In this document: positions 1-43,412 of the stretch, in pieces
Layout: every line of letters starts with the position of its first letter
How positions within the stretch are numbered: position 1 is the stretch's first letter
Source of the DNA: Promethearchaeota archaeon
Lineage (GTDB): Archaea; Asgardarchaeota; Lokiarchaeia; Sigyniarchaeales; SOKP01
DNA length: 43,412 nucleotides
Direction: 5' to 3'
Assembly: GCA_019894715.1 (NCBI GenBank)
Contig: JAGXOA010000199.1
Coordinates: 1-43,412, forward strand
Made by a program: the position numbers and the translations under genes
Notes under the pieces: model-generated
Told to the model about the DNA's origin: nothing
Seen by the model: the letters and a program-made list of their open reading frames with translations, nothing else
Databases searched by the model: none

Positions 1-4
1 AAAA

Positions 5-137
5 TGCGGGAGGTGGGATTTGAACCCACGAAGGTCTGTTGGCGGCACAAAGATTTTTCTATTTTTACATTTTTTTTGTTTTGTTTTCTGTAATGCCTGT
101 ACCACTGCGACCTCAACGCAGCGCCGTTGGTCATTTT
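5..137 (-). tRNA. tRNA-Leu(GAG), 3' part only visible, with variable-arm intron
   Basis: Read on the minus strand, the gene has the D-stem 3' strand (GGC, 125-123), the anticodon arm CTGCG-TTGAGGT-CGCAG (121-105, anticodon GAG), the variable arm, the T-arm GTGGG-TTCAAAT-CCCAC (17-13 closing side), the acceptor 3' strand CTCCCGC and discriminator A at 5. Removing 36-96 (61 nt) gives a 14-nt variable arm with GGT/ACC pairing and ACAG loop, the same length as in the neighbouring tRNA-Leu. That makes 36-96 a variable-arm intron; its ends contain GGCA/TGCC pairing. No 5' acceptor strand (GCGGGAG) or D-stem GCC precedes the D-loop within the intergenic space; a TTATCCA/TGGATAA hairpin lies at 136-154 instead. 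The remaining helices are all well paired, so the gene does not look decayed. It may be a split or permuted tRNA, or a truncated one. The 5' limit given is approximate. Confidence 0.75.
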
Positions 138-216
138 ATCCAATCTTTGGATAAGGATTTAGTATAGACACATTATTTAAGAATAAAATAAATGAATTTT
201 TTAAAAGAAGTAAAAA

Positions 217-360
217 TGCGGGAGAGGGGATTTGAACCCCCGAAGGACTGAACCACTGCGACCTCAACGCAGCACCGTAGACCAGAAATCCATTCCGTGT
301 GAATTACACAAGAGATCCTACCAAAATAACGAATCTCCTAGGAATCTTGGCAACTCCCGC
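217..360 (-). tRNA. tRNA-Leu(GAG) with D-loop intron
   Basis: Complete cloverleaf on the minus strand: acceptor GCGGGAG (360-354) with CTCCCGC (224-218), D-stem GCC/GGT, anticodon arm CTGCG-TTGAGGT-CGCAG (anticodon GAG), 14-nt variable arm, T-arm GGGGG-TTCAAAT-CCCCT, discriminator A at 217. About 61 nt (about 285-345) sit inside the D-loop between AAG and TGGTCTAC and must be an intron. This segment starts ATTCC and carries GGAAT near its end, which can pair, and it contains GAGAT/ATCTC and TGTG/CACA helices. Introns outside position 37/38 in archaeal tRNAs are removed by the splicing endonuclease at bulge-helix-bulge motifs. Exact splice sites are inferred, not proven. Confidence 0.9.
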
Positions 361-543
361 CTAATTTTTCTATACTAATACGCTAGTAATTTACTAGAAT
401 TAAGAATAACTAGTTAATTATAATTAATAATTGATATTTAATAATTTTTACTATCAGTTTCGAAATTATCAGATTTAATTTTATTTCTTTAAATAAAAAG
501 ATATAAAATAATAAGTAAATCATTGAAAAAAGAGAAATTAGAG

Positions 544-1713
544 ATGATTGAAGCTCAAGGGAAATTTTATAGTTACCTAAATAGTCTTCTTAAAAATTAT
601 CCAGAAGTTGACTTAGAAGCTGTAAAATCATTAACGAAAATAAGAAAAGAACTTGGAATTGGTAAATATAGAATAATAGAATGGATTAATGAATATCTTA
701 ATGAAGAATATGGTTCTCCTTTAAGTACGTTAATAAAAAAGAGATTATGGCCAAAAAATTCCACCGCTATTATTCAACATAAAAAAGATATTTTAATTAA
801 GCTTCTTAAGGTCCAGATGAGAATTAATTATCCTAAAAAAAAATTTGAAATACCATCTTTAGTGGAATTAAAGCAAATTGTTAAAGTTAGGAGAACGACG
901 GTTACTAATTGGATAAAGGAATTTTTAGAAAGGCATTATGGTTTTTCGAAAGGATTAGCAATATTTGAAGAAATTTGGACATCAAGAAAAGAATCAAGAC
1001 ATATTGCAATTACCCATGAATATTTGAGAATTTTTATGGCAAATCGGGATGGATCATTGCTTACAATTGAAGAGGATTTTAATTTAATGAATGAAATTCC
1101 TACAGCAAGGTTTATTAGAATTAGATGTGATAAAAATCATGAATTTAAAGCATCAGTTACACACATTATTCATCATTATCAATGGTGTCCTAGATGTAAT
1201 CAGCGATTTTGTGAGAAGATAATGCGTCTTTATATGGAAGGAATTTTTCAAGCGAGATTTCCGGAAACATCCCTCAATAAAGCTTATGGAATACCATATA
1301 ATAATGGAGGTAAGCTTAGATTTGACGGATATAATGGAAATGTAAGTATTTTTGATTTATTTTATAGAATAGCATTTGAATATGATGGTATTCAACACGA
1401 TGTTTTTCCCAATTCATTTCATAAGACTATTGATGATTTTAGGAGACAAAATGAAAATGATGTAATTAAACAAAATATTGCTCAAGAAAAGTATACGGTT
1501 TTAATTACATTGAAGAAAACTAATGATTTTCATTCAAAAACGATTAATCTTTTCCAAAGAGAAATCATAAGACAATTTTTTAAACTTACAGGAATAAGAT
1601 TAGAAAAAATACCTATTTTTGAATATAATCCCTATTTAAATCGTTTAGTCATAAAAAAAGACAATATTGATCAATGGATGTATAGAGATAAGATCAATGA
1701 AAAATTAATCTAA
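544..1713 (+). CDS. Zinc-finger PD-(D/E)XK (Vsr-like) nuclease with two HTH domains
   Basis: I read from the ATG at 544; an in-frame TTG at 523 would add seven residues. Numbering from the TTG, residues about 30-75 and 105-150 are two similar helix-turn-helix-like segments (each with a T-x-V/I-x-x-W-I-x-E-x-L pattern). Residues 202-225 form a zinc-ribbon-like unit (Cys202, NHEF, Cys222-Pro-Arg-Cys225) of the type often fused to endonucleases. Residues 265-330 hold the nuclease signature: FDGY, AFEYDGIQH, an Arg/Asp helix and D-x-x-K before a hydrophobic strand. Such modules occur in mobile or homing-like endonucleases and in Asgard and giant-virus genomes. It stands alone next to tRNA genes and just upstream of an IS relic. 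The target is unknown; the family call is by motif, not by alignment. Confidence 0.6.
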   Translation: MIEAQGKFYSYLNSLLKNYPEVDLEAVKSLTKIRKELGIGKYRIIEWINEYLNEEYGSPLSTLIKKRLWPKNSTAIIQHKKDILIKLLKVQMRINYPKKKFEIPSLVELKQIVKVRRTTVTNWIKEFLERHYGFSKGLAIFEEIWTSRKESRHIAITHEYLRIFMANRDGSLLTIEEDFNLMNEIPTARFIRIRCDKNHEFKASVTHIIHHYQWCPRCNQRFCEKIMRLYMEGIFQARFPETSLNKAYGIPYNNGGKLRFDGYNGNVSIFDLFYRIAFEYDGIQHDVFPNSFHKTIDDFRRQNENDVIKQNIAQEKYTVLITLKKTNDFHSKTINLFQREIIRQFFKLTGIRLEKIPIFEYNPYLNRLVIKKDNIDQWMYRDKINEKLI

Positions 1714-1766
1714 TAGTATGTGTCCAAATTAGAGTATAGTCTTAGTAACTAAATATCTCCTTATAA

Positions 1767-1788
1767 CTAGTGTAAGAGTTGACACTAG
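1767..1788. repeat. Perfect 7-bp inverted repeat (hairpin)
   Basis: CTAGTGT (1767-1773) and ACACTAG (1782-1788) are perfect complements around an 8-nt loop. It lies 50 nt after the nuclease stop codon and 80 nt before the ABC-ATPase start. It could be a transcript 3'-end hairpin of the nuclease gene or an operator of the next gene; no T-run follows, so an intrinsic terminator is not supported. Confidence 0.4.
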
Positions 1789-1870
1789 CAAAGATTCACT
1801 TAATTACTTTTATTGATAGATAGATTTAATCAGCTAAATAGTTAAAATATTTGAGGACCAATAAAAAATT

Positions 1871-2351
1871 ATGAAATATGTATTAAAAGCAGAAGACTTG
1901 AAGAAGGATTACCAGCAAGGCAGTGTTTTGGTTCATGTCTTAAGAGGTGTCAATCTTAATGTTGAGGAGGGGGAGTTTATTTCAATTCTAGGTCCTTCTG
2001 GATCTGGTAAATCAACGTTATTGAATTTATTTGGAGTATTAGATATACCAACTCAAGGAAAGATAATAATCAATGGGACTAATATTTCTAAATTGAGTAA
2101 TAATAAAAGAGCAGAGTTGAGAAGAGAAATTGGTTTTGTTTTCCAATTTTTTAATTTAATACCTCGATTATCTATATATAAAAATATAGAATTAGCTTTA
2201 AATATAAAAAACATTTCAAAGAAAGAGCGGGAAAAAAAGATACTTCCAATTATACAAGAGGTGGGTTTAGAGGATCGAATAAATCATAGACCCAATGAGT
2301 TAAGTGGAGGGCAGAAGCAGCGAGTTGCGATTGCAAGAGCTTTAGCTCAAG
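1871..2351 (+). pseudogene. ABC transporter ATPase (LolD/MacB-type), truncated
   Basis: The ATP-binding subunit of a LolD/MacB-like lipoprotein or macrolide exporter family. It starts at ATG 1871 and shows Walker A GPSGSGKST (residues about 41-49), the Q-loop region FQFFNLIPRLS and the signature LSGGQKQRVAIARAL. The family continues here with Walker B and the H-loop, but the sequence switches instead to a tnpB fragment at about 2350. About one third of the ATPase domain is missing, so it cannot hydrolyse ATP normally. No permease gene of the pair is present downstream. The open frame runs on to 2479 through the insertion. I interpret this as a gene destroyed by insertion plus deletion. Confidence 0.85.
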
Positions 2352-2680
2352 CTATAACCTATTTACCAAAACAAAAAACTCAGTTTGAATTATGCAGACA
2401 ATGGGCAAAAGATTTAAAGAATCAAGAAGTATTAATTAAATATAAAGATATTATTCCAGTATCTTCTTATACAAGCTAAATCTGCGCATATTGTCTTCAA
2501 AGAACAGGAAAATTAAAGAAATCATTAATAAAAGGTTTATTTTATGATTCATTCCAATGTAAGATATGTGAAAAAAGCTCAAATCGGCATTATAATGCGG
2601 CTCAAGTAAGTGCTCTCCTTTTAGAGCAAATAATTCATAAACAACATAGTAACACCCCATCTCCTCTAACGATGGGATAA
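2352..2680 (+). pseudogene. IS605-type TnpB (OrfB) C-terminal relic
   Basis: In the frame continuing from the ABC gene, the translation is a linker ending V-S-S-Y-T-S, an in-frame TAA at 2477-2479, then I-C-A-Y-C, a basic stretch, F-Q-C-K-I-C and N-R-H-Y-N-A-A-Q-V. TnpB proteins carry YTSQ-x-C-x-x-C ... F-x-C-x-x-C ... R-D-x-N-A-A here, so the stop is most simply a CAA-to-TAA change of the conserved Gln. The frame ends ...SPLTMG-TAA at 2680. Only the zinc-ribbon end of the nuclease is left; the RuvC core (D, E residues) and the whole N-terminus are missing. A second, more decayed copy of the same end lies at about 30350-30478. Confidence 0.75.
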
Positions 2681-2711
2681 GTGGACATTATGTCCAAGTT
2701 TATAGTTAGAG
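2657..2711 (+). mobile_element. TnpB-element right end with pseudoknot-like RNA fold, copy 1
   Basis: Overlapping the tnpB stop codon: CCATC (2657-2661) pairs with GATGG (2671-2675); the loop contains CTCTAAC (2664-2670), which is the exact complement of GTTAGAG (2705-2711), giving an H-type pseudoknot. Between them GGAC (2683-2686) pairs with GTCC (2692-2695). The same arrangement recurs at 30424-30478. In IS200/IS605 elements, the guide RNA of TnpB (omega RNA or reRNA) overlaps the 3' end of tnpB and ends at the right end of the element, with the guide read from the flanking DNA. The fold here fits that description, but no functional TnpB is encoded in the window. Confidence 0.65.
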
Positions 2712-2735
2712 TAAGTATATATGGAAAAGTAATAA

Positions 2736-5567
2736 TTATGAATCTTCTCCTTGGCTTTTTAGCATTTCACTAAGGATTTTTTTCCTTTCTTTTGAATTAA
2801 GATATATTAGCTCATCAATAAATTGATTTTTATCATTAATAGGTAAATCTAATTGAGCTATTCTTTTTAATTCTTTAGGGCTTAAAGAAGAAACATGATA
2901 ATCTTGAATAGGAGTAAATTCTAATAATTCATCCGAATTAATGAAATTATTTAACATTTGATTATCAGTCTTAAAATTAAAATTACTTGGTGATTTTCCT
3001 AAAGCATCAGGAATATTCTTTTTCCTATTAACAAAGAAAAGTAATGTAGTACTACTAATAATAATAGAAATATACATTAAACTAATAGGAGATAAAAGAT
3101 TCTTAATTAATGAATCAAATAAATTAAATATAGGATCTGGTTTTTTATCCTCAATAATTGGATGAAAATCTCGATTTTTCACAACATCATTTATGTCAGT
3201 TATCTCATATGGTTTTATTCCATCTCCAGTATAATCGTTCCAATAATTGCCTATTGTTGTATAATTCCATTTATTATTTTCTCCATTATCTTCTGCATTT
3301 TTGGTAATACTATAGAAAAAATTGTCATAAAATAAATTATCTCGTGAATTCTCCTGTAAAATAACTCCAATTAAATTATAAAAGAAAATATTACTAATAA
3401 AACTTGAATTACTGCAATTTTCCACATAGATACCAAAGCTACTACCCTTAATATAATTAGAACTAATATTAATATCAAGACTATTCAAACCCAAAAAAAT
3501 AGAAAAATGAATATTATCTGAAATTATGTTATGATAAATCTCAATTTCCATTGAATCCAGAATTATAATTCCGTCTATTATGTTTTTATTAATAAAGTTA
3601 TTATTTATATTCACATTATTACAACTACTCAGATTAAGCCCACTTAGAGCATTTTGGTTTATGTTATTATTTTGAATATTAAAATAAGCAGAATTAATTA
3701 TTTTAATTCCATTTTGATTATTATCTTTAATTGTGTTATTGATTATATCACTGTTAAAACCGTATCCATTAAAATTTATCCCTTGAATTGAATTATGAGA
3801 GATAGTATTATTTAATATTTCTATATCTGTACTAAGTTCTAAATATATTCCATTAATTTCATTATTTTGAATAATATTACTTTCAATAGAAAGATTATAA
3901 CATCTTTCTCCATATAATCCATTACCATTGTTATAGGATATGTTATTATTAACAATATTACAATTATTAGTTTCATATAAATAGAAGCTACCAATCATGT
4001 TATTGACAAAATTATTATTTCTCAGAATTATATTTAACGAATAAAAGATCATTACACTGTAAGAGGAGTTGATTATATTAAGATTTGAAATTATTGAATC
4101 ACTACAATTAATGAGTATTATTTGTCCTGGAGAGCCATAAGTTGTAAAATCAGCAGTATTTAAATTTGAAGAATTAGAATAATAATAAATGGGTTTACTA
4201 TTCACTGTATTTGAATAATCAATATTATAGGACATAAGACTTGATGATGGAGCATCTTTATTTAAAAATATTCCGCACAATTTAAATTTATTATTATTAA
4301 TTATATGATTTTCTCCATTTCCAGTTAAATACATTCCTACTTCACATCTATCTATAATATTGTTTGAATAAGTACCATTATCTGCATTTTCATCTATAGA
4401 AAGTCCATATTTACATAAATTTATTGTATTGTTAAATAAAGTAGAATTATATCCATTATCTCTTATACCAATGGAATTAGAATTAATCACACTATTATTC
4501 CTTACTAAACTATCACTATTCCTCTCATGGATTACAATTCCATCATTCTCAATGTTATTGCATCTATTATCAATAATTTTATTATTAATAGAGTCTGTGA
4601 TAACTTTATCTTCTATTTCATAATGATTTAAAAATATACCATCTATAGTACAATTGTAAATATCGTTATTTTTAATAATATTGTTATAACCACCAATATT
4701 AATACCATATTCCCCATTAATTATGTTATTTTTAAAGATATAAGAATATCTTGTATTACCAATTATTCCACTATTAATTGTTCCATCATTATTATTAATC
4801 GTATTATTAATCACATCAATATCATTACTCCAATCTAATATTATCTCATGATATTCATTGGAATTAACAATATTATCTTCAATTGTGCAGTTATTACTAT
4901 AATATAATTCTATTCCACCATTCAAGTTAGAATTAACTTTATTTTCTTCAATTATGCTATTATTACTATTATGAAGTGAAATACCATATCTTAAATTTCG
5001 ATTAGCCTTATTCTGTTTTATTGTACAGTTTTCACTATTTTTTAAAATAATTCCTACTCCACCATTTTCAGAGCAGTTATTATTTTCTAATGTTCCATTA
5101 CTTACATTTTCTAAAATAATTCCCCCTACATAATCAGTATGATCTGAATAAAACCTTGATCCATAAAGAGTGCAATTTCTGATAATAAAAGATTTATCGG
5201 AATTCATTATATGGATTGGAGTTTTTTCCCAATCTCCATCTATAGTGATATTTTCAATTATATATGGAACATCCCATGTACCTGAACCATTACACCAATC
5301 CTGGTTTACGGCCCATGTCCAATTATGCGCTCCTACACCAGTAGCATTCCCATTAATAAAGATAGGTGACGAGGAAAGATCCCAATAATCTGAATTTTTC
5401 AAAAATCCATTATGATTATTACTTGAATCTCTCCTAGAATAGTTTTCTGATATAGAAAATCCTGAATTTAAAAAAAGGTTTAAAATTATCCCTAAAATGA
5501 GTATTAAAAATAGGACAAATGGATATTTTTTGAATCTTTTTCCTGAGTCTAGCTTTGGGGTTCTCAT
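2736..5567 (-). CDS. Membrane-anchored NosD-like right-handed beta-helix surface protein
   Basis: 943 residues starting MRTPKLDSGKRFKK. A hydrophobic signal or anchor segment spans residues about 15-34, then the chain is built almost entirely of roughly 22-25-residue parallel beta-helix turns with the N-N-x-I and N-S-N-x-x-x-I-x-x-N patterns typical of NosD/CASH and pectate-lyase-like folds. A second membrane helix (SLMYISIIISSTTLLFFV, about 828-848) is followed by a basic stop-transfer RKK and a soluble tail of about 90 residues with charged helices. It is probably displayed outside the cell with a cytoplasmic tail. Copper binding as in true NosD is not supported. The shared upstream motif lies 131 bp before the start. 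It follows the regulator gene in the same direction. Confidence 0.8.
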   Translation of the reverse strand: MRTPKLDSGKRFKKYPFVLFLILILGIILNLFLNSGFSISENYSRRDSSNNHNGFLKNSDYWDLSSSPIFINGNATGVGAHNWTWAVNQDWCNGSGTWDVPYIIENITIDGDWEKTPIHIMNSDKSFIIRNCTLYGSRFYSDHTDYVGGIILENVSNGTLENNNCSENGGVGIILKNSENCTIKQNKANRNLRYGISLHNSNNSIIEENKVNSNLNGGIELYYSNNCTIEDNIVNSNEYHEIILDWSNDIDVINNTINNNDGTINSGIIGNTRYSYIFKNNIINGEYGINIGGYNNIIKNNDIYNCTIDGIFLNHYEIEDKVITDSINNKIIDNRCNNIENDGIVIHERNSDSLVRNNSVINSNSIGIRDNGYNSTLFNNTINLCKYGLSIDENADNGTYSNNIIDRCEVGMYLTGNGENHIINNNKFKLCGIFLNKDAPSSSLMSYNIDYSNTVNSKPIYYYSNSSNLNTADFTTYGSPGQIILINCSDSIISNLNIINSSYSVMIFYSLNIILRNNNFVNNMIGSFYLYETNNCNIVNNNISYNNGNGLYGERCYNLSIESNIIQNNEINGIYLELSTDIEILNNTISHNSIQGINFNGYGFNSDIINNTIKDNNQNGIKIINSAYFNIQNNNINQNALSGLNLSSCNNVNINNNFINKNIIDGIIILDSMEIEIYHNIISDNIHFSIFLGLNSLDINISSNYIKGSSFGIYVENCSNSSFISNIFFYNLIGVILQENSRDNLFYDNFFYSITKNAEDNGENNKWNYTTIGNYWNDYTGDGIKPYEITDINDVVKNRDFHPIIEDKKPDPIFNLFDSLIKNLLSPISLMYISIIISSTTLLFFVNRKKNIPDALGKSPSNFNFKTDNQMLNNFINSDELLEFTPIQDYHVSSLSPKELKRIAQLDLPINDKNQFIDELIYLNSKERKKILSEMLKSQGEDS

Positions 5568-5697
5568 TTTATATTTCTCTCTTATTTTCTCTAATTTTCT
5601 TTATTTAATCCTTTTTTCAACCCATTTAATATAAGAATCTTTTTTTAATAAATATGTTTTAAATATAAATAAAGTTATACTGATATAAGAAACGAAT

Positions 5698-5717
5698 TGG
5701 ACAAAAAGTGAAATTTT
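5698..5717 (-). promoter_or_regulatory. Shared upstream motif, copy a (NosD-like gene)
   Basis: The minus strand reads TTTCACTTTTTGTCC within a 20-bp identical block, 131 bp upstream of the beta-helix gene. The same block precedes the regulator gene and both cohesin-repeat genes. It is too far upstream to be the TATA box and is better seen as an operator or upstream activating site. Confidence 0.6.
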
Positions 5718-5782
5718 CATAATTCCACATCTTCCAAAAAGTTTTGATTTATATTTCTGATACTTCATTTTTTCAAAAGTTA

Positions 5783-6460
5783 TTATTTAATTTTATTTCT
5801 TCTAAATATGATTTCATTATATACATCATAATTTATTACATATTTTCTTTTTTCATTAGTTAATTCCACAATTTTAGTATCTATTAATATCTCTAAATAT
5901 TTCTTTACTGTGATATAATGCATACAAAGTAATTTAGAAAGATCTAAAGGACTTAAAGGATGCTTATTTTCCTTAAATGCATTCAATATAGATTTCACTT
6001 TTTCATTCGCAATATAATAAAAAATCTTATAATATTTGGATTCTGATTCAAATGAAAATATAACTTTATGTTTTTCTATCCTTATAGTTTTTACAAATTC
6101 AAATTTAATTAAAAAATTCAAATGCCAAATTACTTGATTAGCTCCTATATGGAATGCTTTTCGTAGATTATAAATGGTTGAACCAGGATTATTTAAAATA
6201 TATTCATATATTTGGCGTCTTAAACGATTGGCTAATATGTTATCTTTAACAAGTTTCGAGCCAATTATGATTAATCTTTTTTTAATTAAATCTTTAATAA
6301 TCCTTAGAATTTTTGCTTTAGTAAAATTTTGATTACCTTTTAATTGATAATTTAAAAAATGAGCTAGTTCCATGATTTTAGAAATTGGCTTTTTGTGTGT
6401 ATATTTTCTTATTAAATTATATATTATCTCCTCATCATTTTTTGAATAAACCACACTCAT
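5783..6460 (-). CDS. Double winged-helix transcriptional regulator
   Basis: 225 residues with no membrane segment. At least two winged-helix units can be seen: residues about 75-135 (L-R-R-Q-I-Y-E-Y-I ... N-Q-V-I-W-H-L-N-F-L, then a beta-wing K-H-K-V-I-F-S-F) and about 150-215 (S-I-L-N-A-F ... S-P-L-D-L-S-K-L-L ... T-V-K-K-Y-L-E-I-L). An N-terminal helical segment (about 1-60) may be a third. The layout fits archaeal ArsR/MarR-type tandem winged-helix regulators. It sits between the beta-helix gene and the cohesin-repeat genes, and its own upstream region (154 bp before the start) carries the same 20-bp motif, so it is the best candidate for the protein that binds it and may regulate itself. 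Ligand unknown. Confidence 0.7.
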   Translation of the reverse strand: MSVVYSKNDEEIIYNLIRKYTHKKPISKIMELAHFLNYQLKGNQNFTKAKILRIIKDLIKKRLIIIGSKLVKDNILANRLRRQIYEYILNNPGSTIYNLRKAFHIGANQVIWHLNFLIKFEFVKTIRIEKHKVIFSFESESKYYKIFYYIANEKVKSILNAFKENKHPLSPLDLSKLLCMHYITVKKYLEILIDTKIVELTNEKRKYVINYDVYNEIIFRRNKIK

Positions 6461-6613
6461 TTTATAATCTCAGATAATTAAGAGTTAGAAGAATTGAATA
6501 TAACTAAAAATCATATTTTTTATAATATTCCTGATTTTTAAAAAAACTACTTTTTTTCTTGGTTTTATTATATGATTTAAAAAATAAATTATTTTTTAAT
6601 TTAAAAAGGCATA

Positions 6614-6633
6614 TGGACAAAAAGTGAAATTTT
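6614..6633 (-). promoter_or_regulatory. Shared upstream motif, copy b (regulator gene)
   Basis: An identical 20-bp block (minus-strand core TTTCACTTTTTGTCC) 154 bp upstream of the winged-helix regulator and just beyond the 3' end of the GH5 gene. The surrounding ~120 bp is duplicated at 11507-11624. Confidence 0.6.
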
Positions 6634-6724
6634 GAACGTCTAAACCAATATTAGATGATTAGTATTCTAAATTATTACAGATTATATATGAAAAAATAAT
6701 TAAAATTTAAAAAAAAAAAAATTA

Positions 6725-9700
6725 TTATTGTTGTTGTCTTCTTTTCCTTAGATATATCATAGCAAGGACAGTAATCCAAAAACTTACTAGAAATATAAAT
6801 AAATCATATCCAGGAATTACTCCGTCTTGATGTACTGCATCATCTACTATAACATAAACAGAATCAGTTGCATTGTTTCCACTTCCATCATTAACGGTAC
6901 AGGTATATTGATAAATACCTACTGATAAACCATCAATACTAACTGTTATTGAATCTCCAGAACTCCAAGAACCACTTGTAACTATCGTACCATTTTGAGT
7001 TATAGTATAGGTTGTAGGATTGTCATCTGTTGCTATCCAGGTAATAGAATTTCCAGTTTCACCTGCTTTATAGTAAACATCTGTTGGAGAATTAAGTTCT
7101 GGAACTTGTGTAGGTGCTTCTTCAACATCTACACTACCATCAATAGCGTTAGGAGTACCTATTGTGTTTGTATCCATATCTACTAATAATTCAATGGATA
7201 AATCTAATGAACTGTAACCTATGCCAACTGCGGTCCAGGTAATAGTTAATAAGTGGAGTTGTGAGCTTGGGCCTGTACCCATTACATTGAATCCAACTAT
7301 CGTAACATATGTTTCAAAAATATTTACTTCAGAAACAAATCCTTCACTACCAGCCACTATATCATTAATACTTGCTATTTGAATAACGGATTCATCGTAA
7401 GTAATATTAAAGCTATAATAATATAAATTATGACTACCTGTATCGACATAGATTTCAGTCTCAAAAGTGTCACCAACGGTTTGGGTTGATACTGAACTGA
7501 ACCATACATCTCCACCAGTAACAGGACCAACAGTTACAGTAACGGAGTCTGAATCAGATAATCCATCTCCATCATTGACAGTACAAGTATAGATATAAGA
7601 CCCTTCTGATAGACCATCAACACTCACAGTGATTCCAACACCAGAACTCCAAAAATCAGAAGCTACTTGAGTACCATTTTGAGTTATAGTATAGGTTGTT
7701 GGATTGTCATCTATCGCTATCCAGGTGATAGCATTTCCAGTCTCACCAAATTGATAGAAAACATCTGATGAAGAAATACAAACTGGAGCTTTTACAGGAC
7801 CTGCTTCTACAACTACACTACCATCAATATCAAAAGAATTACCTATTGTGATTATATAATTATCTGTTAAATCTATAATAGATAAATCTAATGAACTGTA
7901 ACCTACGCCAATTGCGGTCCAGGTAATGGTTAATACGTGGAGTTGAGAATTTGGGCCTGTACCCATTGGTTCGAATCCACATATCTTGACCAATCCATTA
8001 GCATTATCAAGATTGACTGCATTAATAAACCCTTCACTACCAGCCACTATATCATTAGCACTTGCTATTTGAATAATATCTTTATTGTAAGTAATATCAA
8101 AGCCATAGCAACCTAATTTCTGACTACCTGTATTAATATAGATCTCAGTCTCAAAAGTGTCACCAACGGTTTGGGTTGATACTGAGCTGAACCATACATT
8201 TCCAACAGTAACAGGAACGACTCTTACTCTAACGGAATCGGAATTAGATAATCCATCTCCATTATAAACGGTACAGGTATAGGTATGATAACCATCTGAT
8301 AGATCATCAACACTAACTGTTATTGAATCTCCAGAACTATAAGAACCAGAGGCTACTTGAATTCCATCTTGAGTAACTGTATAGGTTGTAGAATTATCAC
8401 CTGTAGCAATCCAAGTAATTGAATGTCCTGTAGTATCTTCTTGATAGTAAACATTTAAAGGAGAATTAAGAATTGGAGCTATTTCAGGAACTTCTTCTAT
8501 AATTGCCTTACCATAAACTCCTTTGGGAGTACCTACATTATTTAAATCTGTATCTACTAACTTCCTAACGATTATTCTTAAAGGACAGCTACCTGCACCA
8601 ACTGCGGTCCAGGTAATTGTTAATAAGTGGAGTTGAGAGCTCGGGCCTGTACCCATTTCATTGAATCCAGCTATCGTAACATATGTTTCAAAAATATTTA
8701 CTTCAGAAACAAATCCTTCACTACCAGCCACTATATCATTATTACTTGCTATTTGAATAGGTACTGTTCCCGTTTGAGGATTATGGTTTAGAATTATTAA
8801 TTCATAAGCACCTAAATTCTGACTACCTGTATTGACATAGATTTCAGTCTCAAAAGTGTCACCAACGGTTTGGGTTGATACTGAGCTGATCCATACATTT
8901 CCAGCAGCAACAGGAACGACATATACAGTAATGAGATATGACATAGACATTCCATCTTCATCATTAACGGTACAGGTATATCTATAAGTACCTTCTGATA
9001 GACCATCAACACTCAAGGTGATTTCAACACCAGAACTCCATGAATCAGAAGCTACTTGAGTTCCATCTCGAGTAACTGTATAGGATGTAGGATTGTCATC
9101 TATCGCTATCCAGGAAATTGAATGTCCTGTGGTACCTTCTTGATAGTAAACATTTGGTGATCCAATAAGTATTGGAGTTATTACAGGAGCTTTGTCTACA
9201 ACTACACTACCATCAATATCGTTAGGAATATCTATTGTGTTTCTATCTGTATCTAATAAAGTGTCAATGGTTAAATCTAATGGACTAATACCTTCGCCGA
9301 CTGCGGTCCAGGTAATTGTTAATAAGTGGATTTGAGAGCTTGGGCCTATACCCCATTTATCGAATCCAACTATTGTAACCAATCCATTAACATTATCAAT
9401 ATTGACTTCAGAAACAAATCCTTCACTAATAGGCTCTATATCTTCATCACTTGCTATTTGAATAACATCTTCATTGTAAGTAATATCAAATTCATAATTA
9501 CCTAAATTCTGACTACCAGTATCGACATAGATTTCAGTCTCAAAAGTATCTCCAACGGTTTTTTCGTGTACTGAGCTGAACCATACATCTCCACCACTAA
9601 CAGGAACAACAGTTAGAGTAAGAGATTTTGAATCAGATATTCCATCTCCATCATTAACGGTACAGGTATAGTTATAAGATCCTTCTGATAGACCATCAAC

Positions 9701-11290
9701 ATTTATTGTGATTGGATTACCAGAACCCCAAAAACCAGAATCTACTTGAGTACCATCTTGAGTTATAGTATAGGTCGTTGGATTTTCATCTATCACTATC
9801 CAAGTAATGGAATTTCCTGTACTATCGACATCTATCGAAATATCCTCTGTAGGCCTTATTATTGGTGCGGGTTCTAATTCATCTAGCCAATCTTTAACAA
9901 AATATCCAAAATAGTTATCATATGTATCTGGTTCTGTATCAAACCCATCTCTAAATTGCTTATCTTCAACATTCGGTATAGTATTAATATAGATACATTG
10001 ATTATCATGATATCTAGTAGTACTGTCACTAACACCATTTCCTAATAAATTCCACTCACAGTCAAACATGTGTGAATGATAAATATAATCAAAACACCAA
10101 GCAATCCATCCAATATTAGGCCATCCTTGAAAAAATTCCTTAAATTCATATCCCCAAAAAGAATTACCCCTAGTAGGATTAGGACCTTCTGCTTCATATC
10201 CCCATTCTGTTACTACTACAGGACGGAATCGAGCAGTATAACTAGACATATTTGTAACACCATGAGCAGGATAGAGATGTAATACATAAGCTATGTTACC
10301 ACCTGTAAAAAATAGACTTTCATCATAAGGTTCAGTGTCCCACAAAATATTCCCTGAATGTGGTAAAATTTGATTATAATGAGGACCACCTACTAGAATT
10401 ATATTATTAGCTTTACCTGTTGTGTTATACTTTAATCGACAAATATCTCGATCCGAAACAGTAGGTTTTCGTACATCATTGACTTGATCTATAAGTGGTT
10501 GATATTGACTCCAATTACCACTTCGGATTGCATCAATCATTCCTTGAGCATAAGGCATCCAGGAAAGCCAGTCTCCGCCTCCATGAGGTTCATTCCATAG
10601 TTCAAAAAGTACAGCGGAATTATTTGCATATTTACCACACATATAGTTCCAAAATTCGACAGTTTCTGCTAGACACAATGGATCATTATATCCCCAACCC
10701 CACATACCATGCCAGTCAAGAATAACATAATATCCCTTGGAAACACAATATTGAACAGCAGGATCAATAATTAAATTAAAATAATCATTATGAGACATTT
10801 TGAAAAAACGTGTACTCGGAAATATTTCACTATTATAATCTAATACCCAACCATGCGGACCTGTTTCATCATCAACCCATGGATGCATTGGTAATCTAAT
10901 TGTATTTACCTTAAAACCATACACATCAAGAAAATCTATTATATCTTCAAATGAAGTTGGTCTTGCATGACTTCTATGACCTTCATAAATTGCTTGAAGT
11001 TCAGTAACAGATACTCCTCTTAATTGGACTTCATTACCCAAAGCATCAGTAATCCACTTTCCTCGTACTTCTAGACTAGGTATATTATGTGTTTTGGAAT
11101 TAAGTACCATAGAGTCTGATGATATGGGATTGGCCCTCACAAGGCCTGGTGTACTAGAGCTAAGTGTTATAGAATCTGGTGTTTTAGAAATAGAAGGCTC
11201 TGATGTTGATAAATTAATATTCATTGTTAAAAAAAATCCCATCAATGTTATGATTAATATTAGAACAGTTGTAATTTTTCGATGTTTCAT
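6725..11290 (-). CDS. GH5 cellulase with cohesin-like and Ig-like repeats, surface-anchored
   Basis: 1521 residues. A signal peptide covers about 1-30 (basic KHRK, then a hydrophobic run). Residues about 70-430 are a glycoside hydrolase family 5 domain: RGVS (91-94), DWH (192-194), the acid/base in WNEP (Glu234), HLY (338-340) and the nucleophile in TEWG (Glu362), as in endo-beta-1,4-glucanases. Then follow alternating Ig/cadherin-like modules (five, each with S-I-T-W-I-A ... Y-T-C-T-V-N-D-G-D-G) and cohesin-like modules (four, each beginning V-W-F-S-S-V and containing V-G-D-T-F-E-T-E-I-Y-V). The C-terminus is IPGYD, a membrane helix and RKRRQQQ, a sorting or anchor signal. A likely extracellular polysaccharide hydrolase. 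A GAGG ribosome-binding site lies about 10 nt before the ATG. No dockerin module was seen in the window. Confidence 0.85.
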   Translation of the reverse strand: MKHRKITTVLILIITLMGFFLTMNINLSTSEPSISKTPDSITLSSSTPGLVRANPISSDSMVLNSKTHNIPSLEVRGKWITDALGNEVQLRGVSVTELQAIYEGHRSHARPTSFEDIIDFLDVYGFKVNTIRLPMHPWVDDETGPHGWVLDYNSEIFPSTRFFKMSHNDYFNLIIDPAVQYCVSKGYYVILDWHGMWGWGYNDPLCLAETVEFWNYMCGKYANNSAVLFELWNEPHGGGDWLSWMPYAQGMIDAIRSGNWSQYQPLIDQVNDVRKPTVSDRDICRLKYNTTGKANNIILVGGPHYNQILPHSGNILWDTEPYDESLFFTGGNIAYVLHLYPAHGVTNMSSYTARFRPVVVTEWGYEAEGPNPTRGNSFWGYEFKEFFQGWPNIGWIAWCFDYIYHSHMFDCEWNLLGNGVSDSTTRYHDNQCIYINTIPNVEDKQFRDGFDTEPDTYDNYFGYFVKDWLDELEPAPIIRPTEDISIDVDSTGNSITWIVIDENPTTYTITQDGTQVDSGFWGSGNPITINVDGLSEGSYNYTCTVNDGDGISDSKSLTLTVVPVSGGDVWFSSVHEKTVGDTFETEIYVDTGSQNLGNYEFDITYNEDVIQIASDEDIEPISEGFVSEVNIDNVNGLVTIVGFDKWGIGPSSQIHLLTITWTAVGEGISPLDLTIDTLLDTDRNTIDIPNDIDGSVVVDKAPVITPILIGSPNVYYQEGTTGHSISWIAIDDNPTSYTVTRDGTQVASDSWSSGVEITLSVDGLSEGTYRYTCTVNDEDGMSMSYLITVYVVPVAAGNVWISSVSTQTVGDTFETEIYVNTGSQNLGAYELIILNHNPQTGTVPIQIASNNDIVAGSEGFVSEVNIFETYVTIAGFNEMGTGPSSQLHLLTITWTAVGAGSCPLRIIVRKLVDTDLNNVGTPKGVYGKAIIEEVPEIAPILNSPLNVYYQEDTTGHSITWIATGDNSTTYTVTQDGIQVASGSYSSGDSITVSVDDLSDGYHTYTCTVYNGDGLSNSDSVRVRVVPVTVGNVWFSSVSTQTVGDTFETEIYINTGSQKLGCYGFDITYNKDIIQIASANDIVAGSEGFINAVNLDNANGLVKICGFEPMGTGPNSQLHVLTITWTAIGVGYSSLDLSIIDLTDNYIITIGNSFDIDGSVVVEAGPVKAPVCISSSDVFYQFGETGNAITWIAIDDNPTTYTITQNGTQVASDFWSSGVGITVSVDGLSEGSYIYTCTVNDGDGLSDSDSVTVTVGPVTGGDVWFSSVSTQTVGDTFETEIYVDTGSHNLYYYSFNITYDESVIQIASINDIVAGSEGFVSEVNIFETYVTIVGFNVMGTGPSSQLHLLTITWTAVGIGYSSLDLSIELLVDMDTNTIGTPNAIDGSVDVEEAPTQVPELNSPTDVYYKAGETGNSITWIATDDNPTTYTITQNGTIVTSGSWSSGDSITVSIDGLSVGIYQYTCTVNDGSGNNATDSVYVIVDDAVHQDGVIPGYDLFIFLVSFWITVLAMIYLRKRRQQQ

Positions 11291-11386
11291 TTTTAAAAAT
11301 TCCTCTAATTTTTTTGTATTTTTATTCTATTTTTTTTTGTATAATTATTTAATAAATGCGAAGAGAATATTTTTAATAAAGGTATA

Positions 11387-11406
11387 TGGACAAAAAGTGA
11401 AATTTT
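11387..11406 (-). promoter_or_regulatory. Shared upstream motif, copy c (GH5 gene)
   Basis: An identical 20-bp block 97 bp upstream of the GH5 gene start, preceded on the minus strand by the same flank as copy e. Between it and the ATG lies an A/T-rich TATA-like stretch (TTTATTAAAAATATT) shared with the paralogue. Confidence 0.65.
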
Positions 11407-11506
11407 GACAGAAAAAAAAAGATATAATAATGAGAAATCATTAGATTTTGGATTAGGTTATAATAGACAACGCTTTAATCATTGTAAACTCATTATAAAA
11501 AGGGAG

Positions 11507-11526
11507 TTTAACAAAAAATGAAATTT
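11507..11526 (-). promoter_or_regulatory. Degenerate copy d of the shared motif in a duplicated flank
   Basis: A diverged version of the block (GG to AA and GTG to ATG changes). The surrounding 11507-11624 is closely similar to 6614-6724, the sequence behind the GH5 gene. It is therefore the duplicated 3' flank of the paralogous gene and no longer lies in front of a regulator gene, which may explain its decay. The rest of the 11291-11624 gap holds only the GH5 promoter region and A/T-rich sequence. Confidence 0.55.
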
Positions 11527-11624
11527 TGAAAGTCTATACCAATATTAGATGATTATTATTCTAAACTATTACAGATTAAATGCGAAAAAATAATTAAAAA
11601 TTTTAATGTTAAAAAAAAAAAAAA

Positions 11625-14600
11625 TTATTGTTGTTGTCTTCTTTTCCTTAGATATATCATAGCAAGGACAGTAATCCAAAAACTTACTAGAAATATAAAT
11701 AAATCATATCCCGGAATTACTCCGTCTTGATGTACTACATCATCTACTATAACATAAACAGAATCAGTTGCATTGTTTCCACTTCCATCATTAACGGTAC
11801 AGGTAAATTGATAATTATCTACTGATAAACCATCAACACTAACTGTTATTGAATCTCCAGAACTCCAAGAACCACTCGCAACTATCGTACCATTTCGAGT
11901 TATAATATAGGTTGTAGGATTGTCATCTGTTGCTATCCAAGTAATAGAAACTCCAGTTTCACCTGCTTTATAGTAAACATCTGGTGGAGAATTAAGTTCT
12001 GGAACTTGTGTAGGTGCTTCTTCAACATCTACACTACCATCAATAGCGTTAGGAGTACCTATTGTGTTTGTATCCATATCTACTAAATCTTCAATTAAAT
12101 CTTCAATGGATAAATCTAATGAACTGTTACCTACGCCAACTGCGGTCCAGGTAATAGTTAATAAGTGAAGTTGTGAGCTTGGGCCTGTACTCATTGCTTC
12201 GAATCCACCTATCCTAACTATTCCATTAGCATTATTAAGATTGACCATAGAAACAAATCCTTCAGCACCAGCTGCTATATCATTAATACATGCTATTTGA
12301 ATAACGGATTCATTGTAAGTAATATTAAATGAATAGCAACATAAATTCTGACTACCTGTATCGACATAGATTTCAGTCTCAAAAGTGTCACCAACAGTTT
12401 GGGTTGATACTGAACTGAACCATACATCTCCACCAGTAACAGGACCAACAGTTACAGTAACGGAGTCTGAATCAGATAATCCATCTCCATCATTGACAGT
12501 ACAAGTATAGATATAAGAACCTTCTGATAGACCATCAACACTCACAGTGATTCCAACACCAGAACTCCATGAATCAGAAGCTACTTGAGTACCATCTCGA
12601 GTAACTGTATAGATTGTAGGAATGTCATCTGTTCCTATCCAGGTAATAGAATTTCTAGTTTCACCTGGTTGATAGAAAACATCTGATGGAGAATTAAGAA
12701 CTGGAGCTTTTGCAGGACCTCCTTCTACAACTACATTACCTTCAAGATCATAAGGAGTACCTATTGTGTTTGTATCTGTATCTACTAAATCATTAATGGA
12801 TAAATGTAATGAACTTCTACCTGCACCAACTGCGGTCCAGGTAATGGTTAATATGTGGAGTTGAGTGCTTGGGCCTGTACCCATTGGTTCGAATCCAGCT
12901 ATCATAACCATTCCATTAGCATTATCAATATTGACTATAGAAACAAATCCTTCAACACCAGCTGCTATATCATTATCACTTGCTATTTGAATAACGGACT
13001 CATCGTAAGCAATAACAAATCCATAAGCCCCTAACCTCTGACTACCTGTATTGACATAGATCTCAGTCCCAAAAGTATCACCAACGATTTGAGTTGATAC
13101 TGAGCTGAACCATACATTTCCACCCGTAGCAGGAACGACTTTTACCATAACGAAGTTTGAATCAGATAATCCATCTCCATCATTAATGGTACAGGTATAT
13201 TGATAAATACCTACTGATAAACCATCAACACTAACTGTTATTGAATCTCCAGAACTCCAAGAACCACTTGCAACTATCGTACCATTTTGAGTTATAATAT
13301 AGGTTGTAGGATTGTCATCTGTCGCTATCCAAATAATTGAATGTCCTGTAGTACCTTCTTGATAGTCAAAAGCTAATGGATAACTAAGAACTGGAGCTTG
13401 TGTAGGTGCTATTTCTACAACTACACTCTCATCGATAGCGTTAGGAGTACCTATTGTGTTTGTATGCATATCTACTAAATCATAAATGGTTAAATCTAAT
13501 GAACTGTTACCTGCACCAACTGCGGCCCAGGTAATGGTTAATAAGTGGAGTTGAGTGCTTGGGCCTGTACCCATTGGTTCGAATCCAGCTATCATAACCA
13601 TTCCATTAGTATTATCAATATTGAACATAGAAACAAATCCTTCAGCACCAGCTGCTATATCATTATCACTTGCTATTTGAATAACGGACTCATCGTAAGT
13701 AATATTAAATCCATAAGCGGCTATATTCTGACTACCTGTATTGACATAGATCTCAGTCTCAAAAGTGTCACCAACGGTTTGAGTTGATACTGAGCTGAAC
13801 CATACATTTCCAACATCAGCATGAACGACTTTTACCATAACGAAGTTTGAATCAGATAATCCATCTCCATCATTAACGGTACAGGTATATTGATAAATAC
13901 CTACTGATAAACCATCAACACTAACTGTTATTGAATCTTCAGAACGATAAGAACCAGAGGCTACTTGAGTTACATTTTGAGTATCTGGATAGGTTATTCG
14001 AGTAACTGTATAGGTTGTAGGATTGTCATCTGTCGCTATCCAAATAATTGAATGTCCCGTAGTACCTTCTTCATAGTAAAAAGCTAATGGATAACTAAGA
14101 ACTGGAGCTTGTGCAGAACCTCCTTCTACAACTACACTACCTTCAATAGCGTTAGGAGTACCTATATCGGTGTAACTTATATCTGATAAAGTGTCAATGG
14201 TTAAATCTAATGAACTGTTACCTGCACCAACTGCGGTCCAGATAATTGTTAATAAGTGAAGTTGAGAGCTTGGGCCTATACCCATTGCATCGATTCCAAC
14301 TAATGTAACCAACCCATTAGCATTATCAATATTGATTGTAGAAACAAATCCTTCAGCACCAGCCACTATATCATTAGCACTTGCTATTTGAATAATGGAT
14401 TCATTGTAAGCAATTTTAAATGCATAAAGAGTTATAGTCTGCATACCTGTATCGACATAGATCTCAGTCTCAAAAGTATTTCCAACAGTTTGGGTTGGTA
14501 CTGAGCTGAACCATACATCTCCACTTCCAGATAATTTAAGTGTTTTAGAAATAGAAGCCTCTGGTGTTGATAAATTAATATTCATTGTTAAGAAGAACCC

Positions 14601-14651
14601 CATAAATACTGTGCATAATATTAGAATAGTCGTAATTTTTCGATGTTTCAT
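11625..14651 (-). CDS. Cohesin-like/Ig-like repeat surface protein (scaffoldin-like paralogue)
   Basis: 1008 residues with the same signal peptide (MKHRKITT...) and the same C-terminal IPGYD-helix-RKRRQQQ anchor as the GH5 protein, but no catalytic domain. After the signal peptide come four cohesin-like modules (V-W-F-S-S-V ... V-G-D-T-F-E-T-E-I-Y-V ... hydrophobic strands ... L-H-L-L-T-I-T-W-T-A-V-G) alternating with four Ig-like modules. Repeats are very similar at DNA level within and between the two genes, which points to recent tandem duplication and exchange. The role is inferred as an extracellular scaffold or adhesin; cohesins bind dockerins, but no dockerin partner is seen here. The 5' region (GAGG site, TATA-like stretch, 20-bp motif) is nearly the same as that of the GH5 gene. 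Confidence 0.8.
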   Translation of the reverse strand: MKHRKITTILILCTVFMGFFLTMNINLSTPEASISKTLKLSGSGDVWFSSVPTQTVGNTFETEIYVDTGMQTITLYAFKIAYNESIIQIASANDIVAGAEGFVSTINIDNANGLVTLVGIDAMGIGPSSQLHLLTIIWTAVGAGNSSLDLTIDTLSDISYTDIGTPNAIEGSVVVEGGSAQAPVLSYPLAFYYEEGTTGHSIIWIATDDNPTTYTVTRITYPDTQNVTQVASGSYRSEDSITVSVDGLSVGIYQYTCTVNDGDGLSDSNFVMVKVVHADVGNVWFSSVSTQTVGDTFETEIYVNTGSQNIAAYGFNITYDESVIQIASDNDIAAGAEGFVSMFNIDNTNGMVMIAGFEPMGTGPSTQLHLLTITWAAVGAGNSSLDLTIYDLVDMHTNTIGTPNAIDESVVVEIAPTQAPVLSYPLAFDYQEGTTGHSIIWIATDDNPTTYIITQNGTIVASGSWSSGDSITVSVDGLSVGIYQYTCTINDGDGLSDSNFVMVKVVPATGGNVWFSSVSTQIVGDTFGTEIYVNTGSQRLGAYGFVIAYDESVIQIASDNDIAAGVEGFVSIVNIDNANGMVMIAGFEPMGTGPSTQLHILTITWTAVGAGRSSLHLSINDLVDTDTNTIGTPYDLEGNVVVEGGPAKAPVLNSPSDVFYQPGETRNSITWIGTDDIPTIYTVTRDGTQVASDSWSSGVGITVSVDGLSEGSYIYTCTVNDGDGLSDSDSVTVTVGPVTGGDVWFSSVSTQTVGDTFETEIYVDTGSQNLCCYSFNITYNESVIQIACINDIAAGAEGFVSMVNLNNANGIVRIGGFEAMSTGPSSQLHLLTITWTAVGVGNSSLDLSIEDLIEDLVDMDTNTIGTPNAIDGSVDVEEAPTQVPELNSPPDVYYKAGETGVSITWIATDDNPTTYIITRNGTIVASGSWSSGDSITVSVDGLSVDNYQFTCTVNDGSGNNATDSVYVIVDDVVHQDGVIPGYDLFIFLVSFWITVLAMIYLRKRRQQQ

Positions 14652-14745
14652 TTTTCAAAATTCCTCTAATTTTCTTGTATTTTTATTCTTTTTTTTTGTA
14701 TAATAATTTAATAATTCTGAAGAGATGTCTTTTAATAAAGGTATA

Positions 14746-14764
14746 TGGACAAAAAGTGAAATTT
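14746..14764 (-). promoter_or_regulatory. Shared upstream motif, copy e (scaffoldin-like gene)
   Basis: The same block, 95 bp upstream of the paralogue's start codon, almost exactly the spacing seen for the GH5 gene (97 bp). Confidence 0.65.
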
Positions 14765-14793
14765 CTATAAGAATAATATAGATTTTTCTTGAG

Positions 14794-14817
14794 AACTCGT
14801 TTTAGAACGAGTTTTTT
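14794..14817. terminator. 8-bp perfect hairpin followed by T-run
   Basis: AACTCGTT (14794-14801), loop TTAG, AACGAGTT (14806-14813), then TTTT. On the plus strand this has the form of an intrinsic terminator. No plus-strand gene ends here. On the minus strand it would lie about 40 bp behind the broken acetyltransferase region at 14852 and could stop that transcript before it enters the scaffoldin promoter. Confidence 0.45.
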
Positions 14818-14851
14818 AACTTATATCTATAAATTGAAAAAGAGTAAAATA

Positions 14852-15191
14852 TTAATTTAAATGTTTTTTAACCTCTTTAAGTGCATTTCTTGCTTCATTT
14901 AAATGAATTAAATCTTCAATCTCCTCTAGATATTTTACAGGGTATTTTATTCCATTCTATTGATTGTTTTTGATTTAAAACAACAGAACCGATTATTCTA
15001 TCTGGAAATGTAAGGATAAATAATTCATTTTTATCTAGAGATGTTTTAATAAATTCTTTATTTGGATAGCCATTTCCCCAATCACCCCATTGAAAAATAT
15101 TATTTTTTAATAATTTTTGTTTTGTTCTATTATGAAGTGATAATAATTCTTCCATTTTCCTTTCTTTTGCTAACCTAAAGATTTCAATCAT
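14852..15191 (-). pseudogene. GNAT acetyltransferase, truncated
   Basis: The 91-residue frame (15191-14916) reads like the N-terminal half of a GNAT N-acetyltransferase: I-F-R-L-A-K-E at the first strand, W-G-N-G-Y-P-N-K-E-F-I, E-L-F-I-L, I-I-G-S-V-V-L-N-Q, then EW. The family continues with the acetyl-CoA-binding Q/R-x-x-G-x-G/A motif, which is missing. In another frame of the same strand the sequence runs on (to the stop at 14852-14854) as a charged helix rich in E, L and K, ending KEVKKHLN, which looks like the C-terminal end of an unrelated gene. The gene is therefore a fragment joined to another fragment, and is not expected to be active. Confidence 0.6.
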
Positions 15192-15209
15192 ATAAAATGA
15201 GAGATATTA

Positions 15210-15884
15210 TTATTTTAATTTTAGTTTCTGTTTTAAATCGATTATTGCCTTATCAAATAATTCTTTTTGTTTTCCATCCTGCACTGATTTTTCTAAATTA
15301 TCTAATTGACTAATTCTTTTTTCCGCCCAATCAAAATCTTTTCCTTCGAAAAAAGCTTTAATTTTATTAGACATATCATAAAATAATGAATTTTTTCCTT
15401 CATAAGCATAGCAATATGCAAGACATAAATAAATAGACCAAGAATCTTGTTCCCATATGTATTTATATTTTTTATTTTTTGCACTTTCTATTATTTTTGC
15501 TGGAGAATCATGTGAATTAAAAAAATCTTTTCCTATTTTTTTTACATACTTTGTGATTTTATTTATTCCTTTTTTATCTAGTACAACCCATTCTTGCTGT
15601 CCTTTAATTAGTTTATCCATGCGGAAACCATAATTTAAAATAAGGAAATTTTCAGGAATAAATAAGGGTTGAATAAAGAAAGTTATACATACAGCTCGTT
15701 TCGAATATGATCGTTGAAAATATATGCCTTGTATAATATTATTTTTTACAGATAATAGTGTCTCAGGATCATAATGAATAAATTTAAATTCTTTTTTCAT
15801 CCATTTAAAATCTTTAGATATTGTTTTTTTTATCTCTTTCTCAGTATATTCACTATTATTATTTGTATTTTTCATAAATATCAT
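15210..15884 (-). CDS. Hypothetical protein, soluble, alpha/beta
   Basis: 224 residues with no signal peptide or membrane segment; an internal Met at residue 4 is an alternative start. The N-terminal part has alternating beta strands (Q-G-I-Y-F-Q-R-S-Y, V-C-I-T-F-F-I-Q-P-L-F, I-L-N-Y-G-F-R-M), the C-terminal part (about 140-224) is helical and lysine-rich, with W-S-I-Y-L-C-L-A-Y-C-Y-A-Y. The strand pattern followed by helices recalls DUF4304-type or immunity-like proteins, but I cannot name a family. It is divergent from the Imm52-like gene at 16063, sharing its 178-bp upstream region. Confidence 0.55.
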   Translation of the reverse strand: MIFMKNTNNNSEYTEKEIKKTISKDFKWMKKEFKFIHYDPETLLSVKNNIIQGIYFQRSYSKRAVCITFFIQPLFIPENFLILNYGFRMDKLIKGQQEWVVLDKKGINKITKYVKKIGKDFFNSHDSPAKIIESAKNKKYKYIWEQDSWSIYLCLAYCYAYEGKNSLFYDMSNKIKAFFEGKDFDWAEKRISQLDNLEKSVQDGKQKELFDKAIIDLKQKLKLK

Positions 15885-16062
15885 TCAATTAATTTAATTT
15901 TTATAATAGATTTTTTTTTTCCTCTATTGATAAATTGATAAATAATCTTATTAATATAAAAGATTCTTATTTGGACTATTAATTATGATGATCCCTAAAG
16001 TTTTTATTTAATTGTTATTTAATGTTGAAATAATCCATTTATGAATAGAGATATTATTTTAA

Positions 16063-16827
16063 ATGAACGAAGAATTCTATCTGGGCGGATATTGGAAAGG
16101 AAGGATGATAAATGTTACTGAATACCTATTAGAGTCATTAAATTATCTAAAAGTCTTAGTAAAAGTACATCCTGCCTTCGAAGATTTAGAAGTTTATAAT
16201 AAAACCACAGAAAAGTACATACCTGTTGTTCTTGACGAGGATTTCTTTAAAACAACAGTATTTCCATTAATATTTTCGGATGATACATGGTATTATAAAC
16301 CAAATGGAATGAAGGATACCAATTTAACTTTAGAATCTTATTCTCCGACAGGATTTCAAATGAGTTATTCAAATTGCAAAGATAAAACGCTTGAGATTTT
16401 CATACGAGCAGGAATGTACCAGCAACTTAATAATAACGGAGGGGCTGAAAAAGATGAGATTTATAATAACATTATTTTAAATTTTCCCCAAAATAAATGG
16501 CAAGAGTTATACAAATTAGAAGAAATGGAAAAATTAATGAGTGTATCAGTAAATCATTGGCAACCCTATCATGCAAGAATTATATCTCATGAATTATCTA
16601 AGCAAACCCATGGAAAACCTCCTATTATGACAGGATATTTAACATTTTTCCAATTAGATATAAATATTGATGGATTAGAGGAGTATTTTTCTATAAAGAA
16701 AGTCGACGGTATGGGTACTTTATACATTTTAAAGATAGACAATTTTTCTGTAGAAAATCCAGAATGTATTCAGAAAGTAAGTATGTTAGAAAATACACTT
16801 AGAAGACATGACCTATTGATAGTGTAA
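16063..16827 (+). CDS. Immunity-protein-like (possible Imm52 family)
   Basis: 254 residues, cytoplasmic. The opening G-G-Y-W-K-G-R followed by a helix, L-x-x-L-x-x-V-H-P-A-F, a central strand-rich part (T-L-E-I-F-I-R-A-G), then V-N-H-W-Q-P-Y-H-A-R-I, G-Y-L-T-F-F and a final helix with T-L-R-R resembles the Imm52 pattern (YW-x-R start, single-domain alpha/beta, W-x-P-x-x-A in the second half) of proteins that neutralise polymorphic toxins. No toxin gene is adjacent. The assignment is from memory of the family pattern and is tentative; otherwise a conserved hypothetical protein. The ATG at 16063 has no clear ribosome-binding site. Confidence 0.45.
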   Translation: MNEEFYLGGYWKGRMINVTEYLLESLNYLKVLVKVHPAFEDLEVYNKTTEKYIPVVLDEDFFKTTVFPLIFSDDTWYYKPNGMKDTNLTLESYSPTGFQMSYSNCKDKTLEIFIRAGMYQQLNNNGGAEKDEIYNNIILNFPQNKWQELYKLEEMEKLMSVSVNHWQPYHARIISHELSKQTHGKPPIMTGYLTFFQLDINIDGLEEYFSIKKVDGMGTLYILKIDNFSVENPECIQKVSMLENTLRRHDLLIV

Positions 16828-17009
16828 TTTATTGTGAATATTTGATTTTAAATTAAAAATAATAAATACAAAGAATCATATCTTATTTATGGAGTATTAA
16901 AGTATTCCTTAAATTTAAATTTCTAAATCATTATTTAAAATGAAAGTAAATATTGATTTTTATTTTTGGTAATAAGATATTAAAAAAAAAATTCAGAGTT
17001 ATATTATTT

Positions 17010-18026
17010 ATGTCAGTAAATAGAGAAAAATTAGGCGCCTTATTGAAATGGTATAGACAAGAGATAAAAGATGATTTAATTGCCGCAATAATAGTTAATC
17101 GAGATGGTTTAATAATGGATAGTATTTCTGGTTCTGGTGATAAATCTGTAGAGGAGGATATTGTAGGTGGCTTAAGTGCCTTAGTTGAGCCCGTTTTAAC
17201 TAGAATTACACAAGAGTTTAGTTCTGGTTCGTTTGGTACAGGCACCTTTGATACAGATGCATATCGCCTAATATTTTGCGAAGCAGGTCCAGAAGCTATT
17301 TTTGTAACTGTATTAGATTCATTAGCAATGATAGATCCTATTTTTCCTTTAGCCTATTTAACAGCTGAGAAAATTTCTCGTATTTTTGATGGAAGAACTG
17401 TTAGTCCAGTTATTCCCAAGATTACATCTCTTAAATCAGACCCCCACATAGAGAGAAAAATAGACACACTTCAGAAAATTAAAATTAATGCGAGCGAATA
17501 TGCATTTAAGTTAGTATTAGGAGGAGATGGTGGTGTCGGAAAAACAAGTATGGTACATAGATTTGTAGAAGGTAAATTTGCAACAGATTACAAAGAAACC
17601 ATTGGAGTCAGTATAATGAAAAAGGAATGTGATTTTGAAGATTTAAAAACATCTGTCCGTTTTGTTCTCTGGGATCTAGCAGGACAAAATCAATTTAAGC
17701 GAGTTAGAAAAAATTATTTAGGAAATGCAGAAGCAGGTCTTTTAGTGTACGATGTAACTCGTAAAGAAACTTATAATAATATGAAAGCTTGGTATGAAGA
17801 GATGAGAGTGATTACTCCAGATATAAAATTAATTTTAATTGGAAATAAAATAGATCTAGAGGATAAAAAACAGGTAACAAGGGAAGATGGAGAAAAATTA
17901 GCAAAAGAGTTAGACATTTCTTATATTGAAACTTCAGCTAAGACAGGAGATAATATTAATGATGCTTTTAGAACCCTAGCATTAGATTTAATTAAAAAAT
18001 TCTTTATAACAGAGGAAGTCTTATAA
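17010..18026 (+). CDS. Roadblock/LC7-small GTPase fusion protein
   Basis: I choose the ATG at 17010 (338 residues); the in-frame TTG at 16953 adds an unlikely basic stretch. Residues about 1-135 look like a roadblock/LC7 (longin-related) domain: L-I-A-A-I-I-V-N-R-D-G-L-I, G-G-L-S-A-L-V-E, strands, A-Y-L-T-A-E-K-I. Residues 165-330 are a Ras/Rab-type GTPase: GDGGVGKT (172-179, P-loop), T197 in switch I, WDLAGQ (221-226), NKID (289-292), ETSAK (307-311). No C-terminal prenylation cysteine. Roadblock proteins regulate MglA, Rag and Arf/Rab GTPases in trans, so this covalent pair may be self-regulated or form dimers through the roadblock part. Role inferred: membrane or trafficking-like signalling in an Asgard archaeon. 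Confidence 0.85.
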   Translation: MSVNREKLGALLKWYRQEIKDDLIAAIIVNRDGLIMDSISGSGDKSVEEDIVGGLSALVEPVLTRITQEFSSGSFGTGTFDTDAYRLIFCEAGPEAIFVTVLDSLAMIDPIFPLAYLTAEKISRIFDGRTVSPVIPKITSLKSDPHIERKIDTLQKIKINASEYAFKLVLGGDGGVGKTSMVHRFVEGKFATDYKETIGVSIMKKECDFEDLKTSVRFVLWDLAGQNQFKRVRKNYLGNAEAGLLVYDVTRKETYNNMKAWYEEMRVITPDIKLILIGNKIDLEDKKQVTREDGEKLAKELDISYIETSAKTGDNINDAFRTLALDLIKKFFITEEVL

Positions 18027-18123
18027 AGCCTCTGGGGGGAATTGAACCCCCGGCTGATTGATGTGGCGTCAATTCTTTTTATTGATTACGAATCAATCAC
18101 TCTACGTTCTGAGTTACAGAGGC
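18027..18123 (-). tRNA. tRNA-Thr(CGT) with canonical 37/38 intron
   Basis: Acceptor GCCTCTG (18123-18117) with CAGAGGC, D-stem ACTC/GAGT, anticodon stem ATTGA/TCAAT, loop TTCGTA-A with anticodon CGT, T-arm GGGGG-TTCAATT-CCCCC, discriminator T. A 24-nt insertion after position 37 (reads ATCAATAAAAAG... to GCCAC) is the classical archaeal intron site. It abuts the GTPase stop codon tail to tail. Confidence 0.9.
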
Positions 18124-18180
18124 ATTATTTTAATGATCTCTTTAGATTACTATATTAGGTAAGATTATCAATTTTATTAA

Positions 18181-18392
18181 AAACATTAAATAATATCAAC
18201 GGTTTTTAATAAAATTTATTCATATGAAGTTTGGATCTCGTCCCTTATTCGTACAGACAAAAACCAGTTGCCTCTATCGAATAAATTCCCAAAGGAATCA
18301 TCTCCGAATACGTTACTATTCATGAGGAAGGCCCACTATAACAATTATAAATGATAGCTCATGATCATTTTTCTTGAAATGAGAATATTATT
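18181..18392. ncRNA. Structured repeat element A (candidate RNA)
   Basis: About 210 bp clearly homologous to 37205-37416, in a region without a gene. Shared blocks include GAAGTTTGGATCT, CTATCGAATAAATTCCCAAA and GAAATGAGAATATTATT. Helix CATGAG (18321-18326) / CTCATG (18358-18363) is kept in both copies while its inner part differs completely, and the end hairpin TTCTT/GAGAA has a G-T pair where the other copy has G-C. TTATTCG/CGAATAA can also pair. Conserved helices with changing loops suggest a structured RNA or a non-autonomous mobile element rather than a protein gene. The transcribed strand is unknown. Confidence 0.55.
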
Positions 18393-18710
18393 GTTCCAAC
18401 TAATTACAAGTGGTTGCTTGCACAAGTCGGGAGTAACATCAAAACTCGTTTGAAACCAAGTAGTCCCTACCGTGATTGGGCTAAACTTCACGACTTTTTC
18501 AAATATAGTGGGATAACGTCCTTCAAGACTTCCGAAGTAATGAGTAAAACATTACAAATGAAGCATGTCTTGAACTCAGTGACGCGCGAACAGCCTGATA
18601 ATATTAGGGCGGAGTTTTCCTCCAAAGAAAAGGTTGATAATTAGAATAAATTTTGGAATTTTATAGAAATTACCAATTTTTTATAAATAATTAAAAGGTT
18701 ATCAACCTTG
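18393..18710. other. Locally GC-rich non-coding stretch ending in a long inverted repeat
   Basis: The 18400-18640 segment is visibly richer in G+C than the surrounding sequence and contains a 76-codon open frame from a TTG (18414-18644) whose translation I do not recognise and which has no ribosome-binding site. Right behind it AAGGTTGATAA (18634-18644) and TTATCAACCTT (about 18698-18708) form a perfect 11-bp inverted repeat, enclosing a second, weaker one (TTGGAATTT / AAATTACCAA). It could be a stable RNA gene with a terminator-like end, or the end of a mobile element that includes element A. None of the conserved motifs of SRP RNA or RNase P RNA was found. Confidence 0.4.
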
Positions 18711-18784
18711 ATCTTAATAGATTGTCGTGGATTTTTTTAAAAATTCTATCTTTTATTATAACTAATCTATAATTTTATATACCT

Positions 18785-19825
18785 ATGAAGTCAAGCAATA
18801 CTTTAAAAGATCTAGGAGAAAGTAAACTAATTGAAATAATAGAGAATCTTATTTTTGAGAAAACTAATAAAAAATTGATTCGAGATGACGCATTTTTCTA
18901 TTCTTGTATGAATAAATTAAGTTCTGATAAAACTAAAGAACAAGAACTTATATTTAATTCAGATATGCTTGTGTCAACAACAGATGTTCCAAAAGAAATG
19001 AATTATTATCAAATAGGTCGGAAGGCTGTATTGATGAATGTTAGTGATATCATTGTAAAGGGTGCTAAACCATTAGGAATATTCATTTCTTTAGGATTAC
19101 CCTCTGATTTAAAAAAAGAAGATTTTGAAAACTTAATAATTGGAATAATTGATTATTGTAATAAGCTCAATATTGACTATATTGGAGGAGATATCAATGA
19201 AACAAAGGAAATTATTATAAATCCATCTGTTTTTGGAATGTTGGAAAAATCAAAAATAATTAAAAGGAAAGGTATGAATATGAATGATATACTTGTAGCT
19301 AATGGAAAATTTGGATTAACAGGGGTTGGATTTGATATTATATTGAAAAAAAAGGGTTCAATAGATAAATTTAAAAAATATAAACGATCAATTAATAGTG
19401 TGTTAGAACCTCAAGATTTAGGTATAGAAGGATTAATTCTTTCTAAAAAGGGATTAGCAACAGCAAGCATTGATTGTTCTGATGGTTTGTCAAAATCTTT
19501 AAAAGAACTAATCCTTTCTAATCCCAAATATGGATTCGAAATTGAGTTTAAAAGTAATTTAATTGATAGTGAAGCATTCCAATATTCAAAGCAATTCGAT
19601 ATATCACTTGAAAATTTAATTTTCAATGGAGGAGAAGAATTCATACATTTATTTTTAGTAAGACCAAAAGATTATAATAAAGCCATAAAATTGGTTCAAG
19701 CACAAGGAGGGAATTTATTTAAGATTGGAAAAGTAATTTCTGATCCAAATATTTATTTCATAAAAGATGATAACAAATTTATCTTAGATAAGAATGGTTT
19801 TGAACATTTTAGCAATAACTCTTAA
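18785..19825 (+). CDS. thiL: Thiamine-monophosphate kinase
   Basis: 346 residues, the usual ThiL length. Makes thiamine diphosphate from thiamine monophosphate and ATP, the last step of thiamine cofactor synthesis. Visible family features: an N-terminal I-R-D-D-A-F, the Asp-rich F-N-S-D-M-L-V-S-T-T-D-V-P, K-A-V-L-M-N-V-S-D-I-I-V-K-G-A-K-P (the PurM/ThiL signature), Y-I-G-G-D-I-N-E-T, and the C-terminal domain with S-I-D-C-S-D-G-L-S-K-S-L and N-G-G-E-E-F. Soluble. The neighbouring genes are not thiamine genes, so it stands alone. Start ATG is directly preceded by TATACCT; no good ribosome-binding site, so a leaderless or short-leader transcript is likely. Confidence 0.9.
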   Translation: MKSSNTLKDLGESKLIEIIENLIFEKTNKKLIRDDAFFYSCMNKLSSDKTKEQELIFNSDMLVSTTDVPKEMNYYQIGRKAVLMNVSDIIVKGAKPLGIFISLGLPSDLKKEDFENLIIGIIDYCNKLNIDYIGGDINETKEIIINPSVFGMLEKSKIIKRKGMNMNDILVANGKFGLTGVGFDIILKKKGSIDKFKKYKRSINSVLEPQDLGIEGLILSKKGLATASIDCSDGLSKSLKELILSNPKYGFEIEFKSNLIDSEAFQYSKQFDISLENLIFNGGEEFIHLFLVRPKDYNKAIKLVQAQGGNLFKIGKVISDPNIYFIKDDNKFILDKNGFEHFSNNS

Positions 19826-19958
19826 AATATCATTATAAAAGCTTATTAGAATTAAGTTATTCGGATTTCTCTCTTAACTCATAAAATTTTTATATTATAA
19901 ACGATTTATAAACTAAAACTACTTAATCAATTTTTAACTTGTTAAAAGTTTATTATTT

Positions 19959-20032
19959 GGGCTATTAGCGCAGGCAGGTAGCGCAGCAGGCTTTTAACCT
20001 GAAGGTCGGGGGTTCAAATCCCCTATAGCCCG
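19959..20032 (+). tRNA. tRNA-Lys(TTT), no intron
   Basis: Acceptor GGGCTAT/ATAGCCC, D-stem GCGC/GCGC, anticodon arm GCAGG-CTTTTAA-CCTGA (anticodon TTT; last pair G-A mismatch or adjacent pairing), T-arm GGGGG-TTCAAAT-CCCCT, discriminator G. It is the only intronless tRNA among the six in this window. Confidence 0.95.
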
Positions 20033-20205
20033 CTTTATTCTATTTCTCTGAATTATACATTTAATATTTCTAAAATAAAATAAATACTAGATAATAATCA
20101 TTGACAAAAACCTTTTCTTAGAGATATGATTTATTTTCTAAGTAAGTATCAATTTAAATTATAATTATTTCTAATTAGTTACTCTAATTATCAACTAAAA
20201 AAATC

Positions 20206-21225
20206 ATGGAAAAATCGAAATTAAAACTTCCGTCAGATGACCCAGAACAGTTAATGATCAAATCTCAAGGAACATCAAATCCAGATTATGGTCTTGAACC
20301 AGAGAAAAGAAGTATAAAACAACTTTTAGAATATGGTACGATTAATTTAGATAAAGTTAGTGGTCCAACAAGTCATGAGGTTGTTTCATGGATTAAAAAA
20401 ATGTTAAATGTAGATAGTGTTGGACATGGAGGAACATTAGATCCAAAAGTAACAGGCGTTTTACCTGTAGGTTTAGGTCAAGCAACAAGAGTTTTATCTG
20501 CATTACTAAACGCAGGTAAAGAATATGTTTGCATAATGTATTTACATAAATTAGAAACCAGAAATAGAATTGAGAAAATATTAAAACTCTTTACAGGAAA
20601 ATTATATCAACGCCCTCCTGTTGTATCCTCTGTTGCGAGAAGACTACGAATGAGAGAAATATATTATGTAGATTTATTGGAAGTCAGAGAGAATCATGTA
20701 CTATTTAGGGTAGGGTGTGAAGCGGGTACATACATAAGAAAATTTTGTTTTGATCTTGGAGAAGCTTTATGTTCAGGGGCACATATGGTTGAATTAAGAA
20801 GAACAAGAGTTGGTACTTATGAAGAAGATAATAGTCTGGCAACTCTTCAAAATTTAAAAGATGCTTTTACAATTTACAGAGAAGAAAATGATGAATTTTA
20901 TCTACGAAGTATAATCTCACCTATGGAAAAAATGGTTCATCACCTACCTAAAATATATGTTCGAGATTCTGCTGTTGATGCATTATGTCATGGAGCTGCT
21001 CTTGCTTCTGCAGGTGTTTGTTATGTTGATGCAAGAATCAAACCTGATACACAAGTAGCTTTTATGACACTAAAAAAGGAATTAATTGGTTTTGGTATAG
21101 CGGAAAAAGATGCAATGACAATTTATAAAGCAACAAAAGGAATTATGGTAAAAAATAATAAAGTATTTATGAAAAGAGGGACATATCCTCGATGGGATAA
21201 TCTAAAAATAAATAATATTGAATAA
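20206..21225 (+). CDS. cbf5: H/ACA RNP pseudouridine synthase Cbf5
   Basis: 339 residues, typical of archaeal Cbf5 (dyskerin/TruB family). Catalytic subunit of the H/ACA guide RNP, which converts uridine to pseudouridine in rRNA; also acts on tRNA U55. The TruB core spans about 40-230: N-L-D-K-V-S-G-P-T-S-H-E-V, the catalytic Asp in GHGGTLDPKVTGVLPV (about 83-98), R-P-P-V-V-S-S-V-A-R-R-L, and G-T-Y-I-R-K-F-C-F-D-L-G. A PUA domain follows (about 250-335: P-K-I-Y-V-R-D-S-A-V-D-A-L-C-H-G-A-A-L ... G-I-A), which holds the ACA trinucleotide. It heads a probable operon with the methyltransferase 15 nt downstream. Confidence 0.95.
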   Translation: MEKSKLKLPSDDPEQLMIKSQGTSNPDYGLEPEKRSIKQLLEYGTINLDKVSGPTSHEVVSWIKKMLNVDSVGHGGTLDPKVTGVLPVGLGQATRVLSALLNAGKEYVCIMYLHKLETRNRIEKILKLFTGKLYQRPPVVSSVARRLRMREIYYVDLLEVRENHVLFRVGCEAGTYIRKFCFDLGEALCSGAHMVELRRTRVGTYEEDNSLATLQNLKDAFTIYREENDEFYLRSIISPMEKMVHHLPKIYVRDSAVDALCHGAALASAGVCYVDARIKPDTQVAFMTLKKELIGFGIAEKDAMTIYKATKGIMVKNNKVFMKRGTYPRWDNLKINNIE

Positions 21226-21240
21226 AAAGCTAATTATAAG

Positions 21241-21867
21241 ATGTTCAAAGAAGACCAACATTACTATTCAAAATTTCCAGATACAAAATTAAAAGTTTTT
21301 ACAATTTCAGAAAGCTTAAGACGACACTTATTTATATTTAAGACAACAACAGGAGTTTTTTCCTTTAGGAAAATCGATTTAGGAACGAAAGTTTTTATAG
21401 AAAATATGACAATCCCAAAAAATCAAAGTACATTATTAGATTTAGGTTGTGGTTATGGCCCAATTGGGATGGTATTAGGTTATAATTCTCCAAACAGTGA
21501 TATTTATTTTATTGACAGTAATAAACGAGCTATTTGGAGTACAAAAGAGAATATTAAAGTAAATCTACCCGAATTAAGGAACCGAGCACATATCCTTACA
21601 GGAAGCTATTTTGAACCTTTAAAAAATAATGATGTCAAATTTGATCTCATTTATATGAATCCTCCACTAAGAAGAGGAAGAAAAGAGTTTTTAGACTTAT
21701 TTAAAATTTTACCATCTTTTTTGAAAAAAGACGGATTATTTGAGTTTGTTATAAGAAAAAAAATGGGAGCCCCCCATATCTATAAGTATTTATTAGATAA
21801 ATATAGGGATAAAATTAAGATAAAATGTAAAAGAAGTGGATTTTGGGTTTTCCAATTTTTTTTTTGA
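21241..21867 (+). CDS. RsmC/RlmG-like SAM methyltransferase
   Basis: 208 residues. Class I methyltransferase: SAM-binding motif I LLDLGCGYGPIG (about 66-77), acidic end of motif II I-D-S-N (about 96-99), and the catalytic NPPL motif (Y-M-N-P-P-L-R-R-G-R) at about 140. NPP-x motifs are used by enzymes that methylate exocyclic amino groups of guanine or adenine in RNA, or glutamine side chains. The compact single-domain form, with an N-terminal Y-Y-S-K-F-P-D-T segment typical of the MTS family, suggests an rRNA or tRNA guanine-N2 methyltransferase, in line with the cbf5 neighbour. The exact target cannot be read from the sequence. Confidence 0.8.
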   Translation: MFKEDQHYYSKFPDTKLKVFTISESLRRHLFIFKTTTGVFSFRKIDLGTKVFIENMTIPKNQSTLLDLGCGYGPIGMVLGYNSPNSDIYFIDSNKRAIWSTKENIKVNLPELRNRAHILTGSYFEPLKNNDVKFDLIYMNPPLRRGRKEFLDLFKILPSFLKKDGLFEFVIRKKMGAPHIYKYLLDKYRDKIKIKCKRSGFWVFQFFF

Positions 21868-21957
21868 TGATATTTTTTTAAAGTTACTATATAAAATGAA
21901 AAAACTTTTTAGAAATACATTCTTATTAATATTAATTTTTAAAATGAGGATAATTCC

Positions 21958-22215
21958 TTGACTAAGAAAAGAAATGTAGATGTGCTTCTCCATATATTAG
22001 TACCGAAGCATATTCTTCTAACAAAATCTGAAACTGAAGAACTGTTAGAAAAATATAAAATTCGTTTAACAGATCTTCCCCGAATATTTGATAAAGATCC
22101 AGTTGCAATTGCAATTGGAGCAAAAGAAGGGGATGTTATTAAGATAATTAGAGATTCTGACACAACAGTTTCTAAAGTATTTTATTATAGATATGTTATA
22201 AAAGAAAAAGTTTGA
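21958..22215 (+). CDS. rpoH: RNA polymerase subunit H (Rpb5 homologue)
   Basis: 85 residues, matching archaeal RpoH (the C-terminal domain of eukaryotic Rpb5). Start codon TTG with a good ribosome-binding site (GAGGA seven bases before); the ATG just upstream (21944) runs into a stop after five codons. Family features: H-I-L-V-P-K-H, L-L-T-K-S-E-T-E-E-L-L, L-P-R-I-F-D-K-D-P-V-A, G-A-K-E-G-D-V-I-K-I-I-R, V-F-Y-Y-R-Y-V. It forms part of the lower jaw near DNA entry. It lies directly in front of rpoB, the classical archaeal order; rpoA1/rpoA2, which usually follow, are not downstream here. Confidence 0.95.
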   Translation: MTKKRNVDVLLHILVPKHILLTKSETEELLEKYKIRLTDLPRIFDKDPVAIAIGAKEGDVIKIIRDSDTTVSKVFYYRYVIKEKV

Positions 22216-22253
22216 AAATTTTTCTTTTTAGTTAATCTAATTAGGATAATACT

Positions 22254-22429
22254 ATGAGCATTGAAAAATTATCTAATAAGGATAAATGGGTAGTTCTTAA
22301 GAGTCTCTTTGATGAACAAGGATTAGTTCGACAACATTTGGATTCTTATAATGATTTTATCGAAAATGAAATGCAAAAAATAGTTGATGAAAGCGGGGAA
22401 GTTGTACCTGATATATTAAATCATATTTC

Positions 22430-22433
<4 letters not shown>
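22254..22433 (+). CDS. rpoB: RNA polymerase subunit B, N-terminal piece (separate frame)
   Basis: 59 codons starting at ATG 22254 with AGGA upstream. The product MSIEKLSNKDKW... L-V-R-Q-H-L-D-S-Y-N-D-F-I-E-N ... G-E-V-V-P-D is plainly the conserved N-terminus of archaeal/eukaryotic RNA polymerase subunit B (Rpb2). The next residues I-L-N-H-I-S and the TGA are not. The main rpoB frame begins with an ATG overlapping this TGA (ATGA). Removing 32 nt near 22409-22440 would join the two frames as V-P-E-I-P-G-F. Possible explanations are a spliced mRNA intron, a real two-piece subunit made by coupled translation, or a sequence error. Confidence 0.85.
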
Positions 22434-25657
<3,224 letters not shown>

Positions 25658-25765
25658 TTATTTATTTTTATTAATTTCTATTTTAAATTCAACATTTATT
25701 TGAAACAAAATGAAAAAATAAAAAAAAGAAAATAAAATTTAAAATATAAAATTCCAAAGAATTAT

Positions 25766-26221
25766 CTATATAGGAGGGGCACCCTGTCCAGCTAAACCCC
25801 AAATAAAAGTATATAATTCAGGAATAACTGTGAATATTATATATAAGAAGAATATTGCCAGTAATGCAATCCATAATGATGAACTCCAACTAAGATCAAG
25901 TAAGAATTTAGTACAAGCTAGAATTAACAGAAATCCAAATATTGGGACTAGATACATTAAGAAATTAGGGGTGGGTGGATCTCTTAATTGAGTTAAGGGA
26001 GTTCCAATTGCCTCCATTGCTGTAGCAATTACAGCTAAAACTAGTGGTATTACTACAACAATTATAAGTGCTAATAGAAAGATCACCAAAGCCTTATTTG
26101 AAGCTTTATGTTTTGAATCTATAAGAATTACGGTAATATAGATTACTAAACCAATTATTACTGTCGCAATTAATATAGCAAGAACATAAATTATTGTCTC
26201 TTCACTACCTTGAAATAACAT
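25766..26221 (-). CDS. Membrane protein of unknown function, four helices
   Basis: 151 residues with about four hydrophobic segments (about 10-34, 45-68, 88-108, 115-140), separated by short charged loops (D-S-K-H-K-A-S-N-K). It ends G-A-P-P-I. No known transporter motif. Codirectional with the next small membrane protein at 26347. Convergent with rpoB. Confidence 0.7.
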   Translation of the reverse strand: MLFQGSEETIIYVLAILIATVIIGLVIYITVILIDSKHKASNKALVIFLLALIIVVVIPLVLAVIATAMEAIGTPLTQLRDPPTPNFLMYLVPIFGFLLILACTKFLLDLSWSSSLWIALLAIFFLYIIFTVIPELYTFIWGLAGQGAPPI

Positions 26222-26346
26222 TTTTTTATTTTCAACCTTTAAATTATTTTTAGATTATAATTATAAAGTTATAGATTACATTTTTTTTAAATCTTAACAT
26301 TAGATTAAATAATTGAAAAATAGAAGAAAAAAGAATTTTTAGATAA

Positions 26347-26562
26347 TTATATTCCAAAGCTTAATAGAAAGAAATGAATTGAAAATCCTAAAAGCACAGC
26401 AGCAGTTATAATGAATATCAGAGAATATTTAATAGATAATTCTCTCCCATATTTTGCATAAATCAATAAGATTACAAATACAATCATACCAAAAATGACA
26501 AATAGCCAAGCTAAACTCAATAGTAAAGGGTCTGTAATTTGCATTATCATATAAAAAACCAA
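26347..26562 (-). CDS. Small membrane protein, two helices
   Basis: Up to 71 residues with two membrane segments (about 10-32 and 45-68) joined by a loop A-K-Y-G-R-E-L-S-I-K-Y. Internal Met residues at 5 and 7 are other possible starts. It may be cotranscribed with the 25766 gene (125 bp apart, same strand). Real by its clean hydrophobic profile and position, but no family recognised. Confidence 0.55.
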   Translation of the reverse strand: MVFYMIMQITDPLLLSLAWLFVIFGMIVFVILLIYAKYGRELSIKYSLIFIITAAVLLGFSIHFFLLSFGI

Positions 26563-26892
26563 TTCAGATTTAAAGTTATTATTTACAGCACAATAAATGT
26601 ATTTTTAAATTTTAAATTAACTAAACGATTATTAAAAATTTTTATTTATTAAGATTTTTAAAAATATCATTATCAATCGATTTATTTTATTAATAGAATA
26701 TGCTTATCTAATATGGTAAAAGGTATATTATAATGATCATTTTATATAAAATTATTATAATATTATAACATATTTCAATTCTAATAATAGAAAAAAAAAG
26801 ATATTTTTTTCAATAAAAGTTTAAAGGTATGTGACCTTGACTTAATATACAATAGGCATAGAATATTGAATATACTAAATTATTGATAAAAT
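26563..26892. other. AT-rich intergenic region between divergent genes
   Basis: 330 bp between divergent genes. Nearly pure A/T with many T-A-T-A steps; presumably holds both promoters. No repeat, hairpin of note or open frame was seen. Confidence 0.5.
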
Positions 26893-27672
26893 ATGCATTT
26901 TTTAAAACAAATCATCAAGAATCCAATATTAAAAAACCCAGCTAAAGATAATATGGATATTCATCGTCATTTTTATCGTTTTTCAAAGGGTATATTTATT
27001 GGTCCAGCTATTGAGATTCGAAAAACAGCATCTAAAATTTCTTTTAAAGGATCATTGGAATATGAAGATATTATACAAGAATTTGTTGCAAAAGCATTTC
27101 CAATTGATGAAATCCCAGTTCTAGGATTATTGATTACTGGAAAGAATATTAAGGATTCTCTCCAAGAATTAGGACTGGATTGGAAATTAAAAGCTTCAAC
27201 AGGAAAAACAAAAAATTACAAAGCAGAAATAACAGGCGATATAAACAAACAAACATTACATAATGCAATAGAAACTATTAGAGAATCAGGTTACTTATTG
27301 ATTTCATTTAGCACAATCGATAAATCTTGTAGTGTTGTTACAAAAAAAAGGTTGCCACAACCATCAAAAAAGAAACCTGATGAAGATGATGTAGTTAAAA
27401 GAATTGGATTTTGCAAGGGAAATATTAAAAATACAAAAGAAAATCTTGAAAGAGTCTTTGATGGTTTATTATATGATTTTAAATCTGATTTGCCCGAAAA
27501 TTGGAAAAAGATCATCATATTAAATACTTATAGAATTGAGACTCTTGAACTACCAAAAGATGTAAAGAATTCTATGATGCTAAGAATAATGGGGATAAGA
27601 AAAGGAAAACTAATTAGAACAGTTAATATTGATAATGAATCTTATGAAAAGCAATATTCTATAGTAGTATAA
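26893..27672 (+). CDS. Hypothetical protein
   Basis: 259 residues, soluble. Residues about 25-80 have alternating strands with F-Y-R-F-S-K-G-I-F-I-G-P-A-I-E-I; about 160-175 is a lysine/proline-rich linker (K-K-R-L-P-Q-P-S-K-K-K-P-D-E-D-D); the rest is helical then ends in strands. No catalytic motif recognised. An in-frame ATG at 26953 is a possible alternative start. It lies 48 bp before the TFE gene in the same direction and is probably cotranscribed with it, which hints at an information-processing role, but this is inference only. Confidence 0.65.
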   Translation: MHFLKQIIKNPILKNPAKDNMDIHRHFYRFSKGIFIGPAIEIRKTASKISFKGSLEYEDIIQEFVAKAFPIDEIPVLGLLITGKNIKDSLQELGLDWKLKASTGKTKNYKAEITGDINKQTLHNAIETIRESGYLLISFSTIDKSCSVVTKKRLPQPSKKKPDEDDVVKRIGFCKGNIKNTKENLERVFDGLLYDFKSDLPENWKKIIILNTYRIETLELPKDVKNSMMLRIMGIRKGKLIRTVNIDNESYEKQYSIVV

Positions 27673-27720
27673 TATATTAATCCTAAATATCATATACATA
27701 ACATTGAAAGGTAATATAAA

Positions 27721-28293
27721 ATGACTGAAATAAATCCATTTTTACAATCTTTTTTATATATAATCGGTGGAGAAATTGCAATAGAAGTAGGAAAAGAGTT
27801 ATTAAAATCAGAAAATGAGGATATCACTGACGAAGACATAACTGAAAATATAAAAGAGAGAATTAAAGGTATAAAAGATTTCGAACCCGATGATGAGGAA
27901 ATTTTAAAATTAAACACTGTACGTAAGACATTATACAAATTATATTCAGAAAAATTAGCACAATTTAGAAGAATAAGAGATAAATCTACTGGATGGTTTA
28001 TTTATTTCTGGTGGCATGAATTTGATCTTGTTGAAGAAATATTATTAGAAAAAAAAAACCTATTGAGACAAAAATTAAGGGATAGGTTAGAGTATGAAAG
28101 AGAGAATTATTTTTTTGCTTGCGAAGAATGTGATAAAAATGATACCAAATCACCTTTTAGTGATGCTTTTGAATTAAATTTTCGCTGTCCTGAATGTGGG
28201 AGTAAATTAAGCGCTAAAGAAAATCAACATATTACAACTTTCTTAAAAGAAAAAATAATACAAAATCAGAAAGTCAATCTTTCTTTAGATTAA
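27721..28293 (+). CDS. tfe: Transcription initiation factor E, alpha subunit
   Basis: 190 residues, the usual archaeal TFE-alpha length. It helps open the promoter and stabilises the RNA polymerase preinitiation complex. An N-terminal winged helix (about 1-95) ends in L-N-T-V-R-K-T-L-Y-K-L-Y, followed by R-D-K-S-T-G-W-F-I-Y-F-W (about 105-116), both TFE hallmarks, a helical linker, and a zinc ribbon (C-E-E-C ... C-P-E-C, about 138-165). Ribosome-binding site GAAAGGT about 10 nt upstream of the ATG. Convergent with the MBF1 gene, six bases apart. Confidence 0.93.
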   Translation: MTEINPFLQSFLYIIGGEIAIEVGKELLKSENEDITDEDITENIKERIKGIKDFEPDDEEILKLNTVRKTLYKLYSEKLAQFRRIRDKSTGWFIYFWWHEFDLVEEILLEKKNLLRQKLRDRLEYERENYFFACEECDKNDTKSPFSDAFELNFRCPECGSKLSAKENQHITTFLKEKIIQNQKVNLSLD

Positions 28294-28299
28294 TAAGGT

Positions 28300-28824
28300 C
28301 TAGTCTTTTTTCTTTTTGATAAAAGCAAGATCTCCAAGAGTAGAAGCCCGTTTTTTTTTCATGTATTTATCAGTTTTTACATCAATAATATTCGCTTCAT
28401 CTATCAATTTAATATTATATTCTTTTTCAATTTTTTTTGCTAATTCTATAGATGGTTCAGCTTTATTAGATTCAATTCTTTTAATTAATGATTCTTTTTC
28501 ATGAATACTTTTAGCAAATTGCTCTTGAGTAAGATTATTCTTTTGTCTTATTTTATGAATCTTATTAGAATAATCATTAACTATTGCTAATTCTGGTTTT
28601 GATGATCTATAAGATTGTTTAGGAACAGATCTCTTTTGATTAGGATAACTTCCTTTAGGGTAAGTTTTCTTTTGTGGAGTATAAATTTTTTTACCATGTT
28701 GGGCACAATTTTGGCATACAACAATTTTAGCACCTTCTATTATTGTTGGCTGTCCTCTACCCCAAATAATGCCTCCACATATTGGGCATTCCTTATCTAA
28801 ATCATGTTGTTTATTTTGAGACAC
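28300..28824 (-). CDS. Multiprotein bridging factor 1 (archaeal MBF1)
   Basis: 174 residues with a GTG start. An N-terminal zinc ribbon (C-P-I-C-G-G ... V-C-Q-N-C, about 14-42), a basic proline-rich linker, and a Cro/C1-type helix-turn-helix (about 85-145: I-R-Q-K-N-N-L-T-Q-E-Q-F-A-K-S-I-H ... I-K-R-I-E-S-N-K). Archaeal MBF1 associates with ribosomes and may act in translation rather than as a classical coactivator. Its upstream region faces that of the PAN gene. Confidence 0.92.
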   Translation of the reverse strand: MSQNKQHDLDKECPICGGIIWGRGQPTIIEGAKIVVCQNCAQHGKKIYTPQKKTYPKGSYPNQKRSVPKQSYRSSKPELAIVNDYSNKIHKIRQKNNLTQEQFAKSIHEKESLIKRIESNKAEPSIELAKKIEKEYNIKLIDEANIIDVKTDKYMKKKRASTLGDLAFIKKKKD

Positions 28825-29040
28825 GATTTTTTTTTTTTTTTATATATTTATGTAAATATTGTATTCCTAACTCTTATAATTTATGGCTTGATTAGCTCAT
28901 AATTATTATATATTATAAACTAAAAATTTTTTACACCTATCCTATTTGACACACAATAAGGAATATAAATAAATATAAATTTGTAGAGGATCTTTAATAA
29001 AATAAGGGAAAAAATAAAAAATAAATATGGTAAATTCTAT

Positions 29041-30252
29041 TTGACAACGACTAAGTATAAAAAGAAAGAAAAAGAGCAGAAAGATGGAGAGTATTTAATT
29101 ACATATACTCGACATTTAGAAAAAAGACTTCGAAATTTAGAAACAGAAAAACAATTATTAGATGCTGAAAGGTTAAGATTAGAACAAGAATTACATAGTT
29201 TAAGAAACGAAATTGACCGATTAAGAGAACCCCCTTTGGTATCTGCTACAGTTATAGATATTTTAGATGAAAATACAGGAAGAGCGATAGTTAAAAGTTC
29301 GACTGGTCCAAGTTTCGTTGTAAATGCAAGTCGAAAAGTTAAAAATGACAAAATATACTCAGGGATGAGAGTTGCTCTAAATCAAAGGACTTTTGCAATT
29401 ATGGAAGTTTTACCAACAAAATTAGATCCATTTGTAAAAGGTATGGAACTTACAGATGGTGTTCCAGATGTAACCTATAGTGATATTGGAGGTCTTGAGC
29501 AACAATTATTAGAAGTAAGAGAAACAGTTGAATTACCTTTAAAAAAACCAGAATTGTTTAAAAGAATAGGAATAGATCCCCCTAAAGGTGTATTACTCTA
29601 TGGTGCCCCCGGCACTGGAAAAACCTTAATGGCAAAAGCTGTTGCACATGAAACTGAAGCATCATTCATCAGAATAATTGGATCTGAGTTAGTTCAAAAG
29701 TTTATAGGTGAAGGTGCTCGTTTAGTGAGAGAAATCTTTAATTTAGCAAAACAAAAAGCACCTACAATATTATTTATTGATGAGTTAGATGCAATTGGTT
29801 CTCAAAGACTAAAGATAGCAACTTCAGGAGATAGAGAGGTACAAAGAACTCTAATGCAATTGTTAAGTGAATTAGATGGGTTTGAAGCTAGAGGTGATGT
29901 AAAGATTATTGGTGCCACAAATAGAATTGACATATTAGATCCTGCTCTTTTAAGACCTGGAAGATTCGATAGAATGATTGAATTTAAAATTCCAGATGAA
30001 GTTGCCAGAGCATCTATATTTAAAATTCATACAAGGAAATTGAATATGGAAAATAGAGAAAAAATTGGAAAATACATAAAAAACACAGAAGGAACAACAG
30101 GTGCAGATATAAAAGCTATTTGTACAGAAGCCGGAATGTTTGCAATAAGAAGAAATGCTGAAATAATAAAAGAAGAAGATTTTAATAATGCTATTGATAA
30201 AGTTATGAATAAAGTTAAAAATAAATATCTTGAATCAAGACTTTATTCTTAA
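29041..30252 (+). CDS. pan: Proteasome-activating nucleotidase
   Basis: 403 residues, the normal PAN length. Hexameric AAA+ ATPase that unfolds substrates for the 20S proteasome; homologue of Rpt1-6. Order: N-terminal coiled coil (about 20-70), OB domain (about 72-125), AAA+ core with Walker A GAPGTGKT (about 192-199), Walker [12 protein letters not shown] (about 244-254), sensor I ATN, arginine fingers in LLRPGRFDR. It ends L-Y-S, which fits the HbYX motif that opens the 20S gate. Start TTG at 29041; an ATG slightly upstream runs into a stop. No proteasome gene in the window. Confidence 0.96.
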
Positions 30253-30349
30253 TTTCAGAATTGAACAATAACAATCAGTCATTAAAAAATTCCACAAATT
30301 TGGATATTGGTGAAATTCATGTATTTTTTATATATTTTATCTTCATTAT

Positions 30350-30478
30350 TGACATGGAATGTAGTTTAAGTGAGTGCAACTCTCTTAGAACTCAAGATAA
30401 ATAATAATAATAATTGTATCAAACCATCTCCTCTAACGATGGGATAAAAGGACAATATGTCCAAGTTTATAGTTAGAG
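30350..30478 (+). mobile_element. TnpB-element right end, copy 2 (solo relic)
   Basis: CCATC (30424-30428)/GATGG (30438-30442), loop CTCTAAC (30431-30437) paired with GTTAGAG (30472-30478), inner GGAC/GTCC (30450-30453/30459-30462): the same fold as at 2657-2711. The preceding ~70 bp still read as a decayed tnpB tail (N-V-V-stop-V-S-A-T-L-L-E ... P-S-P-L-T-M-G-stop) parallel to N-A-A-Q-V-S-A-L-L-L-E of copy 1. The element end lies only 48 bp before the PUA gene, so it may supply or border the promoter of that operon (TATA-like TTTTATAATTTA follows at about 30484). No left end is recognisable. Confidence 0.7.
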
Positions 30479-30525
30479 TTTTTATTTTATAATTTATTTT
30501 ATTAAGTAATTATACTTATTTTTTC

Positions 30526-31017
30526 ATGAGAATGGAAGTAGAACAATTATTAGCACTCAGAAAAATCAAAGCAATTTCTGATTATCAATTTTCTCCAGAA
30601 ATTACAGATATTTTATTTAAAGATATAAAGAATATAAAAATAAAACGATCAAAAAATACCCATAAAATTCGATATGTCTATTTAAATAATGATTTATTGT
30701 TAGCACTCAGACCGACAAACGGATTTTTTACATTAACAATTCTTTCAGCTGATAAAATTATCCAGAATTTACCTCCCCCTAGATTAAGAGCTGTGGTAGA
30801 TAGTGAAATTTCTGAATTTATTCAAAAAGGAAGAAATGTATTCTGCAAACATATTTTAGAAATTGATGAAAATCTAAGACCTAATGATGAGATAATCATT
30901 GTAAATCAAGAAGGAAAAATATTAGCCATAGGAAGAGTAAAAATTCCTGTTCATTACATAAAACAATTTAAAAGAGGAATTGCTATTGATGTAAGAAAAG
31001 GAATAAAACAATCTTAA
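30526..31017 (+). CDS. PUA-domain protein (pre-PUA/PUA)
   Basis: 163 residues (or 161 from the second ATG at 30532). N-terminal alpha/beta part (about 1-80), then a PUA RNA-binding domain (about 85-160): L-R-A-V-V-D-S-E-I-S-E-F-I-Q-K-G-R-N-V-F-C-K-H-I-L, D-E-N-L-R-P-N-D-E-I-I-I-V-N, I-L-A-I-G-R-V, K-R-G-I-A-I-D-V-R-K-G. This architecture is like archaeal relatives of MCT-1/Tma20 and the tRNA-guanine transglycosylase C-terminal part. It precedes the NAC gene by 40 bp, a common archaeal pair, which supports a role around the ribosome. Confidence 0.8.
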   Translation: MRMEVEQLLALRKIKAISDYQFSPEITDILFKDIKNIKIKRSKNTHKIRYVYLNNDLLLALRPTNGFFTLTILSADKIIQNLPPPRLRAVVDSEISEFIQKGRNVFCKHILEIDENLRPNDEIIIVNQEGKILAIGRVKIPVHYIKQFKRGIAIDVRKGIKQS

Positions 31018-31057
31018 ATTATTAAAATTTAAAAAATTAGTATTATAGTGTGATTAT

Positions 31058-31540
31058 ATGAAATTACCTAAAGAAATGCAAAAAAAACAAAATAATAAAC
31101 CTAAAAGACCAACTCCTGTTAAAAAAAGACCAGGACAGCAACAAGGATCAAGAGCAATGCGAAGAAAAATGCAACAACAAGGAATTGATATGGATCAAAT
31201 TGAAGCAACAAGAGTAATTATTGAAAGTCCTGAAAAAACAATCGTTATTAATCAACCAGAGGTAGTAAAAATGGAACAAATGGGGCAATCAATTTTTCAA
31301 ATAATTGGAACTCCAGAAGAATATTCACCTGGGGAGATAGATATAAATCAAGAACCAGATTCAATAGGAGAAGAATTAAATGAAACTATAGAAGATGAGG
31401 AAGCTAAGCCTACTATAGCAGAAAGCGATATAATGTTGGTTGCAGCTCAAGCAAATGTTGGAAAAGATGAAGCTGAAGCAGTATTAAGGTCTTGTGATGG
31501 GAATATTGCAAAAGCGATAGTTCAACTTAAAAATAGATAA
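31058..31540 (+). CDS. nac: Nascent polypeptide-associated complex protein (alpha-NAC)
   Basis: 160 residues. Ribosome-bound homodimeric chaperone at the polypeptide exit. A basic, glutamine-rich N-terminal tail (R-R-K-M-Q-Q-Q-G-I-D-M, ribosome contact), the NAC beta-domain (about 45-90: A-T-R-V-I-I, I-V-I-N-Q-P-E-V, Q-S-I-F-Q-I-I-G), an acidic linker, and a C-terminal UBA domain (about 122-160: D-I-M-L-V-A-A-Q-A-N-V ... A-E-A-V-L-R-S-C-D-G-N-I-A-K-A-I). Same order and length as archaeal aNAC. Part of the PUA-NAC operon. Confidence 0.95.
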   Translation: MKLPKEMQKKQNNKPKRPTPVKKRPGQQQGSRAMRRKMQQQGIDMDQIEATRVIIESPEKTIVINQPEVVKMEQMGQSIFQIIGTPEEYSPGEIDINQEPDSIGEELNETIEDEEAKPTIAESDIMLVAAQANVGKDEAEAVLRSCDGNIAKAIVQLKNR

Positions 31541-31614
31541 ATTTTTCTTTTGAAAAAAGATTAAGAATGATATTACATTTACAGTTTTATAAATCAATAC
31601 AAACAAGATCTCAT

Positions 31615-31971
31615 ATGTCAAAATATAAGAAAAAAATACAGAAAGATACCAGCTCATATGAAACAGATATAAGATTAGAAAGAAGTATAGAGTATATGGG
31701 TTGGTTTTATTTATTAGCCGTAGTCGGCCTTTTAAGCGTTTGGTTGATTTTTGATGCTATTTTAGATGTCTCCTTTATTGATCTTCAACCTAATGTTTAT
31801 ACTTTTACTTTTATTGCTTTTACTGGAACAGCTTCTGCATTCTCATTTGCTTTAGGATGGAATATTAAAAATAATAGAGAAAAAAAGAAACAGTTAGTTT
31901 ATGATTGGTTAATAGCTCAATTCATGTTATGCATATTTGCTATATTTGTCTTGGCAATATACCAATGGTAA
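31615..31971 (+). CDS. Membrane protein of unknown function
   Basis: From the ATG at 31615 the product is 118 residues (an earlier ATG at 31567 adds 16). A basic N-terminal tail (M-S-K-Y-K-K-K) precedes three membrane segments (about 32-52, 65-85, 98-116). No family recognised. It lies between nac and the MazG gene on the same strand and is probably in the same transcript. Confidence 0.65.
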   Translation: MSKYKKKIQKDTSSYETDIRLERSIEYMGWFYLLAVVGLLSVWLIFDAILDVSFIDLQPNVYTFTFIAFTGTASAFSFALGWNIKNNREKKKQLVYDWLIAQFMLCIFAIFVLAIYQW

Positions 31972-32032
31972 GTATTTTTTATTTCTCATTAATTTGTCTA
32001 AAAATATATATTATTTATGTTTAGTGATATTT

Positions 32033-32350
32033 ATGAATAAAAATAAATCACTATATGATATTCAAAAGATAGTTGATAATTGGATAACGAAACATGGAGG
32101 ATATTGGCACCCTTTAGCGATGCTTGGTGCTTTAATAGAGGAATTAGGGGAATTAAGTCGAGAGATAAATTCAAAAGAGGGTTTTAAACCAAAAAAGGAT
32201 TCAAGAATAAAAGATAATGTTGGAGAGGAATTAGCTGATCTTTTATTCGCGTTAATTTGTATAGCTAATCATTATAAGGTAGATTTAGAAGAGGAAGTAT
32301 TAAAATCAATAGAGAAATTCAATAATAGAGATAGCTATAGATTTGAATAG
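32033..32350 (+). CDS. MazG-like nucleotide pyrophosphohydrolase
   Basis: 105 residues from the ATG at 32033; the longer frame back to 31937 overlaps the previous gene and adds an odd hydrophobic stretch. All-alpha NTP pyrophosphatase: E-E-L-G-E-L-S-R-E-I (first E-x-x-E helix, about 30-39) and E-E-L-A-D-L-L-F-A-L (second E-x-x-D helix, about 66-75) bind Mg2+. The family hydrolyses (d)NTPs to NMP and pyrophosphate, often for house-cleaning. Substrate not readable. Confidence 0.85.
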   Translation: MNKNKSLYDIQKIVDNWITKHGGYWHPLAMLGALIEELGELSREINSKEGFKPKKDSRIKDNVGEELADLLFALICIANHYKVDLEEEVLKSIEKFNNRDSYRFE

Positions 32351-32534
32351 TAGAACAAGGAACAAAAAACAATTATTAAATAAATAAATAAATAAATAAT
32401 ATTTAAGAAAGTAATCTTTTACTAATATAAAGGATATAATTAATTCTGATCATTTTTTTACCAATTTAGAGGTAAATACAAGAAGATCTAAATAAACATA
32501 TCAAGTGTTAAATATTCAATAAAGAATCTTAGAA

Positions 32535-33698
32535 ATGTTAAACGAAGGAATAGATAGAAAAGAAATAATGGATATTTTAGAGAAAAAATTATCAAAAGAT
32601 TTCAGCTATGATTCTGGATCAATTTTAGGGTCAATGTGTACAACCGCTTTTGATTTTGGGAAAGAAGTTTATTACAAATACATAAATAAGAATTTAGGTG
32701 ATCCTGGGCTCTTCCCTGGTACAACAGAATTAGAAAAGGAATTAATATCTGAAATAGGAGAATTATATAATGGAAAGAACATAACAGGATCTTTCACAAC
32801 TGGAGGATCTGAATCAAATCTAATAGCAGTAAGAATTGCAAAAAAATTAAGGCCAGATATAAAAAAACCAGAAATTATACTTCCTATTTCTGCACATATA
32901 TCTTTTGATAAAGCTGCTGATCTTATGGATGTTAAACTAAGAAAGGCTAAATTAAAGGATAATTTTGAATTGGATTTAGATCATTTTAAATCATTGATAA
33001 ATGAGAATACGTGTGGTGTTATTGGAATTGCTGGAACAACATCATTAGGTTTAATTGACCCAATAGAGAGAATTGGTGATTTAGTTAGAGATAAAGATAT
33101 ATTCTTTCATGTAGATGCTGCTTTTGGTGGTTTTATTCTTCCCTTTCTTAAACATTTGGGATATAACCATCCCAAGTGGGATTTTTCTGTAAAAGAGGTT
33201 GATTCAATCACAGCAGATCCTCATAAAATGGGAATGGGGATAATACCTTCTGGAGGGATATTCATTAGAGATGAGAATATTCTACAGAAAACTGGATTTG
33301 AAATCCCTTATTTAGCAGGAGGAAATTTTAAACACCTCCATATTGTAGGTACTAGAACTGGAGGATCTGTAATTGCTTTTTGGGCTATTTTAAAATATCT
33401 TGGCAAAAAAGGATTTATCCAAATAGTGAAGAAATGCATGGAAAACACAGATTATTTAGTAAAAAAAATCGATGAAGTGGAGGGAATTAAAATCGCAGTA
33501 AAACCTATGATGAATGTTGTAGGGATAACCCACGAAAATGGTGAAAATATTTGTCGAATTAATCATAAATTAAAAGAACTTAATTGGATGCTTGGAAAAT
33601 TTGATGAATTCAATCTTATTAGAGCTGTTCTTATGCCTCATGTAAAAAAGGAACATATATCTAAATTTATTAAGGATTTAAAAATAGTTTTAGAGTGA
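32535..33698 (+). CDS. mfnA: L-tyrosine/L-aspartate decarboxylase (MfnA)
   Basis: 387 residues. PLP-dependent group II decarboxylase. G-S-M-C-T-T-A (substrate side), F-T-T-G-G-S-E-S-N-L (about 94-103), H-V-D-A-A-F-G-G-F (about 193-201; Asp binds the pyridine nitrogen), A-D-P-H-K-M-G-M (about 231-238; Lys forms the Schiff base). In archaea MfnA makes tyramine for methanofuran or beta-alanine for coenzyme A; with no methanogenesis genes here, the aspartate decarboxylase (CoA) role is more likely. Stop codon abuts the next gene's end (convergent). Confidence 0.9.
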   Translation: MLNEGIDRKEIMDILEKKLSKDFSYDSGSILGSMCTTAFDFGKEVYYKYINKNLGDPGLFPGTTELEKELISEIGELYNGKNITGSFTTGGSESNLIAVRIAKKLRPDIKKPEIILPISAHISFDKAADLMDVKLRKAKLKDNFELDLDHFKSLINENTCGVIGIAGTTSLGLIDPIERIGDLVRDKDIFFHVDAAFGGFILPFLKHLGYNHPKWDFSVKEVDSITADPHKMGMGIIPSGGIFIRDENILQKTGFEIPYLAGGNFKHLHIVGTRTGGSVIAFWAILKYLGKKGFIQIVKKCMENTDYLVKKIDEVEGIKIAVKPMMNVVGITHENGENICRINHKLKELNWMLGKFDEFNLIRAVLMPHVKKEHISKFIKDLKIVLE

Positions 33699-34280
33699 TT
33701 AATCCTTAAATTCATTCCATGAATTAATTTCTATTGTTATAACAGGTTTTTTTATTAGCTCAGAAATCTTATCTAACTTATCTAGAGTTAATTTATCGGA
33801 TTTATTTTGAATTTCAAATAAAAAATAAAGATCTCGATTATTCCAATCTATATTTTTAATTTCCTCTATTAACCTATCACATTTTTTTTGAATTCCTGGA
33901 TTTATTTTATCATAATCTTCTACAAAAAATGGACCTCCAGTTATAATTAATTGTCGAGGGTCTATACCTATGTTTTTTAATATTTTTTTAATGGAATTTG
34001 ATGATATAATTGCCATATTTCCCTCTTTGAATATACTTATGATCTTTTTTCTTAATTCATCAAAATTATCTTTTTTTCCTCTTGAATCTGAAATTTTTAA
34101 ATAATTTGTAAAAATAGGAATAAGTTTATTTTTCATAGATTTTAATGAATTTAAAAATCTTTTCTGCAGAATATCATCTAATTCATAATTTGGTGAACTT
34201 TCTCTGACAATTACCTTTATCTCAATTAAATCTTCAAAAGTATCTATGAGATCTTTGATATCTTCTTTTTTAATTCTCAT
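33699..34280 (-). CDS. Conserved hypothetical protein (possibly DUF2100-like)
   Basis: 193 residues, soluble, mostly helical at first (I-K-K-E-D-I-K-D-L-I-D-T-F-E) then alpha/beta with N-M-A-I-I-S-S-N-S-I-K-K-I-L and I-D-P-R-Q-L-I-I-T-G-G-P-F-F-V-E-D-Y. The last motif resembles an archaeal family of unknown function that I recall as DUF2100, unchecked. No catalytic residues evident. Convergent with mfnA with no space between. Confidence 0.6.
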   Translation of the reverse strand: MRIKKEDIKDLIDTFEDLIEIKVIVRESSPNYELDDILQKRFLNSLKSMKNKLIPIFTNYLKISDSRGKKDNFDELRKKIISIFKEGNMAIISSNSIKKILKNIGIDPRQLIITGGPFFVEDYDKINPGIQKKCDRLIEEIKNIDWNNRDLYFLFEIQNKSDKLTLDKLDKISELIKKPVITIEINSWNEFKD

Positions 34281-34424
34281 AATAAAAATAATTCAATAAT
34301 ATCTAATCATTAGTAATGCAGAGATTTTTATTAAAATTCCCAAGATCTTTATAAAATCTTATAAAAATATAAATGGTTAAAGCTATTTTTTATATTAATT
34401 AAAAATATTTTATGGCTATTAATC

Positions 34425-35192
34425 ATGGGTAAAGAAAAAAAATCTAAGCTTGGAATAAAGACTGCAAGATTTTTTACAAAGACATGTTCTAATTGTAATA
34501 ATGAATATCCAAATTGGTTTGTATCTTGTCCTAGTTGCGGGTCGGCTTGGGATAAAGAGGAAGGAAAAGAAGGAGAGGATAATGAATTATTAACAAAAAA
34601 AAATGTAAAAATAGTTGCAAAGATTACTGAAGAAGATTTTAAAGAACCAATTGAAATAGTGAATTTAATATTTAGTGGAGATCAAGGGAAATCATGGTAC
34701 AAGATGAAAATGGAATACGAAACAGACTATTATTTAGCGGAAATTATTGAAGTTCCTATAGGTGCTAACATAATTTATTATATAGAAGTATCTCTTAGAA
34801 ATGGAGAGAAAATTACAGAAAATAATGAAGGAAAGTATTTTATATATAGAGTTGGTACATCTGAAATAGAAGAACCAAGAGAATTAACAAAAGAAGAGAG
34901 AAAAGAACCAAAAAAAGATATTCCACCCAGATCAAAAGAGTATTTTATACCAAATAATGAATCTGTATCCAAACAAAATACAATATATAATAAGGAAATT
35001 AATAATGAAAATGAGTTTGCTCCTGAATATATTGAAAATCCAAAGGAATTCTTTAAAGATACAAAAGATCTCACAATATTTGGATTACCTCAAACTGAAA
35101 AAGACCCAGATTTAAAAATATGTCCTAATTGTCAATCAAAAATTAAAAAAATGTGGAATATATGTCCTATATGTGGACATAGAATTGAATAA
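34425..35192 (+). CDS. Double zinc-ribbon protein with beta-sandwich
   Basis: 255 residues. An N-terminal zinc ribbon (C-S-N-C ... C-P-S-C, about 21-39), a strand-rich domain (about 60-140: V-K-I-V-A-K-I, I-V-N-L-I-F-S-G-D-Q-G-K-S-W-Y-K-M-K-M, Y-Y-I-E-V-S-L-R-N-G-E) like an Ig or carbohydrate-binding fold, a charged disordered stretch, and a C-terminal ribbon (C-P-N-C ... C-P-I-C-G-H, about 232-250). Ends of this kind are also found on the Rab-like GTPase next door, which converges on it 16 bp away. Function unknown; perhaps an adaptor. Confidence 0.7.
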   Translation: MGKEKKSKLGIKTARFFTKTCSNCNNEYPNWFVSCPSCGSAWDKEEGKEGEDNELLTKKNVKIVAKITEEDFKEPIEIVNLIFSGDQGKSWYKMKMEYETDYYLAEIIEVPIGANIIYYIEVSLRNGEKITENNEGKYFIYRVGTSEIEEPRELTKEERKEPKKDIPPRSKEYFIPNNESVSKQNTIYNKEINNENEFAPEYIENPKEFFKDTKDLTIFGLPQTEKDPDLKICPNCQSKIKKMWNICPICGHRIE

Positions 35193-35208
35193 TGATTATT
35201 TATTATTT

Positions 35209-36936
35209 TTAATCTAATTTAGAACCACATTTATTACAAAAAGCATATTCAGAAGATAATTTAGAACCACAATTAGAACACACTATTTTTTCTCTATTAG
35301 AAGGAATTGATTGTAAACTACTAGCATAGGAAGGATAATTACTTATATCATTATTGAAATCTTCAATATTTGGGATAATTCCTGCATTAGAATCACTATT
35401 TGCAGTTTGAGTTTTAGAAAAGGGTACAAAAGCTGCTTGTTGTCTCTGATCTTCTTCTTGATATATAGCAGTTTTTTTATAAAGGGTCTCAAATAGAGAA
35501 GGTAATTTTTCCTCTTGTTTAATTTCTTGAGGAATTGATTCTTCAATAGGTGTTTTAATTTTTGTTGTTTCCTTTTTCTCTTTCTTCTCCTTTTCTTTTT
35601 TTACTTTTTCTGGTTTATTTTTATCTTTCTTTTGTTTTTTAGCTTTCTTTTTTGCTTTTTTAGGCTTTTCAATTGGTTCTGGTATGTAATCAAATAATGA
35701 ATTAGAAGGTTCTTCAGATGATCCCACAGATTCACTTGGTTGATCAAAAACAAATGGAGGTGCTTTTTCTATTGATGATTCATTTACACCAACAGTATTT
35801 TCAGATACAAAATCTTCAGGAGCAGTTGTTGGTACAGGTGCATTTGAAGAGAAAGGTATGGCTTTTGGTTTAAAAGATTCAGAAGGAATAGTTTGGGATG
35901 AAACTGAAAAGGAAGGAACATCATAAGTTTCATTTATTCTTTGAGATGGATCTAATAATATCTCATCTTGAGTTTTGAATTCAAAATCAGGTATTGTTTT
36001 TGATTCTTCCTTTGGCATTTCTGGTATTGGAACTTCTGGTTCCTTTTCTTCTCCCATCAAGGATCTTAAATCTTCTTTTATTTTTTCAGCTTCTGTTTTA
36101 TATAAGGGTGGTTGATAAATTTCAGGTTGATTCTGTATAGTTTCAGAAGAATATGTTATATTTTCTTCAGGTACGATAATGTTTTCTTGAGGAGGACTAT
36201 ATTCAGATTCTTGTGAAAGATTGTATTCTGTCTCTTGTTCTGGTTCAAAAGAATTATATTCTGATGTCATTGGAATTGATGTTTCAGAACTACTATATTG
36301 GTCATTAATTCCATTTGAAGTAGGTTGTTGACCCATAACAGTTGATGTTAAGATTTGTCCAGGAGCAAAAACATTTCCTTCAGATACTAATTTCTCAGGA
36401 ACACCATTACCAATCATTAAACATGCAAGAATTTGGAAGCAATCACCCACATTATCTCCGGTTTTTGCTGAAGCTTCCATATAATATAAATTAAAATCTC
36501 TCGTAAAAGTGTCTATTTCTTCCAGTGTTATAGCTCTTTGTTCAACTAAATCGCATTTATTTCCTACTAAAAGTACTGGAACTTCATTTTGTACATTTGC
36601 ACGTACTTCTTCTATCCATTGTGGAAGATGTTCAAAACTTGGAAGAGAGGTTAGATCAAACATAAGAAGGGCACCTAAAGCACCTCTATAATACATTGGA
36701 CGGATGGAACTAAATCGTTCTTGACCACCCGTATCCCATATTTGTAGTTTTGCTCTTATTTGTTCTTCATCTGTATCTACGTTAATTGTTCTTACATGAA
36801 AATCCACACCAATAGTCATTTTATAATCTTCAGTAAAGAATCCTTTGCTAAATCTTAGAGTCATAGCAGTTTTACCTACACCACCATCACCCACTACAAT
36901 AGATTTAAATAAATAGTCATACTCTTCTGTCATCAA
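35209..36936 (-). CDS. Rab-like small GTPase with long disordered linker and C-terminal zinc ribbon
   Basis: 575 residues. Residues 1-175 are a Rab/Ras-type GTPase: GDGGVGKT (16-23), T41 in T-I-G-V-D-F (switch I, Rab-like), WDTGGQE (67-73; G instead of the common A), R-G-A-L-G-A-L-L-M-F-D, NKCD (126-129), ASAK (155-158). Residues about 185-540 are low-complexity, rich in E, S, P and T, with a block of K/E repeats (about 425-465), so disordered. The end is a zinc ribbon (C-S-N-C-G-S-K ... C-N-K-C-G, about 553-572). There is no prenylation cysteine; the ribbon may replace lipid anchoring. Typical of the enlarged GTPase repertoire of Asgard archaea. The second Met (36933) is an equally good start. 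Confidence 0.88.
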   Translation of the reverse strand: MMTEEYDYLFKSIVVGDGGVGKTAMTLRFSKGFFTEDYKMTIGVDFHVRTINVDTDEEQIRAKLQIWDTGGQERFSSIRPMYYRGALGALLMFDLTSLPSFEHLPQWIEEVRANVQNEVPVLLVGNKCDLVEQRAITLEEIDTFTRDFNLYYMEASAKTGDNVGDCFQILACLMIGNGVPEKLVSEGNVFAPGQILTSTVMGQQPTSNGINDQYSSSETSIPMTSEYNSFEPEQETEYNLSQESEYSPPQENIIVPEENITYSSETIQNQPEIYQPPLYKTEAEKIKEDLRSLMGEEKEPEVPIPEMPKEESKTIPDFEFKTQDEILLDPSQRINETYDVPSFSVSSQTIPSESFKPKAIPFSSNAPVPTTAPEDFVSENTVGVNESSIEKAPPFVFDQPSESVGSSEEPSNSLFDYIPEPIEKPKKAKKKAKKQKKDKNKPEKVKKEKEKKEKKETTKIKTPIEESIPQEIKQEEKLPSLFETLYKKTAIYQEEDQRQQAAFVPFSKTQTANSDSNAGIIPNIEDFNNDISNYPSYASSLQSIPSNREKIVCSNCGSKLSSEYAFCNKCGSKLD

Positions 36937-37204
36937 TGATCAACCTTTAATAATAATTCTTATATGAAATTACTTTTTTATATAATCCTATAGTTCTCAT
37001 TAAATAAATATTATAACTTTTTTAAAAGTTTATTATTTATTATTTTATTTAGATAAATACACATTAAATAATAAGAGATTAACTCTTATGAAATTCAATA
37101 TTATATTATGAAAATTATACTAATCTAAGTATTAAAAATTATTGGAAAAAAAAAATGAGCTACTATTTGTAAGTAACTTTGGTTTTTGGTTATTAAAAAT
37201 AGTA
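36937..37204. other. AT-rich intergenic stretch
   Basis: Holds the promoter region of the Rab-like gene. Apart from A/T-rich runs nothing distinct was seen. Confidence 0.4.
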
Positions 37205-37416
37205 AAAATGTTAAATAATATTAGCATTTTTTACTATAAATTGTTCATACGAAGTTTGGATCTTGTCCCTTATTCATACAGTCCAAAACCAGTTACCTCT
37301 ATCGAATAAATTCCCAAAGGACTCATCTCTGACTACTTTACTATTCATGAGGTCATCTCAGTCTAACTATGATAGATGAGGGCTCATGATCATTTTTCTC
37401 GAAATGAGAATATTAT
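37205..37416. ncRNA. Structured repeat element B (candidate RNA)
   Basis: The second copy of the element at 18181-18392, same orientation. Helix CATGAG (37346-37351)/CTCATG (37383-37388) continues here as TCATCT (37353-37358)/AGATGA (37374-37379), where copy A has different bases; the end hairpin TTCTC/GAGAA is fully paired. TTTGGA/TCCAAA (about 37255/37281) pair as well. No tRNA, rRNA, SRP or RNase P signature. The similarity ends sharply at about 37416; 37417-37765 shows nothing further than A/T-rich sequence and presumably the promoter of the HPS gene. Confidence 0.55.
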
Positions 37417-37792
37417 TCCACAAATGAGGGAAATCCTCTTACAATAATATCAAAATTTCAATGCTAGTCTTTATTGATCTCTTTAATATTCTCTTTTTAA
37501 TATACCTTCAATATGATATAATTTATTAGAGAGATAGAAAGGAGAGAAGTTCTTATAAAAAGAGATGGTGTGTTAAGAATTATTAATAATTTAATTCTTG
37601 GTCTATTTATTACAATGAATGAATTTTAATAAAAATTTATAGCAAATATTAATATTTTTATTATTTTTTTTGATAATATCAATCAATAGTAGTAAAATTT
37701 TTTTCTTTCAAAATATTTATATTAAGAGAGATAAAAGATTTTATTATTAAGAACCACAAGGGTAAATGATTTTGATAAGAAAAAGAGAAAAT

Positions 37793-39112
37793 ATGCCATA
37801 TCTGCAAATTGCACTTGATGTAATCAATTTACAGAGGGCATTAGAAATTGCAGAAGAATCTATTAGAGGAGGTGTAGAATGGATTGAGGCAGGAACCCCA
37901 TTAATTAAATCTGAAGGTATGAATGCAATTAGAGAACTGAGAAAGAGATTTCCAGATAAAATAATAATTGCTGATATGAAAACTGTTGATGGTGGTTCTA
38001 TTGAGATTGAAATGGCAGCAAAATCTGGGGCAAATATCGTATTAATGCTTGGAGGAAGTGATGATACATCAATTAAAGAAGCTGTTGATGCAGCAAGGAA
38101 GTTTGGTGTTTTATTAGGATGTGATACAATTGATGTTCCTAAGAATAATTTAATAGAGAGAGCTTTAAAACTGGAAGAATTAGGTGTTAATATGATTTGT
38201 TCTCATGTAGGAATAGATCAACAAACATTATTTGGTGGAGAAAAAACTCTTGAATTTGCTAAAAAACTAAAAGAAGAACTAAATCCTTCTACTTGGATTG
38301 CCGTAGCAGGAGGAATAAACAGCGAAACTGCTGCAAAAGCTAAAGAACTTGGTGTTGATGTTATAGTTGTCGGAGGAGCATTTTATAAATCGGAAAATCC
38401 GGAAATTACAGCTAAAAGAATAAAAGAAGCAATTGATACTGCAAAACCAATTGAATCAAAATTTTTTAAAAAATATAATGAAACTCAAATAAGAGAAGCA
38501 CTAATGAAGGTATCAACACCTAATATTTCAGATGCTATGCATCGATCAGGTGAAATGCATGGATTAAAACCTATATGGAGAGGAACAGAAGAACTACCTT
38601 TAAAATTTGTAGGCCCTGCAATAACTGTTAGAACTTATAATGGAGATTGGAGTAAACCTGTTGAAGCGATAGAAGATGCTAAGAAAGGAGATGTAATTGT
38701 TATTGATGCTTGTAAAGGAAAAGATGCTGTATGGGGAGAACTTGCATCATGGAGTTGCAAAACTAAAGGAATTTCAGGAGTAGTAATTGATGGGGCTGTC
38801 AGAGATATTGAGGATATTAGAAAGATTAACCTACCACTATATGCAAAGCATTTTACTCCGACAGCAGGAGAACCTCGAGGTTTGGGTGAGATAAATACGA
38901 GTATTATTTGTGCAGGTCAGAAAGTCGATCCAGGTGATTGGATTGTTGGAGATGCCTCTGGTGTTGTAGTAATTCCAAGAAAGAGCGCACAAGAAATTGC
39001 TAATCGAGCAATTAATGTCCTTGAAAAAGAAAATCGTCTTCGTGAGGAGATAAAAAGAGGATCAACACTTTCCGAGGTCACATATTTAAAAAAATGGGAA
39101 AAACAGAAATAA
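37793..39112 (+). CDS. Hexulose-6-phosphate synthase fused to RraA-like domain
   Basis: About 439 residues from the ATG at 37793 (M-P-Y-L-Q-I-A-L-D, the usual start of the family); an upstream ATG at 37766 adds nine. Residues 1-210 are a (beta/alpha)8 barrel of the HPS/KGPDC/OMP decarboxylase group: A-L-D-V, I-E-A-G-T-P-L-I-K-S-E-G, D-M-K-T-V-D-G-G (catalytic D-x-K-x-x-D), V-A-G-G-I-N, V-V-G-G-A-F-Y. Residues about 225-430 are RraA/HMG-aldolase-like (S-D-A-M-H, V-V-I-D-G-A-V-R-D, G-D-W-I-V-G-D-A-S-G-V-V-V-I-P). Archaea lacking the pentose phosphate pathway use HPS in reverse to make ribulose 5-phosphate and formaldehyde from fructose 6-phosphate via hexulose 6-phosphate. The fusion is common in archaea; the isomerase partner (PHI) is not in the window. 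Confidence 0.9.
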   Translation: MPYLQIALDVINLQRALEIAEESIRGGVEWIEAGTPLIKSEGMNAIRELRKRFPDKIIIADMKTVDGGSIEIEMAAKSGANIVLMLGGSDDTSIKEAVDAARKFGVLLGCDTIDVPKNNLIERALKLEELGVNMICSHVGIDQQTLFGGEKTLEFAKKLKEELNPSTWIAVAGGINSETAAKAKELGVDVIVVGGAFYKSENPEITAKRIKEAIDTAKPIESKFFKKYNETQIREALMKVSTPNISDAMHRSGEMHGLKPIWRGTEELPLKFVGPAITVRTYNGDWSKPVEAIEDAKKGDVIVIDACKGKDAVWGELASWSCKTKGISGVVIDGAVRDIEDIRKINLPLYAKHFTPTAGEPRGLGEINTSIICAGQKVDPGDWIVGDASGVVVIPRKSAQEIANRAINVLEKENRLREEIKRGSTLSEVTYLKKWEKQK

Positions 39113-39185
39113 TTTGATATTCTAATGAGAAGGAGGATTTTTATTAATTTAGATTTTATTGATAAAATTTTCTAGAAGAATTAGA

Positions 39186-39285
39186 AGCCAAGGGAGGGAT
39201 TTGAACCCCCGCAAATCAACTCTGCAGGCTGACGCTTTCGGCATAATTAAAAGACATTTATTCAACCGGGCTAAGCGACCTTGGC
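39186..39285 (-). tRNA. tRNA-Cys(GCA) with D-loop intron
   Basis: Acceptor GCCAAGG (39285-39279) with CCTTGGC, D-stem GCTT/AAGC, anticodon arm TCAGC-CTGCAGA-GTTGA (anticodon GCA), T-arm GGGGG-TTCAAAT-CCCTC, discriminator T. The D-loop is 35 nt; a normal loop is about 8-11 nt, so about 24 nt after AGCCCGGTTG must be spliced out. CGG before and CCG at the end of the insertion can pair. Mature length would be 76 nt. Confidence 0.9.
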
Positions 39286-39354
39286 ATTTTTATGTATAAG
39301 AATTAATATAAAATATAAATAGTAATTTTTATAAAGATAAATCAAATTTTAATT

Positions 39355-40191
39355 TTATCTTTTAATTATACTATAGTAATAAGTCTCTGGATCTGGAAGA
39401 TCAATATCGAATTTTCCAAAGTAATTAAAAATATTTTTAATATCACGCACCAAAAATATTTCTGCTTTTGGATGATGTATTGAAACACCTTGAGAAATAT
39501 CAATTACAATAGGTTTCTGATTATGATAAAGAATATTAAACTCAGAAAGATCTCCATGTACTAAATGTGCTTTTTGATATAGATCTTTTATGAATGTTAG
39601 AATTTCATTCAAAAGTATATCTAAATTTTTTGGTTCTTTAATATCCTTCAATTTTGGTGCAGGAATAGGTCCAAATCCAATATATTCCATTATAAGAATA
39701 TTATTTTTCACAAATAGAGGCTTAGGAACTTTTAGATCAGAATTACATGCTCTTTTAAGATTTTTATACTCTTTCGTTGCCCATAAATAGATAATTTTAG
39801 AAGTATTATGAGGAATTTTCTTAAATCTAGGATCTCCTACAATATAAGTCCTCATCCATTTGGAAGTGTTGCTATCAATTTTATAAATTTTTATTGCGAC
39901 TTCATTTCCTTCAAGGTCATATCCAAGATATACATTAGCTTCTTTTCCAGAAGAGATGATACCTTCAAGATAATCAATTATTCCTTTTTGAATTGTCTTT
40001 CCTAATTCCCAAATCGTTCTTTCATCAAAAACAGCTTCAATTGCAGCTTTTCTCTTTGTTTTATCTATATGTCTAATTCTCTTATTATCTATGTTTTTTT
40101 TTATGATATTGTCAATATCTTTGTCAAAATCATCTGAATTTTCTGATAATTCTCTATCCTCATATTTTGAATCTTCTTCATCAAATTCCAT
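39355..40191 (-). CDS. rio1: RIO1-family atypical protein kinase
   Basis: 278 residues. RIO1 acts in small ribosomal subunit maturation. An acidic N-terminal tail (about 1-45), then the RIO domain: S-G-K-E-A-N-V-Y-L-G (nucleotide loop, about 78-87), V-A-I-K-I-Y-K (catalytic-core Lys), the RIO1-type flexible loop F-K-K-I-P, M-E-Y-I-G (hinge), H-G-D-L-S-E-F-N-I-L (catalytic Asp, about 212-221) and I-D-I-S-Q-G (metal-binding Asp). Its ATG directly adjoins the NMD3 stop codon, so the two are translationally linked. Last protein gene of the operon, followed by tRNA-Cys on the same strand. Confidence 0.95.
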   Translation of the reverse strand: MEFDEEDSKYEDRELSENSDDFDKDIDNIIKKNIDNKRIRHIDKTKRKAAIEAVFDERTIWELGKTIQKGIIDYLEGIISSGKEANVYLGYDLEGNEVAIKIYKIDSNTSKWMRTYIVGDPRFKKIPHNTSKIIYLWATKEYKNLKRACNSDLKVPKPLFVKNNILIMEYIGFGPIPAPKLKDIKEPKNLDILLNEILTFIKDLYQKAHLVHGDLSEFNILYHNQKPIVIDISQGVSIHHPKAEIFLVRDIKNIFNYFGKFDIDLPDPETYYYSIIKR

Positions 40192-41118
40192 TTAATCAAC
40201 TTCTTCTTCTTTGATTACAGTAAGAGGTTCATTAAAAAAGAATTTAAAATCTTTTGTAATTTTTATGTCACTCTCATTTTTTAGAATTACTTTATTTTTA
40301 AGAATCGTATCGATTTTAAATTTCTTGTTCTTTATAATAATTGTATCTTTTTTCCTAAAGGGTAAGAATTTTATTAGTGATTTTAATCGATAAAGATTTT
40401 TACCTCTGTGAATATCTCTTCCTACTAATTTTTTTGATCTTTTTAATATAAAATGATAATTTCCTCTTAAAAATGAAATTATATAATTCATAATTTCATT
40501 AGTACTCAGATATAGGTCAACTCCATTTTTCTCATCAGATATTTTAGAAATATAATGTCGTTGTTCTTTTAAAAATAAATTTTTCACATAACTTTCGATT
40601 TTTTCTAGCACTTCTTCAATAAAAAATAATTTTTGCTCATCAACAACACGTAATTGAATTATTGATAAAAAATAGGAACCTCCTCTAAGATTTACACAAT
40701 TCTTACATAATTCATAATTTATGACAATTTGCATGTCTTGTGCAAACATAATTTTTTCATTTTCATTTAGAGTTCCAATAATATTTACATTTATGGATTT
40801 AAGTAAATCCTTAGATGAAAAGACCATACTATGCTCATCTAAAAGTATTTTAAAATCAATAGTTCTCTTTTTCAAATATGGTTTGAGAATAAATCTTTGA
40901 ATCGCATCTTCAATAATTTGATCTATATCTTTAAGAATTGGTTCAAACCATTCTTCTTTTTTATTATATTTTAGACAATCCAAACAAATCTTAAAAGAAA
41001 ATTTATCTGGAATTTCAAATAAAGGATGTTCCTCTAAATAACATTCATAACACATACTAAAATGAGGGGAAAATGCATTAATCTCTTTTCCACATATAGC
41101 ACAAAATCTATTGGGCAT
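40192..41118 (-). CDS. nmd3: NMD3-family 60S/50S export-factor homologue
   Basis: 308 residues. N-terminal zinc-binding part with C-A-I-C-G-K, C-Y-E-C, C-L-D-C (about 6-50) and later C-K-N-C (about 139-142), then V-N-L-R-G-G-S-Y-F-L, as in archaeal NMD3, followed by a C-terminal OB/SH3-like part. In eukaryotes NMD3 escorts the large subunit out of the nucleus; in archaea it presumably acts in late large-subunit assembly. The start codon overlaps the preceding gene's stop by one base (TAATG). Confidence 0.92.
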   Translation of the reverse strand: MPNRFCAICGKEINAFSPHFSMCYECYLEEHPLFEIPDKFSFKICLDCLKYNKKEEWFEPILKDIDQIIEDAIQRFILKPYLKKRTIDFKILLDEHSMVFSSKDLLKSINVNIIGTLNENEKIMFAQDMQIVINYELCKNCVNLRGGSYFLSIIQLRVVDEQKLFFIEEVLEKIESYVKNLFLKEQRHYISKISDEKNGVDLYLSTNEIMNYIISFLRGNYHFILKRSKKLVGRDIHRGKNLYRLKSLIKFLPFRKKDTIIIKNKKFKIDTILKNKVILKNESDIKITKDFKFFFNEPLTVIKEEEVD

Positions 41119-41426
41119 TAAAACATCATCTTTAAAGCCATTGGAACGCCATTTATATAGCGAATTCCTTCTTTGTTTAATATTTTATTATTTATTGCTT
41201 CTTGAACTATTGATTCTCCAATAATATTAAAATAAGAGACTTGTTTTAAGATTGCAATTGCTTTATCGATCTGTATCAAATCTCCACCAAAAAAGTGATT
41301 GGATATTTCAATTCTTAAATTACCTTCCTGAAATACTTTACATAAAAGATTTTCATCACAAATAGCAATTATCTCTATATCGTTCTTATAATGAACTTTA
41401 ATATATACATTCATATCGAAATTCAA
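41118..41426 (-). CDS. DUF424 family protein
   Basis: 102 residues. Matches the archaeal DUF424 pattern: an N-terminal strand Y-I-K-V-H-Y, I-A-I-C-D-E-N-L-L-C-K-V-F-Q-E-G-N-L-R-I-E-I, F-F-G-G-D-L (about 46-51), then a helix of about 20 residues, I-I-G-E, and the end G-V-P-M-A. Function unknown, but the gene is habitually found next to aIF2-beta in archaea, as here (8 bp behind it), which argues for a translation-linked role. Confidence 0.88.
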   Translation of the reverse strand: MNFDMNVYIKVHYKNDIEIIAICDENLLCKVFQEGNLRIEISNHFFGGDLIQIDKAIAILKQVSYFNIIGESIVQEAINNKILNKEGIRYINGVPMALKMMF

Positions 41427-41434
41427 AAATTATT

Positions 41435-41848
41435 CTATTTTTCTCTAATTTCTATTCTAGCACCGCAAGCAGTACATTTTAAGAATTGTCTTTTTCCTTC
41501 TTTTTGGATTGTAGTATCTGGCTTATTGCAAATATTACATAATACGTATTCCTTAGCATATTGTTTTATTAATCTATCCAATACTTGTGGTTTGTATCTA
41601 CTTTTTAAGAACAATTGATTTCCTCTAATTTCTCCCATTGTACCTGCTGATTTTTGCAATATACTTTGAAAATGTTTTCTATCTCTATCGAGTGTTGTTA
41701 ATATTTTTTGAAAATTGGAAATATAAGTATTTTTTCCCTCATAACGGAGTTCAACTGTGGGTATTTCAAACCTACTTGATTGTTTTACATTTTCAGGAAT
41801 TTTATTGTAAGCTTTATCTAAAAGTTCATTATATTTATCTAAATTCAT
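41435..41848 (-). CDS. eif2b: Translation initiation factor 2, beta subunit
   Basis: 137 residues from the ATG at 41848 (M-N-L-D-K-Y-N-E-L-L-D-K-A-Y), the usual aIF2-beta start; the longer frame back to 42004 overlaps the upstream gene and is not homologous. Central alpha-beta domain (R-F-E-I-P ... I-S-N-F-Q-K-I-L-T-T-L-D-R-D ... L-K-S-R-Y-K-P) and C-terminal zinc ribbon C-N-I-C ... C-T-A-C (about 104-128). Part of the heterotrimer that delivers Met-tRNAi to the small subunit; the tRNAi-Met gene itself lies 1 kb away at 42830. Confidence 0.95.
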   Translation of the reverse strand: MNLDKYNELLDKAYNKIPENVKQSSRFEIPTVELRYEGKNTYISNFQKILTTLDRDRKHFQSILQKSAGTMGEIRGNQLFLKSRYKPQVLDRLIKQYAKEYVLCNICNKPDTTIQKEGKRQFLKCTACGARIEIREK

Positions 41849-41954
41849 ATTAATCTTCGCTAATACTATACAATTATTAATATGTATATAAATTAATTCT
41901 TGAAAAATAATCTTCCTATTTTTACAATAAAAAAAATAGATATTTATTAAAAAA

Positions 41955-42698
41955 TCAATATGATTGATAGATACTATCTTCTGATTGATATATCTTTGAT
42001 TCAATTTCTAAATTTTTTAAATTTTCTTTTAATTCAATATCAGAGACATTCAATAATTCTTTTAAATCTTGAAGGCTTACTCCTTCTCCATTTAGAGTAT
42101 GTTCTTCAATGATAAGAAATAATTTCTCCTTTATATCTGAATTTTTAGAATTATCATCCTGAAATAATGAATCTACATCAATTTCATCAATATCATTATC
42201 GAATTTGAAATTTTCACCATCAATTTCAGGAATTTCTTTTATATCTCCATCTTTTATTCTTTTAATTATCTCAAGATCACATAATAGAGAAAAGTTAGGT
42301 TCTTCAACTTTTTTTATAATCTCTGGAGAAATTGATATAAAACCATTCCAATTTTTTATCATTCCAATTATTTCAACTCTATCTCCTTTATTGTATTCTT
42401 TATAATCATCTGGATTTACACTCCATAAAGTTGCTCTAATTAATCCAGTACCATCATCTAAATGGAATTCAATTCTCACATTTGAAGAATTATCTTCTTC
42501 AAAAATATCATCATCACCCATATTTGGTTTATTTAGAATTTCTTTCTTTTCAATTATTGATACTACAATTCTAATTCTCTTAATTTGACCAAATATAGTA
42601 TAGAGAAATTTATTGCTATTGGAATATTTTCCATTGAGGATATGGGTTATCCAACATCTAACAGATGGTAATCTTCTAAATGTTTGTACTTCATTCAT
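41955..42698 (-). CDS. RPA32-like single-stranded DNA-binding protein
   Basis: 247 residues. One OB fold (about 35-130: I-F-G-Q-I-K-R-I-R-I-V, I-E-F-H-L-D-D-G-T-G-L-I-R-A-T-L-W, G-D-R-V-E-I-I-G-M-I-K, I-S-P-E-I-I), an acidic linker, and a C-terminal winged helix (about 190-240: L-F-L-I-I-E-E-H ... G-V-S-L-Q-D-L-K-E-L-L). This OB plus winged helix order is that of eukaryotic RPA2/RPA32 and the archaeal RPA-associated COG3390 group. It would act in DNA replication or repair as part of an RPA complex. It heads the minus-strand operon, 106 bp before aIF2-beta. Confidence 0.8.
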   Translation of the reverse strand: MNEVQTFRRLPSVRCWITHILNGKYSNSNKFLYTIFGQIKRIRIVVSIIEKKEILNKPNMGDDDIFEEDNSSNVRIEFHLDDGTGLIRATLWSVNPDDYKEYNKGDRVEIIGMIKNWNGFISISPEIIKKVEEPNFSLLCDLEIIKRIKDGDIKEIPEIDGENFKFDNDIDEIDVDSLFQDDNSKNSDIKEKLFLIIEEHTLNGEGVSLQDLKELLNVSDIELKENLKNLEIESKIYQSEDSIYQSY

Positions 42699-42829
42699 AA
42701 TCCATTTTATCTCATACTTATTAATTTCTTATTTATTATACAAATGTTTCTCTTTTATTCATATTTATTAATTTATGAATAAATTATGAATTTTATTTAA
42801 TTATAATAATTCTAGAAAAAGAAAAAATA

Positions 42830-42966
42830 TAGCGGGGATTGGATTTTCAGTTAACTGGAGACCAGTTACTTACTTTTGAACCAATGATCTCAGGGTTTCT
42901 TAAAGGATAGTGTATGCCACTTCATTTATGAGCCCTGCGGCATAAACCAGGCTAGCCCACCCCGCT
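42830..42966 (-). tRNA. Initiator tRNA-Met(CAT) with two introns
   Basis: Acceptor AGCGGGG (42966-42960) with CCCCGCT, D-arm GGCTAGCC...ATGCC, anticodon arm CAGGG-CTCATAA-CCCTG (anticodon CAT; the GGG/CCC pairs of initiator tRNAs are present), T-stem ATTGG/CCAAT, discriminator A. The first A-U acceptor pair and GGG/CCC mark it as initiator. Two insertions break the cloverleaf: 30 nt after position 37 (canonical site) and 31 nt inside the T-loop, between TTCA and the final AAAT; the latter contains ACTGG/CCAGT, a self-pairing hairpin. Mature length 76 nt. Confidence 0.93.
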
Positions 42967-43215
42967 TTCTATTAAAAAACAAAATAGAAAAATCTATTAT
43001 TTTTTATATGCAAGATATCATATTAAACATTTCTTTTATTCTTTTCTCAATTAATAGTTATATTTTAACATAGAAATAAATTGATACCAATCAATTAGAA
43101 TTTCATTTATTTTTTTTTAAAATAGAAGATTTTCATAAATTTAGTTTTTATGGAAATAATATTGGTCTAATAGTTAGTATCAGTTCTAAATATGAACCTT
43201 TTATTTGTATTCGAT

Positions 43216-43343
43216 GTGTGAACTACACACGGCCTAAAGACCGTGGCTTCCTACGAGTACACAACCGTTTCTACTACGGGTTGGCCTGTTTATCGTAGAA
43301 AACCATTCCATCATATTTGGAATGATTCCTCGTTCACTGAGGA
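43216..43343. ncRNA. Multi-hairpin structured RNA or mobile-element end (candidate)
   Basis: A gene-free stretch (42967-43412) with a visibly GC-richer core. Consecutive perfect helices: CACGG (43228-43232)/CCGTG (43241-43245); CTACGA (43251-43256)/TCGTAG (43293-43298); CATTCCA (43304-43310)/TGGAATG (43318-43324); TCCTC (43327-43331)/GAGGA (43339-43343). GTGTG/CACAC (43216-43220/43226-43230) competes with the first. The CGGCCTAAAGACCG hairpin followed by TGGCTTCC recalls end hairpins of IS200/IS605-superfamily elements and their guide RNAs, but no tnpB or iscB remains are seen before the window ends. Confidence 0.5.
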
Positions 43344-43412
43344 TTCATGCAATAAGAAATTGAATTTTTAACTGTAATCAATTTCCTTACTAAAATAGTA
43401 GTATAGAATTAC

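Follow-up and report, generated by a model that had tools for sequence, protein, structure and literature searches.

A Lokiarchaeon is a close archaeal relative of eukaryotes. Few Asgard archaea can be cultivated, and how this group regulates its genes is, to our knowledge, poorly understood. In a stretch of Lokiarchaeon DNA of 43,412 nucleotides (the window), one short block recurs identically in front of a regulator gene and three genes of surface proteins, which raises the question of what this block is and which protein reads it. In our main reading, which draws on sequence comparison, a structure model and analogy with known systems and to which we give a probability of about 80%, proteins with three winged-helix domains bind the site directly upstream of the BRE/TATA and most likely activate transcription, while the variable centre of the site would set the targets. 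The features concerned are as follows.

2736–5567, minus strand: NosD-type beta-helix surface protein, 943 aa (Pfam Beta_helix 7.6e-50, NosD 5.4e-46)
5685–5716, minus strand: site and TATA-like box before the beta-helix gene (exact copy, composite pattern)
5783–6460, minus strand: regulator, 225 aa (Pfam HTH_24, AlphaFold2 model, site-bearing clade)
6601–6632, minus strand: site and TATA-like box before the regulator gene (exact copy, composite pattern)
6725–11290, minus strand: GH5-family surface enzyme, 1521 aa (Pfam Cellulase 1.7e-21)
11374–11405, minus strand: site and TATA-like box before the GH5 gene (exact copy, composite pattern, 35-bp block)
11496–11615, minus strand: duplicate of the regulator's upstream flank with no regulator behind it (83% identical to 6602–6721)
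11625–14651, minus strand: scaffoldin-like surface protein, 1008 aa (Pfam Cohesin 1.3e-20)
14733–14764, minus strand: site and TATA-like box before the scaffoldin gene, AAATTTCACTTTTTGTCCA, then ...CCTTTATTA (exact copy; composite pattern match at 14733–14762)

The block AAATTTCACTTTTTGTCCA is located on the minus strand at 5698–5716, 6614–6632, 11387–11405 and 14746–14764, and each copy holds the same exact 15-mer (5699–5713, 6615–6629, 11388–11402 and 14747–14761, minus strand). A preliminary description of this DNA had reported a block of 20 bp ahead of the four genes; comparison within the window confirmed that it is identical in all of them, but its actual length is 19 bp. The distances to the start codon given there were reproduced exactly, namely 131 bp for the beta-helix gene, 154 bp for the regulator, 97 bp for the GH5 gene and 95 bp for the scaffoldin gene. 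Copies scattered across the genome irrespective of genes had been named as the observation that would speak against a regulon. They were not found, all four exact copies lying in the promoters of these genes, and the proposed joint control is supported, with qualifications on autoregulation and on polysaccharide degradation that are given below.

A search of the whole genome (3.36 Mb) gave no exact copy of the block beyond the four in the window, about 0.014 exact copies being expected by chance per genome, and 100 dinucleotide shuffles of the window gave no occurrence of the four-fold 19-bp block. On the basis of this search and these shuffles, chance or A/T drift was rejected as the source of the block. 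The sole copy with one mismatch in the window's genome (C217:8877) is located within a coding frame whose product reads as arginyl-tRNA synthetase. The one-mismatch matches on C217, C147 and C157, from this genome (G000) and that of a sister species, G001, and further matches to a relaxed pattern (C220 and C95) were discarded as sites, since all of these lie inside coding frames. An RNA element was also rejected, as no Rfam family covers the site regions and no stable leader fold was found (folding z scores of +2.4 and -0.1).

A fifth copy at 11509–11523, TTTCATTTTTTGTTA, carries three mismatches and lies in a flank of 120 nt that shares 83% identity with the one upstream of the regulator. The argument that this copy, with no regulator gene behind it, decayed because only copies before genes are selected holds. 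The promoters of the scaffoldin and GH5 genes are also a duplicated pair, and the four copies therefore amount to three independent contexts. These duplicated pairs could suggest that the copies are identical merely through recent duplication together with their flanks. We regard this as extremely improbable, because the scaffoldin/GH5, regulator and beta-helix contexts have only the site in common, and because the site is kept in G001 with diverged flanks. Furthermore, a 35-bp block running from the motif through the TATA box is unchanged between the scaffoldin and GH5 promoters while its flanks diverged (identity outside the block 34/76 upstream and 68/80 downstream), and all 12 changes from this block onward lie outside it (P about 0.01).

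In all four promoters of the window a TATA-like box follows the site at fixed spacing, so that the composite can be written as TTTCA-N7-TCCA-N6-TTTATA. Genomes were searched with the strict pattern ATTTCA-N7-TCCA-N6-YTYWKWW, whose TATA portion is short and A/T-rich, and with the reversed pattern as control. There were 6 strict matches in G000, 9 in G001 and 4 in G013, against none of the reversed pattern in any of the three, and most of the remaining genomes had 0–1, as in the control. Matches verified as intergenic precede one of three kinds of gene: those of large secreted proteins, wHTH genes linked to a regulator, or a small ORF that is conserved. The information profile over 60 sites has TYCA in columns 1–4, TCCA in 12–15, TTT in 22–24 and then an ATAA-like stretch, with little outside, which is the layout of a promoter-proximal operator at a fixed short spacing before the TATA box. 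Five further sites in the same frame occur in G001 (C67/C68) without a clear regulator or common target.

The 225-aa regulator was modelled by AlphaFold2 (mean pLDDT 94.2) with three winged-helix domains at about 7–75, 79–136 and 141–209. Taken singly, its winged-helix domains match regulators of the ArsR/TrmB/Lrs14 type (Pfam HTH_24; PDB profile matches such as 5duk, 2p4w and 6cmv), from which it differs by having three such domains per chain. Against the ArsR model HTH_metalloreg it reaches 20.6 bits (cut-off 55), and its three-domain model departs from the single-domain ArsR/HTH_5 type. A full-length fold family was sought with Foldseek, which returned nothing beyond tandem winged-helix proteins of a generic kind (RPC34, SelB and ESCRT-II; query TM about 0.25–0.3), and no family was therefore assigned; no solved structure found by Foldseek matches the whole regulator, the best query TM being about 0.3.

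With an altered 7-nt centre, the composite is also present next to further regulators of the same clade. It was found within 350 bp at 24 of 27 clade-A loci and at none of the 22 full-length clade-B homologs from the same or related genomes, counts that include many orthologs and hence represent a smaller effective number, the beta-helix-linked members being 7 diverse loci. In the tree, the regulators with a site group together on one side of a branch whose support is 100/100. As in a local regulon, the motif is confined to few promoters, some of which adjoin a regulator gene. In an independent set of named Lokiarchaeia genomes, the composite occurs at 34 of 41 loci of ubiquitin-like/E1/E2 operons, where shuffling predicts 0.24% per locus (0.0024); these ubiquitin-linked homologs placed the group in Candidatus Lokiarchaeota/Lokiarchaeia. 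At these loci the site block is 78–99% conserved in 5-bp bins, compared with 49–66% immediately upstream, and dispersed ubiquitin-like genes without an adjoining regulator bear the same site. In the window's genus, the ubiquitin operon has neither a ubiquitin-linked regulator nor the site. Regulator and site are thus present or absent together, both in the clade tree and at this operon, with one exception, a truncated ORF of clade-B type (G001:C42) with a site 33 bp downstream.

Two other explanations have to be weighed against this association. The fixed distance from the TATA box would also suit a generic strong core-promoter element of Lokiarchaeia that has no dedicated regulator. This is very improbable, since the 3.36-Mb genome has just 6 strict matches, the composite is absent from the 22 clade-B loci, and in the window's genus the site is missing at the ubiquitin operon, where a promoter must exist. 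Alternatively, the site may be read by another protein, a TFB variant or a small winged-helix protein, with the 225-residue family merely linked to it. Small winged-helix ORFs do lie between the regulator and the beta-helix gene at C41, C35, C207 and G012:C3, but the window, G001:C30, G012:C9 and the ubiquitin loci carry the site without such an ORF there, and the presence of the site tracks the regulator clade, which makes this explanation unlikely.

In G001, exact sites are located 94 bp before a scaffoldin gene (C93) and before a beta-helix gene (C129). Sites with one mismatch lie directly behind the regulator ortholog, between it and a beta-helix gene (C30), and directly behind a regulator paralog (C41); in other beta-helix-linked members of the clade the site is downstream only. 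These positions bear on the autoregulation proposed in the preliminary description. The site does stand before the regulator in the window (6614–6632), but it is missing before the G001 ortholog (62–63% identical), upstream of which no site within 3 mismatches was found. The proposed autoregulation is specific to the window's genome and not conserved.

In our main reading the block would be the operator part of a compact promoter, composed of an A-tract, TTTCA, 7 variable bases, TCCA, 6–7 bp covering the BRE region, and the TATA box. The half-sites TYCA and TCCA lie on the same side of the helix at a distance of 10–11 bp, a spacing that suits the tandem winged helices of one chain. The regulator encoded between the copies, a single chain with three winged-helix domains, is predicted to bind this operator directly upstream of the BRE/TATA and most likely to aid the recruitment of TFB/TBP, so that the scaffoldin, the GH5 enzyme, the beta-helix protein and the regulator itself would be switched together. 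Ptr2 of M. jannaschii and TFB-RF1 of P. furiosus are activators that recruit TBP or TFB; the putative action here is similar, an upstream site with recruitment of a basal factor, whereas the protein families differ. Many winged-helix regulators are repressors, and the TCCA half, which precedes the TATA-like box by about 6 bp, may overlap the BRE. Both points would fit the same regulator acting on the same site as a repressor, which would cover the BRE/TATA region and keep TFB/TBP off the promoter until released by a signal. We consider repression possible but doubtful, as the larger part of the site is upstream of the BRE/TATA, where archaeal activators usually sit, repressors being found mostly on the BRE/TATA or downstream (PMC5512572).

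Activation is also the function of EarA, which acts on the archaellum operon of Methanococcus maripaludis and Pyrococcus through four 6-bp sites in one operon (PMC5512572, PMC10665913). Compared by site layout, both are regulators of surface structures with sites immediately upstream of the BRE/TATA of the genes served, but here each promoter has one composite of about 20 bp, the targets are several and unlinked, and the family is paralogous, each group having its own centre. The Sulfolobus ara-box is likewise a short conserved box directly upstream of the BRE/TATA, common to co-regulated genes, but differs in sequence and lineage; its binder is unidentified in PMC5512572.

Paralogous regulators would use the same frame with another 7-bp centre, a putative specificity code, and each paralog would thus have targets to itself, among them further surface proteins and, elsewhere in Lokiarchaeia, the ubiquitin-like operon. 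Since sister sites next to sister regulators occur at other surface-protein genes and, in related species, at ubiquitin-like genes, these switches seem to make up an entire family that has not been described before. No report of the site or the regulator family was found in the open-access literature searched, and papers outside that scope are possible. The broader idea is that an expanded triple-winged-helix family of Lokiarchaeia reads one frame, TYCA-N7-TCCA-N6-TATA, with the 7-bp centre as an address code, and that its paralogs assign surface genes and, in many species, ubiquitin-like conjugation genes to separate signals. We see the odds for this as evenly balanced; if true, it would mean modular switching of the cell surface and the ubiquitin machinery in archaeal relatives of eukaryotes. 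For species other than this one, the frame would provide a first candidate for a regulator of the Asgard ubiquitin-like operon. The regulator family, its binding frame and its target genes could each be predicted from sequence, nature supplying positive as well as negative controls, and the predicted control of Lokiarchaeon surface proteins, a cellulosome-like scaffold included, is open to direct in vitro test with purified protein and short DNA.

The 1008-aa scaffoldin combines cohesin and Ig/PKD modules with a C-terminal PGY, a transmembrane segment and an RKR tail, and scores 15.5 bits against the Loki-CTERM model, below the cut-off of 19.9 bits. The GH5 enzyme is built on the scaffoldin framework, with a common leader and C-terminal tail and cohesin-like modules (repeats and cohesin matches within the gene). 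Cohesins are present in the window and on C50/C58, and 11 dockerin matches above the cut-off lie elsewhere in the genome; cohesin scaffoldin and dockerin matches in one genome make the system cellulosome-like in gene content. The description of the regulon as a polysaccharide-degrading surface system is supported in part: the GH5 enzyme, the cohesins and the 11 dockerin matches agree with it, but the exact site was not found at any dockerin gene of the genome. Beyond the window the further predicted targets of the composite include large surface proteins. The regulon is more aptly seen as one among several that serve surface proteins under a paralogous regulator family.

The preliminary description had placed one motif on the minus strand before four genes and nowhere else, and both points hold. 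The copies lie where it put them and stand at exactly the distances it gave from these start codons:

2736-5567, minus strand, beta-helix gene, 131 bp
5783-6460, minus strand, 225-residue winged-helix regulator, 154 bp
6725-11290, GH5 gene, 97 bp
11625-14651, scaffoldin gene, 95 bp

All four share a 19-bp block (AAATTTCACTTTTTGTCCA) that was absent from 100 dinucleotide shuffles of the window. No further exact copy of the 15-mer occurs in the whole 3.36-Mb genome, where the sole one-mismatch copy lies within a coding frame reading as arginyl-tRNA synthetase. The decay proposed for a fifth, orphan copy (11509) is seen at 3 of its 15 positions. Joint control of the genes, judged from sequence, still appears to be the right reading.

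The scaffoldin and GH5 genes are duplication products, including promoter, leader and 3' flank. Their promoters are identical over 35 bp, from the motif through the end of the TATA-like box, as against 34/76 positions upstream and 68/80 downstream; all 12 downstream changes fall outside the block (P ~0.01). The copy upstream of the regulator and the decayed copy represent the other end of this duplication (120 nt, 83% identical), while the beta-helix copy has no similarity to the others beyond the site. Because of this duplication and the otherwise unlike beta-helix copy, the contexts number three independent ones. The GH5 gene looks mosaic, being of scaffoldin type with the GH5 domain set between the shared leader and cohesin/Ig modules.

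The spacing from each copy to a TATA-like box is fixed: TCC is followed by 7 nt and then by TTTATTA, TTTTTAA or TTCTTAT. The unit is therefore TTTCA-N7-TCCA-N6-TATA. Lying just before BRE and TATA, it is placed, on sequence grounds, like an upstream activating site of archaea. A high-confidence structure prediction gives the regulator three winged-helix domains (residues ~7-75, 79-136 and 141-209; mean pLDDT 94). The two half sites, separated by one helical turn, sit immediately 5' of BRE/TATA and could be fitted by its tandem winged helices. From there it would recruit TFB or TBP, like archaeal activators that bind directly upstream of BRE/TATA (PMC5512572). We infer activation of the promoter; repression by covering BRE, from the same position, is possible.

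Homologs of the regulator, picked by protein similarity alone, form two clades. The frame was found within 350 bp at 24/27 loci of clade A (the three misses comprise one disrupted ORF, one contig end and one truncated locus) and at 0/22 full-length homologs of clade B, taken from the same genomes or related ones (Fisher P ~2e-10 for 24/27 vs 0/20, orthologs among the loci not being independent). One truncated clade-B-type ORF (contig C42 of the sister species, G001) does have it. In the tree, a branch with full support has the site-bearing regulators on one side.

Regulator homologs from other genera of the same family adjoin ubiquitin-like, E1-like (ThiF) and E2 (UQ_con) genes. There the frame occurs in the divergent gap toward the ubiquitin-like gene (CTTCAAAATCATTCCAATGGGTTTTATAA), in the gap that follows the regulator, facing a membrane ubiquitin-like gene (CTCCAATTTTATTCCAATGGAATTTATAT), and before ubiquitin-like genes that are dispersed and have no regulator close by. 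At least one site on the expected strand was present in 34/41 loci of genomes named Candidatus Lokiarchaeota/Lokiarchaeia (shuffled rate, 0.0024 per locus). The regulator family is a candidate for controlling the Asgard ubiquitin-like system. In the window's genus, the site is absent at the ubiquitin operon, where the regulator is also absent (lost or never present).

Ubiquitin-like/E1/E2 operons and dispersed ubiquitin-like genes with the frame, other Lokiarchaeia: loci L009-L025, L128, L137-L147, L188-L228

In G001, a genome of the same genus, exact sites precede two genes, one of scaffoldin type on C93 (at 94 bp) and one for a beta-helix protein on C129. On C30, a site with one mismatch occupies the gap from the ortholog of the regulator (62-63% identity) to the neighbouring beta-helix gene, and another follows a regulator paralog on C41; two more one-mismatch copies are inside coding frames. 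Autoregulation, suggested earlier, agrees with the site before the window's regulator; the ortholog in G001, however, lacks a site upstream, so this feature is not conserved. In the gaps behind the regulator's paralogs, the same frame recurs with other centres (G000, the window's genome; G012, a further genome):

G000:C35, centre GTTATAT
G001:C207, centre ATCATAT
G012:C3, centre AGGTTAG
G001:C41, centre CTTTTAG

The centre is CTTTTTG in 6/7 window-group sites (two species) and AAATCAT in most ubiquitin loci. Because it is constant within a group and differs between groups, it points to each regulator recognizing its own 7-bp centre.

The frame-only pattern matched 6 times in G000, 9 in G001 and 4 in a further genome, G013; in these three the reversed pattern gave no matches, and most other genomes had 0 or 1, like the control. 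New intergenic matches precede the genes of beta-helix and clostripain-type surface proteins by 49-99 bp, and others lie before a regulator-linked winged-helix gene; some matches within coding frames are background. A site also precedes a conserved small ORF (~60 codons) at G000:C145:2919 (L094 2920) and G001:C42:13938 (L089 4940), the latter adjoining the truncated clade-B-type regulator ORF. Five further copies on G001:C67/C68 share the frame with a different centre (TTTCA/TTCCA-AAAATAA-TCCAAAATYCTTTATAAAGA) and have no kind of gene in common:

L132, positions 4005, 5796 and 7550
L133, position 4735
L134, position 4870

The surface system had been described as polysaccharide-degrading. A cellulosome-like role is plausible because of GH5, the cohesins and 11 dockerin hits elsewhere in the genome, but the dockerin genes lack this site. 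The eleven hits over the cut-off and further cohesins lie on G000 contigs C252, C69, C160, C209, C58, C111, C217, C60 and C50; these genes would be parts of a cellulosome-like system in a Lokiarchaeon. The open-access literature searched contained a single paper joining Asgard, archaea, cohesin and dockerin, on ANME archaea.

Operators close to the promoter and paired with a local regulator are already known; as far as the searched literature shows, the triple-winged-helix family, its composite frame whose centres differ by group, and the family's Lokiarchaeia targets are new.

Other features of the window are as follows:

217-298 (entry 213-298), tRNA-Leu gene
1-127, partial tRNA-like repeat without an ARAGORN call; the contig end may truncate it, or an intron may interrupt it
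18027-18123, minus strand, 97-nt Rfam tRNA match absent from ARAGORN, possibly an intron-containing tRNA
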